64,000 bases of DNA from Alphaproteobacteria bacterium MarineAlpha12_Bin1 (GTDB lineage: Bacteria > Pseudomonadota > Alphaproteobacteria > UBA6615). Under the pieces are notes generated by a model that was not told the DNA's origin, did not search any database, and worked only from the letters and a program-made list of their open reading frames with translations. The translations under genes were made by a program, and so were the position numbers. Shown piece by piece: positions 1 through 64,000 of this stretch; positions within the stretch are counted from its first letter, which is position 1, and each line of letters begins with the position of its first letter. The stretch is from positions 1 to 64,000 of the forward strand of contig PTJY01000005.1 in NCBI GenBank assembly GCA_002937505.1, given 5' to 3'.

Positions 1-32
1 AAACATCTGGCGATTCTCTTCCTCCAGAAAAG

Positions 33-770
33 ATGAAGGAAATACGTAACTTATACAACCAGGGTAAGTTTGAGGAGGCTTTGGTCTTAGCAACAGAGCT
101 GGATCAAATATCTTTTGACGATCCAAATGTACCTAATATGTATGCTGCGATAAATTTTGAACTGGGAAATTATGAAGTAGCAGTTAGCGCTTACCAAAGG
201 GCTATCGCTCTTAAACCAGACTGGGATCATGCTTATAGTAATCTGGCACTGGCTTTGCATAGGCTAGGCAAATATCAAGAATCTATTACGGCGTGTAAAG
301 AAGCGCTTGAGCTCAACCCCAACTTTGCTGAAGCACATAATAACCTTGGAATTAATTTAAACACACTTCGCAAGCATGAAGAGGCCATCGCAAGCTACGA
401 AAAAGCTATTCACTACCAGCCTGATTTTTATATGGCACACTATAACCTTGGTAATGCCATCAATTTGTCGGGGGATAGTGAAGGGGCAATCGTTCACTTT
501 AAGAAGGCAATCGAACTGAATCCAAACTATATTGATGCCCATAGCAATTTGGGAGTTGCGCTATTAACTCTTGGTCGGTATGAGGAAGCAGATAAAAGTT
601 TTAGTAAGGCTATTAAACTTAATCCTAATCACGTTGCTGCTGTTTCAGGTAAGGCGAGAGTGCTTCTTCGATCGGGCAGAGTTAAAGAGGGCCTCTCGAT
701 GTTGGAAAGATCAGATGGTGCATTTAGATTTGATGTCGATCAGGGCATCAGTTTTAGAGGTGGAACTTAG
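33..770 (+). CDS. TPR-repeat protein
   Basis: Successive TPR motifs (e.g. AYSNLALALHRLGKYQESITACKEALELNPNFAEAHNNLG). Confidence 0.85.
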   Translation: MKEIRNLYNQGKFEEALVLATELDQISFDDPNVPNMYAAINFELGNYEVAVSAYQRAIALKPDWDHAYSNLALALHRLGKYQESITACKEALELNPNFAEAHNNLGINLNTLRKHEEAIASYEKAIHYQPDFYMAHYNLGNAINLSGDSEGAIVHFKKAIELNPNYIDAHSNLGVALLTLGRYEEADKSFSKAIKLNPNHVAAVSGKARVLLRSGRVKEGLSMLERSDGAFRFDVDQGISFRGGT

Positions 771-772
771 TT

Positions 773-1378
773 TTGAAGAGAATTAGTCTAGAAAAAAAGG
801 GTGGTTATCCAAATTTTATAGGTGCTTGGTTTTTAGAGCCCCCTTCTTTATGTGATGAAATTGTTGATTTTTTTGAAAACAATCAGGAAAAACAAAAAGC
901 TGGTAAATTGGCTAATGGAACTCAGGACGATAATGTTAAGAAAACGACTGATATCACGATATATCCTTATGAAACGAAACTAGAAACACATAATTCGATT
1001 AATAAATATATTGAAAGTTTATACGATTGTTACGTTGATTATCTTGCTACGTGGCCTTTTCTGAAAGTTATTTTACCCAGTGTAGATATTGGTGCCTTTA
1101 ATATACAGCGTTATCATGAGGGAGAACATTATCAAGAAGTCCATACTGAAAGGTCATCAATGAATACACTTCATCGTGTTTTGGCCTGGATGACTTATCT
1201 TAATGATGTAGAGGATGGCGGATCAACCTCTTTTCATCATTATGATTTAGATGTAAAGCCGGAAAAGGGTAAAACCTTAATATGGCCGGCTGATTGGACA
1301 CATGCCCACTCTGGGAAGGTCTTAAATTCCGGTACAAAATATATAATAACGGGCTGGATGCATATTACAGATGGTTAA
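773..1378 (+). CDS. 2OG-Fe(II) oxygenase (prolyl 4-hydroxylase-like)
   Basis: HTERSSMNTLHRVLAWMTYLNDVEDGGSTSFHHYDLDVKPEKGKTLIWPADWTHAHSG matches the HxD/E...H...R/K-type double-stranded beta-helix core; starts 3 nt after the TPR gene. Confidence 0.8.
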   Translation: MKRISLEKKGGYPNFIGAWFLEPPSLCDEIVDFFENNQEKQKAGKLANGTQDDNVKKTTDITIYPYETKLETHNSINKYIESLYDCYVDYLATWPFLKVILPSVDIGAFNIQRYHEGEHYQEVHTERSSMNTLHRVLAWMTYLNDVEDGGSTSFHHYDLDVKPEKGKTLIWPADWTHAHSGKVLNSGTKYIITGWMHITDG

Positions 1379-1464
1379 AGCTGATTAGCATTATTAAATT
1401 TCAAGATATCTATTGCTAACGACTAGGAATTAAATTTTTATCGTCCGAAGTGGTTTAGTTTTCA

Positions 1465-3141
1465 TTAATTTGGCAGTAAGTCGAAAGAGATAATCACTCG
1501 CTCTCCGTCATTTTTTATGGGTATGGTGTAGTGGTACAAAGATGAAGGAAATAAAACAAGGTCTCCGGGTTTGGGGTGATGTCGGACTTTTGGGATATTT
1601 TCGTTAATTAAAACGTAGTTAGTACCGCGCAGTGACCACTCAATTGCGCCTTCATCTTTATTTTCGGATTCAACTAATTGTAAATAAAGCACCCCACTCA
1701 GCCATCCAGTAGGGTGTATATGTGGTCTCTGGAAACCATCTTTTAGGTTTCTAATCGACCAACCGTATAGCGAAATATTTTCGGGCCAGTTGTTTATAAA
1801 CCCACAGCTATTAGATTTATATTTTTCATAGTAGATCTCTATTTCATTCTTAATTATTTTTTCTAGGTCTAATATTACACCATGGCTATTATCAAATAAA
1901 TTTCCTGTAGTGTGAAATCCATTGTGGGATGATTTCTTTCTTTGAGACCAAACAACTTCCATCTTTTTTAATTCTTCAAGCAAATTATCGATTAAAAGTG
2001 GGGTGTTTTCTTCATGACGGCCCAACTCACTAAAACAGATAAAGTCTAGAGGGTTTTTACAAAACGGATGAATGTTTTCTTCATTTATTTGATTAAAAGT
2101 AAATGCGCTTATTGCTGCAACTTCTATATTATTTTTGTACTTATCGAGGTTACTTTCTATTCTTTCTTTAAATTCATTATACTTTCCCTGAGCATACAGA
2201 CATAGTAATGATTGAGCGTAAGAACTTGGAGACCCAGATTTATCAAAGGCTGCAAGTGCATCGTCATATTTTTTGAGCTGATAATAAACTAAACCAATAG
2301 CATGATTAATTGTTGATAAATTAGGGTCGACCTTTAAAGCATGATGTAAATATTTAAGGGCAGATTCAGTATCTTCATTTTCTGAATATATAACCCCTAG
2401 AGAGTAAAACCAGGAGGCGACATCCGGTTTAAGCTTAATTGCACGCTGATAACTTTCGATTGCCTCAGCTGATTGATTTTTAGTGCTTAGAATTTTCCCT
2501 AAATTAGCATGTATATGCGGGTCATTAGGATTAATCTGAAGGGCTTGATTATAAATTTCAATGGCCCCCTCAAAATCACCTTCTTCGTATAGCAGAACCC
2601 CAAGGTTGTTGTATGCTAATGTGTAATCTTTACTATGCTTAATTGCTAGCTGGTAGCTGTCTTTTGCAGCTGCCCTTTGATTTTCTGCTCGATAGCAAGC
2701 ACCGAGATTATTGTATGCTCTTTCATTATCAGGCGTTAATTCTATTACTCGCTTAAAAACCTCTATAGCAGTTTTATAATTATGATTTTCCTGTAAGGCT
2801 GTGCCAAGGTTAATATGTGCCGCTACATAGCTTGGGTTAAGATTAACAGCTTGTTGATAATTTTTTATTGCTCTCGAAATATCACCCTTTTCTTTATAAG
2901 CAACGCCTATGTTATTGTAGGCTTCCGCATCCATAGGTTTGAGATCAATAGCTTTTTTATAATGTTCAATAGCAATATTAAAACGACCCAAGCCAATATT
3001 TGAAGCAGCCAAAATATTAAGTAGATTATTATCCTGAGAAAATTCTTTTATTAGGTCATCGCCCTGCTGAATCACCTGTTCAAACTGACGCTGGCTGTAA
3101 AGAGAATGGAGAGTGGATAGCTTTTCCTTGGATAAAATCAT
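1465..3141 (-). CDS. TPR protein fused to C-terminal 2OG-Fe(II) oxygenase domain
   Basis: About 9 TPR units, then C-terminal RPHIHPTGWLSGVLYLQLVES...PKPGDLVLFPSSLYHYTIPI...RVIISFDLLPN. Confidence 0.8.
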   Translation of the reverse strand: MILSKEKLSTLHSLYSQRQFEQVIQQGDDLIKEFSQDNNLLNILAASNIGLGRFNIAIEHYKKAIDLKPMDAEAYNNIGVAYKEKGDISRAIKNYQQAVNLNPSYVAAHINLGTALQENHNYKTAIEVFKRVIELTPDNERAYNNLGACYRAENQRAAAKDSYQLAIKHSKDYTLAYNNLGVLLYEEGDFEGAIEIYNQALQINPNDPHIHANLGKILSTKNQSAEAIESYQRAIKLKPDVASWFYSLGVIYSENEDTESALKYLHHALKVDPNLSTINHAIGLVYYQLKKYDDALAAFDKSGSPSSYAQSLLCLYAQGKYNEFKERIESNLDKYKNNIEVAAISAFTFNQINEENIHPFCKNPLDFICFSELGRHEENTPLLIDNLLEELKKMEVVWSQRKKSSHNGFHTTGNLFDNSHGVILDLEKIIKNEIEIYYEKYKSNSCGFINNWPENISLYGWSIRNLKDGFQRPHIHPTGWLSGVLYLQLVESENKDEGAIEWSLRGTNYVLINENIPKVRHHPKPGDLVLFPSSLYHYTIPIKNDGERVIISFDLLPN

Positions 3142-3309
3142 TAAGCATACCTAAACGCTTTTGATAGATTAATAGTTTGAGAACAGCTATATAAAATTAA
3201 CATATATTTTGATTTGATAAACTGTTTTTTAGTTAAACATATAAAGTTGTCTATATCTATATATTGCAAGTTTGTTTGTTAAATAATACCAATATCATTA
3301 ATTTTGTAA

Positions 3310-3393
3310 GGAGAGTTAATAGAGTGGTTAATTTTTCTGGCTAGCAAACTGGTATCCGTGATAACCGGCCTCGGGTTCGAATTCCAATATTTT
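3310..3393 (+). pseudogene. Degenerate tRNA-Ser-like sequence
   Basis: ggagagttaatagagtggttaat...ctagcaaactgg...cctcgggttcgaattcc aligns along its length with the intact tRNA-Ser at 4314-4403 (D-arm AGAGTGGTT, T-arm GGTTCGAAT), but the acceptor 3' half is lost and the anticodon stem does not pair. Confidence 0.5.
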
Positions 3394-3534
3394 TAGTTTA
3401 TTTATTGCTATAGTTTTTCTTTTTACGATCATACTGTGTATTTCGCTCGAGTCGGATAAAATAATAAAACATAACCATCTTGAAGCAGAGAAGTAGACAA
3501 ACTATCTAAAATATAAATTGAAGGCGTAAATTAA

Positions 3535-4245
3535 ATGAATACGGAAGATAAAACTAATATTAACTCTGTAGAAAATTTTCAAATCATTCCTATTATGCCG
3601 GAAGCAATGGCTGTTTTTCAGATAGATAAGGAAAAACATCAAGAATTTAAATCAAAAATAGAACATCTTATGGATACTGCGGATGATAAATATAGAAGAG
3701 ATGTTCCAGACGGCGACAAAAGAGAATTTCTATGTAATAACAGATTTCAAAATGTATTATTAGATTTTCCGGAGTTAAAAGAACTCCATTCAATACTAAA
3801 AGAATCAGCCCTTAATTTTATCAAAAAGTGTGGTTTTATTTGTGATGAAGTTATCATCACAGACGCATGGGTTAATAAATATAGACTTGGTTCTACTCTG
3901 CCAGTTCATAGACATGCAAACTCATATATTTCAGGTAATTATTTCGTAAATTACGATAAATCAATTAATTCTCCATTAACTTTGACCAACGACAGAGTTG
4001 TCACAAGTCAAGCGCCCACTTTAAAACTTCAGCCGGACGATGAAAAAACTCCCTATAATAGAAATACATATGAAATCATATGTGAAGAGAGCACAGTGCT
4101 ACTATGGAAAAGTCATATACTTCATGGGTATTCAAAACCAGAAATAGGAGATAATCGTTTGACATTGAGTTTTAACATCATGCCAAAAGTGATGGGTGTC
4201 GGAGAACAGTTTTCATACGCTGTCGACGAGAATTCTAGAGTATAG
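3535..4245 (+). CDS. 2OG-Fe(II) oxygenase family protein (TIGR02466-like)
   Basis: LPVHRHANSYISGNYFVNY...VLLWKSHILHGYSKPEIGDNRLTLSFNIMP. Confidence 0.7.
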   Translation: MNTEDKTNINSVENFQIIPIMPEAMAVFQIDKEKHQEFKSKIEHLMDTADDKYRRDVPDGDKREFLCNNRFQNVLLDFPELKELHSILKESALNFIKKCGFICDEVIITDAWVNKYRLGSTLPVHRHANSYISGNYFVNYDKSINSPLTLTNDRVVTSQAPTLKLQPDDEKTPYNRNTYEIICEESTVLLWKSHILHGYSKPEIGDNRLTLSFNIMPKVMGVGEQFSYAVDENSRV

Positions 4246-4313
4246 TCAAATTAATGACATCCGTGTCTTGTAAGATTCTCTATTCGATAATACCAAGAGC
4301 TATGATGTAATAA

Positions 4314-4403
<90 letters not shown>

Positions 4404-4458
4404 CATATTAACCTTTGCTTTCTGAAGAAAACATTGGTACGAAGAGTGTTAACAATGG

Positions 4459-4486
4459 TTGACAGGGGTGACGGGCGGCGTATAGT
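4459..4486 (+). promoter_or_regulatory. Sigma70-type promoter upstream of rplU
   Basis: TTGACA - 16 nt - TATAGT. Confidence 0.7.
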
Positions 4487-4604
4487 CCGGGTTTCATGAA
4501 TTAGACCATTTCTTATGGTTTCTTCTGCGTTTATTTCTTTATGAATTTGATTGTACTGATCTTTTATTTTACTTCGGTATGATTTTTATTTTGGGTTGAG
4601 CGGC

Positions 4605-5243
4605 ATGTATGCAGTTATTAAAACAGGCGGAAAACAATACCGTGTAAAAAACGGTGATATTATCGAAGTCGAAAAACTCACGGCTGATGCTGGGAGTACC
4701 ATTTCATTATCTCCGGTGCTGATGTTTAACGATGATAAATCAAGCAAAGTTGGAACACCAATACTTGAGGGCGCAGTTGTTAGTGCGGAGGTGCTTGAGC
4801 AAACCCGTGGCGATAAGATTATCGTATTTAAGAAAAAACGCCGCAAAGGTTACAGGCGCACTATTGGACATCGTCAGGATTTTACCCTTCTTAAGATCAC
4901 GGATGTTGCAGGAAAATCTAAGGCAAAACCCGAACGTGTCAGTAAAGAAGCGTCAGATGCTGAACAAGATAAGAAAGGGGCAGCTAAACCTAAGGCTAGC
5001 AAGAGAAAAACAGCGACCGCTAGAACAGCTAAACCAGAAGATGTAAAGTCCGCTGAGAAGAAACCAACAGCAAAGAAAGCAGCGGCTAAGAAACCAGCGG
5101 CTAAGAAAGCAGCGACCAAGAAACCAGCGGCTAAGAAAGCAGCGACCAAGAAACCAGCGGCTAAGAAAGCAGCGACCAAGAAACCAGCGGCTAAGAAAGC
5201 AGCGACCAAGAAACCAGCAGCTAAAAGTACCGATAAGGAGTAA
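4605..5243 (+). CDS. rplU: 50S ribosomal protein L21 with long Lys/Ala/Pro-rich C-terminal extension
   Basis: [25 protein letters not shown]...[22 protein letters not shown]; upstream of rpmA. Confidence 0.95.
5088..5223 (+). repeat. Tandem 30-bp repeat (four perfect copies plus partial) encoding [10 protein letters not shown]
   Basis: aagaaaccagcggctaagaaagcagcgacc repeated head-to-tail within rplU. Confidence 0.95.
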
Positions 5244-5249
5244 ATTGAT

Positions 5250-5507
5250 ATGGCTCATAAAAAAGCAGGGGGTAGTTCCCGAAATGGTAGAGACTCTGCG
5301 GGTCGGAGACTTGGTGTAAAAAAATATGGTGGTGAAAAAGTTATTCCTGGAAACATAATTGTGCGGCAAAGGGGAACTAAGTTTCACCCAGGCGACAACG
5401 TTGGCATTGGAAAAGACCACACTATTTTTGCTTTAGTTAATGGACAAGTTTCTTTTACTCGTGGAAGAAATGGACGTGCTTTTGTGTCGGTTTTGCCGCC
5501 ATCTTGA
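5250..5507 (+). CDS. rpmA: 50S ribosomal protein L27
   Basis: [29 protein letters not shown]. Confidence 0.97.
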
Positions 5508-5537
5508 GAATGACTACCACGAAGTCGAATTAATTTC

Positions 5538-5568
5538 GGGAGGTTGGGAAACTAATCTCCCTTTTTTT
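5538..5568 (+). terminator. Rho-independent terminator after rpmA
   Basis: GGGAGGTT/AATCTCCC stem followed by TTTTTTT. Confidence 0.75.
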
Positions 5569-5582
5569 GGAGCTTAATTAGG

Positions 5583-6602
5583 ATGAAATTTCTTGATGAG
5601 GCGAAAGTGCATGTACAATCAGCGAGTGGGGGTAATGGCTGTGTATCTTTTCGCCGCGAAAAAAATATAGCATTTGGAGGTCCTAACGGTGGTGATGGAG
5701 GTAGGGGTGGTTCTGTTGTTCTTGAGTGTATTGGAGGTTTGAATACGTTAATAGACTATAGATATAGACAGCACTTTAAAGCTCAACGTGGCCTAGATGG
5801 AAAAGGTAGTAACTGCAGTGGGGCATCTGGCTCTGATGTTGTACTAAAGGTGCCTGTTGGAACCCAGGTATTTTCCGAAGACAAGAGTTCATTGCTAGCG
5901 GACTTGACAGCTGTTGGACAGAAAGTGGTGATAGCTACGGGTGGCGAAGGAGGGAGAGGTAACACACATTTTAAAACTTCTACCAATCAAGCCCCACGTC
6001 AGGCGGATCAGGGCCGGCCAGGAGAGGATGCCTGGCTTTGGCTAAGACTAAAATTAATTGCCGATGCTGGTTTGGTTGGTTTACCTAATGCTGGAAAGTC
6101 AACATTCTTATCGGCGATCAGTCGCGCAAAACCAAAAATTGCCGATTACCCATTTACAACCTTACATCCCATATTGGGAGTAGTAAAATCAGATGATCGA
6201 GAGTTTATTGTAGCTGATATACCTGGCCTAATTAAGGGAGCTAGCCAAGGTAAGGGCTTAGGAGATCGGTTTTTAGGCCATATAGAGCGATGTCGAGTGC
6301 TTCTACATTTAATTGATGCTACGCTTGGTGCTGATTCAGTTGTCGCGGCATATAAAGCTATTAGAGATGAGCTGAGGACTTACGGAGGTGGTTTGGCCGA
6401 AAAGCCTGAGATGTTAATCTTGAATAAACTAGATGCTATAAGTTCTGATGATGCAAAAAAAATAGTTTTGGCTCTAAGTGAAATTAGTAATCGAGAAGTA
6501 TTAACAATTTCTGCAGTAAGTGGAGCTGGCGTTACAATGGCTCTTCGCAAAACTCGAAATTATATAGAAACGAATGATAGAGATAGTTGTGAATCAAACT
6601 GA
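5583..6602 (+). CDS. obgE: GTPase ObgE/CgtA
   Basis: Obg domain, [19 protein letters not shown]. Confidence 0.96.
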
Positions 6603-6652
6603 AGAGTTATTTGAAGAAAGTTTTACAAGAGTTCTAAGATAAGAGTTCTAAA

Positions 6653-7783
6653 ATGGTTGCATTGACAATAAGAGACAGTAAAAGATTAGTCATAAAAATT
6701 GGTTCTGCGTTATTAGTTGATGACGAGGGTAATCTCAAATCTCAATGGATTAATGCTTTGATCTCTGATGCAGTAGAAATGTACAATTCTGGAACAGAAA
6801 TAATTATAGTATCTTCAGGAGCTATTGCTATTGGTCGTCGAATACTCGGATTGTCGGGAGGGCCCCGCAATAGAGCTCTTAAACTTGAAGAAAGTCAGGC
6901 TTCGGCAGCTATTGGACAAGTTCGACTTGCTCATGCATGGCAGGAAGCGCTCGAAAAACATCATATTCGGGCAGCACAAGTTCTTTTAACTACCGAAGAT
7001 ACCGAGAATCGCCGGCGTTATTTGAATGCTCGTTCGACCATTACCACTCTATTAAGAATGGGTGTTATTCCTGTAATAAATGAGAATGATACAGTCGCCA
7101 CTGAAGAAATCAGGTTTGGTGATAATGATCGTCTAGCTGCTCGTGTTGCTCAGATGATTAGCGCTGACACCTGTGTGATTTTGACAGATATTGATGGATT
7201 ATATACTGCTGATCCGTTACTTGATCCAGACGCTAAACATATTTCTAGTGTTCATACAATTAATGACCAGTTAGAAGCTATGGCTGGGGCAACATCTAAT
7301 GAGGATGGCTCAGGAGGTATGGTTACAAAAATCGAGGCAGCTCGTATAACAATGCAAGCAGGCTGTAGAATGGCTATTGGTGATGGAAGGATACTTAATC
7401 CTTTAAAAGCATTTGGGAGTGATACCAAGTGCACTTGGTTTATCGCTCAAGGAGAACCACAGTCTGCTAGAAAGCTCTGGATAGCTGCCAGTTTAAATCC
7501 AGTTGGTACGATATTTGTAGATTCTGGGGCCGCTAAAGCATTAGTATCTGGGAAAAGCTTACTTCCGGCTGGAGTTTCAAAAATTGATGGCGTCTTTTTT
7601 AGGGGAGATCCAGTTATAGTTAGAGATGAAAGAAGTATAGAAATCGCTCGAGGACTTTCAGCATACTCTAGTGATGATGCTATTCGTATTCTGGGTCTTA
7701 AAAGTAGTGAGATTGAAAAAGTTTTAGGTTTTCGTGGTAGAGAAGAGATGATCCATCGTGATGACTTAGTGCTTACTCAATAG
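6653..7783 (+). CDS. proB: Glutamate 5-kinase
   Basis: RLVIKIGSALL, AAIGQVRLAHAWQ; PUA domain; followed by proA. Confidence 0.95.
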   Translation: MVALTIRDSKRLVIKIGSALLVDDEGNLKSQWINALISDAVEMYNSGTEIIIVSSGAIAIGRRILGLSGGPRNRALKLEESQASAAIGQVRLAHAWQEALEKHHIRAAQVLLTTEDTENRRRYLNARSTITTLLRMGVIPVINENDTVATEEIRFGDNDRLAARVAQMISADTCVILTDIDGLYTADPLLDPDAKHISSVHTINDQLEAMAGATSNEDGSGGMVTKIEAARITMQAGCRMAIGDGRILNPLKAFGSDTKCTWFIAQGEPQSARKLWIAASLNPVGTIFVDSGAAKALVSGKSLLPAGVSKIDGVFFRGDPVIVRDERSIEIARGLSAYSSDDAIRILGLKSSEIEKVLGFRGREEMIHRDDLVLTQ

Positions 7784-7875
7784 GTGCTATTATTGTTTTA
7801 ATTTATCAATTTATTGGTATCAGTTTGGGTTTTTAGTAAGTTTTTAATATTAGCTAACTTGAAGATTAGAAGAAT

Positions 7876-9162
7876 ATGAATTTAAAAAATGAAACTGGTG
7901 AAGATCTTGAAATCGAGGGCATGATTTACGAAATGGGGTTAGCTGCTCGTAAAGCTGGCCGCATATTAGCAAGTGCGGGTAGTAAGGATAAAAATCAAGC
8001 AATAAAAGAAGCCTCTAAAAATATTTTAGAGCAAAAAAGTAGTATTTTAGTTGCAAATAAAAGAGACATAGAAACGGCTACAGAGAAAGGTCTGAGTGGT
8101 GCGCTAATCGATAGGCTTTTTCTTGATGATAAAAGAATAGAAGCGATGGCAAAGGGTTTAGTTGAAGTGGCGGAGCTTCCTGACCCAGTGGGAACAAAAC
8201 TAAGTGAATGGGATAGGCCCAATGGTTTAAAAATCTCCCGTGTCCGAGTTCCCCTTGGTGTTATTGGAATAATATACGAATCCCGTCCTAATGTCACAGC
8301 AGATGCGGGTGGGCTATGTCTAAAATCAGGTAATTCGGCAATCTTGAGAGGAGGTTCGGATACATTTAATACCTCCTCTCTTATTCTTAATTGTTTGAAA
8401 GAGGGGCTTGTTACTGTTGGTTTGCCACCGGAAGCACTTCAGGCTCCACAGACAACTGATCGTGCTGCGGTAGGTGCTATGTTGGCCATGAGTGAATTTA
8501 TTGACGTCATCGTACCACGTGGTGGAAAATCGCTTGTTGAGAGAGTACAGAGGGAGGCACGAATGCCTGTGTTTGCTCATCTTGAGGGTATCTGTCACAC
8601 CTATATACATGAAAACTCACAATCTGATATGGCTCGATCGATAGTGGTTAATGCAAAAATGAGAAGGACGGGTATTTGTGGAGCAACCGAAACCGTTCTA
8701 ATTGACAGAAATGCAGCTAATAATATGTTAAAGGAATTGACCAGTGATTTAATTAATAGTGGTTGTGAAGTTCGTGGTGATCTTGTTGCTAAATCACTTG
8801 ATGATCGAATATCATTAGCCTCTGATACAGATTGGACAACCGAATATTTAGACTCAATTATATCTATAAAGGTAGTTGATGGGGTTGAGGAAGCAATTAA
8901 TCATATAAATGACTACGGTTCTAACCATACTGATGCGATTATAACTGATGATAGGGATGTAGCGGATCACTTTCTTAACCAGGTAGATAGTGGAATTGTA
9001 ATGCATAACACATCCACACAGTTTGCTGACGGAGGTGAGTTTGGCATGGGAGCCGAAATAGGGATTTCCACAGGACGACTTCATGCCAGAGGCCCGGTGG
9101 GCGCAGAACAGTTAACAACATATAAATACGTCGTTAGTGGCGACGGACAGCTACGGCCCTAG
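7876..9162 (+). CDS. proA: Gamma-glutamyl phosphate reductase
   Basis: RVPLGVIGIIYESRPNVTADAGGLCLKSGN; EFGMGAEIGISTGRLHARGPVG. Confidence 0.96.
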   Translation: MNLKNETGEDLEIEGMIYEMGLAARKAGRILASAGSKDKNQAIKEASKNILEQKSSILVANKRDIETATEKGLSGALIDRLFLDDKRIEAMAKGLVEVAELPDPVGTKLSEWDRPNGLKISRVRVPLGVIGIIYESRPNVTADAGGLCLKSGNSAILRGGSDTFNTSSLILNCLKEGLVTVGLPPEALQAPQTTDRAAVGAMLAMSEFIDVIVPRGGKSLVERVQREARMPVFAHLEGICHTYIHENSQSDMARSIVVNAKMRRTGICGATETVLIDRNAANNMLKELTSDLINSGCEVRGDLVAKSLDDRISLASDTDWTTEYLDSIISIKVVDGVEEAINHINDYGSNHTDAIITDDRDVADHFLNQVDSGIVMHNTSTQFADGGEFGMGAEIGISTGRLHARGPVGAEQLTTYKYVVSGDGQLRP

Positions 9163-9164
9163 CA

Positions 9165-9770
9165 GTGAACAATAAGAAGCCGAATTTTTTTCGAGGTAAT
9201 CGTCAAAAGATTGGATTATTAGGTGGATCATTTAATCCGGCACATGAGGGTCATTTTTATATTAGTATTGAAGCCTTAAAACGATTACAGCTTGATGCAG
9301 TTTGGTGGCTAGTTACTCCACAGAATCCGCTTAAGTCTAAGTCAGAGACATTTCCAATACACCAGCGTGTTAGTTCTGCTAACAAGGTGGCTTGCCATCC
9401 TAGAATTCATGTTACCACTCTAGAGAGTCGGCTTGGTACAAACTATACTGTAGACACTTTGAGCCGTCTTAAGCAACAGCTTCCCATGACAAGATTTGTG
9501 TGGCTCATGGGGTCAGATAATTTAATGCAGATGCATTATTGGAAAAGATGGAATAAAATCTTTAATATTATTCCCATAGCGGTATTTGCTAGAGAAACAT
9601 ATGATTTTGGTGCTCTAGCAGGTATTGCTGCAAATAGATATAGCATGAACCGAGTACCTGCTGATCGAGTAGCTAATTTAGTTAACAGAGAACCTCCTGC
9701 TTGGACCTTTCTTCCACTCCGCTGGCATCCAGCAGCTTCTAGGGACATTCGTCAATCTGGCGAATGGTGA
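9165..9770 (+). CDS. nadD: Nicotinate-nucleotide adenylyltransferase
   Basis: IGLLGGSFNPAHEGHFYISIEALKRL. Confidence 0.92.
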   Translation: MNNKKPNFFRGNRQKIGLLGGSFNPAHEGHFYISIEALKRLQLDAVWWLVTPQNPLKSKSETFPIHQRVSSANKVACHPRIHVTTLESRLGTNYTVDTLSRLKQQLPMTRFVWLMGSDNLMQMHYWKRWNKIFNIIPIAVFARETYDFGALAGIAANRYSMNRVPADRVANLVNREPPAWTFLPLRWHPAASRDIRQSGEW

Positions 9771-9821
9771 CTAGAAAAACCAGAGTTTTTTGAATGCGTA
9801 TAGAAATAGGGATTAAAAAAT

Positions 9822-10208
9822 TTGACTAATTTTAAGAAAACTAAATCAAAAGTTGCAAATAAAATATTAAATGTAGTTAAGGAATCATTAGAAGCTGATA
9901 AAGCAAAAGATATTATTATCATAACTCTAGTAGGAAAAACCGATATAGCTGAAAATATGGTTATTGCTAGCGGCAGGTCTGCACGCCATGTAGACGCTAC
10001 TTCAGATCATTTAATAACTAATCTTAAAAACGCAGGTATTAAAGGTGTGGTCAGTGAAGGTAGAGAAAACAAAGACTGGGTTCTAATTGATACAGGTTAT
10101 GTAATAGTAAATATATTTAGACCTGAAGTCAGGGCTCATTATGACCTTGAAAAGCTTTGGGGCTCTGAGTCTTCAAATAAAAAATTTAAACAAGCCAACG
10201 CTCAATAA
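9822..10208 (+). CDS. rsfS: Ribosome silencing factor
   Basis: VIASGRSARHVDATSDHL...DWVLIDTGYVIVNIFRPEVRAHYDLEKLW. Confidence 0.93.
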   Translation: MTNFKKTKSKVANKILNVVKESLEADKAKDIIIITLVGKTDIAENMVIASGRSARHVDATSDHLITNLKNAGIKGVVSEGRENKDWVLIDTGYVIVNIFRPEVRAHYDLEKLWGSESSNKKFKQANAQ

Positions 10209-10219
10209 CGATCTTGGCT

Positions 10220-10681
10220 ATGAGAATTAGTATAGTGGCAATAGGCCGAGCCCGGATGGGTTCTGAGGCAAAGCTTTTTCAGTATTATTCTGATAAACTG
10301 TCGATGTGGCAAATGTCACTTATTGAAAAAGAAGTTCGGAAGCAGGTCGCCCCTAATAAGACTATCAGTGCTGAAGGAGACTTGATATCAAGAGCAATTT
10401 CCAAAAACTCTTTTATAATAGCTATGGATGAGAAAGGGAAACAAGTAACTAGCAGAGAATTTGCTAAAATACTCTCTCGTCAAAAAGATATTGGATGCGG
10501 AGAGGTGGCTTTTTTAATAGGTGGCGCTGATGGTTTGTCACCAACTTTGATTAAAAGGGCTGATCTGGTTCTATCACTTGGTCAACTAACTTGGCCACAT
10601 CTTATGGCGAGAGTTCTGTTGATAGAACAAATATATCGAGCTCAACAGATTATAATGGGGCATCCATACCATCGTGATTAG
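10220..10681 (+). CDS. rlmH: 23S rRNA pseudouridine1915 N3-methyltransferase
   Basis: FLIGGADGLSP...LTWPHLMARVLLIEQIYRAQQIIMGHPYHRD. Confidence 0.95.
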   Translation: MRISIVAIGRARMGSEAKLFQYYSDKLSMWQMSLIEKEVRKQVAPNKTISAEGDLISRAISKNSFIIAMDEKGKQVTSREFAKILSRQKDIGCGEVAFLIGGADGLSPTLIKRADLVLSLGQLTWPHLMARVLLIEQIYRAQQIIMGHPYHRD

Positions 10682-10745
10682 TTACGACATTTAGAGCTAG
10701 TTACTTTATATATCAAGAAGGTAATTTGATTTAGTGGGATTTATC

Positions 10746-11387
10746 ATGAATAAATTAATTCTATTAAGACACGGTCAAAGTAAGTGGAATTTAGAAAATA
10801 GATTTACTGGTTGGCATGATGTTGATCTGACCCCTCAGGGTGAAAATGAGGCCATGAAAGCTGGTCTTTTAATAAAAGATGTTATCCTAGATAGAGTTTA
10901 TACATCAACCTTGAAACGTGCACGCCGAACTGCACAGATAGCTCTTGAAAAGGCTGAGATTTCTGGCGCTAATGTTAATAATATAAAACAAGATGGACGT
11001 TGGTGTTTATTTGAGTATGAAGAGTTACGTGAACGTGACTACGGTGATTTAGTGGGTTTAAACAAAGCAGAGACAGCAGAAAAATATGGCAAAGAACAAG
11101 TTCACTTGTGGCGTCGTGGTTATGAGGTTAGGCCTCCGTCAGGAGAAAGTCTGGCAGATGTGGTGAATCGTGTTCGTCCGTTTTTTGAGGACGAGATATG
11201 GCCGCAGGTTTTATCAGGTAAGAACATTTTGGTTGCAGCACATGGGAATAGCCTAAGAGCTGTGCTGGTTATAATTGGAGAATATGATCAAAAAGATATT
11301 CCCAATATTGAACTACCAACCGGACGACCACTTGTCTTCGAACTTGAAAAAGGGATGAAGAAAAATCATTATTATTTAGGGGAGTAA
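10746..11387 (+). CDS. gpmA: 2,3-bisphosphoglycerate-dependent phosphoglycerate mutase
   Basis: MNKLILLRHGQSKWNLENRFTGWHDVDLTPQGENEA. Confidence 0.95.
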   Translation: MNKLILLRHGQSKWNLENRFTGWHDVDLTPQGENEAMKAGLLIKDVILDRVYTSTLKRARRTAQIALEKAEISGANVNNIKQDGRWCLFEYEELRERDYGDLVGLNKAETAEKYGKEQVHLWRRGYEVRPPSGESLADVVNRVRPFFEDEIWPQVLSGKNILVAAHGNSLRAVLVIIGEYDQKDIPNIELPTGRPLVFELEKGMKKNHYYLGE

Positions 11388-11423
11388 GTTATTAAGCTAT
11401 TTAGTACATTAATTTATTTTTTC

Positions 11424-12665
11424 TTGCCAATAATATTTTTGTTGATAAATCTGGCGGAACTAAATGCTGCTGAGGAATTAGAAAAAGCGCGTGAGAAGTT
11501 ACAAAATGTACGCAACCTTTTAGAAGACGATAATAAAAAAAATAAAACATTAGGTAAAAAAGTAGCTCATCAGTCAAAAAAACTGAGGGAGTTAAAAAAG
11601 AAATTGAGAAATGTGGGAGGTAAGGCTCAAAAATATGAAGCAAAAATTTCTCTTCTTGATTCTGAGATCGAAAAATTAATCCTTGCAAGAAAAGAAAAAT
11701 ATAGGAACCTCAAAACGGGTAAAGACAACCTAAAGACTTCGATAGGGGCTATACAGCGTATGTCTCTGAGGCCTGTAACAGCCGTTATGATTAGGGCTGA
11801 AGATATAAAGGATATGATGCACGGTGGATTCTTGCTACGGACAATTATTCCCAGAATTCAATTAGAAATAGATCGGTTAGAAAAGCAGCTCTATAATATA
11901 AATTCATTGCAAGCCATATTGACTGGTAAAATAGCCAAGCAAAGGCTTCTCAGAGAAGCGTTGGTCATAGAGCAAAAAAAACTTTCTAGTCTGGTGGCAG
12001 CGAATAAAAATATATTAGTAAGAACAAACAGGAAAAGAAGTGAAATTGAAAAAAGAATAGCTAAATTAACTATTAGTGCAAAATCTTTAAATGAATTAAT
12101 AGTAAGACTAAATGAAATCGAAGAGTTGTCACCTAATTATAGTCCTAGACGGTTGAATCAATTGGATAACCCTGAAAACACATTTCTTGGCCTTAAAAAA
12201 ACTAAAATTTCATTAGCACAGGGAAGATTAACACGCCCAGTAGAAGGTCTATTAATTCAGGAATTTGGAGTCGAGACCTCTGCTGGTGGAAAAACTCGGG
12301 GGTTAATTTGGGAGATAAGAAGAGAAGCGGTTATAGTCTCTCCTTGGGGAGGAAAAATTGTGTACTCTGGTTATTTTAGAAGTTTCGGACAGATTTTGAT
12401 TATCAATCATGGTGAAGGATACCATTCTTTAATCTCTGGCTTAAAAACTTCATTTGTCGAAATAGATCAGTGGGTGTTAAGAGGTGAACCTCTTGGTTTA
12501 GCTGGTATAATAATTTCTAAAGATTCTTTTGCAATAAATCAGGATTCAGAATCGCAATTAAATAAACAACAGCGTACAACTCTATATGTTGAGTTTCGTA
12601 AACACGGACAACCAATAAACCCCTTGCCTTGGATGGCAGCTAGGAATAACAGGATTAATGGATAA
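11424..12665 (+). CDS. envC: Murein hydrolase activator EnvC-like (coiled coil plus M23 domain)
   Basis: Coiled coil followed by degenerate LytM domain; upstream of ctpA. Confidence 0.85.
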   Translation: MPIIFLLINLAELNAAEELEKAREKLQNVRNLLEDDNKKNKTLGKKVAHQSKKLRELKKKLRNVGGKAQKYEAKISLLDSEIEKLILARKEKYRNLKTGKDNLKTSIGAIQRMSLRPVTAVMIRAEDIKDMMHGGFLLRTIIPRIQLEIDRLEKQLYNINSLQAILTGKIAKQRLLREALVIEQKKLSSLVAANKNILVRTNRKRSEIEKRIAKLTISAKSLNELIVRLNEIEELSPNYSPRRLNQLDNPENTFLGLKKTKISLAQGRLTRPVEGLLIQEFGVETSAGGKTRGLIWEIRREAVIVSPWGGKIVYSGYFRSFGQILIINHGEGYHSLISGLKTSFVEIDQWVLRGEPLGLAGIIISKDSFAINQDSESQLNKQQRTTLYVEFRKHGQPINPLPWMAARNNRING

Positions 12666-13930
12666 TGCGTTATTTACCCAAGTTGATCTTTTTTGTGCTT
12701 CTATCAGTGAACTTGCTCTTATTTCTACCTTCTCAAGCAAATGAAGACACCTATCGCCAGCTAGAGCTTTTTGGAGACATATTTGAGCGGGTTAAAACCC
12801 ATTATGTGGAACCAACTGATGACCAGAAATTGATAGAGTCCGCCATAAATGGCATGTTGCAGTCTCTAGACCCCCATTCAAGTTACCTTAATGAAGATAG
12901 TTTTCGAGACATGAAAGTGCAGACACGTGGAGAGTTTGGAGGGCTTGGCATTGAGGTTACATTAGAGCAGGGGTATGTAAGGGTTGTTTCTCCAATTGAT
13001 GGAACACCTGCTGCTAGAGCTGGTATTGAATCAGGTGATTTAATCACTCATTTAGATGGTAAATCAATCCTGGGCCTGAGCCTTTCAGACGCAGTAAAAA
13101 AAATGCGTGGACGTGTGGGATCAAAAATTAAATTAACAATAGCTCGGAAGGATACGGATCCATTCGATGTTACGATTACAAGGGATGTTATTAAAATCCA
13201 ATCAGTAAAATCCCGTATTGAAGACAATATAGGTTACTTAAGAATTACTACCTTTAATGAAAAAGCATATAGCGGACTATCTCGGGAGGTTTCAAAAATC
13301 CAAAATAAGTTGGGTGATAAAATGGTGGGGCTAGTTTTAGATTTAAGACGCAATCCAGGAGGCTTGCTGAGCCAGGCCATTAAAGTGACTGATGCGTTTT
13401 TAGAACGCGGTGAAATAGTGTCTACCCGCGGCAGGGAAGGAAAGAGGTCTCAAAGATATAATGCCAGACCCGGGGATTTGATTGATGGTTTGCCAATGGT
13501 TGTGTTGATAAATGGTGGTTCTGCGTCTGCATCTGAAATAGTTGCGGGCGCGTTACAGGATCATAGAAGAGCTGTAATTATGGGCACGCAATCTTTTGGA
13601 AAAGGCTCTGTGCAGACTATCATGCCTATACCCAATCATGGAGCAGTAAGACTGACAACGGCGGCTTACTTTACTCCCAGTGGCAGATCTATTCAAAAGA
13701 AGGGTGTTACACCAGACATAGAAGTTAAGCAGGCAAAAATTAAAACCTCTAATAAGACCCCCCAGATGCGCGAGAAAGATCTACGAAATGCTCGTGATGT
13801 GGAAGATAATAAATCTGGAGATGCTAGCACTAATAGAAAAACATTTGACCCGGATGACTACCAACTTTTGAGAGCTGTCGATCTCCTTAAAGGGATCAAA
13901 CTATATAATATTAGAATTGACCATAAATAA
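12665..13930 (+). CDS. ctpA: Carboxyl-terminal processing protease (S41)
   Basis: PDZ domain; GGSASASEIVAGALQDHRRAVIMGTQSFGKGSVQT. Confidence 0.95.
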   Translation: MRYLPKLIFFVLLSVNLLLFLPSQANEDTYRQLELFGDIFERVKTHYVEPTDDQKLIESAINGMLQSLDPHSSYLNEDSFRDMKVQTRGEFGGLGIEVTLEQGYVRVVSPIDGTPAARAGIESGDLITHLDGKSILGLSLSDAVKKMRGRVGSKIKLTIARKDTDPFDVTITRDVIKIQSVKSRIEDNIGYLRITTFNEKAYSGLSREVSKIQNKLGDKMVGLVLDLRRNPGGLLSQAIKVTDAFLERGEIVSTRGREGKRSQRYNARPGDLIDGLPMVVLINGGSASASEIVAGALQDHRRAVIMGTQSFGKGSVQTIMPIPNHGAVRLTTAAYFTPSGRSIQKKGVTPDIEVKQAKIKTSNKTPQMREKDLRNARDVEDNKSGDASTNRKTFDPDDYQLLRAVDLLKGIKLYNIRIDHK

Positions 13931-13941
13931 TAATATTTGAA

Positions 13942-14442
13942 TTGATGGCTATTAGAACAACATCTCCTGATATTAATGAATATCGTTTGTGTGCTGGAAT
14001 TATGCTTTTTAATGAAAGTGGGCTAGTCTGGACTGGAAAAAGGACAGACAATCATAATTCTTGGCAAATGCCGCAAGGTGGGATTGATAAAGGCGAGACC
14101 CCAACTTCGGCTGCATATAGGGAGTTATACGAAGAAACAGGATGTCACAATGTTGAGCTACTGGACCAAACTGATGATTGGCTCTTATACGACCTTCCTC
14201 AGACTTTAGCTAAAAGAAGTTGGGGAGGAAAATTTCGAGGTCAGGCTCAAAAATGGTTTGCGTTTTATTTTAAGGGTTACGATGAAGAGTTTGACCTGTC
14301 TAAGTCTGAAAAACCCGAGTTCAAAGAGTGGAAATGGACCAAATTACGTGAATTAGAGGGATTAATAGTAGACTTTAAGCGACCAGTTTACCAACTTGTT
14401 GTATCCGAATTTAGTTACATTTCAGACAATCTGTCAAACTGA
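13942..14442 (+). CDS. rppH: RNA pyrophosphohydrolase (Nudix)
   Basis: WQMPQGGIDKGETPTSAAYRELYEETG. Confidence 0.93.
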   Translation: MMAIRTTSPDINEYRLCAGIMLFNESGLVWTGKRTDNHNSWQMPQGGIDKGETPTSAAYRELYEETGCHNVELLDQTDDWLLYDLPQTLAKRSWGGKFRGQAQKWFAFYFKGYDEEFDLSKSEKPEFKEWKWTKLRELEGLIVDFKRPVYQLVVSEFSYISDNLSN

Positions 14443-14500
14443 TTAATCCGAATCTTACAAAGATCGAATAAAATAAGTGAAAAGCATCGATAGTTATTTT

Positions 14501-15328
14501 TTAATGAGCGGGAGACGTTCTCTGATTGGCCTTTGAATTAAGAAAAATGCAGGCAGCTTTTGCTGCTAAGCCAGCAAGCCTAGCGTGAGGTTTTAGTCCT
14601 ACAGCCTTAAAAATCAATGTTATTCCTCTTTCAACGTGATGAGGTCGATAGAATCCATAGGCACGAGACATATAAGCCCGAACACATTTACGCCGGTCGT
14701 AATCTTCACCAGTATTATTAGCTGCATAATACGCATATGCTAATTCGTCATCTTCGCTCTCGCTAATTCTACTAATACCAACAATTATGCGCCGAATAAC
14801 TCCCAACTTCTCAATTTTACGATATCGAACCATATGACTATAAAAAAGCTTGTAATGACGTATTTCGTCACGGGCTATATTTCGACAAATTTCTTCTAAA
14901 ACAGGATCATTCGTGGCTTCACCCAAGGCATTATAATATGAAGATGTGCCTACCTCGACCATACATCGCGCCACTAACTCACCACAACGTGAGCCTCTTA
15001 CAGATTTTTTTGTATTAGTCGGGAGAGTTATTTTAGAACTAAAATCTTCGAAACGTTTATCAAAATCGAATTCGGGGTCGGCCAATTTGGCCCACTTGGC
15101 AAGGGCCTTGCCATGTTGAACTTCTTCCTCTCCCCATCTTTTCGCTGCGTTCTGAAAATCTGGGTCATCATGAAAAACGCTACTAAGATAGTCAGCATAA
15201 GTTGCGCCATTATTCTCAACTAAAGCCGCCCCTTTAACTACACGCAACATTTCTTGGTCAACCGCAGATGGGTCAAATTTGTCCCAGGAAATATCGTCGA
15301 GTGTCCAATGTTTGGGATATTCCGTCAT
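14501..15328 (-). CDS. Ferritin-like domain protein
   Basis: Repeated ExxH-type helices (GEEEVQHGKAL; ARDEIRHYKLFYSHM). Confidence 0.7.
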   Translation of the reverse strand: MTEYPKHWTLDDISWDKFDPSAVDQEMLRVVKGAALVENNGATYADYLSSVFHDDPDFQNAAKRWGEEEVQHGKALAKWAKLADPEFDFDKRFEDFSSKITLPTNTKKSVRGSRCGELVARCMVEVGTSSYYNALGEATNDPVLEEICRNIARDEIRHYKLFYSHMVRYRKIEKLGVIRRIIVGISRISESEDDELAYAYYAANNTGEDYDRRKCVRAYMSRAYGFYRPHHVERGITLIFKAVGLKPHARLAGLAAKAACIFLNSKANQRTSPAH

Positions 15329-15541
15329 CGAATTATCTTTTTGCCTTCTTAATTCTAAAACAGTTAAATCTTCAATCTCTAATCCAGATAAGACGTAATT
15401 GTACTTCTAGCAATCCCGAAGGTTAAAACAGGTTAGCACCCAAGCTTAGTGTAGCCTAATAAATAATGATTATAATAGCGAAAAATTACTGTCTGATGAA
15501 AGTAGGAATTTGGTTAAATATTACCCAAATCTAGTAGAATT

Positions 15542-15961
15542 TCATTGATAAACAGGAGAATCCAGAGCTTTCAGCTTAGCTCGGGCTATTTCGGCGTTTG
15601 TTTTTGCTGTTTTTTGATCAGAGGGTTCGTTATTTCTATCAATTTCTTCAAGACACTCTTTTAGCTCTGTTTCTACAAGCGTTCTGTCAATCTCGTCTAC
15701 AGGTAGGGCTATTTCAGCTAATACAGTGCATCGGTCTCCGGTAACTTCTGAAAAACCACCAGCCACAAATATTTTAGTGGTGATTGTTCCTTCAACGTAA
15801 GTGTTTATAACCCCAGGTCGGACACTAGATATCATCGGTGAATGTCCAGGAAGAACACCAAAATCACCTTCTGAGCCCGGAACGACAACCATGTTCACTT
15901 CTTCAGATAATACTAATCGCTCGGGGGATACTAGTTCAAATTTCACTTTTGATTCAGACAT
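15542..15961 (-). CDS. atpC: F1F0 ATP synthase epsilon subunit
   Basis: MSESKVKFELVSPERLVLSEEVNMVVVPGSEGDFGVLPGHSPM. Confidence 0.95.
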   Translation of the reverse strand: MSESKVKFELVSPERLVLSEEVNMVVVPGSEGDFGVLPGHSPMISSVRPGVINTYVEGTITTKIFVAGGFSEVTGDRCTVLAEIALPVDEIDRTLVETELKECLEEIDRNNEPSDQKTAKTNAEIARAKLKALDSPVYQ

Positions 15962-15972
15962 TTACAAATCAC

Positions 15973-17394
<1,422 letters not shown>

Positions 17395-17433
17395 CTATTT
17401 TCTCCTGCCCTAGCTAGTTGTTCTAGATCACGG

Positions 17434-18345
17434 CTATAAAGCTTCTGCGCCGGAAATAATTTCAATTAATTCTTTGGTAATAAATGCCTGTCTGGTTCTA
17501 TTATAGTTAATCGTTAACTGGTCAATGAGGTCCCCTGCATTTCGTGTTGCGTTGTCCATAGCTGCCATACGAGCTCCTTGCTCAGAGGCAAAAGATTCCA
17601 GCATTGCACGAAAAACTTGAATTGACATATTTTTTGGAAGAAGCTCTGCAAGAATAGCATTCTCTTCAGGCTCGTATTCATAGGAGACAGGTGTTTCGTC
17701 AGTTTGATTATCTTGGATTGTTGTCTCTGAGTTTTCATCAGAAGATGAATTTAATGAAAAAGGGATAAGTTGCTGGGGGGTGACTATCTGTGTAAGAGCG
17801 GATTCGAAACGATTATAAACTATCGTGCAGACGTCAAATTCATTGTTTTCGTACATAGTAGTTATTCTTGCGGCAATCTCGGCAGCTGTATTAAACAAGG
17901 GGGCAGGCTTGGCTGTATCCTCAATAGTGTCTATGATTTTTTCGCCAAATTCTGATCTTAAAATTCCCTGTCCCTTTCGGCCTACAATCAATAGCTTTAC
18001 GGTTTTTCCTTCATTGGTTAATTTGTTAACCTGTTGCCTTGTCCAGCGTCCTATATTTGTATTGAAACCGCCGCATAGACCACGGTCAGTAGTCATAACA
18101 ACGATGAGGTGAGCCTCATCTTTTCCTGTTCCTGCTAATAGTTTGGGCGCGCTCGAGATATCGCTAACGCTAGCGGCAACAGAACCAAGCATTCGTTCCA
18201 TTCTTTCGGCATAAGGTCTAGCTGCTTCAGCTTGTTCTTGTGCGCGCCTTAATTTTGCGGCAGCCACCATTTTCATTGCGGAAGTTATTCTTTGGGTCGA
18301 TTTAACCGAAGCTATACGGACCCTTAGATCTTTTAAGTTTGCCAT
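17434..18345 (-). CDS. atpG: F1F0 ATP synthase gamma subunit
   Basis: [36 protein letters not shown]. Confidence 0.97.
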
Positions 18346-18378
18346 CTTTAATTTGGTCCGTCGTTTACTCTAATAATC

Positions 18379-19908
18379 CTAGGCAAAAGTTTTTACAAAA
18401 TCTGAAACTGCTTGATCAAGCTTAGCATCTGTAGATTCATCTAGATCGCCTGTTTCTTTTATTGCATTTATGATTTCTGGGTGACTGGAGCGTATATGTT
18501 CAAGCAGTTGACTCTCAAATCTATTAATTTGATTTACTTCAATTGCGTCAAGGTGGCCCCTTACACCTGAAAATATAGCTATCACTTGATCTTCAACTGA
18601 CATTGGTGAGTATTGCGGCTGTTTCAGTAATTCTGTTAGCCTTTCGCCACGTGCCAGCAGTCGTTGTGTTACCTGATCAAGATCGGAAGCAAATTGGGAG
18701 AAGGCTTCCATCTCTCTATACTGAGCTAGTTCTAACTTTATAGTGCCGGCCACTTTCTTCATGGCTTTGGCTTGAGCTGCAGATCCAACACGACTGACCG
18801 ATAAGCCAACATTTATTGCTGGACGAACTCCTTTATAAAAGAGATCAGTTTCAAGAAAAATTTGACCATCAGTTATAGATATAACATTAGTTGGAATGTA
18901 TGCAGACACGTCATTTGCCTGTGTTTCAATGACTGGTAAGGCGGTTAAAGATCCGCCTCCGTTTGCGTCGCTCATTTTTGCCGCTCGTTCCAAAAGCCTT
19001 GAATGAACATAGAACACGTCACCAGGATATGCCTCTCGACCGGGCGGACGTCTGAGTAATAAGGACATTTGACGATAGGCAACAGCTTGCTTTGATAAAT
19101 CATCATAAATTATCACCGCATGCATACCATTATCGCGAAAATACTCACCTATTGCACATCCAACATATGGAGCGAGAAATTGTAGAGGAGCTGGTTCTGA
19201 AGCAGAAGCGGCAACAACAACAGTATAGTCCATTGCCCCTGATTCCTGAAGGGTTTTTACTACTTGTGCTACTGTTGATCGCTTCTGTCCAATAGCAACA
19301 TAGATACAATAAAGTTTTTTAGATTCGTCTCCGGAATCATTAATAGTTTTTTGATTTATAATGGTATCTATTGCGACGGCGGTTTTTCCTGTCTGTCGAT
19401 CACCAATAATCAATTCCCTTTGTCCTCGCCCAACCGGCACAAGTGAATCTAACGCCTTTAGACCTGTTTGCATCGGTTCAGAAACAGATTCTCTTGGGAT
19501 GATACCAGGAGCTTTGACTTCAACCAGCCTTCTTTCAGTTGATTCTACCGGTCCTGCACCATCAATAGGATTTCCCAAAGCATCTACAACGCGGCCAAGA
19601 AGACCTTTTCCAACTGGTACATCAACAATATCTCCAGTTCTTTTAACAGTGTCTCCTTCCTTGATATCTCGGTCATCACCAAAAATAACAATCCCTACGT
19701 TATCAGTTTCTAGGTTGAGCGTCATACCCTTAATTCCGCCAGGAAATTCTACCATTTCACCAGCTTGCACATTATCAAGGCCATAGACTCTTGCTACGCC
19801 ATCGCCAACTGATAAGACTTGTCCTATTTCAGACACATCCGAACCTGCGTCGAAATTTGCGATCTGATCTTTTAATATCGCTGAAATTTCTGCTGCACGT
19901 ATTTCCAT
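18379..19908 (-). CDS. atpA: F1F0 ATP synthase alpha subunit
   Basis: [19 protein letters not shown]. Confidence 0.98.
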
Positions 19909-20468
19909 TACTGAGCCCCTTTCATGGCTAACTGCAGCCTTTGCAGTTTTGATTTAATTGATGCATCAATCATTTTCGAACCTATTTTAACCACTAGTCC
20001 ACCAATTAGAGAAGAATCAAGTTTAGCGTCCACTGTTACCTTACTACCTAAAGTATTTCGTATAACGTTAGTGATATCCTCTAATTGATGTTCATCTAGT
20101 TTTTTTGCCGATGTAACTTCCGCAGTTATTTCTCCTCTGCGATTAGCCAATTCTATAAGAAATGCTTTAATCATTGAAGGTAATATGAATAAGCGATTGT
20201 TCCTAGCAACAACGCCTATGAATTTTTGTGTCAGTTGATTTGCGCCCGCCTGTTCCAAGATATTCTGCATGGCCACAGCTTTATCATGCGAATCAATCAA
20301 AGGTGATCGAGTAGCCTTAGCTAGATCTTCACTCTCTTCAAGCATATTCTGTAGGTTTCTAAGATCTAAGGCAATATCATCCAAAACCCTACCTTCATCA
20401 GCTAGCTCATATATTGCTGCTGCGTAGCGCTCAGCAATTATGCTTATTTCACTTGATACCGATGCCAC
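19908..20468 (-). CDS. atpH: F1F0 ATP synthase delta subunit
   Basis: Delta-subunit family, position upstream of atpA. Confidence 0.93.
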
Positions 20469-20697
20469 TTTGACGGCCTCCTGATAATTTTAATTTATGG
20501 GTTTTTATGAAACCCTACCTCTTTATATTAAAGTTAAGCAAAAGACGCCCATAGACTATGAGATAGCAGCCAAATAGTCATAGGTTTGGTACCACAAGGC
20601 TTTACAGCTTGCAAGTTAGCGAGTCTTAGAAAAGGCTGGAATTCTAGGCTTTTAATAAGATATATTTTGGCGACATTTCGCCGCGCCATAAAAGAAC

Positions 20698-22938
20698 CTA
20701 CAAAAAGTTATAGGGATCAACGTCGATTCTTACTTTTACGTGAGAGGGAATGACTATTTTGGAGAACCAAGCTCTGATTAGTGATTGTAGAGACTCTTCC
20801 CGTGAGGTTTTGATTAGTAGTCTACGTCGGTGTTGCCCCCTTAGGAGCGAGAGAGGGGCTGGTGATGGGCCTAATATTCTAATTCCCGGTCCGGATGGAG
20901 CAGTTCGTCCAATTTCATTTGCCGTTTTATCTGCAGCCAAACTATTCTTGCTTGAAACGATAATGGCAGCAAGGCGTCCGTAGGGTGGCCATTCACCGAT
21001 TTTTCTGTTTTTTTCTTCTAATCTCATAAATGCTTCCCGGTCACCATGTGCCATAGCTAACATAACGGGGTGCTCGGGTTCATATGTTTGAACTATCACT
21101 CTTCCTGGCCTAGAAGCCCTCCCGGCTCTTCCAGCCACCTGATTAAGAACCTGAAAAGTCCTCTCGCTGGCACGTAAATCACCCCCACTCAGCCCTATGT
21201 CAGCATCTACTATGCCTACAAGAGTTAGATCAGGAAAATGATGTCCTTTGGCAACCATTTGAGTGCCAATTAAAATATCTAATTCTCTTGATTCGATTTT
21301 TTCTATTAGGTTTATTATTGAGTTATGGCTTTTAGTTGTGTCACTTGTCATCAAGCCAATCCGTGCTTTGGGCAGTAGTGATTTTACCTCTTCTGAAATC
21401 CGTTCCACACCAGGGCCACATGCAACCAATGAGCCGCTCGTATTGCATTTTGGACAGTTAATGTATGCCTTTGTTTGATAACTGCAGTGATGGCAAACTA
21501 ATTTATGATTAGCTCTGTGTTCAACCAGCCATGCGCTGCAGTGAGGACATTCAACTCTCTGACCGCACTTTCTGCACAAAGTTAGAGGGGCGTATCCTCT
21601 TCGGTTCAGATAAAGCAGAGATTGTTCGTTAGATTGCAAATTACTTATGAGAGCATTTCTAAGTTTTTGGCTTAAATAAATATTCACTGGTGTTTTTTCT
21701 TCACGCATATCTATAAAATCAATTTTAGGCGGTTGGGCACTTCCAAATCTTTCAGGAAGCTGAACACAGTTATATCGATTTTTGGCCACATTTATTCGGG
21801 TTTCTAGGGAAGGGGTAGCTGAGGCTAAGATTATTGGACAGACAACTAATTTGGCTCTCACTATAGCCATGTCACGAGCGTGATAAGAGACACCTTCCAT
21901 TTGTTTGTAGGCATCTTCATGCTCTTCATCAACAATTATGATACCTAGGTCGTTAAAGGGTAGATAAAGTGCCGATCTCGCACCAACGACCACACTGGCT
22001 TTGCCAGTTGAAACTGCTCTCCAGCCAGAGCGACGGCGCGATAAGCCAATATCTGAGTGCCATATTAATGGTTCACTACCAAATCTTCGTTTAAATCTCT
22101 GAAACCATTGTGGAGTAAGGGCAATTTCGGGAAGTAATATCAAAGCTTGACGTCCCCGTCGTAATGTCTCGGCGATAGCTTCAAAATAAACTTCTGTTTT
22201 GCCAGACCCTGTAACTCCGTCTAAAAGGGTGATAGAAAAGTTCTGATTGTTAATAATTTTGGTAAGATGATGTGCAGCTTTTTTCTGAGCAACTGTTAGA
22301 TTGATATTATAATGATCCGGATCAGGGGTTTTTATATCAATTTTTTGTAACTGCTCTGTCTTTTTTATTAATCCAGCTGATGCCAAACCATTTATTACGC
22401 TAATGCTCACGTTTGCCTGATCTCTTAATTCTCTCGCAGTTTTGAGAGCCCCATTATTTAGTATTTTAAAAACGCGTTCTCGAGCTGGCGTGGTTCTAAT
22501 TTTTTTAGTGTATTTAGTTTTCTGTATCTCAGCTGGGCTGTAAAAGGTCATCTTTTTTGGTGGATCGAAAGCTCCTTTGACATTTAAGGTCATACGGAGA
22601 ACTGCTCCCTGCGGAGCGATAGAATAAGCGGCCACCCAATCGATAAAGTCGACAAGACTTTCTTTTAGGCCTGGAAAATCTATTCGATCTATAACAGCTT
22701 TAATTTTTTCTGCGTCAACGTTATTTTGTGATTTACCCCAAACAACTCCTGTCATTACGCGTGAACCAAGTGGGACTGAAACGATGTCACCTCTTGTTAA
22801 TTTTAACCCATTGTTTATCTGATATTCATAGGGACCTGCGAGAGGCAATGGCAAAAGGACATCTACCCTTTCATCTATATTTTGAGGATCGAGGGTTGAG
22901 TCTTCCAGTGAGCTGGTAGTGGCATCAGAGCATTCCAT
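20698..22938 (-). CDS. priA: Primosomal protein N' (PriA helicase)
   Basis: LLDGVTGSGKTEVYFEAI, DEEHEDAYKQ, zinc-binding Cys motifs. Confidence 0.96.
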   Translation of the reverse strand: MECSDATTSSLEDSTLDPQNIDERVDVLLPLPLAGPYEYQINNGLKLTRGDIVSVPLGSRVMTGVVWGKSQNNVDAEKIKAVIDRIDFPGLKESLVDFIDWVAAYSIAPQGAVLRMTLNVKGAFDPPKKMTFYSPAEIQKTKYTKKIRTTPARERVFKILNNGALKTARELRDQANVSISVINGLASAGLIKKTEQLQKIDIKTPDPDHYNINLTVAQKKAAHHLTKIINNQNFSITLLDGVTGSGKTEVYFEAIAETLRRGRQALILLPEIALTPQWFQRFKRRFGSEPLIWHSDIGLSRRRSGWRAVSTGKASVVVGARSALYLPFNDLGIIIVDEEHEDAYKQMEGVSYHARDMAIVRAKLVVCPIILASATPSLETRINVAKNRYNCVQLPERFGSAQPPKIDFIDMREEKTPVNIYLSQKLRNALISNLQSNEQSLLYLNRRGYAPLTLCRKCGQRVECPHCSAWLVEHRANHKLVCHHCSYQTKAYINCPKCNTSGSLVACGPGVERISEEVKSLLPKARIGLMTSDTTKSHNSIINLIEKIESRELDILIGTQMVAKGHHFPDLTLVGIVDADIGLSGGDLRASERTFQVLNQVAGRAGRASRPGRVIVQTYEPEHPVMLAMAHGDREAFMRLEEKNRKIGEWPPYGRLAAIIVSSKNSLAADKTANEIGRTAPSGPGIRILGPSPAPLSLLRGQHRRRLLIKTSREESLQSLIRAWFSKIVIPSHVKVRIDVDPYNFL

Positions 22939-23061
22939 CAGTTACACTGTATTCATCGACTCGGAGTAGGCCAATGGTATATTTTAATAATGTTACACGA
23001 CCAGAATTATTAAAGGTGAAAATAATTTTCTGCGATTTTTGATGTATAGGACTGGAAAGAT

Positions 23062-23751
23062 ATGAAATTCTTTATCGATACTGCTGATCTAGAAGAAATC
23101 AGAGACCTTTCAGACACAGGTTTACTTGATGGGGTAACTACTAATCCCTCTTTAATTGCAAAGTCTGGGGGTAACATTTTGGATGTTATCGCTGATATCT
23201 GTGATTTGGTGTCAGGCCCTGTTAGCGCTGAAGTGACAGCAACAGAGTTTGAAGCCATGATGTCTGAAGCTAAAGCACTATGTGAAATTGCCCCAAATGT
23301 TGTGATTAAAGTGCCTCTTACAGTAGATGGGTTAAAAGCTTGTAAAGTACTAAGAGAAGATAATACAGAGGTAAATGTTACCTTATGTTTTTCAGCCGCC
23401 CAAGCGCTTCTTGCGGGAAAAGTAGGAGCAAGTTTTATATCTCCATTTGTTGGAAGGATAGATGATATAGGTGGGACAGGAATGGATCTTATTGACGAGA
23501 TTGTAGACATTTACAGTCAGTATCCATCAATTGAAACAGAAATACTGGTGGCATCTGTTCGTCATCCCAATCATGTAATTGAGGCTGCAAAAATGGGTGC
23601 CGATATAGTAACTTTGCCCCCAAAAGTACTTCGTCAATTATTTAAACACCCCTTGACGGATAGGGGCCTAAGGGATTTTCTGGCTGATTGGGAAAAGACT
23701 GGTCAATCAATTCTCAATTTAGCTGAAGCCCGTAAAAAAGCCGCTGAGTAA
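23062..23751 (+). CDS. Fructose-6-phosphate aldolase / transaldolase
   Basis: [36 protein letters not shown]. Confidence 0.93.
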
Positions 23752-23759
23752 GACGAGGA

Positions 23760-24497
23760 TTGAGTTTGACGCAAAAAGCCAAAAGTTTTGAAGTATTGAA
23801 ATCAAAAAATATGATATTTGATCAAGTCAAATCCTATTTGAAGGATAATCCTGAGTTCTTTCTCGAAAATCCAAGTTTGTTAACAAATTTGAAGATTCCT
23901 GCCCGTGAGTTTAATAACTCAGAAGAAAGTGATTCAGACATAGTTGATCTTCAACAATTCGTTTTAAATAAACTCAGGTTAGAATTGGATAATAGAAGGC
24001 GTGAAAACTGCGATTTGATTGATTCAAGGCGTGCAAACCAAAGAGATCAATCTCGCATTAATGCAACTGTTTTGCGCCTTCTTTCAGCTAGATCGCTTGA
24101 TCATTTAATTGAGTTGATTTCAACGGATATGTTGTGTCTTTTAGACATAGATTCAGTAGCTCTTTGTTTTGAGACAGGAATTAGTGTGCCGGCGACGAGT
24201 AGTGGTATCAGAGTATTACCGCATGGAATGGTTCAGGATATTTTAGGCAACGAAAGAGATGTTATTCTCTTAGATAATATTTCGGGAGATCGTAATGTTT
24301 TTGGAGAACAGTCTGGTTTAATATGTTCGGCTGCTTTTATAAGATTAACGCTACAGAAAGGTGGCCCTCCTGCCTTATTAGCTCTTGGTAGTAGGGAAAC
24401 AACTCGATTTCACTCAAGACAGGGAACTGAGCTATTTGCGTTTTTAGCGCATATTGTTGAGCACAGTATTTCTTTATGGCTGGACTTACCCCGCTGA
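23760..24497 (+). CDS. DUF484 family protein
   Basis: VKSYLKDNPEFFLENPSLL N-terminus, GAF-like C-terminus, upstream of xerC. Confidence 0.85.
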   Translation: MSLTQKAKSFEVLKSKNMIFDQVKSYLKDNPEFFLENPSLLTNLKIPAREFNNSEESDSDIVDLQQFVLNKLRLELDNRRRENCDLIDSRRANQRDQSRINATVLRLLSARSLDHLIELISTDMLCLLDIDSVALCFETGISVPATSSGIRVLPHGMVQDILGNERDVILLDNISGDRNVFGEQSGLICSAAFIRLTLQKGGPPALLALGSRETTRFHSRQGTELFAFLAHIVEHSISLWLDLPR

Positions 24498-25474
24498 AAG
24501 TAAAGGACAGGTTTAAGCACATATCAGATGCACGTCTCCGGTGTGCCGTTGAAGACTGGTATAGCCAATTATCAAATGAACAGGTGGTTTCAGATAACAC
24601 TTTGAAAGCATACTCTAGGGATTTATTAGAGTTCTTAAAGTTCCTGTCCACCCATATCGGAGAGAGTCCCAAAATAAGAAATCTGGCTGATTTAAAGCCT
24701 GGTGATTTTCGCGCTTGGTTGGCTTATAGGAGTAATTCTGGCATGGCTCGGAGTTCGACGGGAAGAGCGCTGTCAACAGTTAGAGTTTTTTTTAGATATC
24801 TTGATGATGAGGGCATCGCCCATAACCCGTCGATAGGATCTATCCGTAGCCCGAGACAGAGGAAATCTATTCCTAAAGCATTAGCTGTTTCTGAAATGAA
24901 AGAGCTTCTCGAGAGCGTTGGAAAAGATGAAAATTCTAGAAAAGAAAAATGGGTTTTAAAAAGAGATGTTGCTGTATTGACTTTGCTTTACGGCGCTGGA
25001 TTAAGGATTTCTGAAGCTTTAACCCTGAATCGGGGAGATTTTTTAGCAAAAGATCTTTCGACAAATAGTGATTTGATCATACACGGAAAAGGCGGAAAAC
25101 AAAGGTTAGTACCTTTACTTCCAGTGGTTGTTGAGAAAGTAACAGACTATCTTGATGCTTGTCCTTATGTACTACTCTTTGATGATCCACTATTTATTGG
25201 GGTAAGAGGAGGACGACTTAATTCTCGGGCAATACAATCCCGGATGGAGCTATTAAGAAATAAACTCGGTTTGAAAAAGGAAGCGACGCCTCATGCATTA
25301 AGGCACTCTTTTGCTACACACCTTTTGGGAGCTGGAGGAGACCTAAGGGTTATACAGGAGTTACTAGGACATGAATCTTTGTCGACCACCCAAAACTACA
25401 CCGATGTAGACATAGATAGTTTACTGGATGTATACGAAAGGGCGCATCCAAGATCTAAGCCAATTAATAAATAA
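24476..25474 (+). CDS. xerC: Tyrosine recombinase XerC
   Basis: LTLLYGAGLRISEALTL...TPHALRHSFATHLLGAGGDLRVIQELLGHESLSTTQNYTDVD. Confidence 0.93.
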   Translation: MAGLTPLKVKDRFKHISDARLRCAVEDWYSQLSNEQVVSDNTLKAYSRDLLEFLKFLSTHIGESPKIRNLADLKPGDFRAWLAYRSNSGMARSSTGRALSTVRVFFRYLDDEGIAHNPSIGSIRSPRQRKSIPKALAVSEMKELLESVGKDENSRKEKWVLKRDVAVLTLLYGAGLRISEALTLNRGDFLAKDLSTNSDLIIHGKGGKQRLVPLLPVVVEKVTDYLDACPYVLLFDDPLFIGVRGGRLNSRAIQSRMELLRNKLGLKKEATPHALRHSFATHLLGAGGDLRVIQELLGHESLSTTQNYTDVDIDSLLDVYERAHPRSKPINK

Positions 25475-25511
25475 AGCGTATGGGGGTCAAACTTTATATT
25501 GCTTTGAGTTA

Positions 25512-26564
25512 TTACTTTTCTATGGCTTTGCCGTTAACGACTTCAAACTTGCCGTAATGTGTAAAGGCATTTGTCATATACCATGAGAAAAATTCTAGGT
25601 AACTTTGAGCTTCATATTTCGGAGGATTAGAGTGATCTGTGCATGTTGGTAAGCACTCACACTTGGCATCAAAATTTGGATTAACAAAGCAGGCTAATGA
25701 ATAGCGATCAGAGCTTATCGGCGGCAAAACTCTATGAGGTGTTGCCCTAAACCGATCATTGGCCCAACGTTCAAGAAATTGACCCGCATTTAGTATTAAG
25801 GCGTTTTTAGGCAGATCAGGCCAGAACCACTTTCCATCAGTATCTAAGACCTGCAGGCCTTCTTCGTTTGCTGGTGGCAGAAAGGTCATAAAACCTGTAT
25901 CAGCATGGGCATTAACTCCCATCTCTCCTTCTTCTAGATTTTGTTTTGGGGGATATTTAGCGACACGAAAATATGTGTAGTTATCTTCAAAAAACGGTTC
26001 AAAATAATCATGCTTTAAGTCTAATGAAAGCGCCCATACAGGAAGTAATTTTTTTCCTAATTCAGTGACCTCATTCATATACTTTTCACATACTGATCTA
26101 AACCCTGGAATTATATCTTCTGAAAGCCAAGGCATTTCTCCATAGAATTGTTTTTCTGAAATAACATTGGGGTTATCTTGGGCGTAGTCTGTGGCAACTA
26201 TAAGGCACTCAACGGTATCAAGTTTTCGGTTTTTATGAAACTTAGATTTTGTTGCTACGGAGGCGTGCGCAGGTGTATAGCCTTTCATGTGGGAGTTTAT
26301 AGAAATTTTCATTTTTACTTCGTGAGGCAAGTCATGAAATTGTTTGGCAGCTTTTTCCATATCAGAAATTAGGTTATCTGAAATTCCATGGTTTATGATG
26401 CACATAAAACCTAGAGTTTGCCAAACCTCTCTCCATTCCTCAGAAAGCTCTTGAATTGCTTGAATGTCACCCGTTAAAGCAGGGCCTACATCAATAGTTG
26501 GTAGAGATCGTTTTTCTACTTCTCGGAGTGAAGATCCGATATCTTTTTCGGTCATGTTGTCCAC
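25512..26564 (-). CDS. Isopenicillin N synthase-family 2OG-Fe(II) oxygenase
   Basis: N-terminal DIOX_N-like; GVNAHADTGFMTFL...RATPHRVLPP. Confidence 0.85.
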   Translation of the reverse strand: MDNMTEKDIGSSLREVEKRSLPTIDVGPALTGDIQAIQELSEEWREVWQTLGFMCIINHGISDNLISDMEKAAKQFHDLPHEVKMKISINSHMKGYTPAHASVATKSKFHKNRKLDTVECLIVATDYAQDNPNVISEKQFYGEMPWLSEDIIPGFRSVCEKYMNEVTELGKKLLPVWALSLDLKHDYFEPFFEDNYTYFRVAKYPPKQNLEEGEMGVNAHADTGFMTFLPPANEEGLQVLDTDGKWFWPDLPKNALILNAGQFLERWANDRFRATPHRVLPPISSDRYSLACFVNPNFDAKCECLPTCTDHSNPPKYEAQSYLEFFSWYMTNAFTHYGKFEVVNGKAIEK

Positions 26565-26736
26565 TTAATTCCACTCATTCTTGAGTTAACGCCTTCACAA
26601 GCGTTTTTCATATTATAAAACTCCGCATATAGTATTCAACAACATAACTCTTTTACTTACAAAACAAAAAGGACCTTTTTCTGCTTAAAGCTGTGTTTTT
26701 TCTGGAATTTGTTGGAGGGTTGAATTTTTGATGTTC

Positions 26737-28026
26737 CTAAGGGTTAGTTTTTAGAGTGGATGTAGATAAACGATTGGTTGGGGTGTCATTTATTAGCACA
26801 TGAATCAATGTTGCCAATACACCAAGCCCAATCGATATCCACCAGATAATTTCGTATGATCCTGTCGTATCAAATAATTTTCCTCCTAACCATACACCTA
26901 AAAAACTACCCACTTGATGGCTTAAGAATACAATTCCGAATAAAGTGGCCATATAGCGAGTCCCGAAAATTTGAGCAACTAGACCACTAGTTAATGGAAC
27001 CGTACCTAGCCATAGGAGTCCAACGAAACCAGAGAAGAGCAAAATAGTTATTTCTGAAGCGGGAGTGGAAATGAATAGATAAATAACAAAAGCGCGAAAA
27101 GCATACAGCCAACACAGAAGATATTTTTTCCGGTAACGTCCCCCTAAATAACCAAAGCCCCAGGAGCCGATTCCATTGAAAACAGCAATTGTGACTAGAG
27201 CCTGCGCCGCCAGCTCTGGGGTAAATTGTAAATCACCTAGATATGCAGGGAGATGTGTAGCTATAAACCTGGTTTGGAAACCGCATACAAAGAAACCAAC
27301 GATTAGCATCAAATAGCCTGAGTGTTTTTGGGCCTCAATTAATGCTTCTCCGAGTTTCTGTGTAGATACATGTTCCTGTTTGTCCTTTACGTTTTTACTT
27401 ATTGAGGCGAGAGGAACCACTAAAGCCACTATAAATGATAACCCAATTAGCGCATTTGCCCATCCTAAACGTTCTATTAATTGCTGGCTAAAAGGTACTA
27501 TCAAAAACTGTCCCAATGTTCCAAAGGCCGTAACTGTGCCTAACCAAACACTTCTCTTTTCTGCTGATACTATACGGCTAACTATTGAAAGTATCATAGG
27601 CATTCCGCAGGCGGCGGCAGATACACCAACCAGAAACCCCGCGCTAAGAAACATTGAAGTAGGTGAGGTAGATTGAGACATTAAAACAATCCCAACTACA
27701 TAGGTGAGGCCTCCTACGATTATTACTTTGGAAGCTCCCCATTTATCTCCTATTGCTGCCACAAATGGTGCTGCTATTCCGATAATTAAAGCCTGTCCAG
27801 CAAGGGCCAATGAGAGTATTTCACGTCCCCAAGATAGTTCTTTGCTTATAGGGAGCATAAACAGGCCAAAAGTTTGCTGTATTCCAACCGAAATTGCTAC
27901 TATGGCAAGGGAGCATCCAATAACTAAATAATCTAATTGACGTTGACTTTTTTCAGTTTGGTTAACCAAATTAAAGCTGCCCCTCCTAAAGATCCAAAAC
28001 CTATTGTCAAAAAGGCAAGAATCCAT
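26737..28026 (-). CDS. MFS transporter (true start probably downstream of ORF start)
   Basis: 12-TM MFS pattern; N-terminus overlaps the upstream gene. Confidence 0.8.
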   Translation of the reverse strand: MDSCLFDNRFWIFRRGSFNLVNQTEKSQRQLDYLVIGCSLAIVAISVGIQQTFGLFMLPISKELSWGREILSLALAGQALIIGIAAPFVAAIGDKWGASKVIIVGGLTYVVGIVLMSQSTSPTSMFLSAGFLVGVSAAACGMPMILSIVSRIVSAEKRSVWLGTVTAFGTLGQFLIVPFSQQLIERLGWANALIGLSFIVALVVPLASISKNVKDKQEHVSTQKLGEALIEAQKHSGYLMLIVGFFVCGFQTRFIATHLPAYLGDLQFTPELAAQALVTIAVFNGIGSWGFGYLGGRYRKKYLLCWLYAFRAFVIYLFISTPASEITILLFSGFVGLLWLGTVPLTSGLVAQIFGTRYMATLFGIVFLSHQVGSFLGVWLGGKLFDTTGSYEIIWWISIGLGVLATLIHVLINDTPTNRLSTSTLKTNP

Positions 28027-29141
28027 GCAAGACCACTAGATCTCCCGCCGCTAATGTCTAGAACTAGCCCTACAGCTAAAGGTCCAAGCAGTGCTCCGCT
28101 GAAACCTAAAACAGAATGCACTGCCAACGTAGCCCCCCGATAACTGGGATCCGCTGCATTTGCAGCTCCTGCTGTAAGGCTGGAAGAATCCCCCATAATA
28201 AAACCACTATAAATAACTACGAGAATTGCCGTTATATATAGAGAAAAACTTGCGCTTATTCCAGTTGCGAGTGCCACAAACACTGAAATTATCATTATTA
28301 TAGATATTATTTTTTTTCGTCCAAAGCGTTCTGCAAGTTCATTACCTACAATGCTTACAGGGCCCCCAATTATGTTAGCTATTCCTGCGATTAATACTGC
28401 ACTAAGTATTCCGGCGCCTCCTTGCTGTGCACCTGCAAAAACTAGAAAGGTAACAATCCAACCTCTTAAAGCAAACAATTCCCAAGAATGCCCGATATAT
28501 CCAAGAGTGTATGAAAGTGCTTCCCGATTACTAAAAACTGGCCTGAAATCCAAAAGATTTGTGTTGTGTCTGTATACTTTGTTTGGAGTTTGATTGGATA
28601 ATAGAAATAGAACGATGACAATGGAAATTATTGGCCCAATGGCCGCCAGAGAAAAAGCGGTTTGCCATCCCCACAAAAGCCCAATATTTCCAGATACAAC
28701 GAAAGAGAAAGCAGTGCCGGCAGAAAAGGCTGCAGTGTAAAAAGCAATGGCCCTTGATGGAGTTGAACCAACTTCTCTGTCGGTCATTACTCTAAGACCA
28801 GTCATATAAGTGCCGCCAATACCAGCTCCTTGAATGGCTTGCCATACCATAGCTGACCAAAAGTCATTTGCAAAAAAACCAAATCCCAACAGTCCAATGG
28901 TCGATATAACCAGCCCTGATATATAGATAAGACGAGAGTCAAATCTGTCAGTCAAAGTAACGAGAACTGGAACTGATGCTACATATCCTGCAAAAAAAAT
29001 ACCGCTAATCCAACCAGCTTGAGTGTTTGTCAATTGCCAGATGGGAATAAGAGAAGGGAGTAATGCTGGATATGTAGCAAAACCTGCCATGCTGAAGATA
29101 TGGGCGGTACACATAATCAATATAGTATAAAAAGGTTTCAT
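27933..29141 (-). CDS. MFS transporter
   Basis: Multiple TM segments, GWISGIFFAGYVASVPVLVTLTDRFDSR. Confidence 0.85.
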   Translation of the reverse strand: MKPFYTILIMCTAHIFSMAGFATYPALLPSLIPIWQLTNTQAGWISGIFFAGYVASVPVLVTLTDRFDSRLIYISGLVISTIGLLGFGFFANDFWSAMVWQAIQGAGIGGTYMTGLRVMTDREVGSTPSRAIAFYTAAFSAGTAFSFVVSGNIGLLWGWQTAFSLAAIGPIISIVIVLFLLSNQTPNKVYRHNTNLLDFRPVFSNREALSYTLGYIGHSWELFALRGWIVTFLVFAGAQQGGAGILSAVLIAGIANIIGGPVSIVGNELAERFGRKKIISIIMIISVFVALATGISASFSLYITAILVVIYSGFIMGDSSSLTAGAANAADPSYRGATLAVHSVLGFSGALLGPLAVGLVLDISGGRSSGLAWILAFLTIGFGSLGGAALIWLTKLKKVNVN

Positions 29142-29331
29142 GGCTAATATTATGCAGTATCTCTAACAATTAAAAATAATCGTTCACTTGCCTTTTACGA
29201 AACTGATTCGTAGAACAGAACCTAATTAATAAATATGTTTATTCTAAACGATGAAAGTGTGCGCTTTTATTTCTTATTAGGAAAAGAAATATTGAAAAAC
29301 AAATTAAAAAAAGAAATGACTGTCTAATTTT

Positions 29332-30207
29332 TTATTTGTTTATTACATCAAGCATTGTTTTTCCTAGGGAAGCAGGTGAATCAGCAACATGAAATCCGGC
29401 ATTTTTCATTGAATCAATCTTAGCTTCTGCAGTTCCTAGGCCTCCTGAAATTATGGCGCCTGCATGTCCCATTCTTTTCCCAGCCGGTGCGGTTACTCCA
29501 GCAATAAAACCTGTTATTGGTTTTTTTGTTTCACTGTTTTTGACGAAGTTTGCAGCATCTTCTTCCGAGGATCCGCCAATTTCTCCAATCATTATGATTC
29601 CTTCAGTCTCATCGTCTTCTAGAAACATTGATATTACATCAATGAAACTTGTGCCATTGACAGGATCACCTCCAATACCCACGCAGGTGGACTGTCCTAA
29701 TCCTGCTGCAGTTGTTTGCGCCACAGCTTCGTAAGTTAGGGTTCCAGATCGGGAAACAATACCAATTCTTCCTCTTTTATGAATATGACCTGGCATTATT
29801 CCGATCTTGCACTCACCGGGTGTTATTATTCCGGGGCAATTAGGTCCAATTAATCGAGATGTGGACTTTTTTAGTGCTGACTTGACTTTTACCATGTCAA
29901 GAACAGGAATTCCTTCTGTAATACAAACTATTAATTCTATCTCAGCATCAATAGCTTCTAAAATTGCTTTGCTTGCTTGAGCTGGTGGTACATAGATCAC
30001 TGAGGCAGTTGCTCCGGTGTTTTCGACTGCTTCTGAAACAGTATTAAAAACAGGCAGAGCCAGATGTTTTGATCCCCCTTTGCCGGGCGTGACACCGCCC
30101 ACCAGTTGGGTTCCATATGCAATAGCCTGTTCAGAGTGGAAAGTGCCCTGTGCTCCAGTGAATCCTTGGCAAATTACCCTTGTGTTTTTATTGATAAGCA
30201 CTGACAT
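29332..30207 (-). CDS. sucD: Succinyl-CoA ligase alpha subunit
   Basis: [45 protein letters not shown]. Confidence 0.97.
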
Positions 30208-30209
30208 CT

Positions 30210-31403
30210 TTAATTTGCCTTATTTACTTCCCGAACGACCTTAAAAGCTGCGTCAGCTAAATTGTCTGCACTTATTATGGGGAGTTTTGATTCGGAAAGA
30301 ATTTGTTTTCCCAAGCTCACATTAGTACCTTCTAGTCGCACGACAAGTGGGACCTTTAATTCGACTTCACGGGCTGCGGCTATGACGCCTTCAGCAATAA
30401 CGTCGCATCTCATTATTCCACCAAATATGTTTACCATTATTCCTTGTACATTTGGGTCTGAAAGAATAATTTTAAATGCGATTGTTACTCTTTCCTTAGT
30501 CGCATTACCCCCGACATCGAGAAAATTAGCGGGTTTGCCTCCGGTCAGTTTAATGATATCCATAGTTGCCATGGCCAAACCGGCACCGTTGACCATACAT
30601 CCTATCGATCCATCCAGCTTTATGTAGTTTAGGTCGTGTTTTGAGGCCTCCAACTCTAACGGATCTTCTTCAGTTTCATCTCGTAGATTTAATATTTCTG
30701 GTTGGCGAAACAATGCATTGTCATCAAAGCTCATTTTTGCATCTAAGGCTACAATTTCACCGCTTTCTGTTTCAACTAAAGGGTTGATTTCAATCAGCGA
30801 GGCATCACTTTTTAGAAAGGCTTCATATAACCCATCAATTAGACGATGGATTCTGTCTAAATAATGATCTTCTAGTTTCAAGCTAATACAAACCTTTTTT
30901 GCATGTTCTAATCTTATGTCTAGGTCAGGATCTACTATGATAGTAGATATCTTTTCAGGAGATTTGTTAGCAACTGCTTCAATGTCTACGCCGCCTTCTG
31001 TTGAAGCGACTATTGTCACCTGTGAATCACCTCTATCAATTAAAAGCGAAAGGTAAAGCTCACGAGCTATATTGCAGCCTTCTTCAACATAAACTCTCCT
31101 TACTTCTTTGCCTTCTGGTCCTGTTTGTTTAGTTACTAAATTTTGGCCTAACATTGCAGCAGCAATTTTTTTTACTTCGTTAATATTATGAGCCAGACGA
31201 ATTCCCCCACCATTCGGTTCATTAGCAAAAGATCCAGCGCCGCGACCTCCAGCATGAATCTGAGACTTAACAACCCAAATATCTCCACCCAGGGCCTCAG
31301 CTACGGCTCCTGCATCGTTAGGAGTATCAGCAATACCCCCTCTTGGGACTGCTATTCCGTATTTAGAAAGTAATTCTTTGGCCTGGTATTCATGAATGTT
31401 CAT
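30210..31403 (-). CDS. sucC: Succinyl-CoA ligase beta subunit
   Basis: [22 protein letters not shown]. Confidence 0.97.
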
Positions 31404-31569
31404 AGAGGCACTTTTCCGGTGGAGCAGCTAGAATAGATTAATGTTACTACTTAATAGAAACACTGAGTTGGTTAGATTAATTAGTCTTTAGCCTGCTCAT
31501 TTGTGAATATTATATAACTCTATTTATGAATGTTTTTCTATAAATACCAAGCAAATCGATCTATCAGGT

Positions 31570-32556
<987 letters not shown>

Positions 32557-32661
32557 CTAATAAATTTGTGTAAGAAGGTTAGCCTTGCCTTTAAATTCAA
32601 AATTTCAGGTTTATAAGGCGCTGTGTAACCCGAATTGACAAGCGGTTCAACCCGCGGATGA

Positions 32662-33798
32662 TTAAATTTGAATTTGATTTTTTTGATGAGGAGTTGCCAT
32701 ATAGTCTTCCGCTTGCATCTCTATCAGTCTTGAAGCAGTGCGTTTGAATTCGAATGCTGTTTCTCCTGAAGTGCATATTTCTGATGGTTGTGTCTCTGCG
32801 CTTGCGAACAAGTTTACCCGTTGTTCATAGAGTGAATCAATTAATACAACAAATCTTTTTGCAGCCTCTCGCTCATTGGCAGCAAGCTTAGGAATATCAT
32901 CAATAATTAAAGTGTGGAAGTTAGATGCAAGTGACAAGAAATCAGGAGTCCCCAGTGGTTCCCTGCAAAGTTGATCAAATTTGAATCGGGCTACCCCCTT
33001 GGCAGTTATTGGAACTCTCAAGGGGCGTCCTAAGACAGTTAATTCTTGCTCTTTGACTTCATCGTTATCTGTTAATAAGGAAAATACTTTATCAAGCATT
33101 TGAGTTGCTTCTAGCCCTAGTGGCGAGTGATAGGATAATTGACCTTTTAATCGATCAAGCCGGTAGTCCTTTCCTGTTTCAATACCAAAAACTTCAAGTT
33201 TACTTAGTATAAGGTCAATAAATGGCAGAAACCTATCTCTTTGAAGTCCATTTTTATATAGGTCATTGGGGGCGACGTTAGAGGTCGCTACTATAATTAC
33301 ACCTCGTTCAAAAAGACCCTCAAATAATCTTCCAAGGATCATGGCATCAGCAATATTAACTACGTGAAATTCGTCGAAACATATTAACCATGTATCACTA
33401 GAAATGTCTGAGGCCACGGCCATTAAGGGGTTGTCCCTTTTAGTAGTTTTACGTTCAATATTTAGCCTTTGCTGAACCTCAAGCATGAAGGCATGAAAAT
33501 GAACTCTTCTTTTTTTAGTAACTGGTGCGTTTTCAAAAAAAAGATCCATCAGCATTGATTTACCGCGACCTACCGGACCATATATATATAAACCAGATGA
33601 AATTTTTGAAGGTTTATTATTAATTTTTAGACGCTCTTTGAAGCTCGTTAACCAGGATTCGGAATTGGGTTTATAACCTACTAAGGAATCATGAAGGTGT
33701 TGCAGCTTTTCTGCCGCTTCCTTCTGAATATGATCAGATTCTAATTCGCCATTTTTGCAAAGCGATAAATACCTCTCGAGAGGTGTTTGTTTTTTCAT
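32662..33798 (-). CDS. zapE: AFG1/ZapE-family ATPase
   Basis: GLYIYGPVGRGKSMLMDLFF; HFHAFMLEVQ; FDEFHV. Confidence 0.93.
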   Translation of the reverse strand: MKKQTPLERYLSLCKNGELESDHIQKEAAEKLQHLHDSLVGYKPNSESWLTSFKERLKINNKPSKISSGLYIYGPVGRGKSMLMDLFFENAPVTKKRRVHFHAFMLEVQQRLNIERKTTKRDNPLMAVASDISSDTWLICFDEFHVVNIADAMILGRLFEGLFERGVIIVATSNVAPNDLYKNGLQRDRFLPFIDLILSKLEVFGIETGKDYRLDRLKGQLSYHSPLGLEATQMLDKVFSLLTDNDEVKEQELTVLGRPLRVPITAKGVARFKFDQLCREPLGTPDFLSLASNFHTLIIDDIPKLAANEREAAKRFVVLIDSLYEQRVNLFASAETQPSEICTSGETAFEFKRTASRLIEMQAEDYMATPHQKNQIQI

Positions 33799-33874
33799 TA
33801 ATTTGTTGTTTGTTTTTCCGAACGATTTAGGATTTTACTTATTTGTCAAATAGTAATTAATTGTCAAAAATAAA

Positions 33875-35200
33875 TTAAGCAACCAAAGATTCCATTTCCC
33901 TACGTAGTTTTACGGCCTGGCTAGTCAAGTCAATATTCACCTGATCCCAGGTAATAGGGGAACCTGCATGCACATCGGTATTTAGTGCTATGCCTTGTGC
34001 AAGTCCGATTGGCAAACATTTGTTAGCGAGACTATCAACAGAGGGCATTAGTTTTCCATAAACTGTATAACCACCCTCACCATCGAGAATTTCTCCTTCC
34101 TGAAGATTTCTTTTAGCTATAGCTACAGCATCCCCGATAAACTCTGTTGGGGAACCCGTTGGTTCATTCCTTAAACTGACACTAGCCACGGATATTCCTA
34201 ATTCCATACCTATTAAATGATAGGGCTTCCACATCGCTGTGTAACATCCGCTTTTGTCAGTTATAAGACCATATTCTTTGAAACACCTCGATACATAATC
34301 ACTTGTGGCTTCGAGCACTACATATACACCCCATCTCAGGTCTCCTAAAACATCTTTTCCATCTCTTTTTTGGGAGGATACGACTTCGACCTGTCCTTTG
34401 TGGTGCAGCATCCCTCCTTCTGATTCTGGTTTTAAGAAATTAGGTAGATCATTAACGCCAACTGGTGGAAATTTTAGTCCTTCTGGTGCTGGTGACAGAC
34501 CGGTTGCATTCGAAACAGCTGCCATTTCAATTGCTGACTTCGTTCCATCAAGAAACGAATTAAACATTTTAGCGTTCAGGCCACCCATCTCAGCCTGCTC
34601 CGATGTAAGTCCATAGTGCTCCCAAACATCATCAGGGGTAACCTCATGGAAACCATCTAAGTATTTTGTCCCTTTCCCTCCGGCTATCACGTCAAAGCCT
34701 GAGGTTCGCGCCCAATCAACTTGTTCACATATTAGTGCGGGTTGATCTCCATAAGCCAATGAATAAATGATTCCTGCCTTGTTTGCTTTTTTGGCTAGAA
34801 TTGGTCCTGCTAGAGCATCAGCTTCTACATTAACCATAATTATATTTTTATTATATTCGCAGCAATCCAACACATGTGATATTCCCGCTGTTGGACTTCC
34901 AGTGGCATCAATTATAACGTCTATATCTGGATTCTGAATAACTTCAAATGGATCATCAGTTATATGGGCTTTACTAGCTCCATAATGGTCCAGAGCTTTT
35001 TCTGCTTTACTGGGTATTTTGTCTACAACGGCGGTTATACTAACACCGGGTGTGTGTTTTGCTTGAGAGAGGTACATAGTTCCAAATTTTCCAGCACCAA
35101 TCAATCCTACACGAATCGATTTACCTTCTGAGTTTTGTGATAATAATTGGCGATACAGGTTCATGATTCGCTTTCCGTTTATTTGATAATTTTTATACAA
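33875..35200 (-). CDS. Homoserine dehydrogenase-like NAD(P)-binding protein with C-terminal SAF-like domain
   Basis: RVGLIGAGKFGTMYLSQAKHTPGVSITAVVDK. Confidence 0.7.
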   Translation of the reverse strand: MYKNYQINGKRIMNLYRQLLSQNSEGKSIRVGLIGAGKFGTMYLSQAKHTPGVSITAVVDKIPSKAEKALDHYGASKAHITDDPFEVIQNPDIDVIIDATGSPTAGISHVLDCCEYNKNIIMVNVEADALAGPILAKKANKAGIIYSLAYGDQPALICEQVDWARTSGFDVIAGGKGTKYLDGFHEVTPDDVWEHYGLTSEQAEMGGLNAKMFNSFLDGTKSAIEMAAVSNATGLSPAPEGLKFPPVGVNDLPNFLKPESEGGMLHHKGQVEVVSSQKRDGKDVLGDLRWGVYVVLEATSDYVSRCFKEYGLITDKSGCYTAMWKPYHLIGMELGISVASVSLRNEPTGSPTEFIGDAVAIAKRNLQEGEILDGEGGYTVYGKLMPSVDSLANKCLPIGLAQGIALNTDVHAGSPITWDQVNIDLTSQAVKLRREMESLVA

Positions 35201-35274
35201 TTAAAAACATATTAAGGTGAACATGTATTTTGAATCTTTTTGGTTAGCAATATATCAGTTGAGGGGAGAACAAT

Positions 35275-35832
35275 ATGTCCGACTACAACGAGAATAAAAG
35301 ACTTTCAAGTGTTACACGAGAACAATTTCCATCAGATAAAATAGAGATATATGACCATATCATGGAAAGCCGAAAACTGACCTTCATGGCAGACTTATTT
35401 GGAGTAATGGCTCATAGCCCGGGAGCACTGCAGTCCGTTGCTTCCGTGGGAGAACATGTGCGTTTTAATAGTGTACTTGATGAAGTATTGAGGGAAATGG
35501 TAATTTGTACTGTATCTCAAGAAGTTGGAAATTTCTACGAATGGTGTCATCACTTTCATCGTATGCCGGAAGAAATGCGCAATGTAGTAGGAACGCCTGC
35601 AGCCGAAAAACTTCCATCTCCTCGGGGGCCTGCTCTTCTATATTCAAGGCTTTTAGCGAGCAACCAGACGATAGATGATAATCTAATAGAGAAGATTCGC
35701 TCATCATTAGGTGATCGGGGCCTGGTGGACCTAACAATAATGGTTGGCTACTATCAACTTATAGGAACTTTTTGTAAAGCGCTGCATGTGCCAATAGAAG
35801 ATGGTCTTGATCGGCCACCTTTTAAGAAGTAA
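35275..35832 (+). CDS. Carboxymuconolactone decarboxylase-family protein
   Basis: SPGALQSVASVGEHVRFNSVLDEVLREMVICTVSQEVGNFYEWCHH. Confidence 0.75.
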   Translation: MSDYNENKRLSSVTREQFPSDKIEIYDHIMESRKLTFMADLFGVMAHSPGALQSVASVGEHVRFNSVLDEVLREMVICTVSQEVGNFYEWCHHFHRMPEEMRNVVGTPAAEKLPSPRGPALLYSRLLASNQTIDDNLIEKIRSSLGDRGLVDLTIMVGYYQLIGTFCKALHVPIEDGLDRPPFKK

Positions 35833-35877
35833 ATCTTACATGAAATATTTAAGATATATATTTATAAAGTTTAGCCT

Positions 35878-36681
35878 TTATTGAGCAGATGTACCATTAT
35901 TTTGTACCAGGTTTAAAAGACAGTCATCTGCGATTGGTTCTATTGGACTAAAGTCACGATGTGCAATCCACTCATCACGTTTAAATTGACGAATGTGGTT
36001 GTCAACGTGACAAAGGCTTAAGTAAACGATTGTGCGGTCCCAGGGGCTTATATTTCCAGGCGACGCATGAACTAGGTTTGAATGAAATAGTAGTAAGGAC
36101 CCTGCCTTGCCACGAGGGGCTACCATGCCTCCTCTTTCAGCTAACCTCGTTACGGTTTCACGATCCAAAGTCCACAGAGGATATGAAGTGGTAAGCTTGT
36201 CGTGCCCGGCTTCAATTACTCCGTCTTTGTGACTTCGAGGTATAAACATCAACGGGCCATTAAATTCTGTAACATCATCTAAAAATAAGGCTATATTCAT
36301 GGCACGGGGCGCAGGCATTAAGTCGTCTCTAGCCCATGTGCCATAGTCTTGGTGCCATTGCCAAACATCCCCATCAAAGGCTGCTTTTCCGTTTATCTTA
36401 AACTGATGCATATAGACAGGTCCATCAACTAATTGCATCACTGGTTCTATTAAACGTGGGTGAGACGCTAAACGCTTGAAGGGCTCGCTATAGGTGTGCG
36501 CCGCAAACGCGGTTCGAACTGCTTCGCCGTCCTTTTCTCGCCATACTTCTTTGCGGTTCATAGAAAATATTGCAGGAACTTCTTTCAGCAGTATATTTAT
36601 TTCAGCAGCAGTGAACACATCTTGAAGAAACAGCCATCCCTCCTGGTTAAATTCATCAATCTGTTGTTTGCTAAGTTTCAT
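35878..36681 (-). CDS. Phytanoyl-CoA dioxygenase family protein
   Basis: WQWHQDYGTW...LLLFHSNLVHASPGNISPWDRTIVYLS. Confidence 0.85.
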   Translation of the reverse strand: MKLSKQQIDEFNQEGWLFLQDVFTAAEINILLKEVPAIFSMNRKEVWREKDGEAVRTAFAAHTYSEPFKRLASHPRLIEPVMQLVDGPVYMHQFKINGKAAFDGDVWQWHQDYGTWARDDLMPAPRAMNIALFLDDVTEFNGPLMFIPRSHKDGVIEAGHDKLTTSYPLWTLDRETVTRLAERGGMVAPRGKAGSLLLFHSNLVHASPGNISPWDRTIVYLSLCHVDNHIRQFKRDEWIAHRDFSPIEPIADDCLLNLVQNNGTSAQ

Positions 36682-36715
36682 ATTTTAAAAATAGCTGCCT
36701 AAGTGATATTTTAAA

Positions 36716-37495
36716 TTATATTTGTCTTTCCAACATCATTTTTTTAATTTCTGCAATCGCTTTAGCCGGGTTAAGGCTTTTGGGACAAGTTTTGGTGCAA
36801 TTCATTATAGTATGACATCGATAAAGTCGAAAAGGGTCTTCTAACTTATCAAGACGATCACCTGTAGCTTCGTCTCTGCTATCAGCCAACCATCTATATG
36901 CTTGCAGTAAAACTGCGGGGCCAAGATAACGATCTGCGCTCCACCAATAGCTGGGGCAAGAGGTGCTGCAGCAAGCGCAGAGTATACACTCATAGAGACC
37001 ATCGAGTTTTTCTCGATCTTCTATAGATTGTAGCCTTTCTCGTTCAGGCGGTTGACTGTCTGCTTTTAACCACGGTTCCACCTCTCGATATTGTGCAAAA
37101 AAATGTGTCATGTCTGGCACTAGGTCTTTGACAACGGGTTGATGAGGCAAAGGGTAGATTTTAATATCGCCTTTAACTTCTGAGTTGAAAGACGTACAGG
37201 CTAACGTGTTGCACCCATCAATGTTCATAGCGCATGATCCGCAGACGCCTTCTCTACAAGATCGTCGGAAGGTCAGGGTCGGGTCTATCTCGTTTTTAAT
37301 TTTAATTAGTGCATCCAACACCATGGGCCCACAAGAGTTCATGTCAACGGTATAAGTGTCTATACTAGGGTTTTCATTCTCATCAGGGGACCATCTATAA
37401 ACTTTAAAGGTACGAGTGTTACTAGTGTCTTCAGGCTCCGGCCACACTTTTCCGTTTTTCACCTTGGAGTTTCTAGGGAGTACGAAATCAGCCAT
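36716..37495 (-). CDS. sdhB: Succinate dehydrogenase iron-sulfur subunit
   Basis: [34 protein letters not shown]. Confidence 0.97.
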
Positions 37496-37548
37496 GAATG
37501 GTTCTTCCTCTCAGTTTAAAAAATAAAATTTTATAGTTAAAAAAACTT

Positions 37549-39342
37549 TTAATAAACCCTGGTTTTTGGTGGAAAGCTCTGAACCTCATTTGACATTGGT
37601 TGTAAAACAACGGGTCGGAAATCAATTTTTGTTTTGCCGTTTTGATTCACCCAACAAAGAGTATGCTTCATCCAATTGTCGTCATCACGATCTGGAAAGT
37701 CTTCTCTTGCATGAGCGCCTCGACTCTCTTTTCTGTTGGCAGCGGATCCAAGCGTTGCTACTGCCTGAGTCATCAAATTATCCAGTTCTAAAGTTTCTAC
37801 TAGATCGGTGTTCCATATTAGTGATTGATCAGAAACCTTTAAATCGTCCAGGACACCCCAAACCTCATCCAACTTTTCAACACCCTCTTGAAGTACGTCT
37901 CCAGTTCGGAATACGGCACAACACTCTTGCATTGTTCTTTGCATTTGAAGGCGTAGATCCGACGTTGGAGTAGCACCATTTGCGTACCTTAATTTATCAA
38001 GACGTTCTAATGCGTCATCTCCAGCATTTTTTGACAGTGGTTTGTGAGGAGAGCCTGGCGTCACAGTTTCGGCCGCTCTATTAGCTGCAGCGCGACCAAA
38101 AACAACTAGGTCAAGAAGAGAGTTAGACCCAAGACGGTTAGCCCCGTGAACAGAAACGCATGCAGCTTCTCCTATGGACATCAATCCGGAAACTGGACTT
38201 GATGGGTCTCCGCCTTTAAGAGTAACCGCCTCTCCATGGTAATTGGTTGGAATTCCCCCCATGTTGTAATGGCAAGTAGGCAGCACCGGTATAGGCTCTT
38301 TTGTGACATCTACCCCTGAAAATATTCTTGCAGTTTCTGCAATTCCCGGTAGCCGTTGATTTATAACTTCACCGTCTAAATGTTCCAGATGTAAGTGAAT
38401 ATAGTCTCCGTCTTCGCCTATTCCTCGACCTTCTCGCATCTCTATAGTCATAGATCGACTAACAACGTCTCGACTAGCTAGGTCTTTGGCTGATGGGGCA
38501 TATCGCTCCATAAACCTTTCACCTTCGGAGTTTGTTAAATAACCGCCTTCGCCTCTTACTCCCTCTGTTATAAGGCATCCAGCACCATAAATTCCTGTCG
38601 GATGAAACTGAACAAATTCCATGTCTTGCAGTGGAACGCCAGCGCGAGCAGCCATAGCGACTCCGTCTCCAGTTTGTGTGTGAGCACCAGTACATGAAAA
38701 ATAAGTTCGACCATAGCCGCCGGTAGCTACAACTGTTTGATGGGCTCGGAATCGGTGAATTGTGCCATCATCAAGGTTCCAAGCCATCACACCACGGCAT
38801 TCGCCGTCTTCCATTATCAAATCTAGAGCAAAATATTCAATGAAGAACTCTGCGTCATATTTTAGAGCCTGTTGATATAAGGTGTGGAGTATTGCATGGC
38901 CGGTTCGATCAGCCGCTGCACAGGTCCTTTGAGCTGTACCTTCACCATAATTTGTGGTCATGCCTCCGAAGGGCCTTTGGTAAATTTTTCCTTCTTCTGT
39001 TCTGCTAAACGGAACTCCTTGATGCTCTAATTCTATTATAGCAGGCATAGCTTCTCTAACCATGTATTCTATTGCATCTTGGTCCCCAAGCCAGTCTGAG
39101 CCTTTTACAGTGTCGTACATGTGCCAACGCCAGTCATCTTCACCCATGTTGCCTAATGCAGCGGAGATGCCACCTTGAGCGGCAACTGTGTGGGAACGGG
39201 TTGGAAAGACCTTAGTGATACAGGCTGTCTTTAAACCCTTATTAGCCATTCCGAAAGTTGCACGTAAACCGGCTCCGCCAGCTCCTATAACTACAACGTC
39301 GTAATCGTGATCTATTATTTCATAACTACCATTAGCGGCCAT
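37549..39342 (-). CDS. sdhA: Succinate dehydrogenase flavoprotein subunit
   Basis: [16 protein letters not shown]...[17 protein letters not shown]. Confidence 0.98.
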
Positions 39343-39725
39343 TATGCCCCTCCAAAAGCTATTGAAAGCACCGCGAATAAGGCGGTTAGTGATAATAAAA
39401 TTGCGGCACCTTTTATAACGATTAGCAATCCAATTTCAAAAGATTTTCTTTTTACGTAGTCTTCAACAACTACCTGCAGCCCTAGTTGGGCATGATGAAA
39501 AGTCAGAACTATAAATAATATCAATAAGATGGCTGTGAATGGCTGACTAATGAACTCCTTGGCTTCATTATAGTCATTACCAACGGCTAATAATATTTCA
39601 ATAATAAACCAGATACTGAGCGGAATGAGCCCAATTGCCGTCAAACGCTGGACCCACCAATGATTAGTACCGGACTTTGCTGTCCCAAGTCCTCTAGCTT
39701 TTCCCAGCGGAGATCTTAAATTCAT
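39342..39725 (-). CDS. sdhD: Succinate dehydrogenase membrane anchor subunit
   Basis: 3 [17 protein letters not shown]; operon position. Confidence 0.92.
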
Positions 39726-39726
39726 G

Positions 39727-40125
39727 TTAAATACCTCCGATTAAATAATAACCGACTATCCAAATTACGAATGTCAGAACTACTGAAACTATAAGCGTCA
39801 ACCATCCAGTTTTATAAGCCTTGCTTATATCCAGTCCCCAGCCAGCATCCCAACACAGATGTCTAATGCCATTGGCTAAATGAAAGGTGAAAGAGAAAGT
39901 CCATGCAAAAAGAAAAAGTCTTCCGACAATAGAACTAATAAACCAATGAAAGTCGTTATAGTATTGAGGCCCTAAAGCGATTGAAAAGAGCCACCAAACT
40001 AGAATTAAGGTCCCAACAGCTAAACCAATTCCAGTCAAACGATGCATAATAGAGAGCACCGAAGTTAACTGCGGTTTATAAATTTGTAAGTGTGGTGATA
40101 AAGGTCGATTTTCGGTTCTCATCAA
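39727..40125 (-). CDS. sdhC: Succinate dehydrogenase cytochrome b556 subunit
   Basis: RPLSPHLQIYKPQLTSVLSIMHRLTGIGL; HLANGIRHLCWDAG. Confidence 0.95.
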   Translation of the reverse strand: MMRTENRPLSPHLQIYKPQLTSVLSIMHRLTGIGLAVGTLILVWWLFSIALGPQYYNDFHWFISSIVGRLFLFAWTFSFTFHLANGIRHLCWDAGWGLDISKAYKTGWLTLIVSVVLTFVIWIVGYYLIGGI

Positions 40126-40366
40126 GTTTTTTTCTCCGGGCTTTCTCTTGGTTTTAAACGTTGATAGCGGTTTGAACTAATTATTATTCAGGATGGCTGT
40201 ATAAAAATTTAAGAGCAATTATCTCAGGGTTCACACTCTTCCAAATATAGTTATAAATTGGTTTAGCCTCGCAAATTGTATTCGTCAATCATACACCTGC
40301 TAATATAGTGTTTTTTGGAACATAATTTAGCCCCAAATATCCATAAAAATTGCTCTGCTTACAATT

Positions 40367-40416
40367 CTGTGGAAAACCTGTGGAGGAACTGTGTCTATGT
40401 TTAATAATTATACACA
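40367..40416. promoter_or_regulatory. DnaA-box-like sites upstream of ncRNA candidate and sdhC
   Basis: TTATACACA on + (40408-40416), plus TTTTCCACA on - (within ctgtggaaaa) and a further CCTGTGGA. Confidence 0.35.
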
Positions 40417-40444
40417 GAAAATTGAACTTTTAATGATAATTGAA

Positions 40445-41464
40445 GTTGCCGACTGGGGGTTAAAAGGTGAAACATAGTATCTGCACGCACGAGCGTGACG
40501 GCAGACATTGCGCCGTCCCAAGGAAAGGCCGTTTGCGGTCTTTATTTGGGTAGCTAAGTGGACCTAGGGGGGAAACTGAAGCGAAGGAGTAGCGTCATCT
40601 GCGACTTGTCGAGTAGTTGTTCTTGAACAATGAAATTACGGGGAGTAGGTCAAGTCGGTGAACGGTTTTGCTTTTCGGAGCCCCTTTCCTCAGAGGGATC
40701 GTTTGCGCCGGGTCGTTGGGCGCAGCAGGGTGGGCAACCGCTTATGTGGACGTAGGCGATCTTCAGTACCCCTTGTCTAGGGTGTGGATTAGATCTGGCT
40801 GCCTTGGTCTTCGGATAGAGGCGCTGATGTAGGTTACAAGCTAGACATAAGTGGGATTCATCGCCCAACTTCGGGCGGGAGATGGAAACCGCGCTGGGAA
40901 TACTGTAAACGGGAGGTAGGTCACTACGTTGGCATTTCTTCCTTGCGACCTTGTCTAAGGACTTGGGTCGTATCAGCTGATGAGGCTTATGCCAAATTGG
41001 TTGACGTAAGGGTTTGTTTTACTGCCTCGGTGGATAAAGCGAGCTCTAGAGGGGGCGATGGCGTTAGGTTCCAGGGCACTCGCCGGCCGGGAATTTTAGC
41101 GTAGCCAGAAATAAGGCAGGAATCTTTATAGGTTCTGGCTGGTTAAGAAGGCAGAAGTAGTTGGCGTCCTCCTGTGGGCGCGTGTTTTGTGAGGGTAGCT
41201 ATGTGGAAGGTGTAAAAACTAGAAGTATGGCACCGTCGGGAACTAAAAGTGACGTGTCGGCCAGGGGTATGTCACTTTGGACCAGGCGGATCTGAGCGAG
41301 ACAGTTTGTGGGTGCAGTGGTTTGATCTCATTAAGAGTTTTGGCTCTTGTGTGGCTAAGCCAGATGTCCAAAAACTAAAGGGAGTTATCTCTTTATTTTA
41401 CGGACCTAGGAAGCGTCAGGCGTTACGGGCTCCGCGTCCATGCACCTGGCGCTTTCTTTTTTTT
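40445..41464 (+). ncRNA. Candidate large (~1 kb) structured non-coding RNA, class not recognised
   Basis: Long non-coding, GC-elevated block with many perfect helices: GACGGC/GCCGTC 40497-40517; CCCAA..AAAGGCCG/CGGTCTTT..TTGGG 40517-40550; TTGTT-CTTG-AACAA 40617-40630; TGCGCC/GGCGCA 40704-40724; TTCG-capped hairpin 40802-40821; CATC/GATG + GCCC/GGGC 40859-40884; TTGGCAT/ATGCCAA 40929-40995; GGCGA/TCGCC 41054-41084; AGCCAGAA/TTCTGGCT 41103-41140; AAAGTGAC/GTCACTTT 41246-41278; ends in a Rho-independent terminator. 5' end approximate. Confidence 0.75.
41411..41464 (+). terminator. Rho-independent terminator of the ncRNA candidate
   Basis: AAGCGTCAGG/CCTGGCGCTT stem (one GU) followed by TTTCTTTTTTTT. 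Confidence 0.85.
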
Positions 41465-41883
41465 GGATTTGTTAAAAATAATTAGTAACAGAGGACTTAA
41501 CTACCAGAAAGAGGCCCGACGGTGAGATCGGACCCCTTTGTTTGGCGTTAAATTTAGCTCCGCATCCAGGCTCGTACAATAAACCTCTTATCAATCGGGA
41601 ATCGCGTCGGTCAAACAAAATATTTTTTTATTTACTCTATGGTATGGTTTAGTTGGTAAAATTTTAAAAAAAATCTGTCTAGTTTAATTATTTTTTCTCA
41701 CTAGTAATTATGTTTCTTTGTTTCTTGTTTAAGTAAATATAGATGAGGTTTTTCGAGATCGGATAGTAATATCATCAAATCGCAAGATGTTATTTTATAT
41801 TTGGTTATAATCTGTTATTACGTAATTGGATCCTAAAGAAAATACTTTACCAACTTAATATTAACCGCAGATTAATTTCTGAT

Positions 41884-42522
41884 TTGACAGACTATATAAT
41901 TATAAATGGTTTTATTTTCGGGTTAGTGCTCGCAGCACCGGTTGGACCCGTAGGAGTTCTGTGCGTTCAGAGAACGCTCTCAGAAGGGCGCCTGCATGGG
42001 ATACTGTCTGGACTGGGAGCAGCCGTTGGTGACGCAATTTATGGAGCTATTGCAGCATTCGGAATTAGTGCGATTCAATTATGGATTGTTGATCATCAAG
42101 TAGCGCTGAGAACGGCTGGAGGAATAATTTTACTTTTATTGGCGGCTAAAACGTTGATTGTGACAACTCGGCGATCTTCGGAGTCACGAGTGGGTGAGGT
42201 TCATACTGAGAGCTTATTGCAGGACTTTATTTCAACTTTTCTACTGGCAATAACTAATCCTATAACTATGTTAACTTTTGCGGGGTTATTTGTCACTTTG
42301 GGGGTGACCGATGCTGGAGAATCAATTGGGAATGCTTCTCTGTTAGTTGCAGGTGTATTTATAGGGTCCGCTATGTGGTGGTTTGCTCTTTCTTTTTCAG
42401 CAAATCTTGCTAGGCCTTACCTGGATGGGGGCTACCAAAAATGGGTATCACGTGTATCTGCGGCTATTTTGGTTGGTTTTGGAGTTTATGCGCTAACCAC
42501 GGCTCATTTTTACCAGATTTAA
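41884..42522 (+). CDS. LysE/RhtB-family translocator
   Basis: GFIFGLVLAAPVGPVGVLCVQRTLSEGRLHGILSGLGAAVGDAIYG. Confidence 0.88.
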   Translation: MTDYIIINGFIFGLVLAAPVGPVGVLCVQRTLSEGRLHGILSGLGAAVGDAIYGAIAAFGISAIQLWIVDHQVALRTAGGIILLLLAAKTLIVTTRRSSESRVGEVHTESLLQDFISTFLLAITNPITMLTFAGLFVTLGVTDAGESIGNASLLVAGVFIGSAMWWFALSFSANLARPYLDGGYQKWVSRVSAAILVGFGVYALTTAHFYQI

Positions 42523-42588
42523 CTCCAAGCTTAATAGATTTGAAATTGGAATCTCTTTCCAAATATAGAACTGTTACGGAATTGTCTC

Positions 42589-43371
42589 ATGTGGCCTGAT
42601 ATAGTTGATATTAATGACTTTTATAGCTCTAGCTTGGGTAGGATGACTTGTCAGTTGCTCAGACGTCAGATCAGAAGATATTGGGACAACACACGAGGGA
42701 TGCGAGTGCTTGGAATAGGATTTGTGAACCCCTATTTAAGACCTTTTCTTGATGAGGCAACTAGCGTTATTGCTGCGATGCCCTCTAGCATGGGTGCATT
42801 TGGAGTTGGATATCAGCGCTTAGGGCCAGGTAACACTTGCTGTCTTGCTGATGAATGTTCCCTTCCTTTTCTGGATTTGTCTTTGGATAGAGTCATACTG
42901 GTGCATAGTTTTGAATATACAGATCAAGTGAATTTGATGCTCAGAGAAATATGGAGAGTGATGGATGATGGAGGTCGTTTATTAATTGTTGTTCCCAATC
43001 GCCGAGGCGCATGGTCACATACTGATTTTACTCCATTTGGGCATGGTCGACCTTACTCTATCGAACAACTTAAAAGTACTTTGAGGCAATCTTTGTTTAC
43101 CCCTGTGAGGGATACAAGGGCATTGTTTATACCTCCAACTCGAAGACGTTATTGGCTCGCTGCGGCTCCAGCATGGGAAAAGATAGGCGCTCGGTGGTTC
43201 CAAGTGTTTGGGGGAGTTGTAATAATGGAGGCAACAAAACAAATATATGCTGGAAACACATTTAACAGACAACATCAGGCCCGTAACTATGTTCCCTTAA
43301 CAGGAGAGGTCACCCAGAGGACTAGAATAATTTCATACAGAAACTCTAATCACGGCTTAGGAGATATATAG
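42589..43371 (+). CDS. SAM-dependent methyltransferase (type 11-like)
   Basis: LPFLDLSLDRVILVHSFEYTDQVNLMLREIWRVMDDGGRLLIVVPNRRG. Confidence 0.8.
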   Translation: MWPDIVDINDFYSSSLGRMTCQLLRRQIRRYWDNTRGMRVLGIGFVNPYLRPFLDEATSVIAAMPSSMGAFGVGYQRLGPGNTCCLADECSLPFLDLSLDRVILVHSFEYTDQVNLMLREIWRVMDDGGRLLIVVPNRRGAWSHTDFTPFGHGRPYSIEQLKSTLRQSLFTPVRDTRALFIPPTRRRYWLAAAPAWEKIGARWFQVFGGVVIMEATKQIYAGNTFNRQHQARNYVPLTGEVTQRTRIISYRNSNHGLGDI

Positions 43372-43996
43372 CCTCTTCTGCAAGCCAATTCGTCCAGATT
43401 CCGACGCTGTTTTTAGGTGTTGCATGACCCCTATGGTTTATACTTACTATCCTATGTATGACAAAACCCATTTCACCTGCTAAGGCAACAAAGTCAGTTA
43501 AAGTAAAGAATCTTATATTTGGCGAGTCGCACCATTTATATGGTAATTTTTCAGACATTGGGCTTCTGCCATGAATTAATAAGTCAAAACGAACTCGCCA
43601 GTAACCTAGATTTGGAAAGCTTACAATGGCGTGTTGTCCAATTCTTAGAAGCTCGTTCAAAGTTCCTCGAACATCATATATGGACTGCAATGTTTGAGAA
43701 AGTATGACATAATCAAATGCATCAGAAGGATAATTTTTTAAGTCGTCTTCTGCGTCTCCTTGTACAACTGCTAATCCAAGACTGACCGATTTGTTAACTC
43801 CTTCTTGACTTAATTCTATGCCTCGCCCATCAACTTGTTTAAAATGGACGAGGTAGTTGAGTAAGTCTCCATCACCACAGCCTATGTCAAGGACTCGACT
43901 ACCAGACTTGATCATATCAGCCACTAACTGGAGATCCACACGATCCCTTATTTTTTCAGCTGACATGTTGTTAGTAACCATTGTTTTTCCCGCCAT
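43346..43996 (-). CDS. metW: Methionine biosynthesis protein MetW
   Basis: RVLDIGCGDGDLLNYL; QTLQSIYD; follows metX. Confidence 0.92.
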   Translation of the reverse strand: MAGKTMVTNNMSAEKIRDRVDLQLVADMIKSGSRVLDIGCGDGDLLNYLVHFKQVDGRGIELSQEGVNKSVSLGLAVVQGDAEDDLKNYPSDAFDYVILSQTLQSIYDVRGTLNELLRIGQHAIVSFPNLGYWRVRFDLLIHGRSPMSEKLPYKWCDSPNIRFFTLTDFVALAGEMGFVIHRIVSINHRGHATPKNSVGIWTNWLAEEAIYLLSRD

Positions 43997-43997
43997 T

Positions 43998-45185
43998 TTA
44001 TATGTTCGATTGATCCGCAGCTGCAGCAATAAAGCCTGATAAAATACTAAAAAATTCTGGCTCGTTCAGTAAAAAGGCGTCATGTCCCGAGTCAGTATTG
44101 ACTTCAACAAAACTTACAGATGCTCCAACGGCATTTAATGCATGGACAATCTGCCTAGATTCAGAACTTGGAAATAGCCAGTCAGAGGTAAAGCTGATCA
44201 AACAAAACTTAACATCCGTATTCAAAAATGCGTTCGCTAGAACATCATCGTGCTCTGCAGCTAAATCGAAATAATCCATGGCTCTAGTAATGTATAGGTA
44301 AGAATTTGCGTCGAACCTCTCAACAAATGAGTTACCTTGATGGCGTAGGTAGCTTTCTATTTGAAAGTCTGCTTCAAAACCATAACTGACATTAGTTCTA
44401 TCTTGCAGTTCCCTGCCAAACTTTCGATGCAGAGCTGAGTCTGACATATACGTTATGTGGGCCGCCATACGCGCTACTGAGAGGCCTCGATTAGGAAGTT
44501 CTTGGTTTTCATAATAGTTACCGTTTCTCCAGTCGGGATCAGACATAATTGCTTGTCTTCCTACTTCATGAAATGCAATATTTTGTGCTGAATGGCGTGC
44601 GGCACCAGCAATGGGTATTGCACATGATACGCGATGTGGATATTTTGAAGCCCACTCTAATACTTGCATGGCGCCCATTGATCCGCCGGTTACGCAAAAT
44701 AATTTTTCAATTCCAAGATAGTCAATAACTAATTTTTGGGCGGCTACAATGTCTGTAATGGTTATTAAAGGGAAGGACAACCCAAATTGTTTCCCAGTCT
44801 TAGGATTTATATCCCTTGGGCCTGCGCTGCCCATGCAACCTCCTAATACATTTATGCAAATAACGTAATAGCGATCAGTGTCTATAGGCAGTTCTGAACC
44901 AACAACCATGTTCCACCATCCAACGTTTCCTGTTATAGGATGCACTTCAGCTGCAAATTGATCCCCAGTGAGTGCATGACACACTAAAATTGCATTTGAC
45001 CGGTCGGCGTTTAGTTTACCATAAGTCTGGTAAGAAATAGTGAAAGGGCCAAGTTTCTGTCCAGAAACAAGAGAAAGTGGAACTTGTTCTCCGAGCACAA
45101 TATTATGGCCAGGCAAATCGATCACTGCAGGCTCTACAGGAATAGAGCCTTCATGTGCGTTATTAGAATTTGAAACGGTGGTCAT
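43998..45185 (-). CDS. metX: Homoserine O-acetyltransferase
   Basis: [36 protein letters not shown]. Confidence 0.94.
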
Positions 45186-45347
45186 AGTTTATTACTTTTA
45201 ATTAGTTCTTAAGTTTTGGCCAATACAATAGTTTAATACTGCTCTATGTTGGCTGATGCTAAAGTGTCAACGTTTTCTTTGTGAAAAGATTTATATAATT
45301 TATATAGAAGTACAAAAAATGATTACTTTCCAAGGAAAAATTTAATT

Positions 45348-46202
45348 ATGAACGAGAAACAAAACGGAATTGATGCGTTCCGCCGTGAGATTGACGACAT
45401 CGATGACGCCCTTCTCGATTTATTACAGCGTAGAGCTGGATTAGTCGAAAAGATAGGTTCTCTTAAAGCACGACAGAGTCAAAGTGTTTTTAGACCAGCA
45501 CGTGAAGCAATGCTTTTACGTACCCTGTTGAATAAAAGCAATGGCAAACTATCAGCTCGGGCAATAGTAAGAATATGGCGAGAGATTATTGGGGCTTCAA
45601 TAGCCATGCAAGGGGATCTGACAATAGCTTGCTGTCCATTTGGAAAAAATATTATTAACGAGGTTTTAGTCCAGGAACGCTTTGGCCTTTCTGCAAACTT
45701 GTTGTCCCTAGCTGACCCTTCTGAGGTAGTGCATAGCGTTGCCTGCCGTAAAGCTAAGCTTGGATTAGTTCCTTTTCCAAATAATAATTTAACTTCACCT
45801 TGGTGGATGATGTTAAAAGACATTAATGATGAAGACGTTTTACGGGTGATCGCAAGCGTACCGTTTTTATTGTCTGGTCAAGATAGTAAATTAGATGCGT
45901 TAATTATATCTCTTGGTGAAGCAGAGTTAAGTGGTGAAGATGAAACTCTTTTGGCTTTGGAGTTTAATTCTGACGTTATAATTGATCGTGCTCATAATGC
46001 TTTTTTGTCTGAAGGCTTGGATTGTGTTTGTATTGATTCATATAAAGATTTAGATAAATCAGGGTCGCAATCTTATTTGTTTAAGTTTAGCGGATTAATA
46101 GAGAAAAATGATGATAGATTGGATAGAGCTCTTTCAGAATTTTCGCTAATAACTGTTTGGCAGGTTGGAATATATGCTACTCCATATATTCTAAAACAAT
46201 AA
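45348..46202 (+). CDS. Chorismate mutase domain protein with long C-terminal region
   Basis: FRREIDDIDDALLDLLQRRAGLVEKIGSLKAR...VFRPAREAMLLRTL. Confidence 0.85.
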   Translation: MNEKQNGIDAFRREIDDIDDALLDLLQRRAGLVEKIGSLKARQSQSVFRPAREAMLLRTLLNKSNGKLSARAIVRIWREIIGASIAMQGDLTIACCPFGKNIINEVLVQERFGLSANLLSLADPSEVVHSVACRKAKLGLVPFPNNNLTSPWWMMLKDINDEDVLRVIASVPFLLSGQDSKLDALIISLGEAELSGEDETLLALEFNSDVIIDRAHNAFLSEGLDCVCIDSYKDLDKSGSQSYLFKFSGLIEKNDDRLDRALSEFSLITVWQVGIYATPYILKQ

Positions 46203-46228
46203 ATTACTTACTAAGGAGTGTTTTAAGA

Positions 46229-47338
46229 GTGGTTCGTCCACAGGCTAAAGAAGGTATATTGAGGGTGAAACCTTATGTGGGTAGTGAAGCTCATAAAGGT
46301 AAAATACTATCTGAAGGTAGAAAACTCATAAATATTAGTTCGAATGAAAGCGCATTTGATGCTAGTCCGGCAGCAAAAGAAGCCTTTATGGGATCTGCTG
46401 GGGACTTAATTCGTTATCCTGAGATAGATGCTATGTCTCTTCGGATGGCTTTGGCCAGCCACCATGGAATTAATTTAGAGAATGTAATTTGTGGCGCTGG
46501 CTCAGACCAAATAATTGATCTTTTGGCTTTAGCATATGCCGGTATAGGCGACGAAGTTGTCTATAGCGCTCATGGGTTTCAAATGTATCCTATAGCGGCA
46601 CATGCCGTTGGAGCTACACCTGTAGCTGCTCCGGAGTTAAATTTAACAGCTGACGTAGATTTACTTTTAGAAAAAGTTACTGATAAAACTAAGATTTTAT
46701 TTCTTGCGAACCCTAATAACCCTACTGGATCTTATGTTTCACAAAGTGAAATTAAGAGACTTCACGCTGGTTTACCTGGAAATGTAATATTAGTAATTGA
46801 CGCAGCTTATGCGGAATATGTAACGGCTGAAGATTATGATTCAGGAATAGAACTCGTTCGAAATGAAAACAACGTGGTGATGACACGGACATTTTCCAAA
46901 ATATATGGCTTAGCTAGCTTACGAGTCGGTTGGGCCTATGGCCCGAAAGAAATCATCGAAACGCTTGATAGAATTCGTCCGCCATTTAATGTCAACTCAA
47001 TAGGTATCTCTGGGGCGATTGCAGCTCTAGCTGATAAGGAGCACACTAAAAAGTCAAAATTACATAATAGTGAGATACTACATTGGTTTACCGAGGAGGT
47101 TAAGAGAATGGGGTTAAAGTCACATCCCTCATTCGCAAATTTTCTGATTGTATATTTTGATCCAAATACACCTAAAAATGCAGAAGCGGCATACCAATTT
47201 CTTTTTGAACGAGGAATCATAACTCGTCGGGTGGGAGGTTATGGTTTACCTGACTGGGTGCGCATATCAATGGGCACCCAAGAAGAAATGGAAATTGTTT
47301 CTGCTACATTGAAAGAGTTTGTCGAAAAAAATGATTGA
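46229..47338 (+). CDS. hisC: Histidinol-phosphate / aromatic aminotransferase
   Basis: KLINISSNESAFDASPAA; TRTFSKIYGLASLRVGWAYG; GTG start with AGGAG upstream. Confidence 0.9.
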   Translation: MVRPQAKEGILRVKPYVGSEAHKGKILSEGRKLINISSNESAFDASPAAKEAFMGSAGDLIRYPEIDAMSLRMALASHHGINLENVICGAGSDQIIDLLALAYAGIGDEVVYSAHGFQMYPIAAHAVGATPVAAPELNLTADVDLLLEKVTDKTKILFLANPNNPTGSYVSQSEIKRLHAGLPGNVILVIDAAYAEYVTAEDYDSGIELVRNENNVVMTRTFSKIYGLASLRVGWAYGPKEIIETLDRIRPPFNVNSIGISGAIAALADKEHTKKSKLHNSEILHWFTEEVKRMGLKSHPSFANFLIVYFDPNTPKNAEAAYQFLFERGIITRRVGGYGLPDWVRISMGTQEEMEIVSATLKEFVEKND

Positions 47339-48293
47339 TTCACCTTTGTTTAGTCATGTTACGATAATAGGTTTAGGCCTTATAGGCTCTTCATTGGCGC
47401 GGGCCATTAAGTCAACCAATGTGGCTAGTTGTGTCTCTGTTTATGATAATGACAAAGAGGTTCGGGCAATCTGTAAGGGTCTAAAAATTGCAGACACTGT
47501 TCATGACTCTATCTCTGACGCAGTGTCTGGAGCAGATTTAGTAATATTGGCAATTCCAATTCGGGCCTACTCATCGGTAGCTAAGGAAATATCCCAACAT
47601 CTTTCCTCTGATGTAATAATCACCGATGTTGGTTCAGTTAAAGAAGAAGTTATACTTTCCCTTAGGGCTGAGTTGCCTCCTTCGGTAAACTTGGTTCCAG
47701 GCCACCCTGTTGCTGGAACAGAACACTCTGGCCCAGAATCGGGGTTTTCAGAGCTGTTTTTTGATCGTTGGGTAATTTTAACTCCTGAGAATAATACAAA
47801 TACTGATGCTATAAACATAGTAAAAAAAATGTGGGAGAAGCTTGGTAGTAATGTTGAAATTATGGATGCCCCTCATCATGATAGAGTTTTAGCTATTACT
47901 AGCCATTTACCGCATCTTATAGCCTACACAATTGTAGCTACTGCGGCTGATATGGAAAACCAATTACAGGCAGAGAATAAAAATAAAGAAGTGGTTACAA
48001 CAGCAGACGTTGTAAAGTTTTCAGCCGGAGGTTTTAGGGATTTTACCAGAATAGCTGGATCAAATCCTGTAATGTGGAGAGATGTTTTTTTGAGCAATAA
48101 AGATGCTGTTTTGGAAATGCTAGGGCGTTTTAACGAAGACCTTACAGCTCTTCAAAAAGCAATTCGATGGAGTGATGGTGAACAATTAGAGAAATGGTTT
48201 ACTCGTACTAGAGATATACGCCGAGGAGTAATTGAGGCTGGTCAGGCAGGACGGTTTGAATATACAGAGAATAAAAAGGAAGATGATAACTAA
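47331..48293 (+). CDS. tyrC: Prephenate/arogenate dehydrogenase
   Basis: VTIIGLGLIGSSLARAIK; GHPVAGTEHSGPESG. Confidence 0.92.
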   Translation: MIDSPLFSHVTIIGLGLIGSSLARAIKSTNVASCVSVYDNDKEVRAICKGLKIADTVHDSISDAVSGADLVILAIPIRAYSSVAKEISQHLSSDVIITDVGSVKEEVILSLRAELPPSVNLVPGHPVAGTEHSGPESGFSELFFDRWVILTPENNTNTDAINIVKKMWEKLGSNVEIMDAPHHDRVLAITSHLPHLIAYTIVATAADMENQLQAENKNKEVVTTADVVKFSAGGFRDFTRIAGSNPVMWRDVFLSNKDAVLEMLGRFNEDLTALQKAIRWSDGEQLEKWFTRTRDIRRGVIEAGQAGRFEYTENKKEDDN

Positions 48294-49387
48294 TTCCATT
48301 TAATTTTAGGGAATTTTGCAAGTGTAACCGGCCCTACTTTTAGATGTCTATTTTGCAGAGTCATTGGAACTCTAATCAAGCTTTGTGCTCCTTTTTCTGG
48401 ATTCTGAATAAATATAGGTAGGGCAAGCTTTATAAAAGATGCTTTTGTGCGATTTAAAACCTGATCCTTTTCTAATAAGTTAACCACATCATCAAGGCCT
48501 CGAATGTTTGTAGCAAAGGAGCCTTGAAACTGCAGCTCTTTATCGAGGGCTAAAGTTCCATTAGTTTCCGCAATTAAAGAGCCCCAAACTAGCTTTATCT
48601 GGTCCAACTCTATTGTACCCCCTTTATCCCTCCATGATCTTAGTTGATCTACTGAAAAGGGTCTTAAACCCAACTCTCCTTTTAAGTGGAATTTTCCAGA
48701 TACGCTTTCTACCTTTGTACCTAATTTCTTTAACGTTTTATCTAGTTTTGGGAAGCTAGGTATATTTATTCCCTTAATTTCTATTTTTGAGGAAAGTGAC
48801 TTACCAATTGGATGAATTGCTTTCTTGTTTGTGGAAATTACAGAATGGTCACTAAGCTCAATCATAAAATTATCAATTCCAATAGAATCTCTCCAATTAT
48901 TTGGAGAAATGATTAGGTTTGACATTTTAGAATCATATTTTCTTTTTATTTTTTTAGTGGGGAAATTTATTGATTGAGCTAGTACCTCTTCTGCTTCTAT
49001 GGCTGCATGGAAAGTGTTTTTGGGGAGGTTTATATTTATTTTGTGGGAACCCGGAGCGGAAACGACTACATTCTTGGGGGAAAATAGTGATGAACTTATA
49101 ATTACACTTGATGATTTCCAATAGCTTTTTCTGTTATATCTAATCAATCTTATTTCTGGTCTTTCGAGGAGCATTCTGATTTTGAAAGGATATCCCGTAA
49201 AATGGATATCTTGCCAGCTAATTTGGATGTTCTGATTACTTTGGGATGCAGCCCAATCAGTTATTCTAGTTTGGGCTTGATAGGTTAAAAAAAACCAGAA
49301 AGCTGAAAGGGTTGTTATGATTATAAATAAAAAACCTATAAGTATTTTAAAATTTTTGGACCGCATAAAGTTCACCCTGCATGTCAA
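48290..49387 (-). CDS. DUF2125 family protein
   Basis: Single N-terminal TM, ISWQDIHFTGYPFKIRMLLERPEI. Confidence 0.75.
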   Translation of the reverse strand: MTCRVNFMRSKNFKILIGFLFIIITTLSAFWFFLTYQAQTRITDWAASQSNQNIQISWQDIHFTGYPFKIRMLLERPEIRLIRYNRKSYWKSSSVIISSSLFSPKNVVVSAPGSHKININLPKNTFHAAIEAEEVLAQSINFPTKKIKRKYDSKMSNLIISPNNWRDSIGIDNFMIELSDHSVISTNKKAIHPIGKSLSSKIEIKGINIPSFPKLDKTLKKLGTKVESVSGKFHLKGELGLRPFSVDQLRSWRDKGGTIELDQIKLVWGSLIAETNGTLALDKELQFQGSFATNIRGLDDVVNLLEKDQVLNRTKASFIKLALPIFIQNPEKGAQSLIRVPMTLQNRHLKVGPVTLAKFPKIKWN

Positions 49388-49462
49388 TAAATTATATTTT
49401 GCAAAAATAAATACTTAGATCAACTTCTGCCTTTTTATAAATCGATAAACTGTAAAACTTTA

Positions 49463-50095
49463 ATGCCTAATCTTATGCCGAAAATCTCAAAAAGTTTATC
49501 AGATATCTTAGATCAATATGCACTTAAGGAGGGAGAATATAAAAAAGTACTCAATTCAATAATGGAGTCTAAAAAAAATAAGGGTGATTTATGGGTATTT
49601 GGTTATGGTTCTTTAATGTGGAGGCCAGGGTTTCCTTATAAGGAAAAGCAACTTGGAATTGTTCATGGTTATCATAGGTCTTTTTGTGTTTATTCGCATT
49701 TTCACAGAGGAACCAAAGAACGACCTGGATTAGTTTTAGGGCTTGATCTTGGAGGAAGCTGTAAAGGTATGCTCTACAGGGTAAGTTTAGTTGATGCAGA
49801 AGCTGTTGTTGAATATCTAATTAAAAGGGAGATGGTTACCAATGCCTACGCGCCTGCTTGGGTAAAAGTTAGAGCAGGTGGTTTAGTCACCTTAGCTCAT
49901 ACTTATACTGTAGCGCAGAATCATACTCAGTATGCAGGAAAATTAACCTTGGAAAATGCTGCCCAGCACATAAGGGGGAATCAAGGCAAAAGCGGTAACA
50001 ACGCAGATTATCTTCGTAAAACAACAAGCTATATAGAAAAAATGGGATTAAACACAGATTTTCTTAGGTCTTTACAGAACTTGGTAGAGAATTAG
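49463..50095 (+). CDS. ChaC-family gamma-glutamylcyclotransferase
   Basis: LWVFGYGSLMWRPGFPY; GYHRSFCVYS. Confidence 0.92.
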   Translation: MPNLMPKISKSLSDILDQYALKEGEYKKVLNSIMESKKNKGDLWVFGYGSLMWRPGFPYKEKQLGIVHGYHRSFCVYSHFHRGTKERPGLVLGLDLGGSCKGMLYRVSLVDAEAVVEYLIKREMVTNAYAPAWVKVRAGGLVTLAHTYTVAQNHTQYAGKLTLENAAQHIRGNQGKSGNNADYLRKTTSYIEKMGLNTDFLRSLQNLVEN

Positions 50096-50159
50096 ACAAT
50101 CTTTTTGAGAGTTTGTTTGACTCTAATAGCTTAGGAGGCATGACCATAAGATGTATGTT

Positions 50160-50461
50160 TTATCCACAGGAAGTAAAAACTATTCTTAGCTGGGGTAGGC
50201 AATATTTAGAACGATTATTATAAAATAACCGTAACTAAAACAAATTATAACCTAAATAAAACAACATTTATTAAAAGTTCCCTTACATAAGAAACAAAGG
50301 ACTACCGTTGATTTCTGGCGTTTTTATTAAAGTTGGTTTTATATTAAATACTTTATAAAATTAATTACTGCTAGAATTAAAGTAATAAAACCAGTACTTT
50401 GTTTTTCAAGATATTTTTATGAGTAAGAAATCCTGAAAATAGTTCCACAGGTTTATCCACA
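50160..50461 (+). promoter_or_regulatory. DnaA-box cluster in AT-rich intergenic region (possible oriC or DnaA titration/regulatory site)
   Basis: TTATCCACA at 50160-50168 and 50453-50461, AGTTCCACAGG at 50441-50451, flanking a very AT-rich stretch. Confidence 0.4.
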
Positions 50462-50477
50462 GGTGACTATTCTCTTT

Positions 50478-51224
50478 CTAGAGACATTTTTTGGAAAAAA
50501 ATTCTTCCCTAGCATTTTTATAAAGTAGTTCTGATGCGTTTTCGACTGAGCTTTCCAAATTCTCAATGAATTCTCTTCGGTCAAGGCCAGGAGAAATTGC
50601 AGGCAGAAATTGGAAAGTTATGGTTCCTCTATACTTAGTAAATGGATTTCGTGACCAAAACAAACCAGAGTTCAGAGCTATAGGAACAACTGCTAGTCCT
50701 TCTTTCTCATAAAGAGCTATAATTCCAGGGTGGTAAACACCTTTTTGGCCGGGTTGTGTCCGAGTGCCTTCAGGAAAGATTACTATAGATCTGGCCGCCT
50801 TTATGCTGACACTTGACTGTAGGAGCATTGATTTAAGTGTTTTACTGCCTCCTTTCCTGTCTATTGCTATATGACCAGATCGTTTTAGATACCAACCGAA
50901 TAAAGGAATATTTAAAAGTTCTTTTTTTAAAATTATGGCTGGGTCTTTTATTAGTAAATTTACTGCTAGAGTATCCCATTCTGACTGATGCTTTACAGCG
51001 AATATAACAGGGCCGTTGGGCACTAAATGTGAACCGATTACTTTATGTTTGATACCTACTATTGATCTTAGAAGAAAAAAAACACCATGAATCCAAACAC
51101 GGCCTAAGGCCATAACTGTTTGGTAGGGAAAAGTTAAAAAAGGAATGCAGATTAGTCCCAGAAACACCGTCCAAAAATAAAAAAGAATAAGAAATATAAT
51201 TGTGAGTAATTTTTGCATTACCAA
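50478..51224 (-). CDS. plsC: 1-acyl-sn-glycerol-3-phosphate acyltransferase
   Basis: AVKHQSEWDTLAV; IVIFPEGTRTQPG. Confidence 0.92.
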   Translation of the reverse strand: MVMQKLLTIIFLILFYFWTVFLGLICIPFLTFPYQTVMALGRVWIHGVFFLLRSIVGIKHKVIGSHLVPNGPVIFAVKHQSEWDTLAVNLLIKDPAIILKKELLNIPLFGWYLKRSGHIAIDRKGGSKTLKSMLLQSSVSIKAARSIVIFPEGTRTQPGQKGVYHPGIIALYEKEGLAVVPIALNSGLFWSRNPFTKYRGTITFQFLPAISPGLDRREFIENLESSVENASELLYKNAREEFFSKKCL

Positions 51225-51232
51225 TTTTAAAA

Positions 51233-51853
51233 CTAATTTGAAATTAATAGTATACGTAATTTTGTTATTAGGTACTTATTATATTCAGCTAATAGCAGGC
51301 GTATGGTTCCCGGCCATTTCCACCATTTGTTTAGGTGAACTTTTTTCGGATGAACAACATGGGAGAATACTGTCATATTTGGCAAGACCCTATCAAACTC
51401 TAATAAGCTTCTCGGTAAGTGGTAATTGGCAGTAACTATATGAATAGAGTTAAAACCTTCTGATGCCATCCATCTTGCTGTCTCCATAGCATTGCCAAAT
51501 GTATTATTAGCCTTATGGCCTAGGATTACACAGCAATCAATTTTTAAAATATCAATTTGTTGTTTTTGAAGTAACTTCCCTTTATCAATATCTATATCAA
51601 CACCAGATATTAAAAGCTTTTTTGCTTTACCACTAATTAAGAGCGAGAGGCCTAACTCGAGTCTACCCACTCCCCCCGTCAAAACTACTATTCCATCAGC
51701 TTTTTCTACTAAGCTCATATCAAATTTATGACGAGGAATTTCGTTAACAAATAAGTAAAACCCAAAACCCCAAATCAAAAAAAAGCCACCAACAATTAGT
51801 AAAAAAGACTTTGTAAAAACGTTTAAAGAGTGCTTTTTTCTTCGTCTTCTCAT
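51233..51853 (-). CDS. YdcF-family (DUF218) protein
   Basis: DGIVVLTGGVGRLELGLSLL...TANYHLPRSLLEFDRVLP. Confidence 0.88.
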   Translation of the reverse strand: MRRRRKKHSLNVFTKSFLLIVGGFFLIWGFGFYLFVNEIPRHKFDMSLVEKADGIVVLTGGVGRLELGLSLLISGKAKKLLISGVDIDIDKGKLLQKQQIDILKIDCCVILGHKANNTFGNAMETARWMASEGFNSIHIVTANYHLPRSLLEFDRVLPNMTVFSHVVHPKKVHLNKWWKWPGTIRLLLAEYNKYLITKLRILLISN

Positions 51854-51863
51854 CTTTTTGGTG

Positions 51864-52736
51864 TCATGGCATTCTGGCTAAAGTTCTGAAAACTACCCTA
51901 CGAGTAGTTACAACAGAAACAACGATGGCCATTAAAGGGACTAAGATTAGTACAAACCAATTATTAAGAGATCCGATTGATTCGGAATATATTGAAAGCT
52001 CAATATCATGAGCAATTGTTTTAAATATATACAGAACGATAAATGCGGAAACACTGCCTATAAGGCTACCGATTATTGCTAAGTATAGAACCCTTAATTG
52101 GAATAGGTTGACTATATAAGTATCTTTAGCTCCCATTAAATGCAGTAAATTGATTATTGGGGTATGGACTGCTAATCCAGTTTTTGTAGCAAACATTACT
52201 GAGATAACTGAAATAACGCCGATTAATATTAATACTGCTACAGATATGGCTTTAATCTTTTCTGAGGCTGAAATTAACCTCATGAGCCATTCTCGATGAT
52301 CATCTACAATTATTTCAGGGATAACCTTTTTAAGTTTAAGTTTTAGTTCACTAATATTTTCAAACTTGTTTCTGTCAGTTTCTACGTCAATTACTTCGGG
52401 TAATAGAACGCTTATATTTTCAGTTCTTTTTCCCAACCAAGGTTCCATTAGAGTTAGTTTAGTAGAGCTATCCAGTAATTGAGCTTTTTTAATGCCTTTT
52501 GTAGATTTTAAAACTGTAATTACTTTTTGCAAATCATTCGATGAAGCTGTTTCCGGAGGAACTTGGATGGTTATATGGCTACTCAAATTTTTGTTCCAAC
52601 CGTTTATGGATTCGCTGACAGATAATGTTATGGCTAAAGCAAGTAGCCCTAAGAATACCATAAAAAAAATTATCCAGGGCAAAAAACGACCTACTTCGTC
52701 AGTGTCAAAAGGTAGTTCTTTTCGCAGTTGTTTCAC
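51864..52736 (-). CDS. ftsX: Cell division protein FtsX
   Basis: Four TM, operon with ftsE. Confidence 0.9.
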   Translation of the reverse strand: MKQLRKELPFDTDEVGRFLPWIIFFMVFLGLLALAITLSVSESINGWNKNLSSHITIQVPPETASSNDLQKVITVLKSTKGIKKAQLLDSSTKLTLMEPWLGKRTENISVLLPEVIDVETDRNKFENISELKLKLKKVIPEIIVDDHREWLMRLISASEKIKAISVAVLILIGVISVISVMFATKTGLAVHTPIINLLHLMGAKDTYIVNLFQLRVLYLAIIGSLIGSVSAFIVLYIFKTIAHDIELSIYSESIGSLNNWFVLILVPLMAIVVSVVTTRRVVFRTLARMP

Positions 52737-52745
52737 AAAAACACC

Positions 52746-53423
52746 CTATAATATATTCGAATTGTTATTAAGTATTTGCAGCTCTCCGTTAGTTAGTTTT
52801 ATAACTGGATGGTCTAATTTTTCCAAAAGTTTTTGGTTATGAGTTGCAATAATTACTGTTGTTCCAGTTTTATTAAGCTCTTCAAACAGGTGTATTAACC
52901 TTAAAGCAATATTGTCATCCACATTTCCTGTGGGTTCGTCAGCTAATAGCAGTCGTGGTTTAGCAATTATAGCTCTTGCAATAGCAATCCTCTGTTGTTG
53001 TCCGCCCGAAAGGGTGGCCGGTTTCGCCAGTATTTGATTGCCTAGGCCCACCCACATCAAAAGCTCTTTTACGTGTTTTTCAATAACGTCTTCACGTTCC
53101 TTAGAAATTCTTAATGGTAGGGCAACGTTATCGAATGCACTTAAGTGAGGGATTAAACGAAATTCCTGGAAAACTACCCCAATTTGACGCCGAATCATCG
53201 GTAGCTCTGAACGAGGAGTTAGAGCGATGTCGTGTCCCAAAAGGTGTACAAGACCTCTAGTTGGCCTCAAAGCCAAGTACATAAGCTTAAGAAGTGTTGT
53301 TTTACCTGCTCCGCTTGGGCCAGTGAGGAAATTAAATGAGCCTTCATCAAGAGAAAAGTTTAAATCTCGAAGAACTTCCGGTCCAATACCATAGCGCATT
53401 CCAACATTTTCAAAACGCAACAC
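52746..53423 (-). CDS. ftsE: Cell division ATP-binding protein FtsE
   Basis: FLTGPSGAGKTTLLKLMYL; LSGGQQQRIAIARAI; LLADEPTGNVD. Confidence 0.95.
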   Translation of the reverse strand: MLRFENVGMRYGIGPEVLRDLNFSLDEGSFNFLTGPSGAGKTTLLKLMYLALRPTRGLVHLLGHDIALTPRSELPMIRRQIGVVFQEFRLIPHLSAFDNVALPLRISKEREDVIEKHVKELLMWVGLGNQILAKPATLSGGQQQRIAIARAIIAKPRLLLADEPTGNVDDNIALRLIHLFEELNKTGTTVIIATHNQKLLEKLDHPVIKLTNGELQILNNNSNIL

Positions 53424-53681
53424 GAGAATAAAGTATCCTTATTGTTTGCATTGAAATAATTTTAATTAGGTCAAAACTTTGTCTTGTAAAATACCATGTT
53501 TTAAAATTGCCACGTTGTTTATAGAACGTAAAGATATACTACATTTTCACTATACTTTGTCTTTTTCTATTAACTAAGATTAATTAAATTTCGAGTTAAA
53601 ACTAAATTATACTTGTAACAAATTTGTATTAATGCACTTGAGTGTCTCGCTTAATAAACAACAAATTTTGGATTTTGTTTT

Positions 53682-54053
53682 ATGATTTTAGAATGCTTAC
53701 AATGTTCTTCTCGGTTTTTTCTAGACTCCAGTAATTTATTGCCTAAAGGTCGCCGAGTTAAGTGCTGCAAATGCGGACATGTTTGGTATGAAAAACCAGA
53801 ATCACTACTCGCCTCAAAGCGAGAGGACGTTGCGTCATTGGAGGCAGACTATGTCCCAATCGTATCTGGCTCAAACCTTTCAGTAATTGTTGGTAAATTA
53901 GAAATAAATAAGACTTATACTTTGTGGTTGCTAGTAGCTGTCCTAGCTATTTTGATTGGTTGGTTCGCCTGGATTGGCAAACAATCAATCATAAAAATAT
54001 GGCCATTTATGAATGATGTTTACTCTGTTTTATACTCAATATTGGGTTATTAG
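53682..54053 (+). CDS. Zinc-ribbon (MJ0042-type) membrane protein
   Basis: LECLQCSSRFFLDSSNLLPKGRRVKCCKCGHVWYE plus one TM. Confidence 0.85.
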   Translation: MILECLQCSSRFFLDSSNLLPKGRRVKCCKCGHVWYEKPESLLASKREDVASLEADYVPIVSGSNLSVIVGKLEINKTYTLWLLVAVLAILIGWFAWIGKQSIIKIWPFMNDVYSVLYSILGY

Positions 54054-54059
54054 CCCTCT

Positions 54060-55319
54060 TTATTGCCAGGGCGCTAATCGGTCTCGTTGCAATTGTTCTT
54101 CCAGAGTTTCGCGGGGTCTGATTAAGGCATAGTCTTCATGGTTTACAAGTACTTCTGGCACAAGTGGTCGACTATTATAGGTTGAGGACATAACTGCACC
54201 GTAGGCGCCTGTATCGCGAATAGCTAATAATTCGTGAGGTTTTAAATTACCAAATGGTTGATCTTTCAAGAAGGTATCCCCTGTTTCACAGACTGGGCCA
54301 ACAACATCATAATTTTTTAGTTCGGAGAGGGCTTCAGGTTCTATCACTTGTTGTATTGCATGCGGAGCGTTATACAATGCTGGGCGCAGTAAATCGTTCA
54401 TAGCAGCGTCAATAATTACAAAGCGTTTAAGGGTGTTATCTTTAATGTATATTATGCGCGTTAGTAATATGCCTGCCTTTGCCGTTAAGTACCTGCCAGG
54501 CTCAAATATTAGTTCGCAATTAAGATCTCCTAATGTTGAATTCACAACAGAAGCGTAATCTACTGGAGTGGGTGTTTTTTCGCCCACATAAGAAACACCT
54601 AGCCCTCCGCCCAAATCCAGTCGGCTGATAGGTATTCCTTCTGAACGTAACTTTTTTGTAAGATTTGCGACATGTGTAAAAGCGTCATTAAATGGTGCAA
54701 CGTCCGTTAATTGACTTCCAATATGAACTGCTATGGAAATAGGATTGATTCCTGGTAAAGAGGAGGCCAGTGCGAAAGCTTCAGAGGCTTGATCAATATT
54801 AATGCCGAATTTATCCTGTTTTCTGCCAGTTGAGATTTTTTGATGTGTTTCTGCATCAACGTCAGGATTAATGCGGATTCCAACTTCAGCATTAATATTT
54901 TTACTCACCGCTATATCAGATAAGCTCTTTAGTTCGACCAGTGATTCTACGTTAAATTGGTAAATTCCTGCTTTTAGTCCTGCATTTATTTCCTCTTTAG
55001 TTTTCCCCACTCCAGAATAAACTATGTCTTTAGCAGAAATACCAGCTGCAAGTGCGCGTTCGAGTTCGCCTTCAGAAACGACATCTGCTCCAGCCCCTAG
55101 TTTTGAAAAAGTACTAATAACTGCGAGGTTTGAGTTAGATTTAACCGCAAAACATATTTTGGCATTGTGTTCAGTAAAGGCTTCGCTAAAGCTCCTGTAT
55201 GCGCTTACCATTTCGCTGGTTGAGTAAACATACACAGGAGATCCAACATCCTTTACTATTGCGGATAAAGGTACGTTTTCAACGCACATCTCTCCATTTT
55301 TATATGCAAATGCAGTCAT
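54060..55319 (-). CDS. lysA: Diaminopimelate decarboxylase
   Basis: ICFAVKSNSNLAVISTFSKLGAGADVVSEGEL; DLGGGLGVSY. Confidence 0.96.
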   Translation of the reverse strand: MTAFAYKNGEMCVENVPLSAIVKDVGSPVYVYSTSEMVSAYRSFSEAFTEHNAKICFAVKSNSNLAVISTFSKLGAGADVVSEGELERALAAGISAKDIVYSGVGKTKEEINAGLKAGIYQFNVESLVELKSLSDIAVSKNINAEVGIRINPDVDAETHQKISTGRKQDKFGINIDQASEAFALASSLPGINPISIAVHIGSQLTDVAPFNDAFTHVANLTKKLRSEGIPISRLDLGGGLGVSYVGEKTPTPVDYASVVNSTLGDLNCELIFEPGRYLTAKAGILLTRIIYIKDNTLKRFVIIDAAMNDLLRPALYNAPHAIQQVIEPEALSELKNYDVVGPVCETGDTFLKDQPFGNLKPHELLAIRDTGAYGAVMSSTYNSRPLVPEVLVNHEDYALIRPRETLEEQLQRDRLAPWQ

Positions 55320-55331
55320 AACGCAGGTAGC

Positions 55332-55466
55332 TTAATGTGAAGGATAAGTTTTAGGGTAAATAACCTTTTTACCCTCTGGTGGCTCTGGGGGGCCTTTTTT
55401 TCCGCAAGCTGTCATAGTAATTAACATTATCATTGCAATGTGAATTAAAACAGAACGAATATACAA
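55332..55466 (-). CDS. lptM: Small lipoprotein, LptM (YifL)-like
   Basis: Hand-translated, not in ORF track: LYIRSVLIHIAMIMLITMTACGKKGPPEPPEGKKVIYPKTYPSH*; lipobox TMTAC-GKKGPPEPP; between argH and lysA. Confidence 0.85.
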   Translation of the reverse strand: MYIRSVLIHIAMIMLITMTACGKKGPPEPPEGKKVIYPKTYPSH

Positions 55467-55467
55467 G

Positions 55468-56877
55468 TCACTTCTCCAGAAATCTTTTGCGAGCGGCTAG
55501 TATTGCTTCCTTGACTTTAATGGGAGCCGTGCCACCTTCACTAATTCGACTAGACACAGCGTCTTCTATAGAAAGCACTGAAAGCGCATCACGTGTTATT
55601 CTAGAATCTATTTTTTGTATGTCTTTAATTGGAAGTTCTTCTAAAGAAATATTTCTTTTCTCTGCCTCTTTAACTACTTCTCCTGTAACTCTGTGCGCCT
55701 CCCGAAACGGTAGGCCTGCGACCGAGACAAGCCAATCTGCAAGATCTGTAGCAGTTGGGTATCCTTTTTTAGCAGCAATCAGCATTGATTCAGAATTTGG
55801 AACAAAGTCTTCTACGAGACCTTTCATTGCTCCCAAAGCAAGATATAAAGAGTCGGCTGTATCGAAAACTGGCTCTTTGTCCTCTTGCATATCTTTACTA
55901 TAAGCCAGCGGGAGTCCTTTCATGACAGTAAGGAGGGACAATAGGTTCCCAAAAACTCGTCCCGCCTTGGCTCTTGAAAGTTCTGCTGCATCCGGATTTC
56001 TTTTTTGGGGCATCATTGAGCTGCCCGTTGTGAAAGCGTCAGATAAAGTTACGAAAGCAAACCCATCTGAGCACCATAAAACGATCTCTTCAGATAATCT
56101 TGATAAATGAACCATTGTAATAGCTGCAACGGATAAGAACTCGATAGCGAAGTCTCTATCAGAGACCGCGTCTAAAGAGTTTGCCATTGGCCTATCAAAA
56201 CCTAAATTTCTCGCTGTGTGCTTTCTATCTATAGGATACGAGGTTCCAGCCAGAGCTCCTGATCCCAAAGGAGATTCGTTAAGACGTTTTCTGCAGTCTG
56301 CAAATCGTCCTCGATCACGACCAAACATTTCTACATATGCTAATAAGTGGTGCCCCATTGTTATCGGTTGGGCGGTTTGAAGATGTGTAAACCCAGGCAT
56401 TAACAAGTCACAAAACTTATCAGCTCGAATGATTAGTGACTCTTGTAGGTTTTGTAATTCAGAATCAAGATGGTCGATTGAATCCCTAACCCATAAACGT
56501 AAATCCGTTGCCACTTGATCATTTCGTGAGCGTGCTGTGTGTAAACGCCCGGCCGGTTCTCCTATTATTTCTTCTAGTCGGGCTTCGATGTTCATGTGTA
56601 TGTCTTCAAGCGTTTCAGAAAATTGAAAGCTTTCATTCTCTATCTCAGTTTTAATCGTTTTTAGCCCTTTTATAATTGCGTTGCCGTCTGTTGAAGATAA
56701 GATCTTCTGGGCTACTAACATCTCACAGTGTGCTATAGAACCTTCAATATCTTGTTCAAATAGCCTTTTGTCGAAATTAATTGATGCATTAATTTCTTGC
56801 ATTATTTCTGCAGGGCCGCTGGAATAGCGTCCACCCCACCTTGAGTTAGAAGATTTATTTGTGTTTTTTGGTTTCAT
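55468..56877 (-). CDS. argH: Argininosuccinate lyase
   Basis: [37 protein letters not shown]. Confidence 0.97.
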
Positions 56878-56916
56878 TTTTTCAGTTTATTAATCTGTGT
56901 ATATAGGAACATCAGT

Positions 56917-57477
56917 TTGCGAATATTAACACTTATTATGGTATTAGCGCCCTCAATCTTTGTTGCGTTATATATTCATATAGGTCACAGTGACCAGCTA
57001 GTAAAAAAAAATATACAAAACTTTATCGAATTAGAGACATTGGCGCCAGTGCCGAGCCTACCTCTATTATCAAAGGATAATAGCTCAGTAACCCTTGAAA
57101 ACCTTCGTGGCAAGTTTCTTCTTGTTAATTTCTGGGCAACATGGTGTGCCCCATGTGTGAAAGAATTACCTTCTTTAAATAGGCTTAATAAAAAATTAAC
57201 AAACAAGGGCTTCGATGTTGTTTTAATTAGTCAGGATCTGGGAGGTTTTAGTCAGATAGAAAAATATCTTAAAAAACTTAACATTAAAATGAAGTACACA
57301 TTTATTGATGAGAAGCTAAATTTTTCTCGTGCTGCCAAAGTAACCGCTATTCCCACGACTATCCTTATCTCTCCCGAAGGTAAAGAAATTGGACGTTTAG
57401 TAGGCGCAATAGAGTGGGACAGCATAGATGTCATTAAAATGTTGGAGAGATATAAGGAAAAAATATTGCAGAAATGA
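56917..57477 (+). CDS. TlpA-like thioredoxin-family protein
   Basis: NFWATWCAPCVKELPSLNRL. Confidence 0.92.
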   Translation: MRILTLIMVLAPSIFVALYIHIGHSDQLVKKNIQNFIELETLAPVPSLPLLSKDNSSVTLENLRGKFLLVNFWATWCAPCVKELPSLNRLNKKLTNKGFDVVLISQDLGGFSQIEKYLKKLNIKMKYTFIDEKLNFSRAAKVTAIPTTILISPEGKEIGRLVGAIEWDSIDVIKMLERYKEKILQK

Positions 57478-57552
57478 AAACTATCGGTTTCTTTGAACGG
57501 CAAAACAATATATTAAAAAGTTTCTGATGTAGATGATTTAATACAAACTTGC

Positions 57553-58425
57553 CTATCGTGTGGCTACCGGTGTATCACCAGAGTAATCGTAAAATCCTCT
57601 GCCAGTTTTGCGTCCTAACCAACCGGCTTCAACGTATTTTACTAGAAGCGGGCAGGGGCGATATTTGGAGTCTGCCAAGCCTTCATAAAGGACTTGCATG
57701 ACAGACAAACATGTATCTAGGCCAATAAAATCTGCAAGCTCTAAGGGCCCCATCGGATGGTTTGCGCCAAGTTTCATAGAGATATCGATGCTTTCTATAT
57801 TACCTACGCCTTCATAAAGAGAGTAGATTGCTTCATTAATCATTGGGAGTAGTATGCGGTTAACTATAAATGCAGGAAAATCTTCTGAAACAGTCCCAAC
57901 TTTGCCGAGCTTTTTTGTCAATTCTTCAATAATGTTAAAAGTTTCTTCGCTTGTGGCTAGTCCCCGAATAAGCTCAACAAGCTTCATTACAGGAACAGGG
58001 TTCATAAAGTGCATTCCTATGAACTTATCGGGGCGGTCAGTTGTAGACGCTAACCTAGTAATGGAGATAGAAGATGTATTTGAGGCTATAATGGTTTTAT
58101 CAGATAAGTGAGGGCAGAGTTCCTTAAAAATCTGTATTTTAATTTTTTCTGTTTCTGTCGCAGCTTCAATAACCAAGTCACAGTCAGAAACGGAGTCAAG
58201 ATTAGTTCCAGTATCGATTCTGTTAAGAGCCTCTTTTTTGTCTAGTTCCTCGATCAAACTTCTTTTTACCTGACGATCAAGGTTATCATTAATTTTCGTA
58301 ATAGAATTTTCAAGCTGTTCTGAGGAAATATCCATTAGCCTTACTTGATAATCTGACAAAGCACAAACGTGGGCTATTCCAGCGCCCATCTGGCCAGCAC
58401 CAATGATTCCGATTTTGTTTAACAT
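57553..58425 (-). CDS. hbd: 3-hydroxybutyryl-CoA dehydrogenase
   Basis: [33 protein letters not shown]. Confidence 0.94.
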
Positions 58426-58461
58426 ACAACCAGCACTCTATTAATCATTCGTTATTTAACT

Positions 58462-59418
58462 TTAATCAAGAATTTTTTGTAATTCAGCATTGAATTCAGG
58501 TAAAGCTTGGAACAAATCTGCAACTAAACCATAGTCAGCAACCTGGAAAATTGGTGCCTCTTCATCTTTATTTATTGCTACAATTATTTTTGAATCTTTC
58601 ATGCCTGCTAGATGCTGTATGGCGCCGGAGATTCCAACAGCAATATAAAGCTCGGGAGCAACAACTTTACCGGTCTGCCCTACCTGCCAGTCATTCGGGA
58701 CGAAACCAGCATCGACAGCGGCTCTTGACGCTCCCATGGCTGCGCCCAGCTTTTCAGCGATAGGTTCAATGAGATCAAAATTTTCTCCGGAACCCATTCC
58801 TCGTCCCCCAGAAATAATTACTTGAGCTGTCGTTAACTCAGGTCGGTCGCCAGCAGATTCAGAAGTATTAATAAAGCGAGATTGTTCAGAGTCATCACTG
58901 CCATCAATGGATATAATCTCAGCTTTTTCTCCCTCTTTCGAAGTTTGTTCAAAGGCTGTTGACCTAACAGATATTACTTTAATTGTATCCATTGACTTAA
59001 CGGTGGCCATTGCATTGCCAGCATAAATTGGTCTTACAAAAGTTTCTTCGTCTATTACTTCTGAAATTTCCGATATTTGTTGAACATCTAATAAGGCTGC
59101 TACCCTGGGTAAAAAGTTTTTACCAAATGTTGTGGCGGGAGCTAAGATATGGCCATAATCTTTGGCCAGAGAAACAACCAAGCTTGCAAGGTTTTCTGCC
59201 AGGGCGTGTTCATAAGAAGAGTTGTCAGCTTGAATTACCGAAACTATCCTTTCTATGTTTGATGCTTCTTCGGAAACTTCAGAACAGCCTTTTCCTGCCA
59301 CTAGAACACTAATTTCCCCCGCACCATGCTCAGAAAGTTCTATAGCAGCGCTTATAGTATTCAAAGTTGATGGTTGTAGTGCTTTATTGTCGTGTTCTGC
59401 GATTACAAGTATGGCCAT
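58462..59418 (-). CDS. etfA: Electron transfer flavoprotein alpha subunit
   Basis: [47 protein letters not shown]. Confidence 0.96.
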
Positions 59419-60179
59419 TAAATTACCCTCGCTTCATTTTTTAGTTTATCGACTAGCGAAGCAACAGAATCAACCATAACGCCAGCCTCACGCTGTTTTG
59501 GCGCCTCTACGGATAGTATTTCTAATCTTGGGGCTGCATCTATTCCAAGCTCTGCTATTGAAAACTCATCAATAGGTTTTTTCTTGGCTTTCATTATATT
59601 TGGTAATGAAGCATAGCGAGGTTCATTGAGACGTAGATCAACCGTTACTATTGCAGGTAAATTGACCTCAATGATTTCTAAACCACTATCTACTTCCCTT
59701 GTTATTTCAGCTTTTCCATTTTGTATATCAATTTTCGATGCAAAAGTGCCTTGCGCCCATCCCAAAAGGGCGGCCAACTTTTGTCCAGTCTGATTTGAAT
59801 CATCATCAATTGCTTGTTTGCCCAGTATTACCAATTCCGGAGATTCTTTTTCAACTAGAGCTCTAAGCAATTTTGCTACTGCTAGAGGCTCAATATCTTC
59901 GTCTGTTTTAATATGTATGCCTCTGTCAGCGCCCATGGCCAAAGCAGTTCGTATAGTTTCTTGACACTGCTGAACACCTATAGAAACAGCAATAATTTCT
60001 TCAGCTTTACCCGCCTCTTTCAGGCGCACGGCTTCTTCGACGGATATTTCGTCAAAAGGATTCATGGACATTTTGACGTTAGCAATTTCAACGCCTGTTT
60101 TATCTGCTTTGACACGTACTTTGACGTTGTAGTCAATAACACGTTTAATTGGTACCAGAACCTTCATGATTTGTTTCAC
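59418..60179 (-). CDS. etfB: Electron transfer flavoprotein beta subunit
   Basis: [47 protein letters not shown]. Confidence 0.96.
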
Positions 60180-60316
60180 CTGTTTTTGTTTTACACATAT
60201 TTGGTTTTAGTGAAATTAGAAGAAATTAGTTTAAAACCTTTGTCTGTGTTGAAAGTTATAAAAAAACATAGAAAAATGCCTAACCAGTTTTAGTTAGTCA
60301 ATGATACAGAAGGTTA

Positions 60317-60889
60317 TTATCGATTGTCACCTGGCACCCAGAGAATTTCTTTTTTTCTTTCATTATTCATATATCTAGCTAAGACAAATAAATGATCGGA
60401 GAGCCTGTTTATATATTTTAAAGAATTGGAATTAATTGATTCCGTATTAGAAAGATCAACCATAATTCTTTCTGCTCTTCTAGTTATAGTTCGTGCAAGG
60501 TGTAGATATGACGCGGCTTCAGTTCCTCCGGGAAGAATAAACGAGCTTAAGCTAGGTATACCAGAGTTAAGCTCATCAATTTCTTGCTCTAAACGTTCAA
60601 CCTGTTTTGCTAATATTCTGAGAGCTGATTTTTCGTGTTTCTGACCTTCTTTGGGAATACAAAGATCTGCCCCTAAATCAAACAGGTCGTTTTGGATGCG
60701 AAAAAGCATTTTGTCTATATGTGTGTTTTTTTCTGTGTGTAGGCGCACAATTCCTATTATTGAATTTACCTCATCAACGGTGCCAAACGCTTCAATTCTC
60801 TTGGTAGATTTTAAAACTCGTTCTCCTGATCCAAGAGAAGTTTTTCCTGCGTCTCCACCTCGAGTATAAATACGTGTTAGTTTTACCAT
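60317..60889 (-). CDS. PduO-type cob(I)alamin adenosyltransferase
   Basis: RIYTRGGDAGKTSLGSGERVLKSTKRIEAFGTVDEVNSIIG. Confidence 0.93.
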   Translation of the reverse strand: MVKLTRIYTRGGDAGKTSLGSGERVLKSTKRIEAFGTVDEVNSIIGIVRLHTEKNTHIDKMLFRIQNDLFDLGADLCIPKEGQKHEKSALRILAKQVERLEQEIDELNSGIPSLSSFILPGGTEAASYLHLARTITRRAERIMVDLSNTESINSNSLKYINRLSDHLFVLARYMNNERKKEILWVPGDNR

Positions 60890-61036
60890 AATTTTTTTCG
60901 TCCCTAGGCAAAATAGATAATAGAACTAACCAGGCTTTAGCAACAAGTGATGTGTTTGCATTCAGTAAAATATAAAATACATCAAAATATAACTATAATG
61001 TATTTTAATTAAATAATTTATTAGGAGAGTCAATAA

Positions 61037-61888
61037 GTGTCTCTATACCGACATGTTCTCAGATGCAATGCTCACAATTTAGATTTATTTCTGCCTTTTA
61101 TAATCTCTGGAAAACATTTGGGCTGGATCAGAAATACATTTGCAGATCATTTGCGTAGGTGGCCTAGGTTTTTCGAATTATCAGGGGATAAAGTATTAAT
61201 AAATGATAATTTATCTAGTTGTGAGACAAGAACAAAAGCCATGAAAGAAGTTTGTGAAATATTGGCTTTTGAAAACGTTATACCTCCTAGTAGGGGAGAA
61301 CTTTTTTCTGTTGCTCCTTCACTAGGTGACAATCCTTTAATTAATATAGATCGCGCATGGGTTTCAGTTTTTGGATTTGAATCCTATGGAGTTCATTTGA
61401 ACGGTTATGTATTAACTCCTGTAGAGCCAGAGCTTTGGCTAGGAATTAGAAGTCCAGATTGTCTCATAGACCCAGAGAAACTTGATAATATGGTGGCAGG
61501 TGGATTACCAGCCGGGCATACTCTAGAAGAAAATTTATTAAAAGAGGCCTCAGAAGAAGCTTCTATTGATAAGGATTTAGCAGTAAAGGCTCATTCGGCG
61601 GGTTATATCAGTTATATAATGGAAGTAGATGAAGGTTTGCGTCGTGACACACTATTTATTTATGACTTGGCTGTTCCAGAGGATTTTGAACCAGTTGATC
61701 AGGATGGTGAGCATATTAGCTTTATAAAAGTTCCTGCTAGTGAGGCCTTATCATTAGTAGAAGACGGCGATGAATTTAAATTTAATGTTAACTTGGTAAT
61801 CATAGACTTTTCTATTAGGCACGGAATTCTAAAACCAGATCATCACGAATATAAATTGCTTATTAGAGATTTAAGGCCGTTTGCCTAG
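61037..61888 (+). CDS. Nudix hydrolase with N-terminal DUF4743-like domain
   Basis: GGLPAGHTLEENLLKEASEEASID Nudix box. Confidence 0.82.
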   Translation: MSLYRHVLRCNAHNLDLFLPFIISGKHLGWIRNTFADHLRRWPRFFELSGDKVLINDNLSSCETRTKAMKEVCEILAFENVIPPSRGELFSVAPSLGDNPLINIDRAWVSVFGFESYGVHLNGYVLTPVEPELWLGIRSPDCLIDPEKLDNMVAGGLPAGHTLEENLLKEASEEASIDKDLAVKAHSAGYISYIMEVDEGLRRDTLFIYDLAVPEDFEPVDQDGEHISFIKVPASEALSLVEDGDEFKFNVNLVIIDFSIRHGILKPDHHEYKLLIRDLRPFA

Positions 61889-61982
61889 GTAGAGGATCTC
61901 TCAATAAAAAATCTGAAGAAACAGTATATGGTAACACTCATTTGTATTAATTTATTAAGACATTTAAGAACCAGGAAGAAAA

Positions 61983-62942
61983 ATGAATTTAGGAAAAGTT
62001 TGTGTGATTGGGTGTAGTGGGTTTGTTGGTAGTCATGTAACAGCAAAGTTATTGAAGCGTGGCTACAGCGTTAATGGAACCCTGAGAAATTCCAAAGGCT
62101 CTAGCGCCGAATGGTTGATGAGTAGTGTCGCAAGCAAATCGATAAGCGACAACTCTCTAAGATTATTTTCTGCTGACGTGTTTGACAAGGAATCACTTAG
62201 GTTAGCAATGGCTGATTGCGCTGGTATGATAGTTTGTGCTGGCTCTCCCGTGATTGCACCTGAAACCATTGATTTGATGGTAGCCGTAGGAAAAAACACA
62301 TCCGAAGTTGCTATAGAATCAGGCATAGAGAGGGCAATCTACACCTCTAGTACAGGGTCTACCAATCCTCCTGAAGGAGAGCCTAAACTTAAAAATGAAG
62401 AGATTCACTGGTCTGATCCAGTCCAACAGTTTGATGCAGGAAAATTTGCAGCAGTTGGGAAAACTAGGATGGATAGAATAGTTTTGGAAAAGATGCAAAT
62501 TACAGAAGGAGATTTCCGTGTCTGTGTTATCAACCCCTCAATGATTGTAGGGCCGGCATACCAAGTTGAACCGGTGACTAGTCTTATTCGCTTTGCTGAT
62601 ATTATTAATGGCAAACGTTTTAGGGACAAAATTCCCAACAGTTCCAATTCTATAATTGATGTTCGTGATTTAGCAGAGTTACATATAAATGCCCTAGAAA
62701 AAGAAGATTCTAGAGGTAGATATTTTGGCGTTAAGAGGAGCTGGCACTGGCGTGAAATACTAAGAGAGCTCGAGCTCGCGTGTCCTGGTTATACTATGCC
62801 AAACATAGACCCTGAAGAGTTCCCCGTAAGGGAAACTCAATTTGATTTTAGCCGTCAAAAATCTCTTGGCGTTTCTATAAGGGGTATAAAAGAAATGTTT
62901 AAGGATCTTATTAAAGAACTAAATCGTCGGAAAATGATTTGA
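61983..62942 (+). CDS. NAD-dependent epimerase/dihydroflavonol reductase-like protein
   Basis: VCVIGCSGFVGSHVTAKLLKRGYSVNGTLR; YTSSTGS. Confidence 0.85.
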   Translation: MNLGKVCVIGCSGFVGSHVTAKLLKRGYSVNGTLRNSKGSSAEWLMSSVASKSISDNSLRLFSADVFDKESLRLAMADCAGMIVCAGSPVIAPETIDLMVAVGKNTSEVAIESGIERAIYTSSTGSTNPPEGEPKLKNEEIHWSDPVQQFDAGKFAAVGKTRMDRIVLEKMQITEGDFRVCVINPSMIVGPAYQVEPVTSLIRFADIINGKRFRDKIPNSSNSIIDVRDLAELHINALEKEDSRGRYFGVKRSWHWREILRELELACPGYTMPNIDPEEFPVRETQFDFSRQKSLGVSIRGIKEMFKDLIKELNRRKMI

Positions 62943-62963
62943 GAATCACAAATTATAGAAACC

Positions 62964-63872
62964 CTAACTCTTAAAGTTTGTGTTTTTTACTGAGCTTGTT
63001 GCCAAATTCTGAATTGCTAAACTCCAGATTTCACTTTTTGTGACTCCCTTTTGCCTCAGCTCTCTGAGGGTGGACGCTCCTTCGCTTTTAGAAAGCCTTT
63101 TTCCAAATTCATCTTTTAACAGTGGTGAATGGTGCCATTCAGGGGTTTTGAGACCTAGTAATTTTTGTAGCAGACGATGTATATGAGTGGCATCAAACAG
63201 GTCTGCACCACGATTAATTAGCGATATATCCTGAGCTGAATCATCTATAGTAACCGCTAAATGATAGCTGGTTCCTATGTCTTTTCTTGCAAGTACTACG
63301 TCCCCAACTTTTTCAGATGTGACCTTTTGGTTTCCTTTTAAACGGTCAACCCAATAAAGGTTACCTGTATGCTCTAATGCCTTTTTAAAATCTAACCTCC
63401 AAGCAAACGGGCTTCCTGATAAAAGTTTTGTTTTACGCTGAGAAATGGGTAAGCTTCGACATGTGCCTGGATAAATTTTATATTGAGCGTGGTTTTTTTG
63501 AGGGGCAGCAATAGAGTTGTTTATTTCTTGAATAATTTCCTTTCTTGTACAAAAACACTGATAAATAAGTTGTTTTTCTATTAGACTATCTAGTGCAGAT
63601 TTATAGGCTTGTGCTCTCTCTGATTGACGCATCACAGGTTCGTCCCATTCAATTCCCAGCCACTCCAAGTCTTCAAAAATTTCTTTTTCAAACTGGGCAT
63701 TGCAACGTCCTGTGTCTATATCTTCGATACGTAAGATAAACTTTCCATTGGATCTCTTTGCCAGTTTCCATGCAAAAAGTGCGGTATAGGCGTGGCCAAG
63801 GTGTAGTTGACCAGAGGGCGATGGTGCAAACCGTGTGACAATATTTGTTGAAGTCTGATTATTATTGTTCAC
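62964..63872 (-). CDS. gluQ: Glutamyl-Q tRNA(Asp) synthetase
   Basis: TRFAPSPSGQLHLGHAYTALFAW; lacks anticodon-binding domain. Confidence 0.93.
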   Translation of the reverse strand: MNNNNQTSTNIVTRFAPSPSGQLHLGHAYTALFAWKLAKRSNGKFILRIEDIDTGRCNAQFEKEIFEDLEWLGIEWDEPVMRQSERAQAYKSALDSLIEKQLIYQCFCTRKEIIQEINNSIAAPQKNHAQYKIYPGTCRSLPISQRKTKLLSGSPFAWRLDFKKALEHTGNLYWVDRLKGNQKVTSEKVGDVVLARKDIGTSYHLAVTIDDSAQDISLINRGADLFDATHIHRLLQKLLGLKTPEWHHSPLLKDEFGKRLSKSEGASTLRELRQKGVTKSEIWSLAIQNLATSSVKNTNFKS

Positions 63873-64000
63873 AATTTCTTTCTAGACGATTTATTATTTT
63901 GGCTTTTAACTTCGCATACAATGATTTAACTATCACGTGATGATTGATCAAGAAAGCATAGAAGAACACTTGTGTGAATTAGCAGCAATAGATGATCGCA

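Follow-up and report, generated by a model that had tools for sequence, protein, structure and literature searches.

What occupies the gap between the divergently oriented genes sdhC and LysE in this alphaproteobacterial genome? The window analysed here (64,000 nucleotides) belongs to a 2.34-Mb genome, on its 276-kb contig C8; the interval in question is flanked by sdhC, starting at 40125 on the minus strand, and by a LysE-family gene at 41884 on the plus strand, with no credible open reading frame in the 40445–41464 stretch between them. The initial annotation proposed a structured non-coding RNA of about 1 kb on the plus strand, a proposal backed by covariation, strand asymmetry, the pattern of indels and the conservation of both ends. 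As judged from sequence, with no transcript data to hand, the locus is a previously uncatalogued, folded RNA gene of about 1,000 letters on the plus strand. Of the boundaries first given, the end at 41464 stands and the start probably does not: 40445 seems too early, 40446–40451 resembling a −35 box, and the RNA probably begins near 40484. We thus place the RNA itself at 40484–41464 (plus strand, ~980 nt), its start inferred and its end set by a terminator.

That terminator is the most conserved element of the class, a 3′-terminal hairpin followed by U8 (AGGAAGCGUCAGG..CGGGCUCCGCGUCCAUGCA..CCUGGCGCUUUCU; 41408–41464, plus strand). Its near-invariant 13-bp outer stem lies within 41408–41457 and eight T follow (41457–41464), in agreement with the canonical intrinsic terminator originally read here; it ends ~420 bp 5′ of LysE. 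Between the two, another GC-rich hairpin, bordered by A/T runs, is present at 41505–41545, and several relatives have a similar terminator-like hairpin 3′ of the RNA. Other genera have an extra ORF of ~300 residues between RNA and LysE (L036–L046), which the window's genus lacks (41465–41884).

Could the interval encode protein after all? Open frames in the window copy do not, even at their longest, exceed those of shuffled sequence, and of 40 indels that separate close relatives 39 have a length of 1 modulo 3, in keeping with the earlier statement that no credible ORF is present; on frame lengths and indel pattern we rejected a protein-coding reading. The minus strand of GC-rich relatives contains some long open frames, which might be taken to indicate a degenerate protein gene or an artefact of composition. 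To this we give virtually no credence: frames do not exceed shuffles in most other copies either, the indels are of the wrong kind, and the covariation described below refutes it.

Searching the window region against Rfam 15, permissively to E ≤ 5, gave no significant match inside the RNA, nor did 39 homologous loci (7 family homologues, 12 diverged and 20 from other families) return a match inside it; membership was defined as a match to a family covariance model at its gathering score. The classes without a match include OLE, GOLLD, ROOL, HEARO, RNase P, tmRNA, group I/II introns, 6S and riboswitches, and the view that no known Rfam class is represented therefore survives. RNase P RNA and alphaproteobacterial tmRNA, housekeeping structured RNAs of 300–400 nt, are encoded elsewhere than the window RNA: both genes sit at other positions in 7/7 genomes tested, and replacement of either was rejected for that reason. 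One genome (G001) has two equally scoring tmRNA genes (C9:14912–15240 and C12:201905–202233), perhaps an assembly duplicate. The open-access literature yielded no paper describing an RNA of this kind (subscription journals were outside the scope). The novelty claimed is of an RNA class that has no homologue among catalogued families; as a loose kind, large ornate RNAs have precedents.

The evidence for structure is comparative. By itself, the window copy folds to −381.8 kcal/mol, against −344 ± 6.9 kcal/mol for dinucleotide shuffles (z = −5.5). The body of an 18-sequence alignment gives an RNAalifold consensus of −130 kcal/mol and 135 pairs, of which 68 show compensatory change in at least one sequence. 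Our null, 23 tree-simulated alignments in which every column changed as often as in the real one and which were refolded one by one, reached −38 to −58 kcal/mol and 3 to 14 compensated pairs, and the covariation sought among homologues is thus found. The reverse complement of the real alignment folds to only −45 kcal/mol, marking the plus strand as the functional one, in agreement with the original strand assignment. An all-pairs covariation test on the 18 sequences (453,628 tests; lowest E ~1) had no power and was replaced by the refolding null, and for that reason we claim significance for no individual pair. In other families (4–6 sequences each), f60 and f66 exceeded the refolding null in energy only and f23, also a small set, was about equal to it; these small-set tests therefore do not show body covariation outside family f1. 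The bodies are packed with cUUCGg tetraloops (111 occurrences of CUUCGG against 9.7 expected). At this level of inference, a large structured plus-strand RNA without an Rfam match is supported.

The fold of the near clade is multi-domain, comprising a closing helix, several long arms, two near-invariant core motifs, two 3′ hairpins and the terminator hairpin, with GNRA and UUCG loops in an ornate whole. Two forms are available to its 5′ end. A conserved hairpin, CACGC-ACGA-GCGTG (40483–40501, plus strand; class form GCACGCG-NAA-GCGUCGAAG), lies near the inferred start, and the alternative is a possible long-range closing helix (40483–40494/41304–41315, plus strand), in which 5/7 pairs of 40488–40494/41304–41310 carry compensatory change (18 sequences). 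This helix competes with local pairing at 40484–40497, and the local hairpin is the form conserved across families. Downstream, the hairpin AAAGGCCG-TTTG-CGGTCTTT (40524–40543, plus strand) covaries in the family. Family alignment and consensus fold define a core helix with a near-invariant apical motif, CCAGGGCACUCGCCGGCC(G/A)GG (41061–41102, plus strand), and a core hairpin, CGUGUC-GGCCAGG-GGUAUG (41253–41272, plus strand; family form ACGUAUCGGCCAGGGGUGCGU), has an invariant loop on a stem that varies through G-U steps. A variable 3′-domain hairpin (41318–41362, plus strand) covaries in the near clade and is missing from genus g6. The helices first listed are all present in the window but are unequal in conservation. 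Conservation of the AGCCAGAA/TTCTGGCT stem goes no further than the window and its nearest relative, the AAAGTGAC/GTCACTTT and TTGGCAT/ATGCCAA stems are kept partly, in the near clade, while the AAAGGCCG/CGGTCTTT arm is kept family-wide.

Within the window's order (one family in this genome collection), blastn detects the element in 18 of 24 genomes, at one locus each, and the RNA or a traceable relative is present in 23/24, almost always divergent from sdhC. Synteny, compared wherever the contig was long enough, is constant, the RNA being flanked by divergent sdhCDAB and, at its other side, by LysE, a methyltransferase, metW and metX. Four further genomes carry a diverged copy at the same place: G003, G004, G012 (~1.3 kb, with added UUCG hairpins) and G020 (truncated by the contig end). 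The G012 version of the locus (L135:2236–3577, ~1.34 kb) has additional TTCGGG hairpins in a row ahead of its terminal hairpin. In G009 a relocated copy retains the upstream array described below, the CGTATCGGCCAGGGGTGCGT motif and the core hairpin equivalent to 41253–41272; the two sdh loci of this genome both lack an adjacent RNA. The relocated copy (L137, minus strand, ~2660–1500) has no visible 3′ hairpin of the usual kind after the CGTATCGGCCAGGGGTGCGT motif, a GAGACCAATTTT-type repeat lying there in its place. The sole genome of the 24 without any trace of the RNA is G006, 79% complete and without an sdh match. Searched for exactly across 85,462 species genomes, the window-type 3′ motif occurs on 16 contigs, each from a MAG deposited as Alphaproteobacteria, Rhodospirillaceae or Proteobacteria.

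How far does the RNA extend beyond the order? A covariance model of the 3′ hairpin (R1) gave weak matches in other families, and inspection indicated that these are real, by a shared outer stem, inner element and upstream boxes. From the inspected matches we built models R2 and R3 (E-values for all three models are rough), modelling long 3′-end types apart from short ones, as a mixed MAFFT alignment misplaced the insert; inspection by eye extended to families other than f80 and f149. R2 finds 28/387 class genomes and R3 40/387, the latter in 17 alphaproteobacterial families. The other 347 of the 387 alphaproteobacterial genomes sampled have no model match, and the RNA is therefore not universal. 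A second, wider sample gave 8 matches, all in the same class (f1 and f23), among the same-class genomes listed. The label 'lineage-specific' in the initial annotation is hence wrong, the RNA being widespread in the class, and its divergence from the sdh operon, true within the window's order, does not extend to other families. The class-wide hairpin pairs GAGGCGUCAGG with CCUGACGCCUC in its outer stem and encloses an inner element, GGAC-CCGC-GUCC. Across families the outer stem is paired in 100% of cells, with 4/11 pairs compensated; slid controls of the whole 3′ structure are only 35–56% paired. Second or further matches to the hairpin occur within single genomes (G207, G327, G333, G030 and G392), possible paralogues. 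No match was found in the viral contigs or phage records searched, and plasmids gave only a 22-bp match at chance level; on these collections, and with a syntenic single copy in the order, a phage or mobile-element RNA was rejected.

Most inspected homologues combine a rigid upstream array, a UUCG-rich body of varying length and the same terminator-like hairpin, many adding the start hairpin. Body length runs from ~0.4 to ~1.3 kb, a roughly threefold variation between families; with array, 5′ hairpin and 3′ hairpin all conserved, it is thus the ends of the transcription unit that are held and the middle that changes in length. In one f8 genome (G030, L104:880–1585) hairpins capped by CCUUCGGG recur many times through the body in nearly the same form, with stretches of GGAAGC and GGGGA, which suggests growth by tandem duplication. 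Short RNAs of f23 (~400 nt; L202–L207, L189 and L106) have the class 3′ hairpin and only one upstream box (TCCACAAGAAAT), and are possibly a reduced branch of the class. The RNA is usually single copy, and its gene neighbours are unrelated between families. These neighbours bear on whether the transcript acts in cis, as a long regulatory leader or an attenuator, on the gene downstream of it (in the window, the LysE-family gene). RNA and downstream gene do share an orientation in the order, yet the strong terminator ~420 bp before LysE and the further ORF that intervenes in other genera speak against it; since neighbours differ between families, the RNA is not the leader of one gene, and we consider this account very improbable.

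The upstream array, absent from the initial annotation, is conserved and lies at 40368–40416 (plus strand); on consensus alone, it is a candidate DnaA-binding control element. Direct boxes stand at an 11-bp pitch (TGTGGAAAA at 40368, TGTGGAGGA at 40379 and TGTGTCTAT at 40390), followed by an inverted box of DnaA-box consensus, TTATACACA, at 40408–40416. In its generic layout, three TGTGGATAA-type boxes at 0/11/22 precede an inverted TTATNCACA at +40, and this spacing recurs at RNA loci of f1, f2, f8, f17, f60, f68, f88, f113, f114, f129 and f155, with scores mostly 23–30 of 32 against ≤22 in controls (other strand, downstream DNA and shuffles). The array is partial in f66 and f125, and f23 and f65 lack a full one, having the last box or parts only. 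At other-family loci found through the 3′ hairpin, upstream TTATCCACA boxes are present. The RNA array is the best match in the 276-kb window contig (27 against 23 for the next) and in 400 kb of G019 (27 against 19), and a simpler pattern of it is found in precisely those 18 genomes in which blastn detects the RNA, a single time in each. The 5′ hairpin follows 64–67 bp past the array end in f1 (several), f2, f17, f88, f114, f125, f129 and f155, more weakly in f60, f68 and f113, with up to 18/18 matches against 8.6–10 in shuffles. A putative promoter (40446–40476, plus strand) is inferred in between from a −35-like TTGCCG (40446–40451) and a −10-like AACATA (40471–40476). The family alignment shows hardly any variation in the TTGC and (A)ACAT columns, and other families have a TTG, resembling a −35 box, at the same distance from the array; a sigma-70 consensus search called no match at 40446–40476. 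One mark of a DnaA-regulated promoter, TTATNCACA DnaA boxes close to the promoter, is present in the sequence.

Boxes of the TTATNCACA type are most obviously read by DnaA, and the constant spacing of the array next to a promoter suggests, from consensus, DnaA control of transcript initiation; the array could also serve another factor with a similar site. Boxes of DnaA consensus and a local GC-skew sign change in the window might instead point to the chromosomal replication origin or its relic. GC skew led us to reject oriC: there is no skew minimum in the 276-kb contig, skew in G019 holds one sign for ~200 kb on each side, and in the complete genome G177 nearly every point sampled to either side has negative skew, making an origin extremely unlikely. 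Clusters of DnaA boxes also exist outside origins. The datA and DARS loci of E. coli are intergenic clusters of this kind without a conserved structured RNA; the window locus is similar as a box cluster outside the origin and differs in the covarying RNA that follows the array. Might function nevertheless reside in the DNA array, acting as datA or DARS do to titrate or reactivate DnaA, with the RNA secondary or serving to keep the locus transcribed? A rigid DnaA-consensus cluster, essentially one per genome, would fit. We find this doubtful, as the body shows strong compensatory change and strand asymmetry and no sequence of the locus is better conserved than the 3′ hairpin; a by-product would not have been kept in this way, and the RNA is unlikely to be one.

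Because start, end and DnaA-type sites are shared across many families, the RNA probably has a conserved role, regulatory or as a scaffold, in connection with chromosome replication. The best explanation of the whole, to which we give an even chance, is an independent, trans-acting non-coding RNA of a new large-RNA class, for which DnaA control and a scaffold or sponge role are inferred. DnaA would bind the array and set transcription, a step predicted from consensus without binding or transcript data, and RNA level would then be expected to follow replication initiation or the ATP/ADP state of DnaA. On weaker inference, the RNA may be a protein-binding scaffold or sponge with its contacts at the 3′ hairpin and the invariant GGCCAGG loops, and may feed back on replication or cell-cycle control. 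Conserved ends around a variable UUCG-rich middle suggest, provisionally, that the RNA acts as a scaffold, a sponge or an RNP through a few contact points and not by way of a fixed catalytic core. The ribozyme or scaffold role raised at the outset remains a guess, and nothing here shows catalysis.

Large ornate RNAs such as OLE, GOLLD and ROOL form RNA-only complexes (PMC12286853). The window RNA resembles them in size class, dense covarying structure, lack of coding capacity and un- or poorly known function, and satisfies the description of that kind (extensive covarying structure over hundreds of nucleotides, non-coding). It differs in having no covariance-model match, a mostly single-copy chromosomal location and no phage association seen, and its class is set apart by the DnaA-type promoter array, the shared terminator hairpin and its residence in Alphaproteobacteria. 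Size, the ornate multi-domain fold, GNRA and UUCG loops and the long-range closing helix would all suit an RNA machine of this type, self-assembling or catalytic and independent of DnaA, the array only setting growth-phase expression. We hold this possible and on balance unlikely, given the absence of homology to the Rfam models of those classes and a body whose length varies ~3-fold between families, unlike a fixed catalytic core.

Returning to an RNA under DnaA control, two alphaproteobacterial precedents bear comparison. CcnA of Caulobacter crescentus, like the window RNA, is an alphaproteobacterial ncRNA linked to DnaA boxes and the cell cycle; it is encoded within the replication origin, its activator is presumed to be CtrA, and it base-pairs with ctrA and gcrA mRNAs (PMC8959179). 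The window RNA is not at the origin (no GC-skew switch, G019/G177), and its own promoter has the DnaA-type array. EcpR1 of Sinorhizobium meliloti, also an alphaproteobacterial RNA acting on the cell cycle, targets dnaA and gcrA mRNAs and is a 101-nt Rhizobiales RNA of two stem-loops, 3′ of divK-pleD (PMC4414408); the window RNA differs in size (~980 nt), fold (many helices) and location (divergent from sdhC). Alphaproteobacterial RNAs can thus act on the cell cycle, and neither of these is a relative by published size, location or fold.

A bolder proposal, held tentatively and at somewhat less than even confidence, is that this new RNA class of at least 17 families is switched by DnaA through a rigid four-box array outside the origin, linking replication initiation to cell physiology as a conserved RNA arm of the cell-cycle circuit. 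On that proposal the class was overlooked because its body diverges fast and only the two ends are conserved. Very few known bacterial RNAs are as large and as densely structured. A covariance model for annotation can be had directly from the two conserved ends, and the class is open to study in any cultivable carrier family. A class-wide RNA with a DnaA-consensus array would be a concrete, testable RNA component of alphaproteobacterial replication or cell-cycle control.
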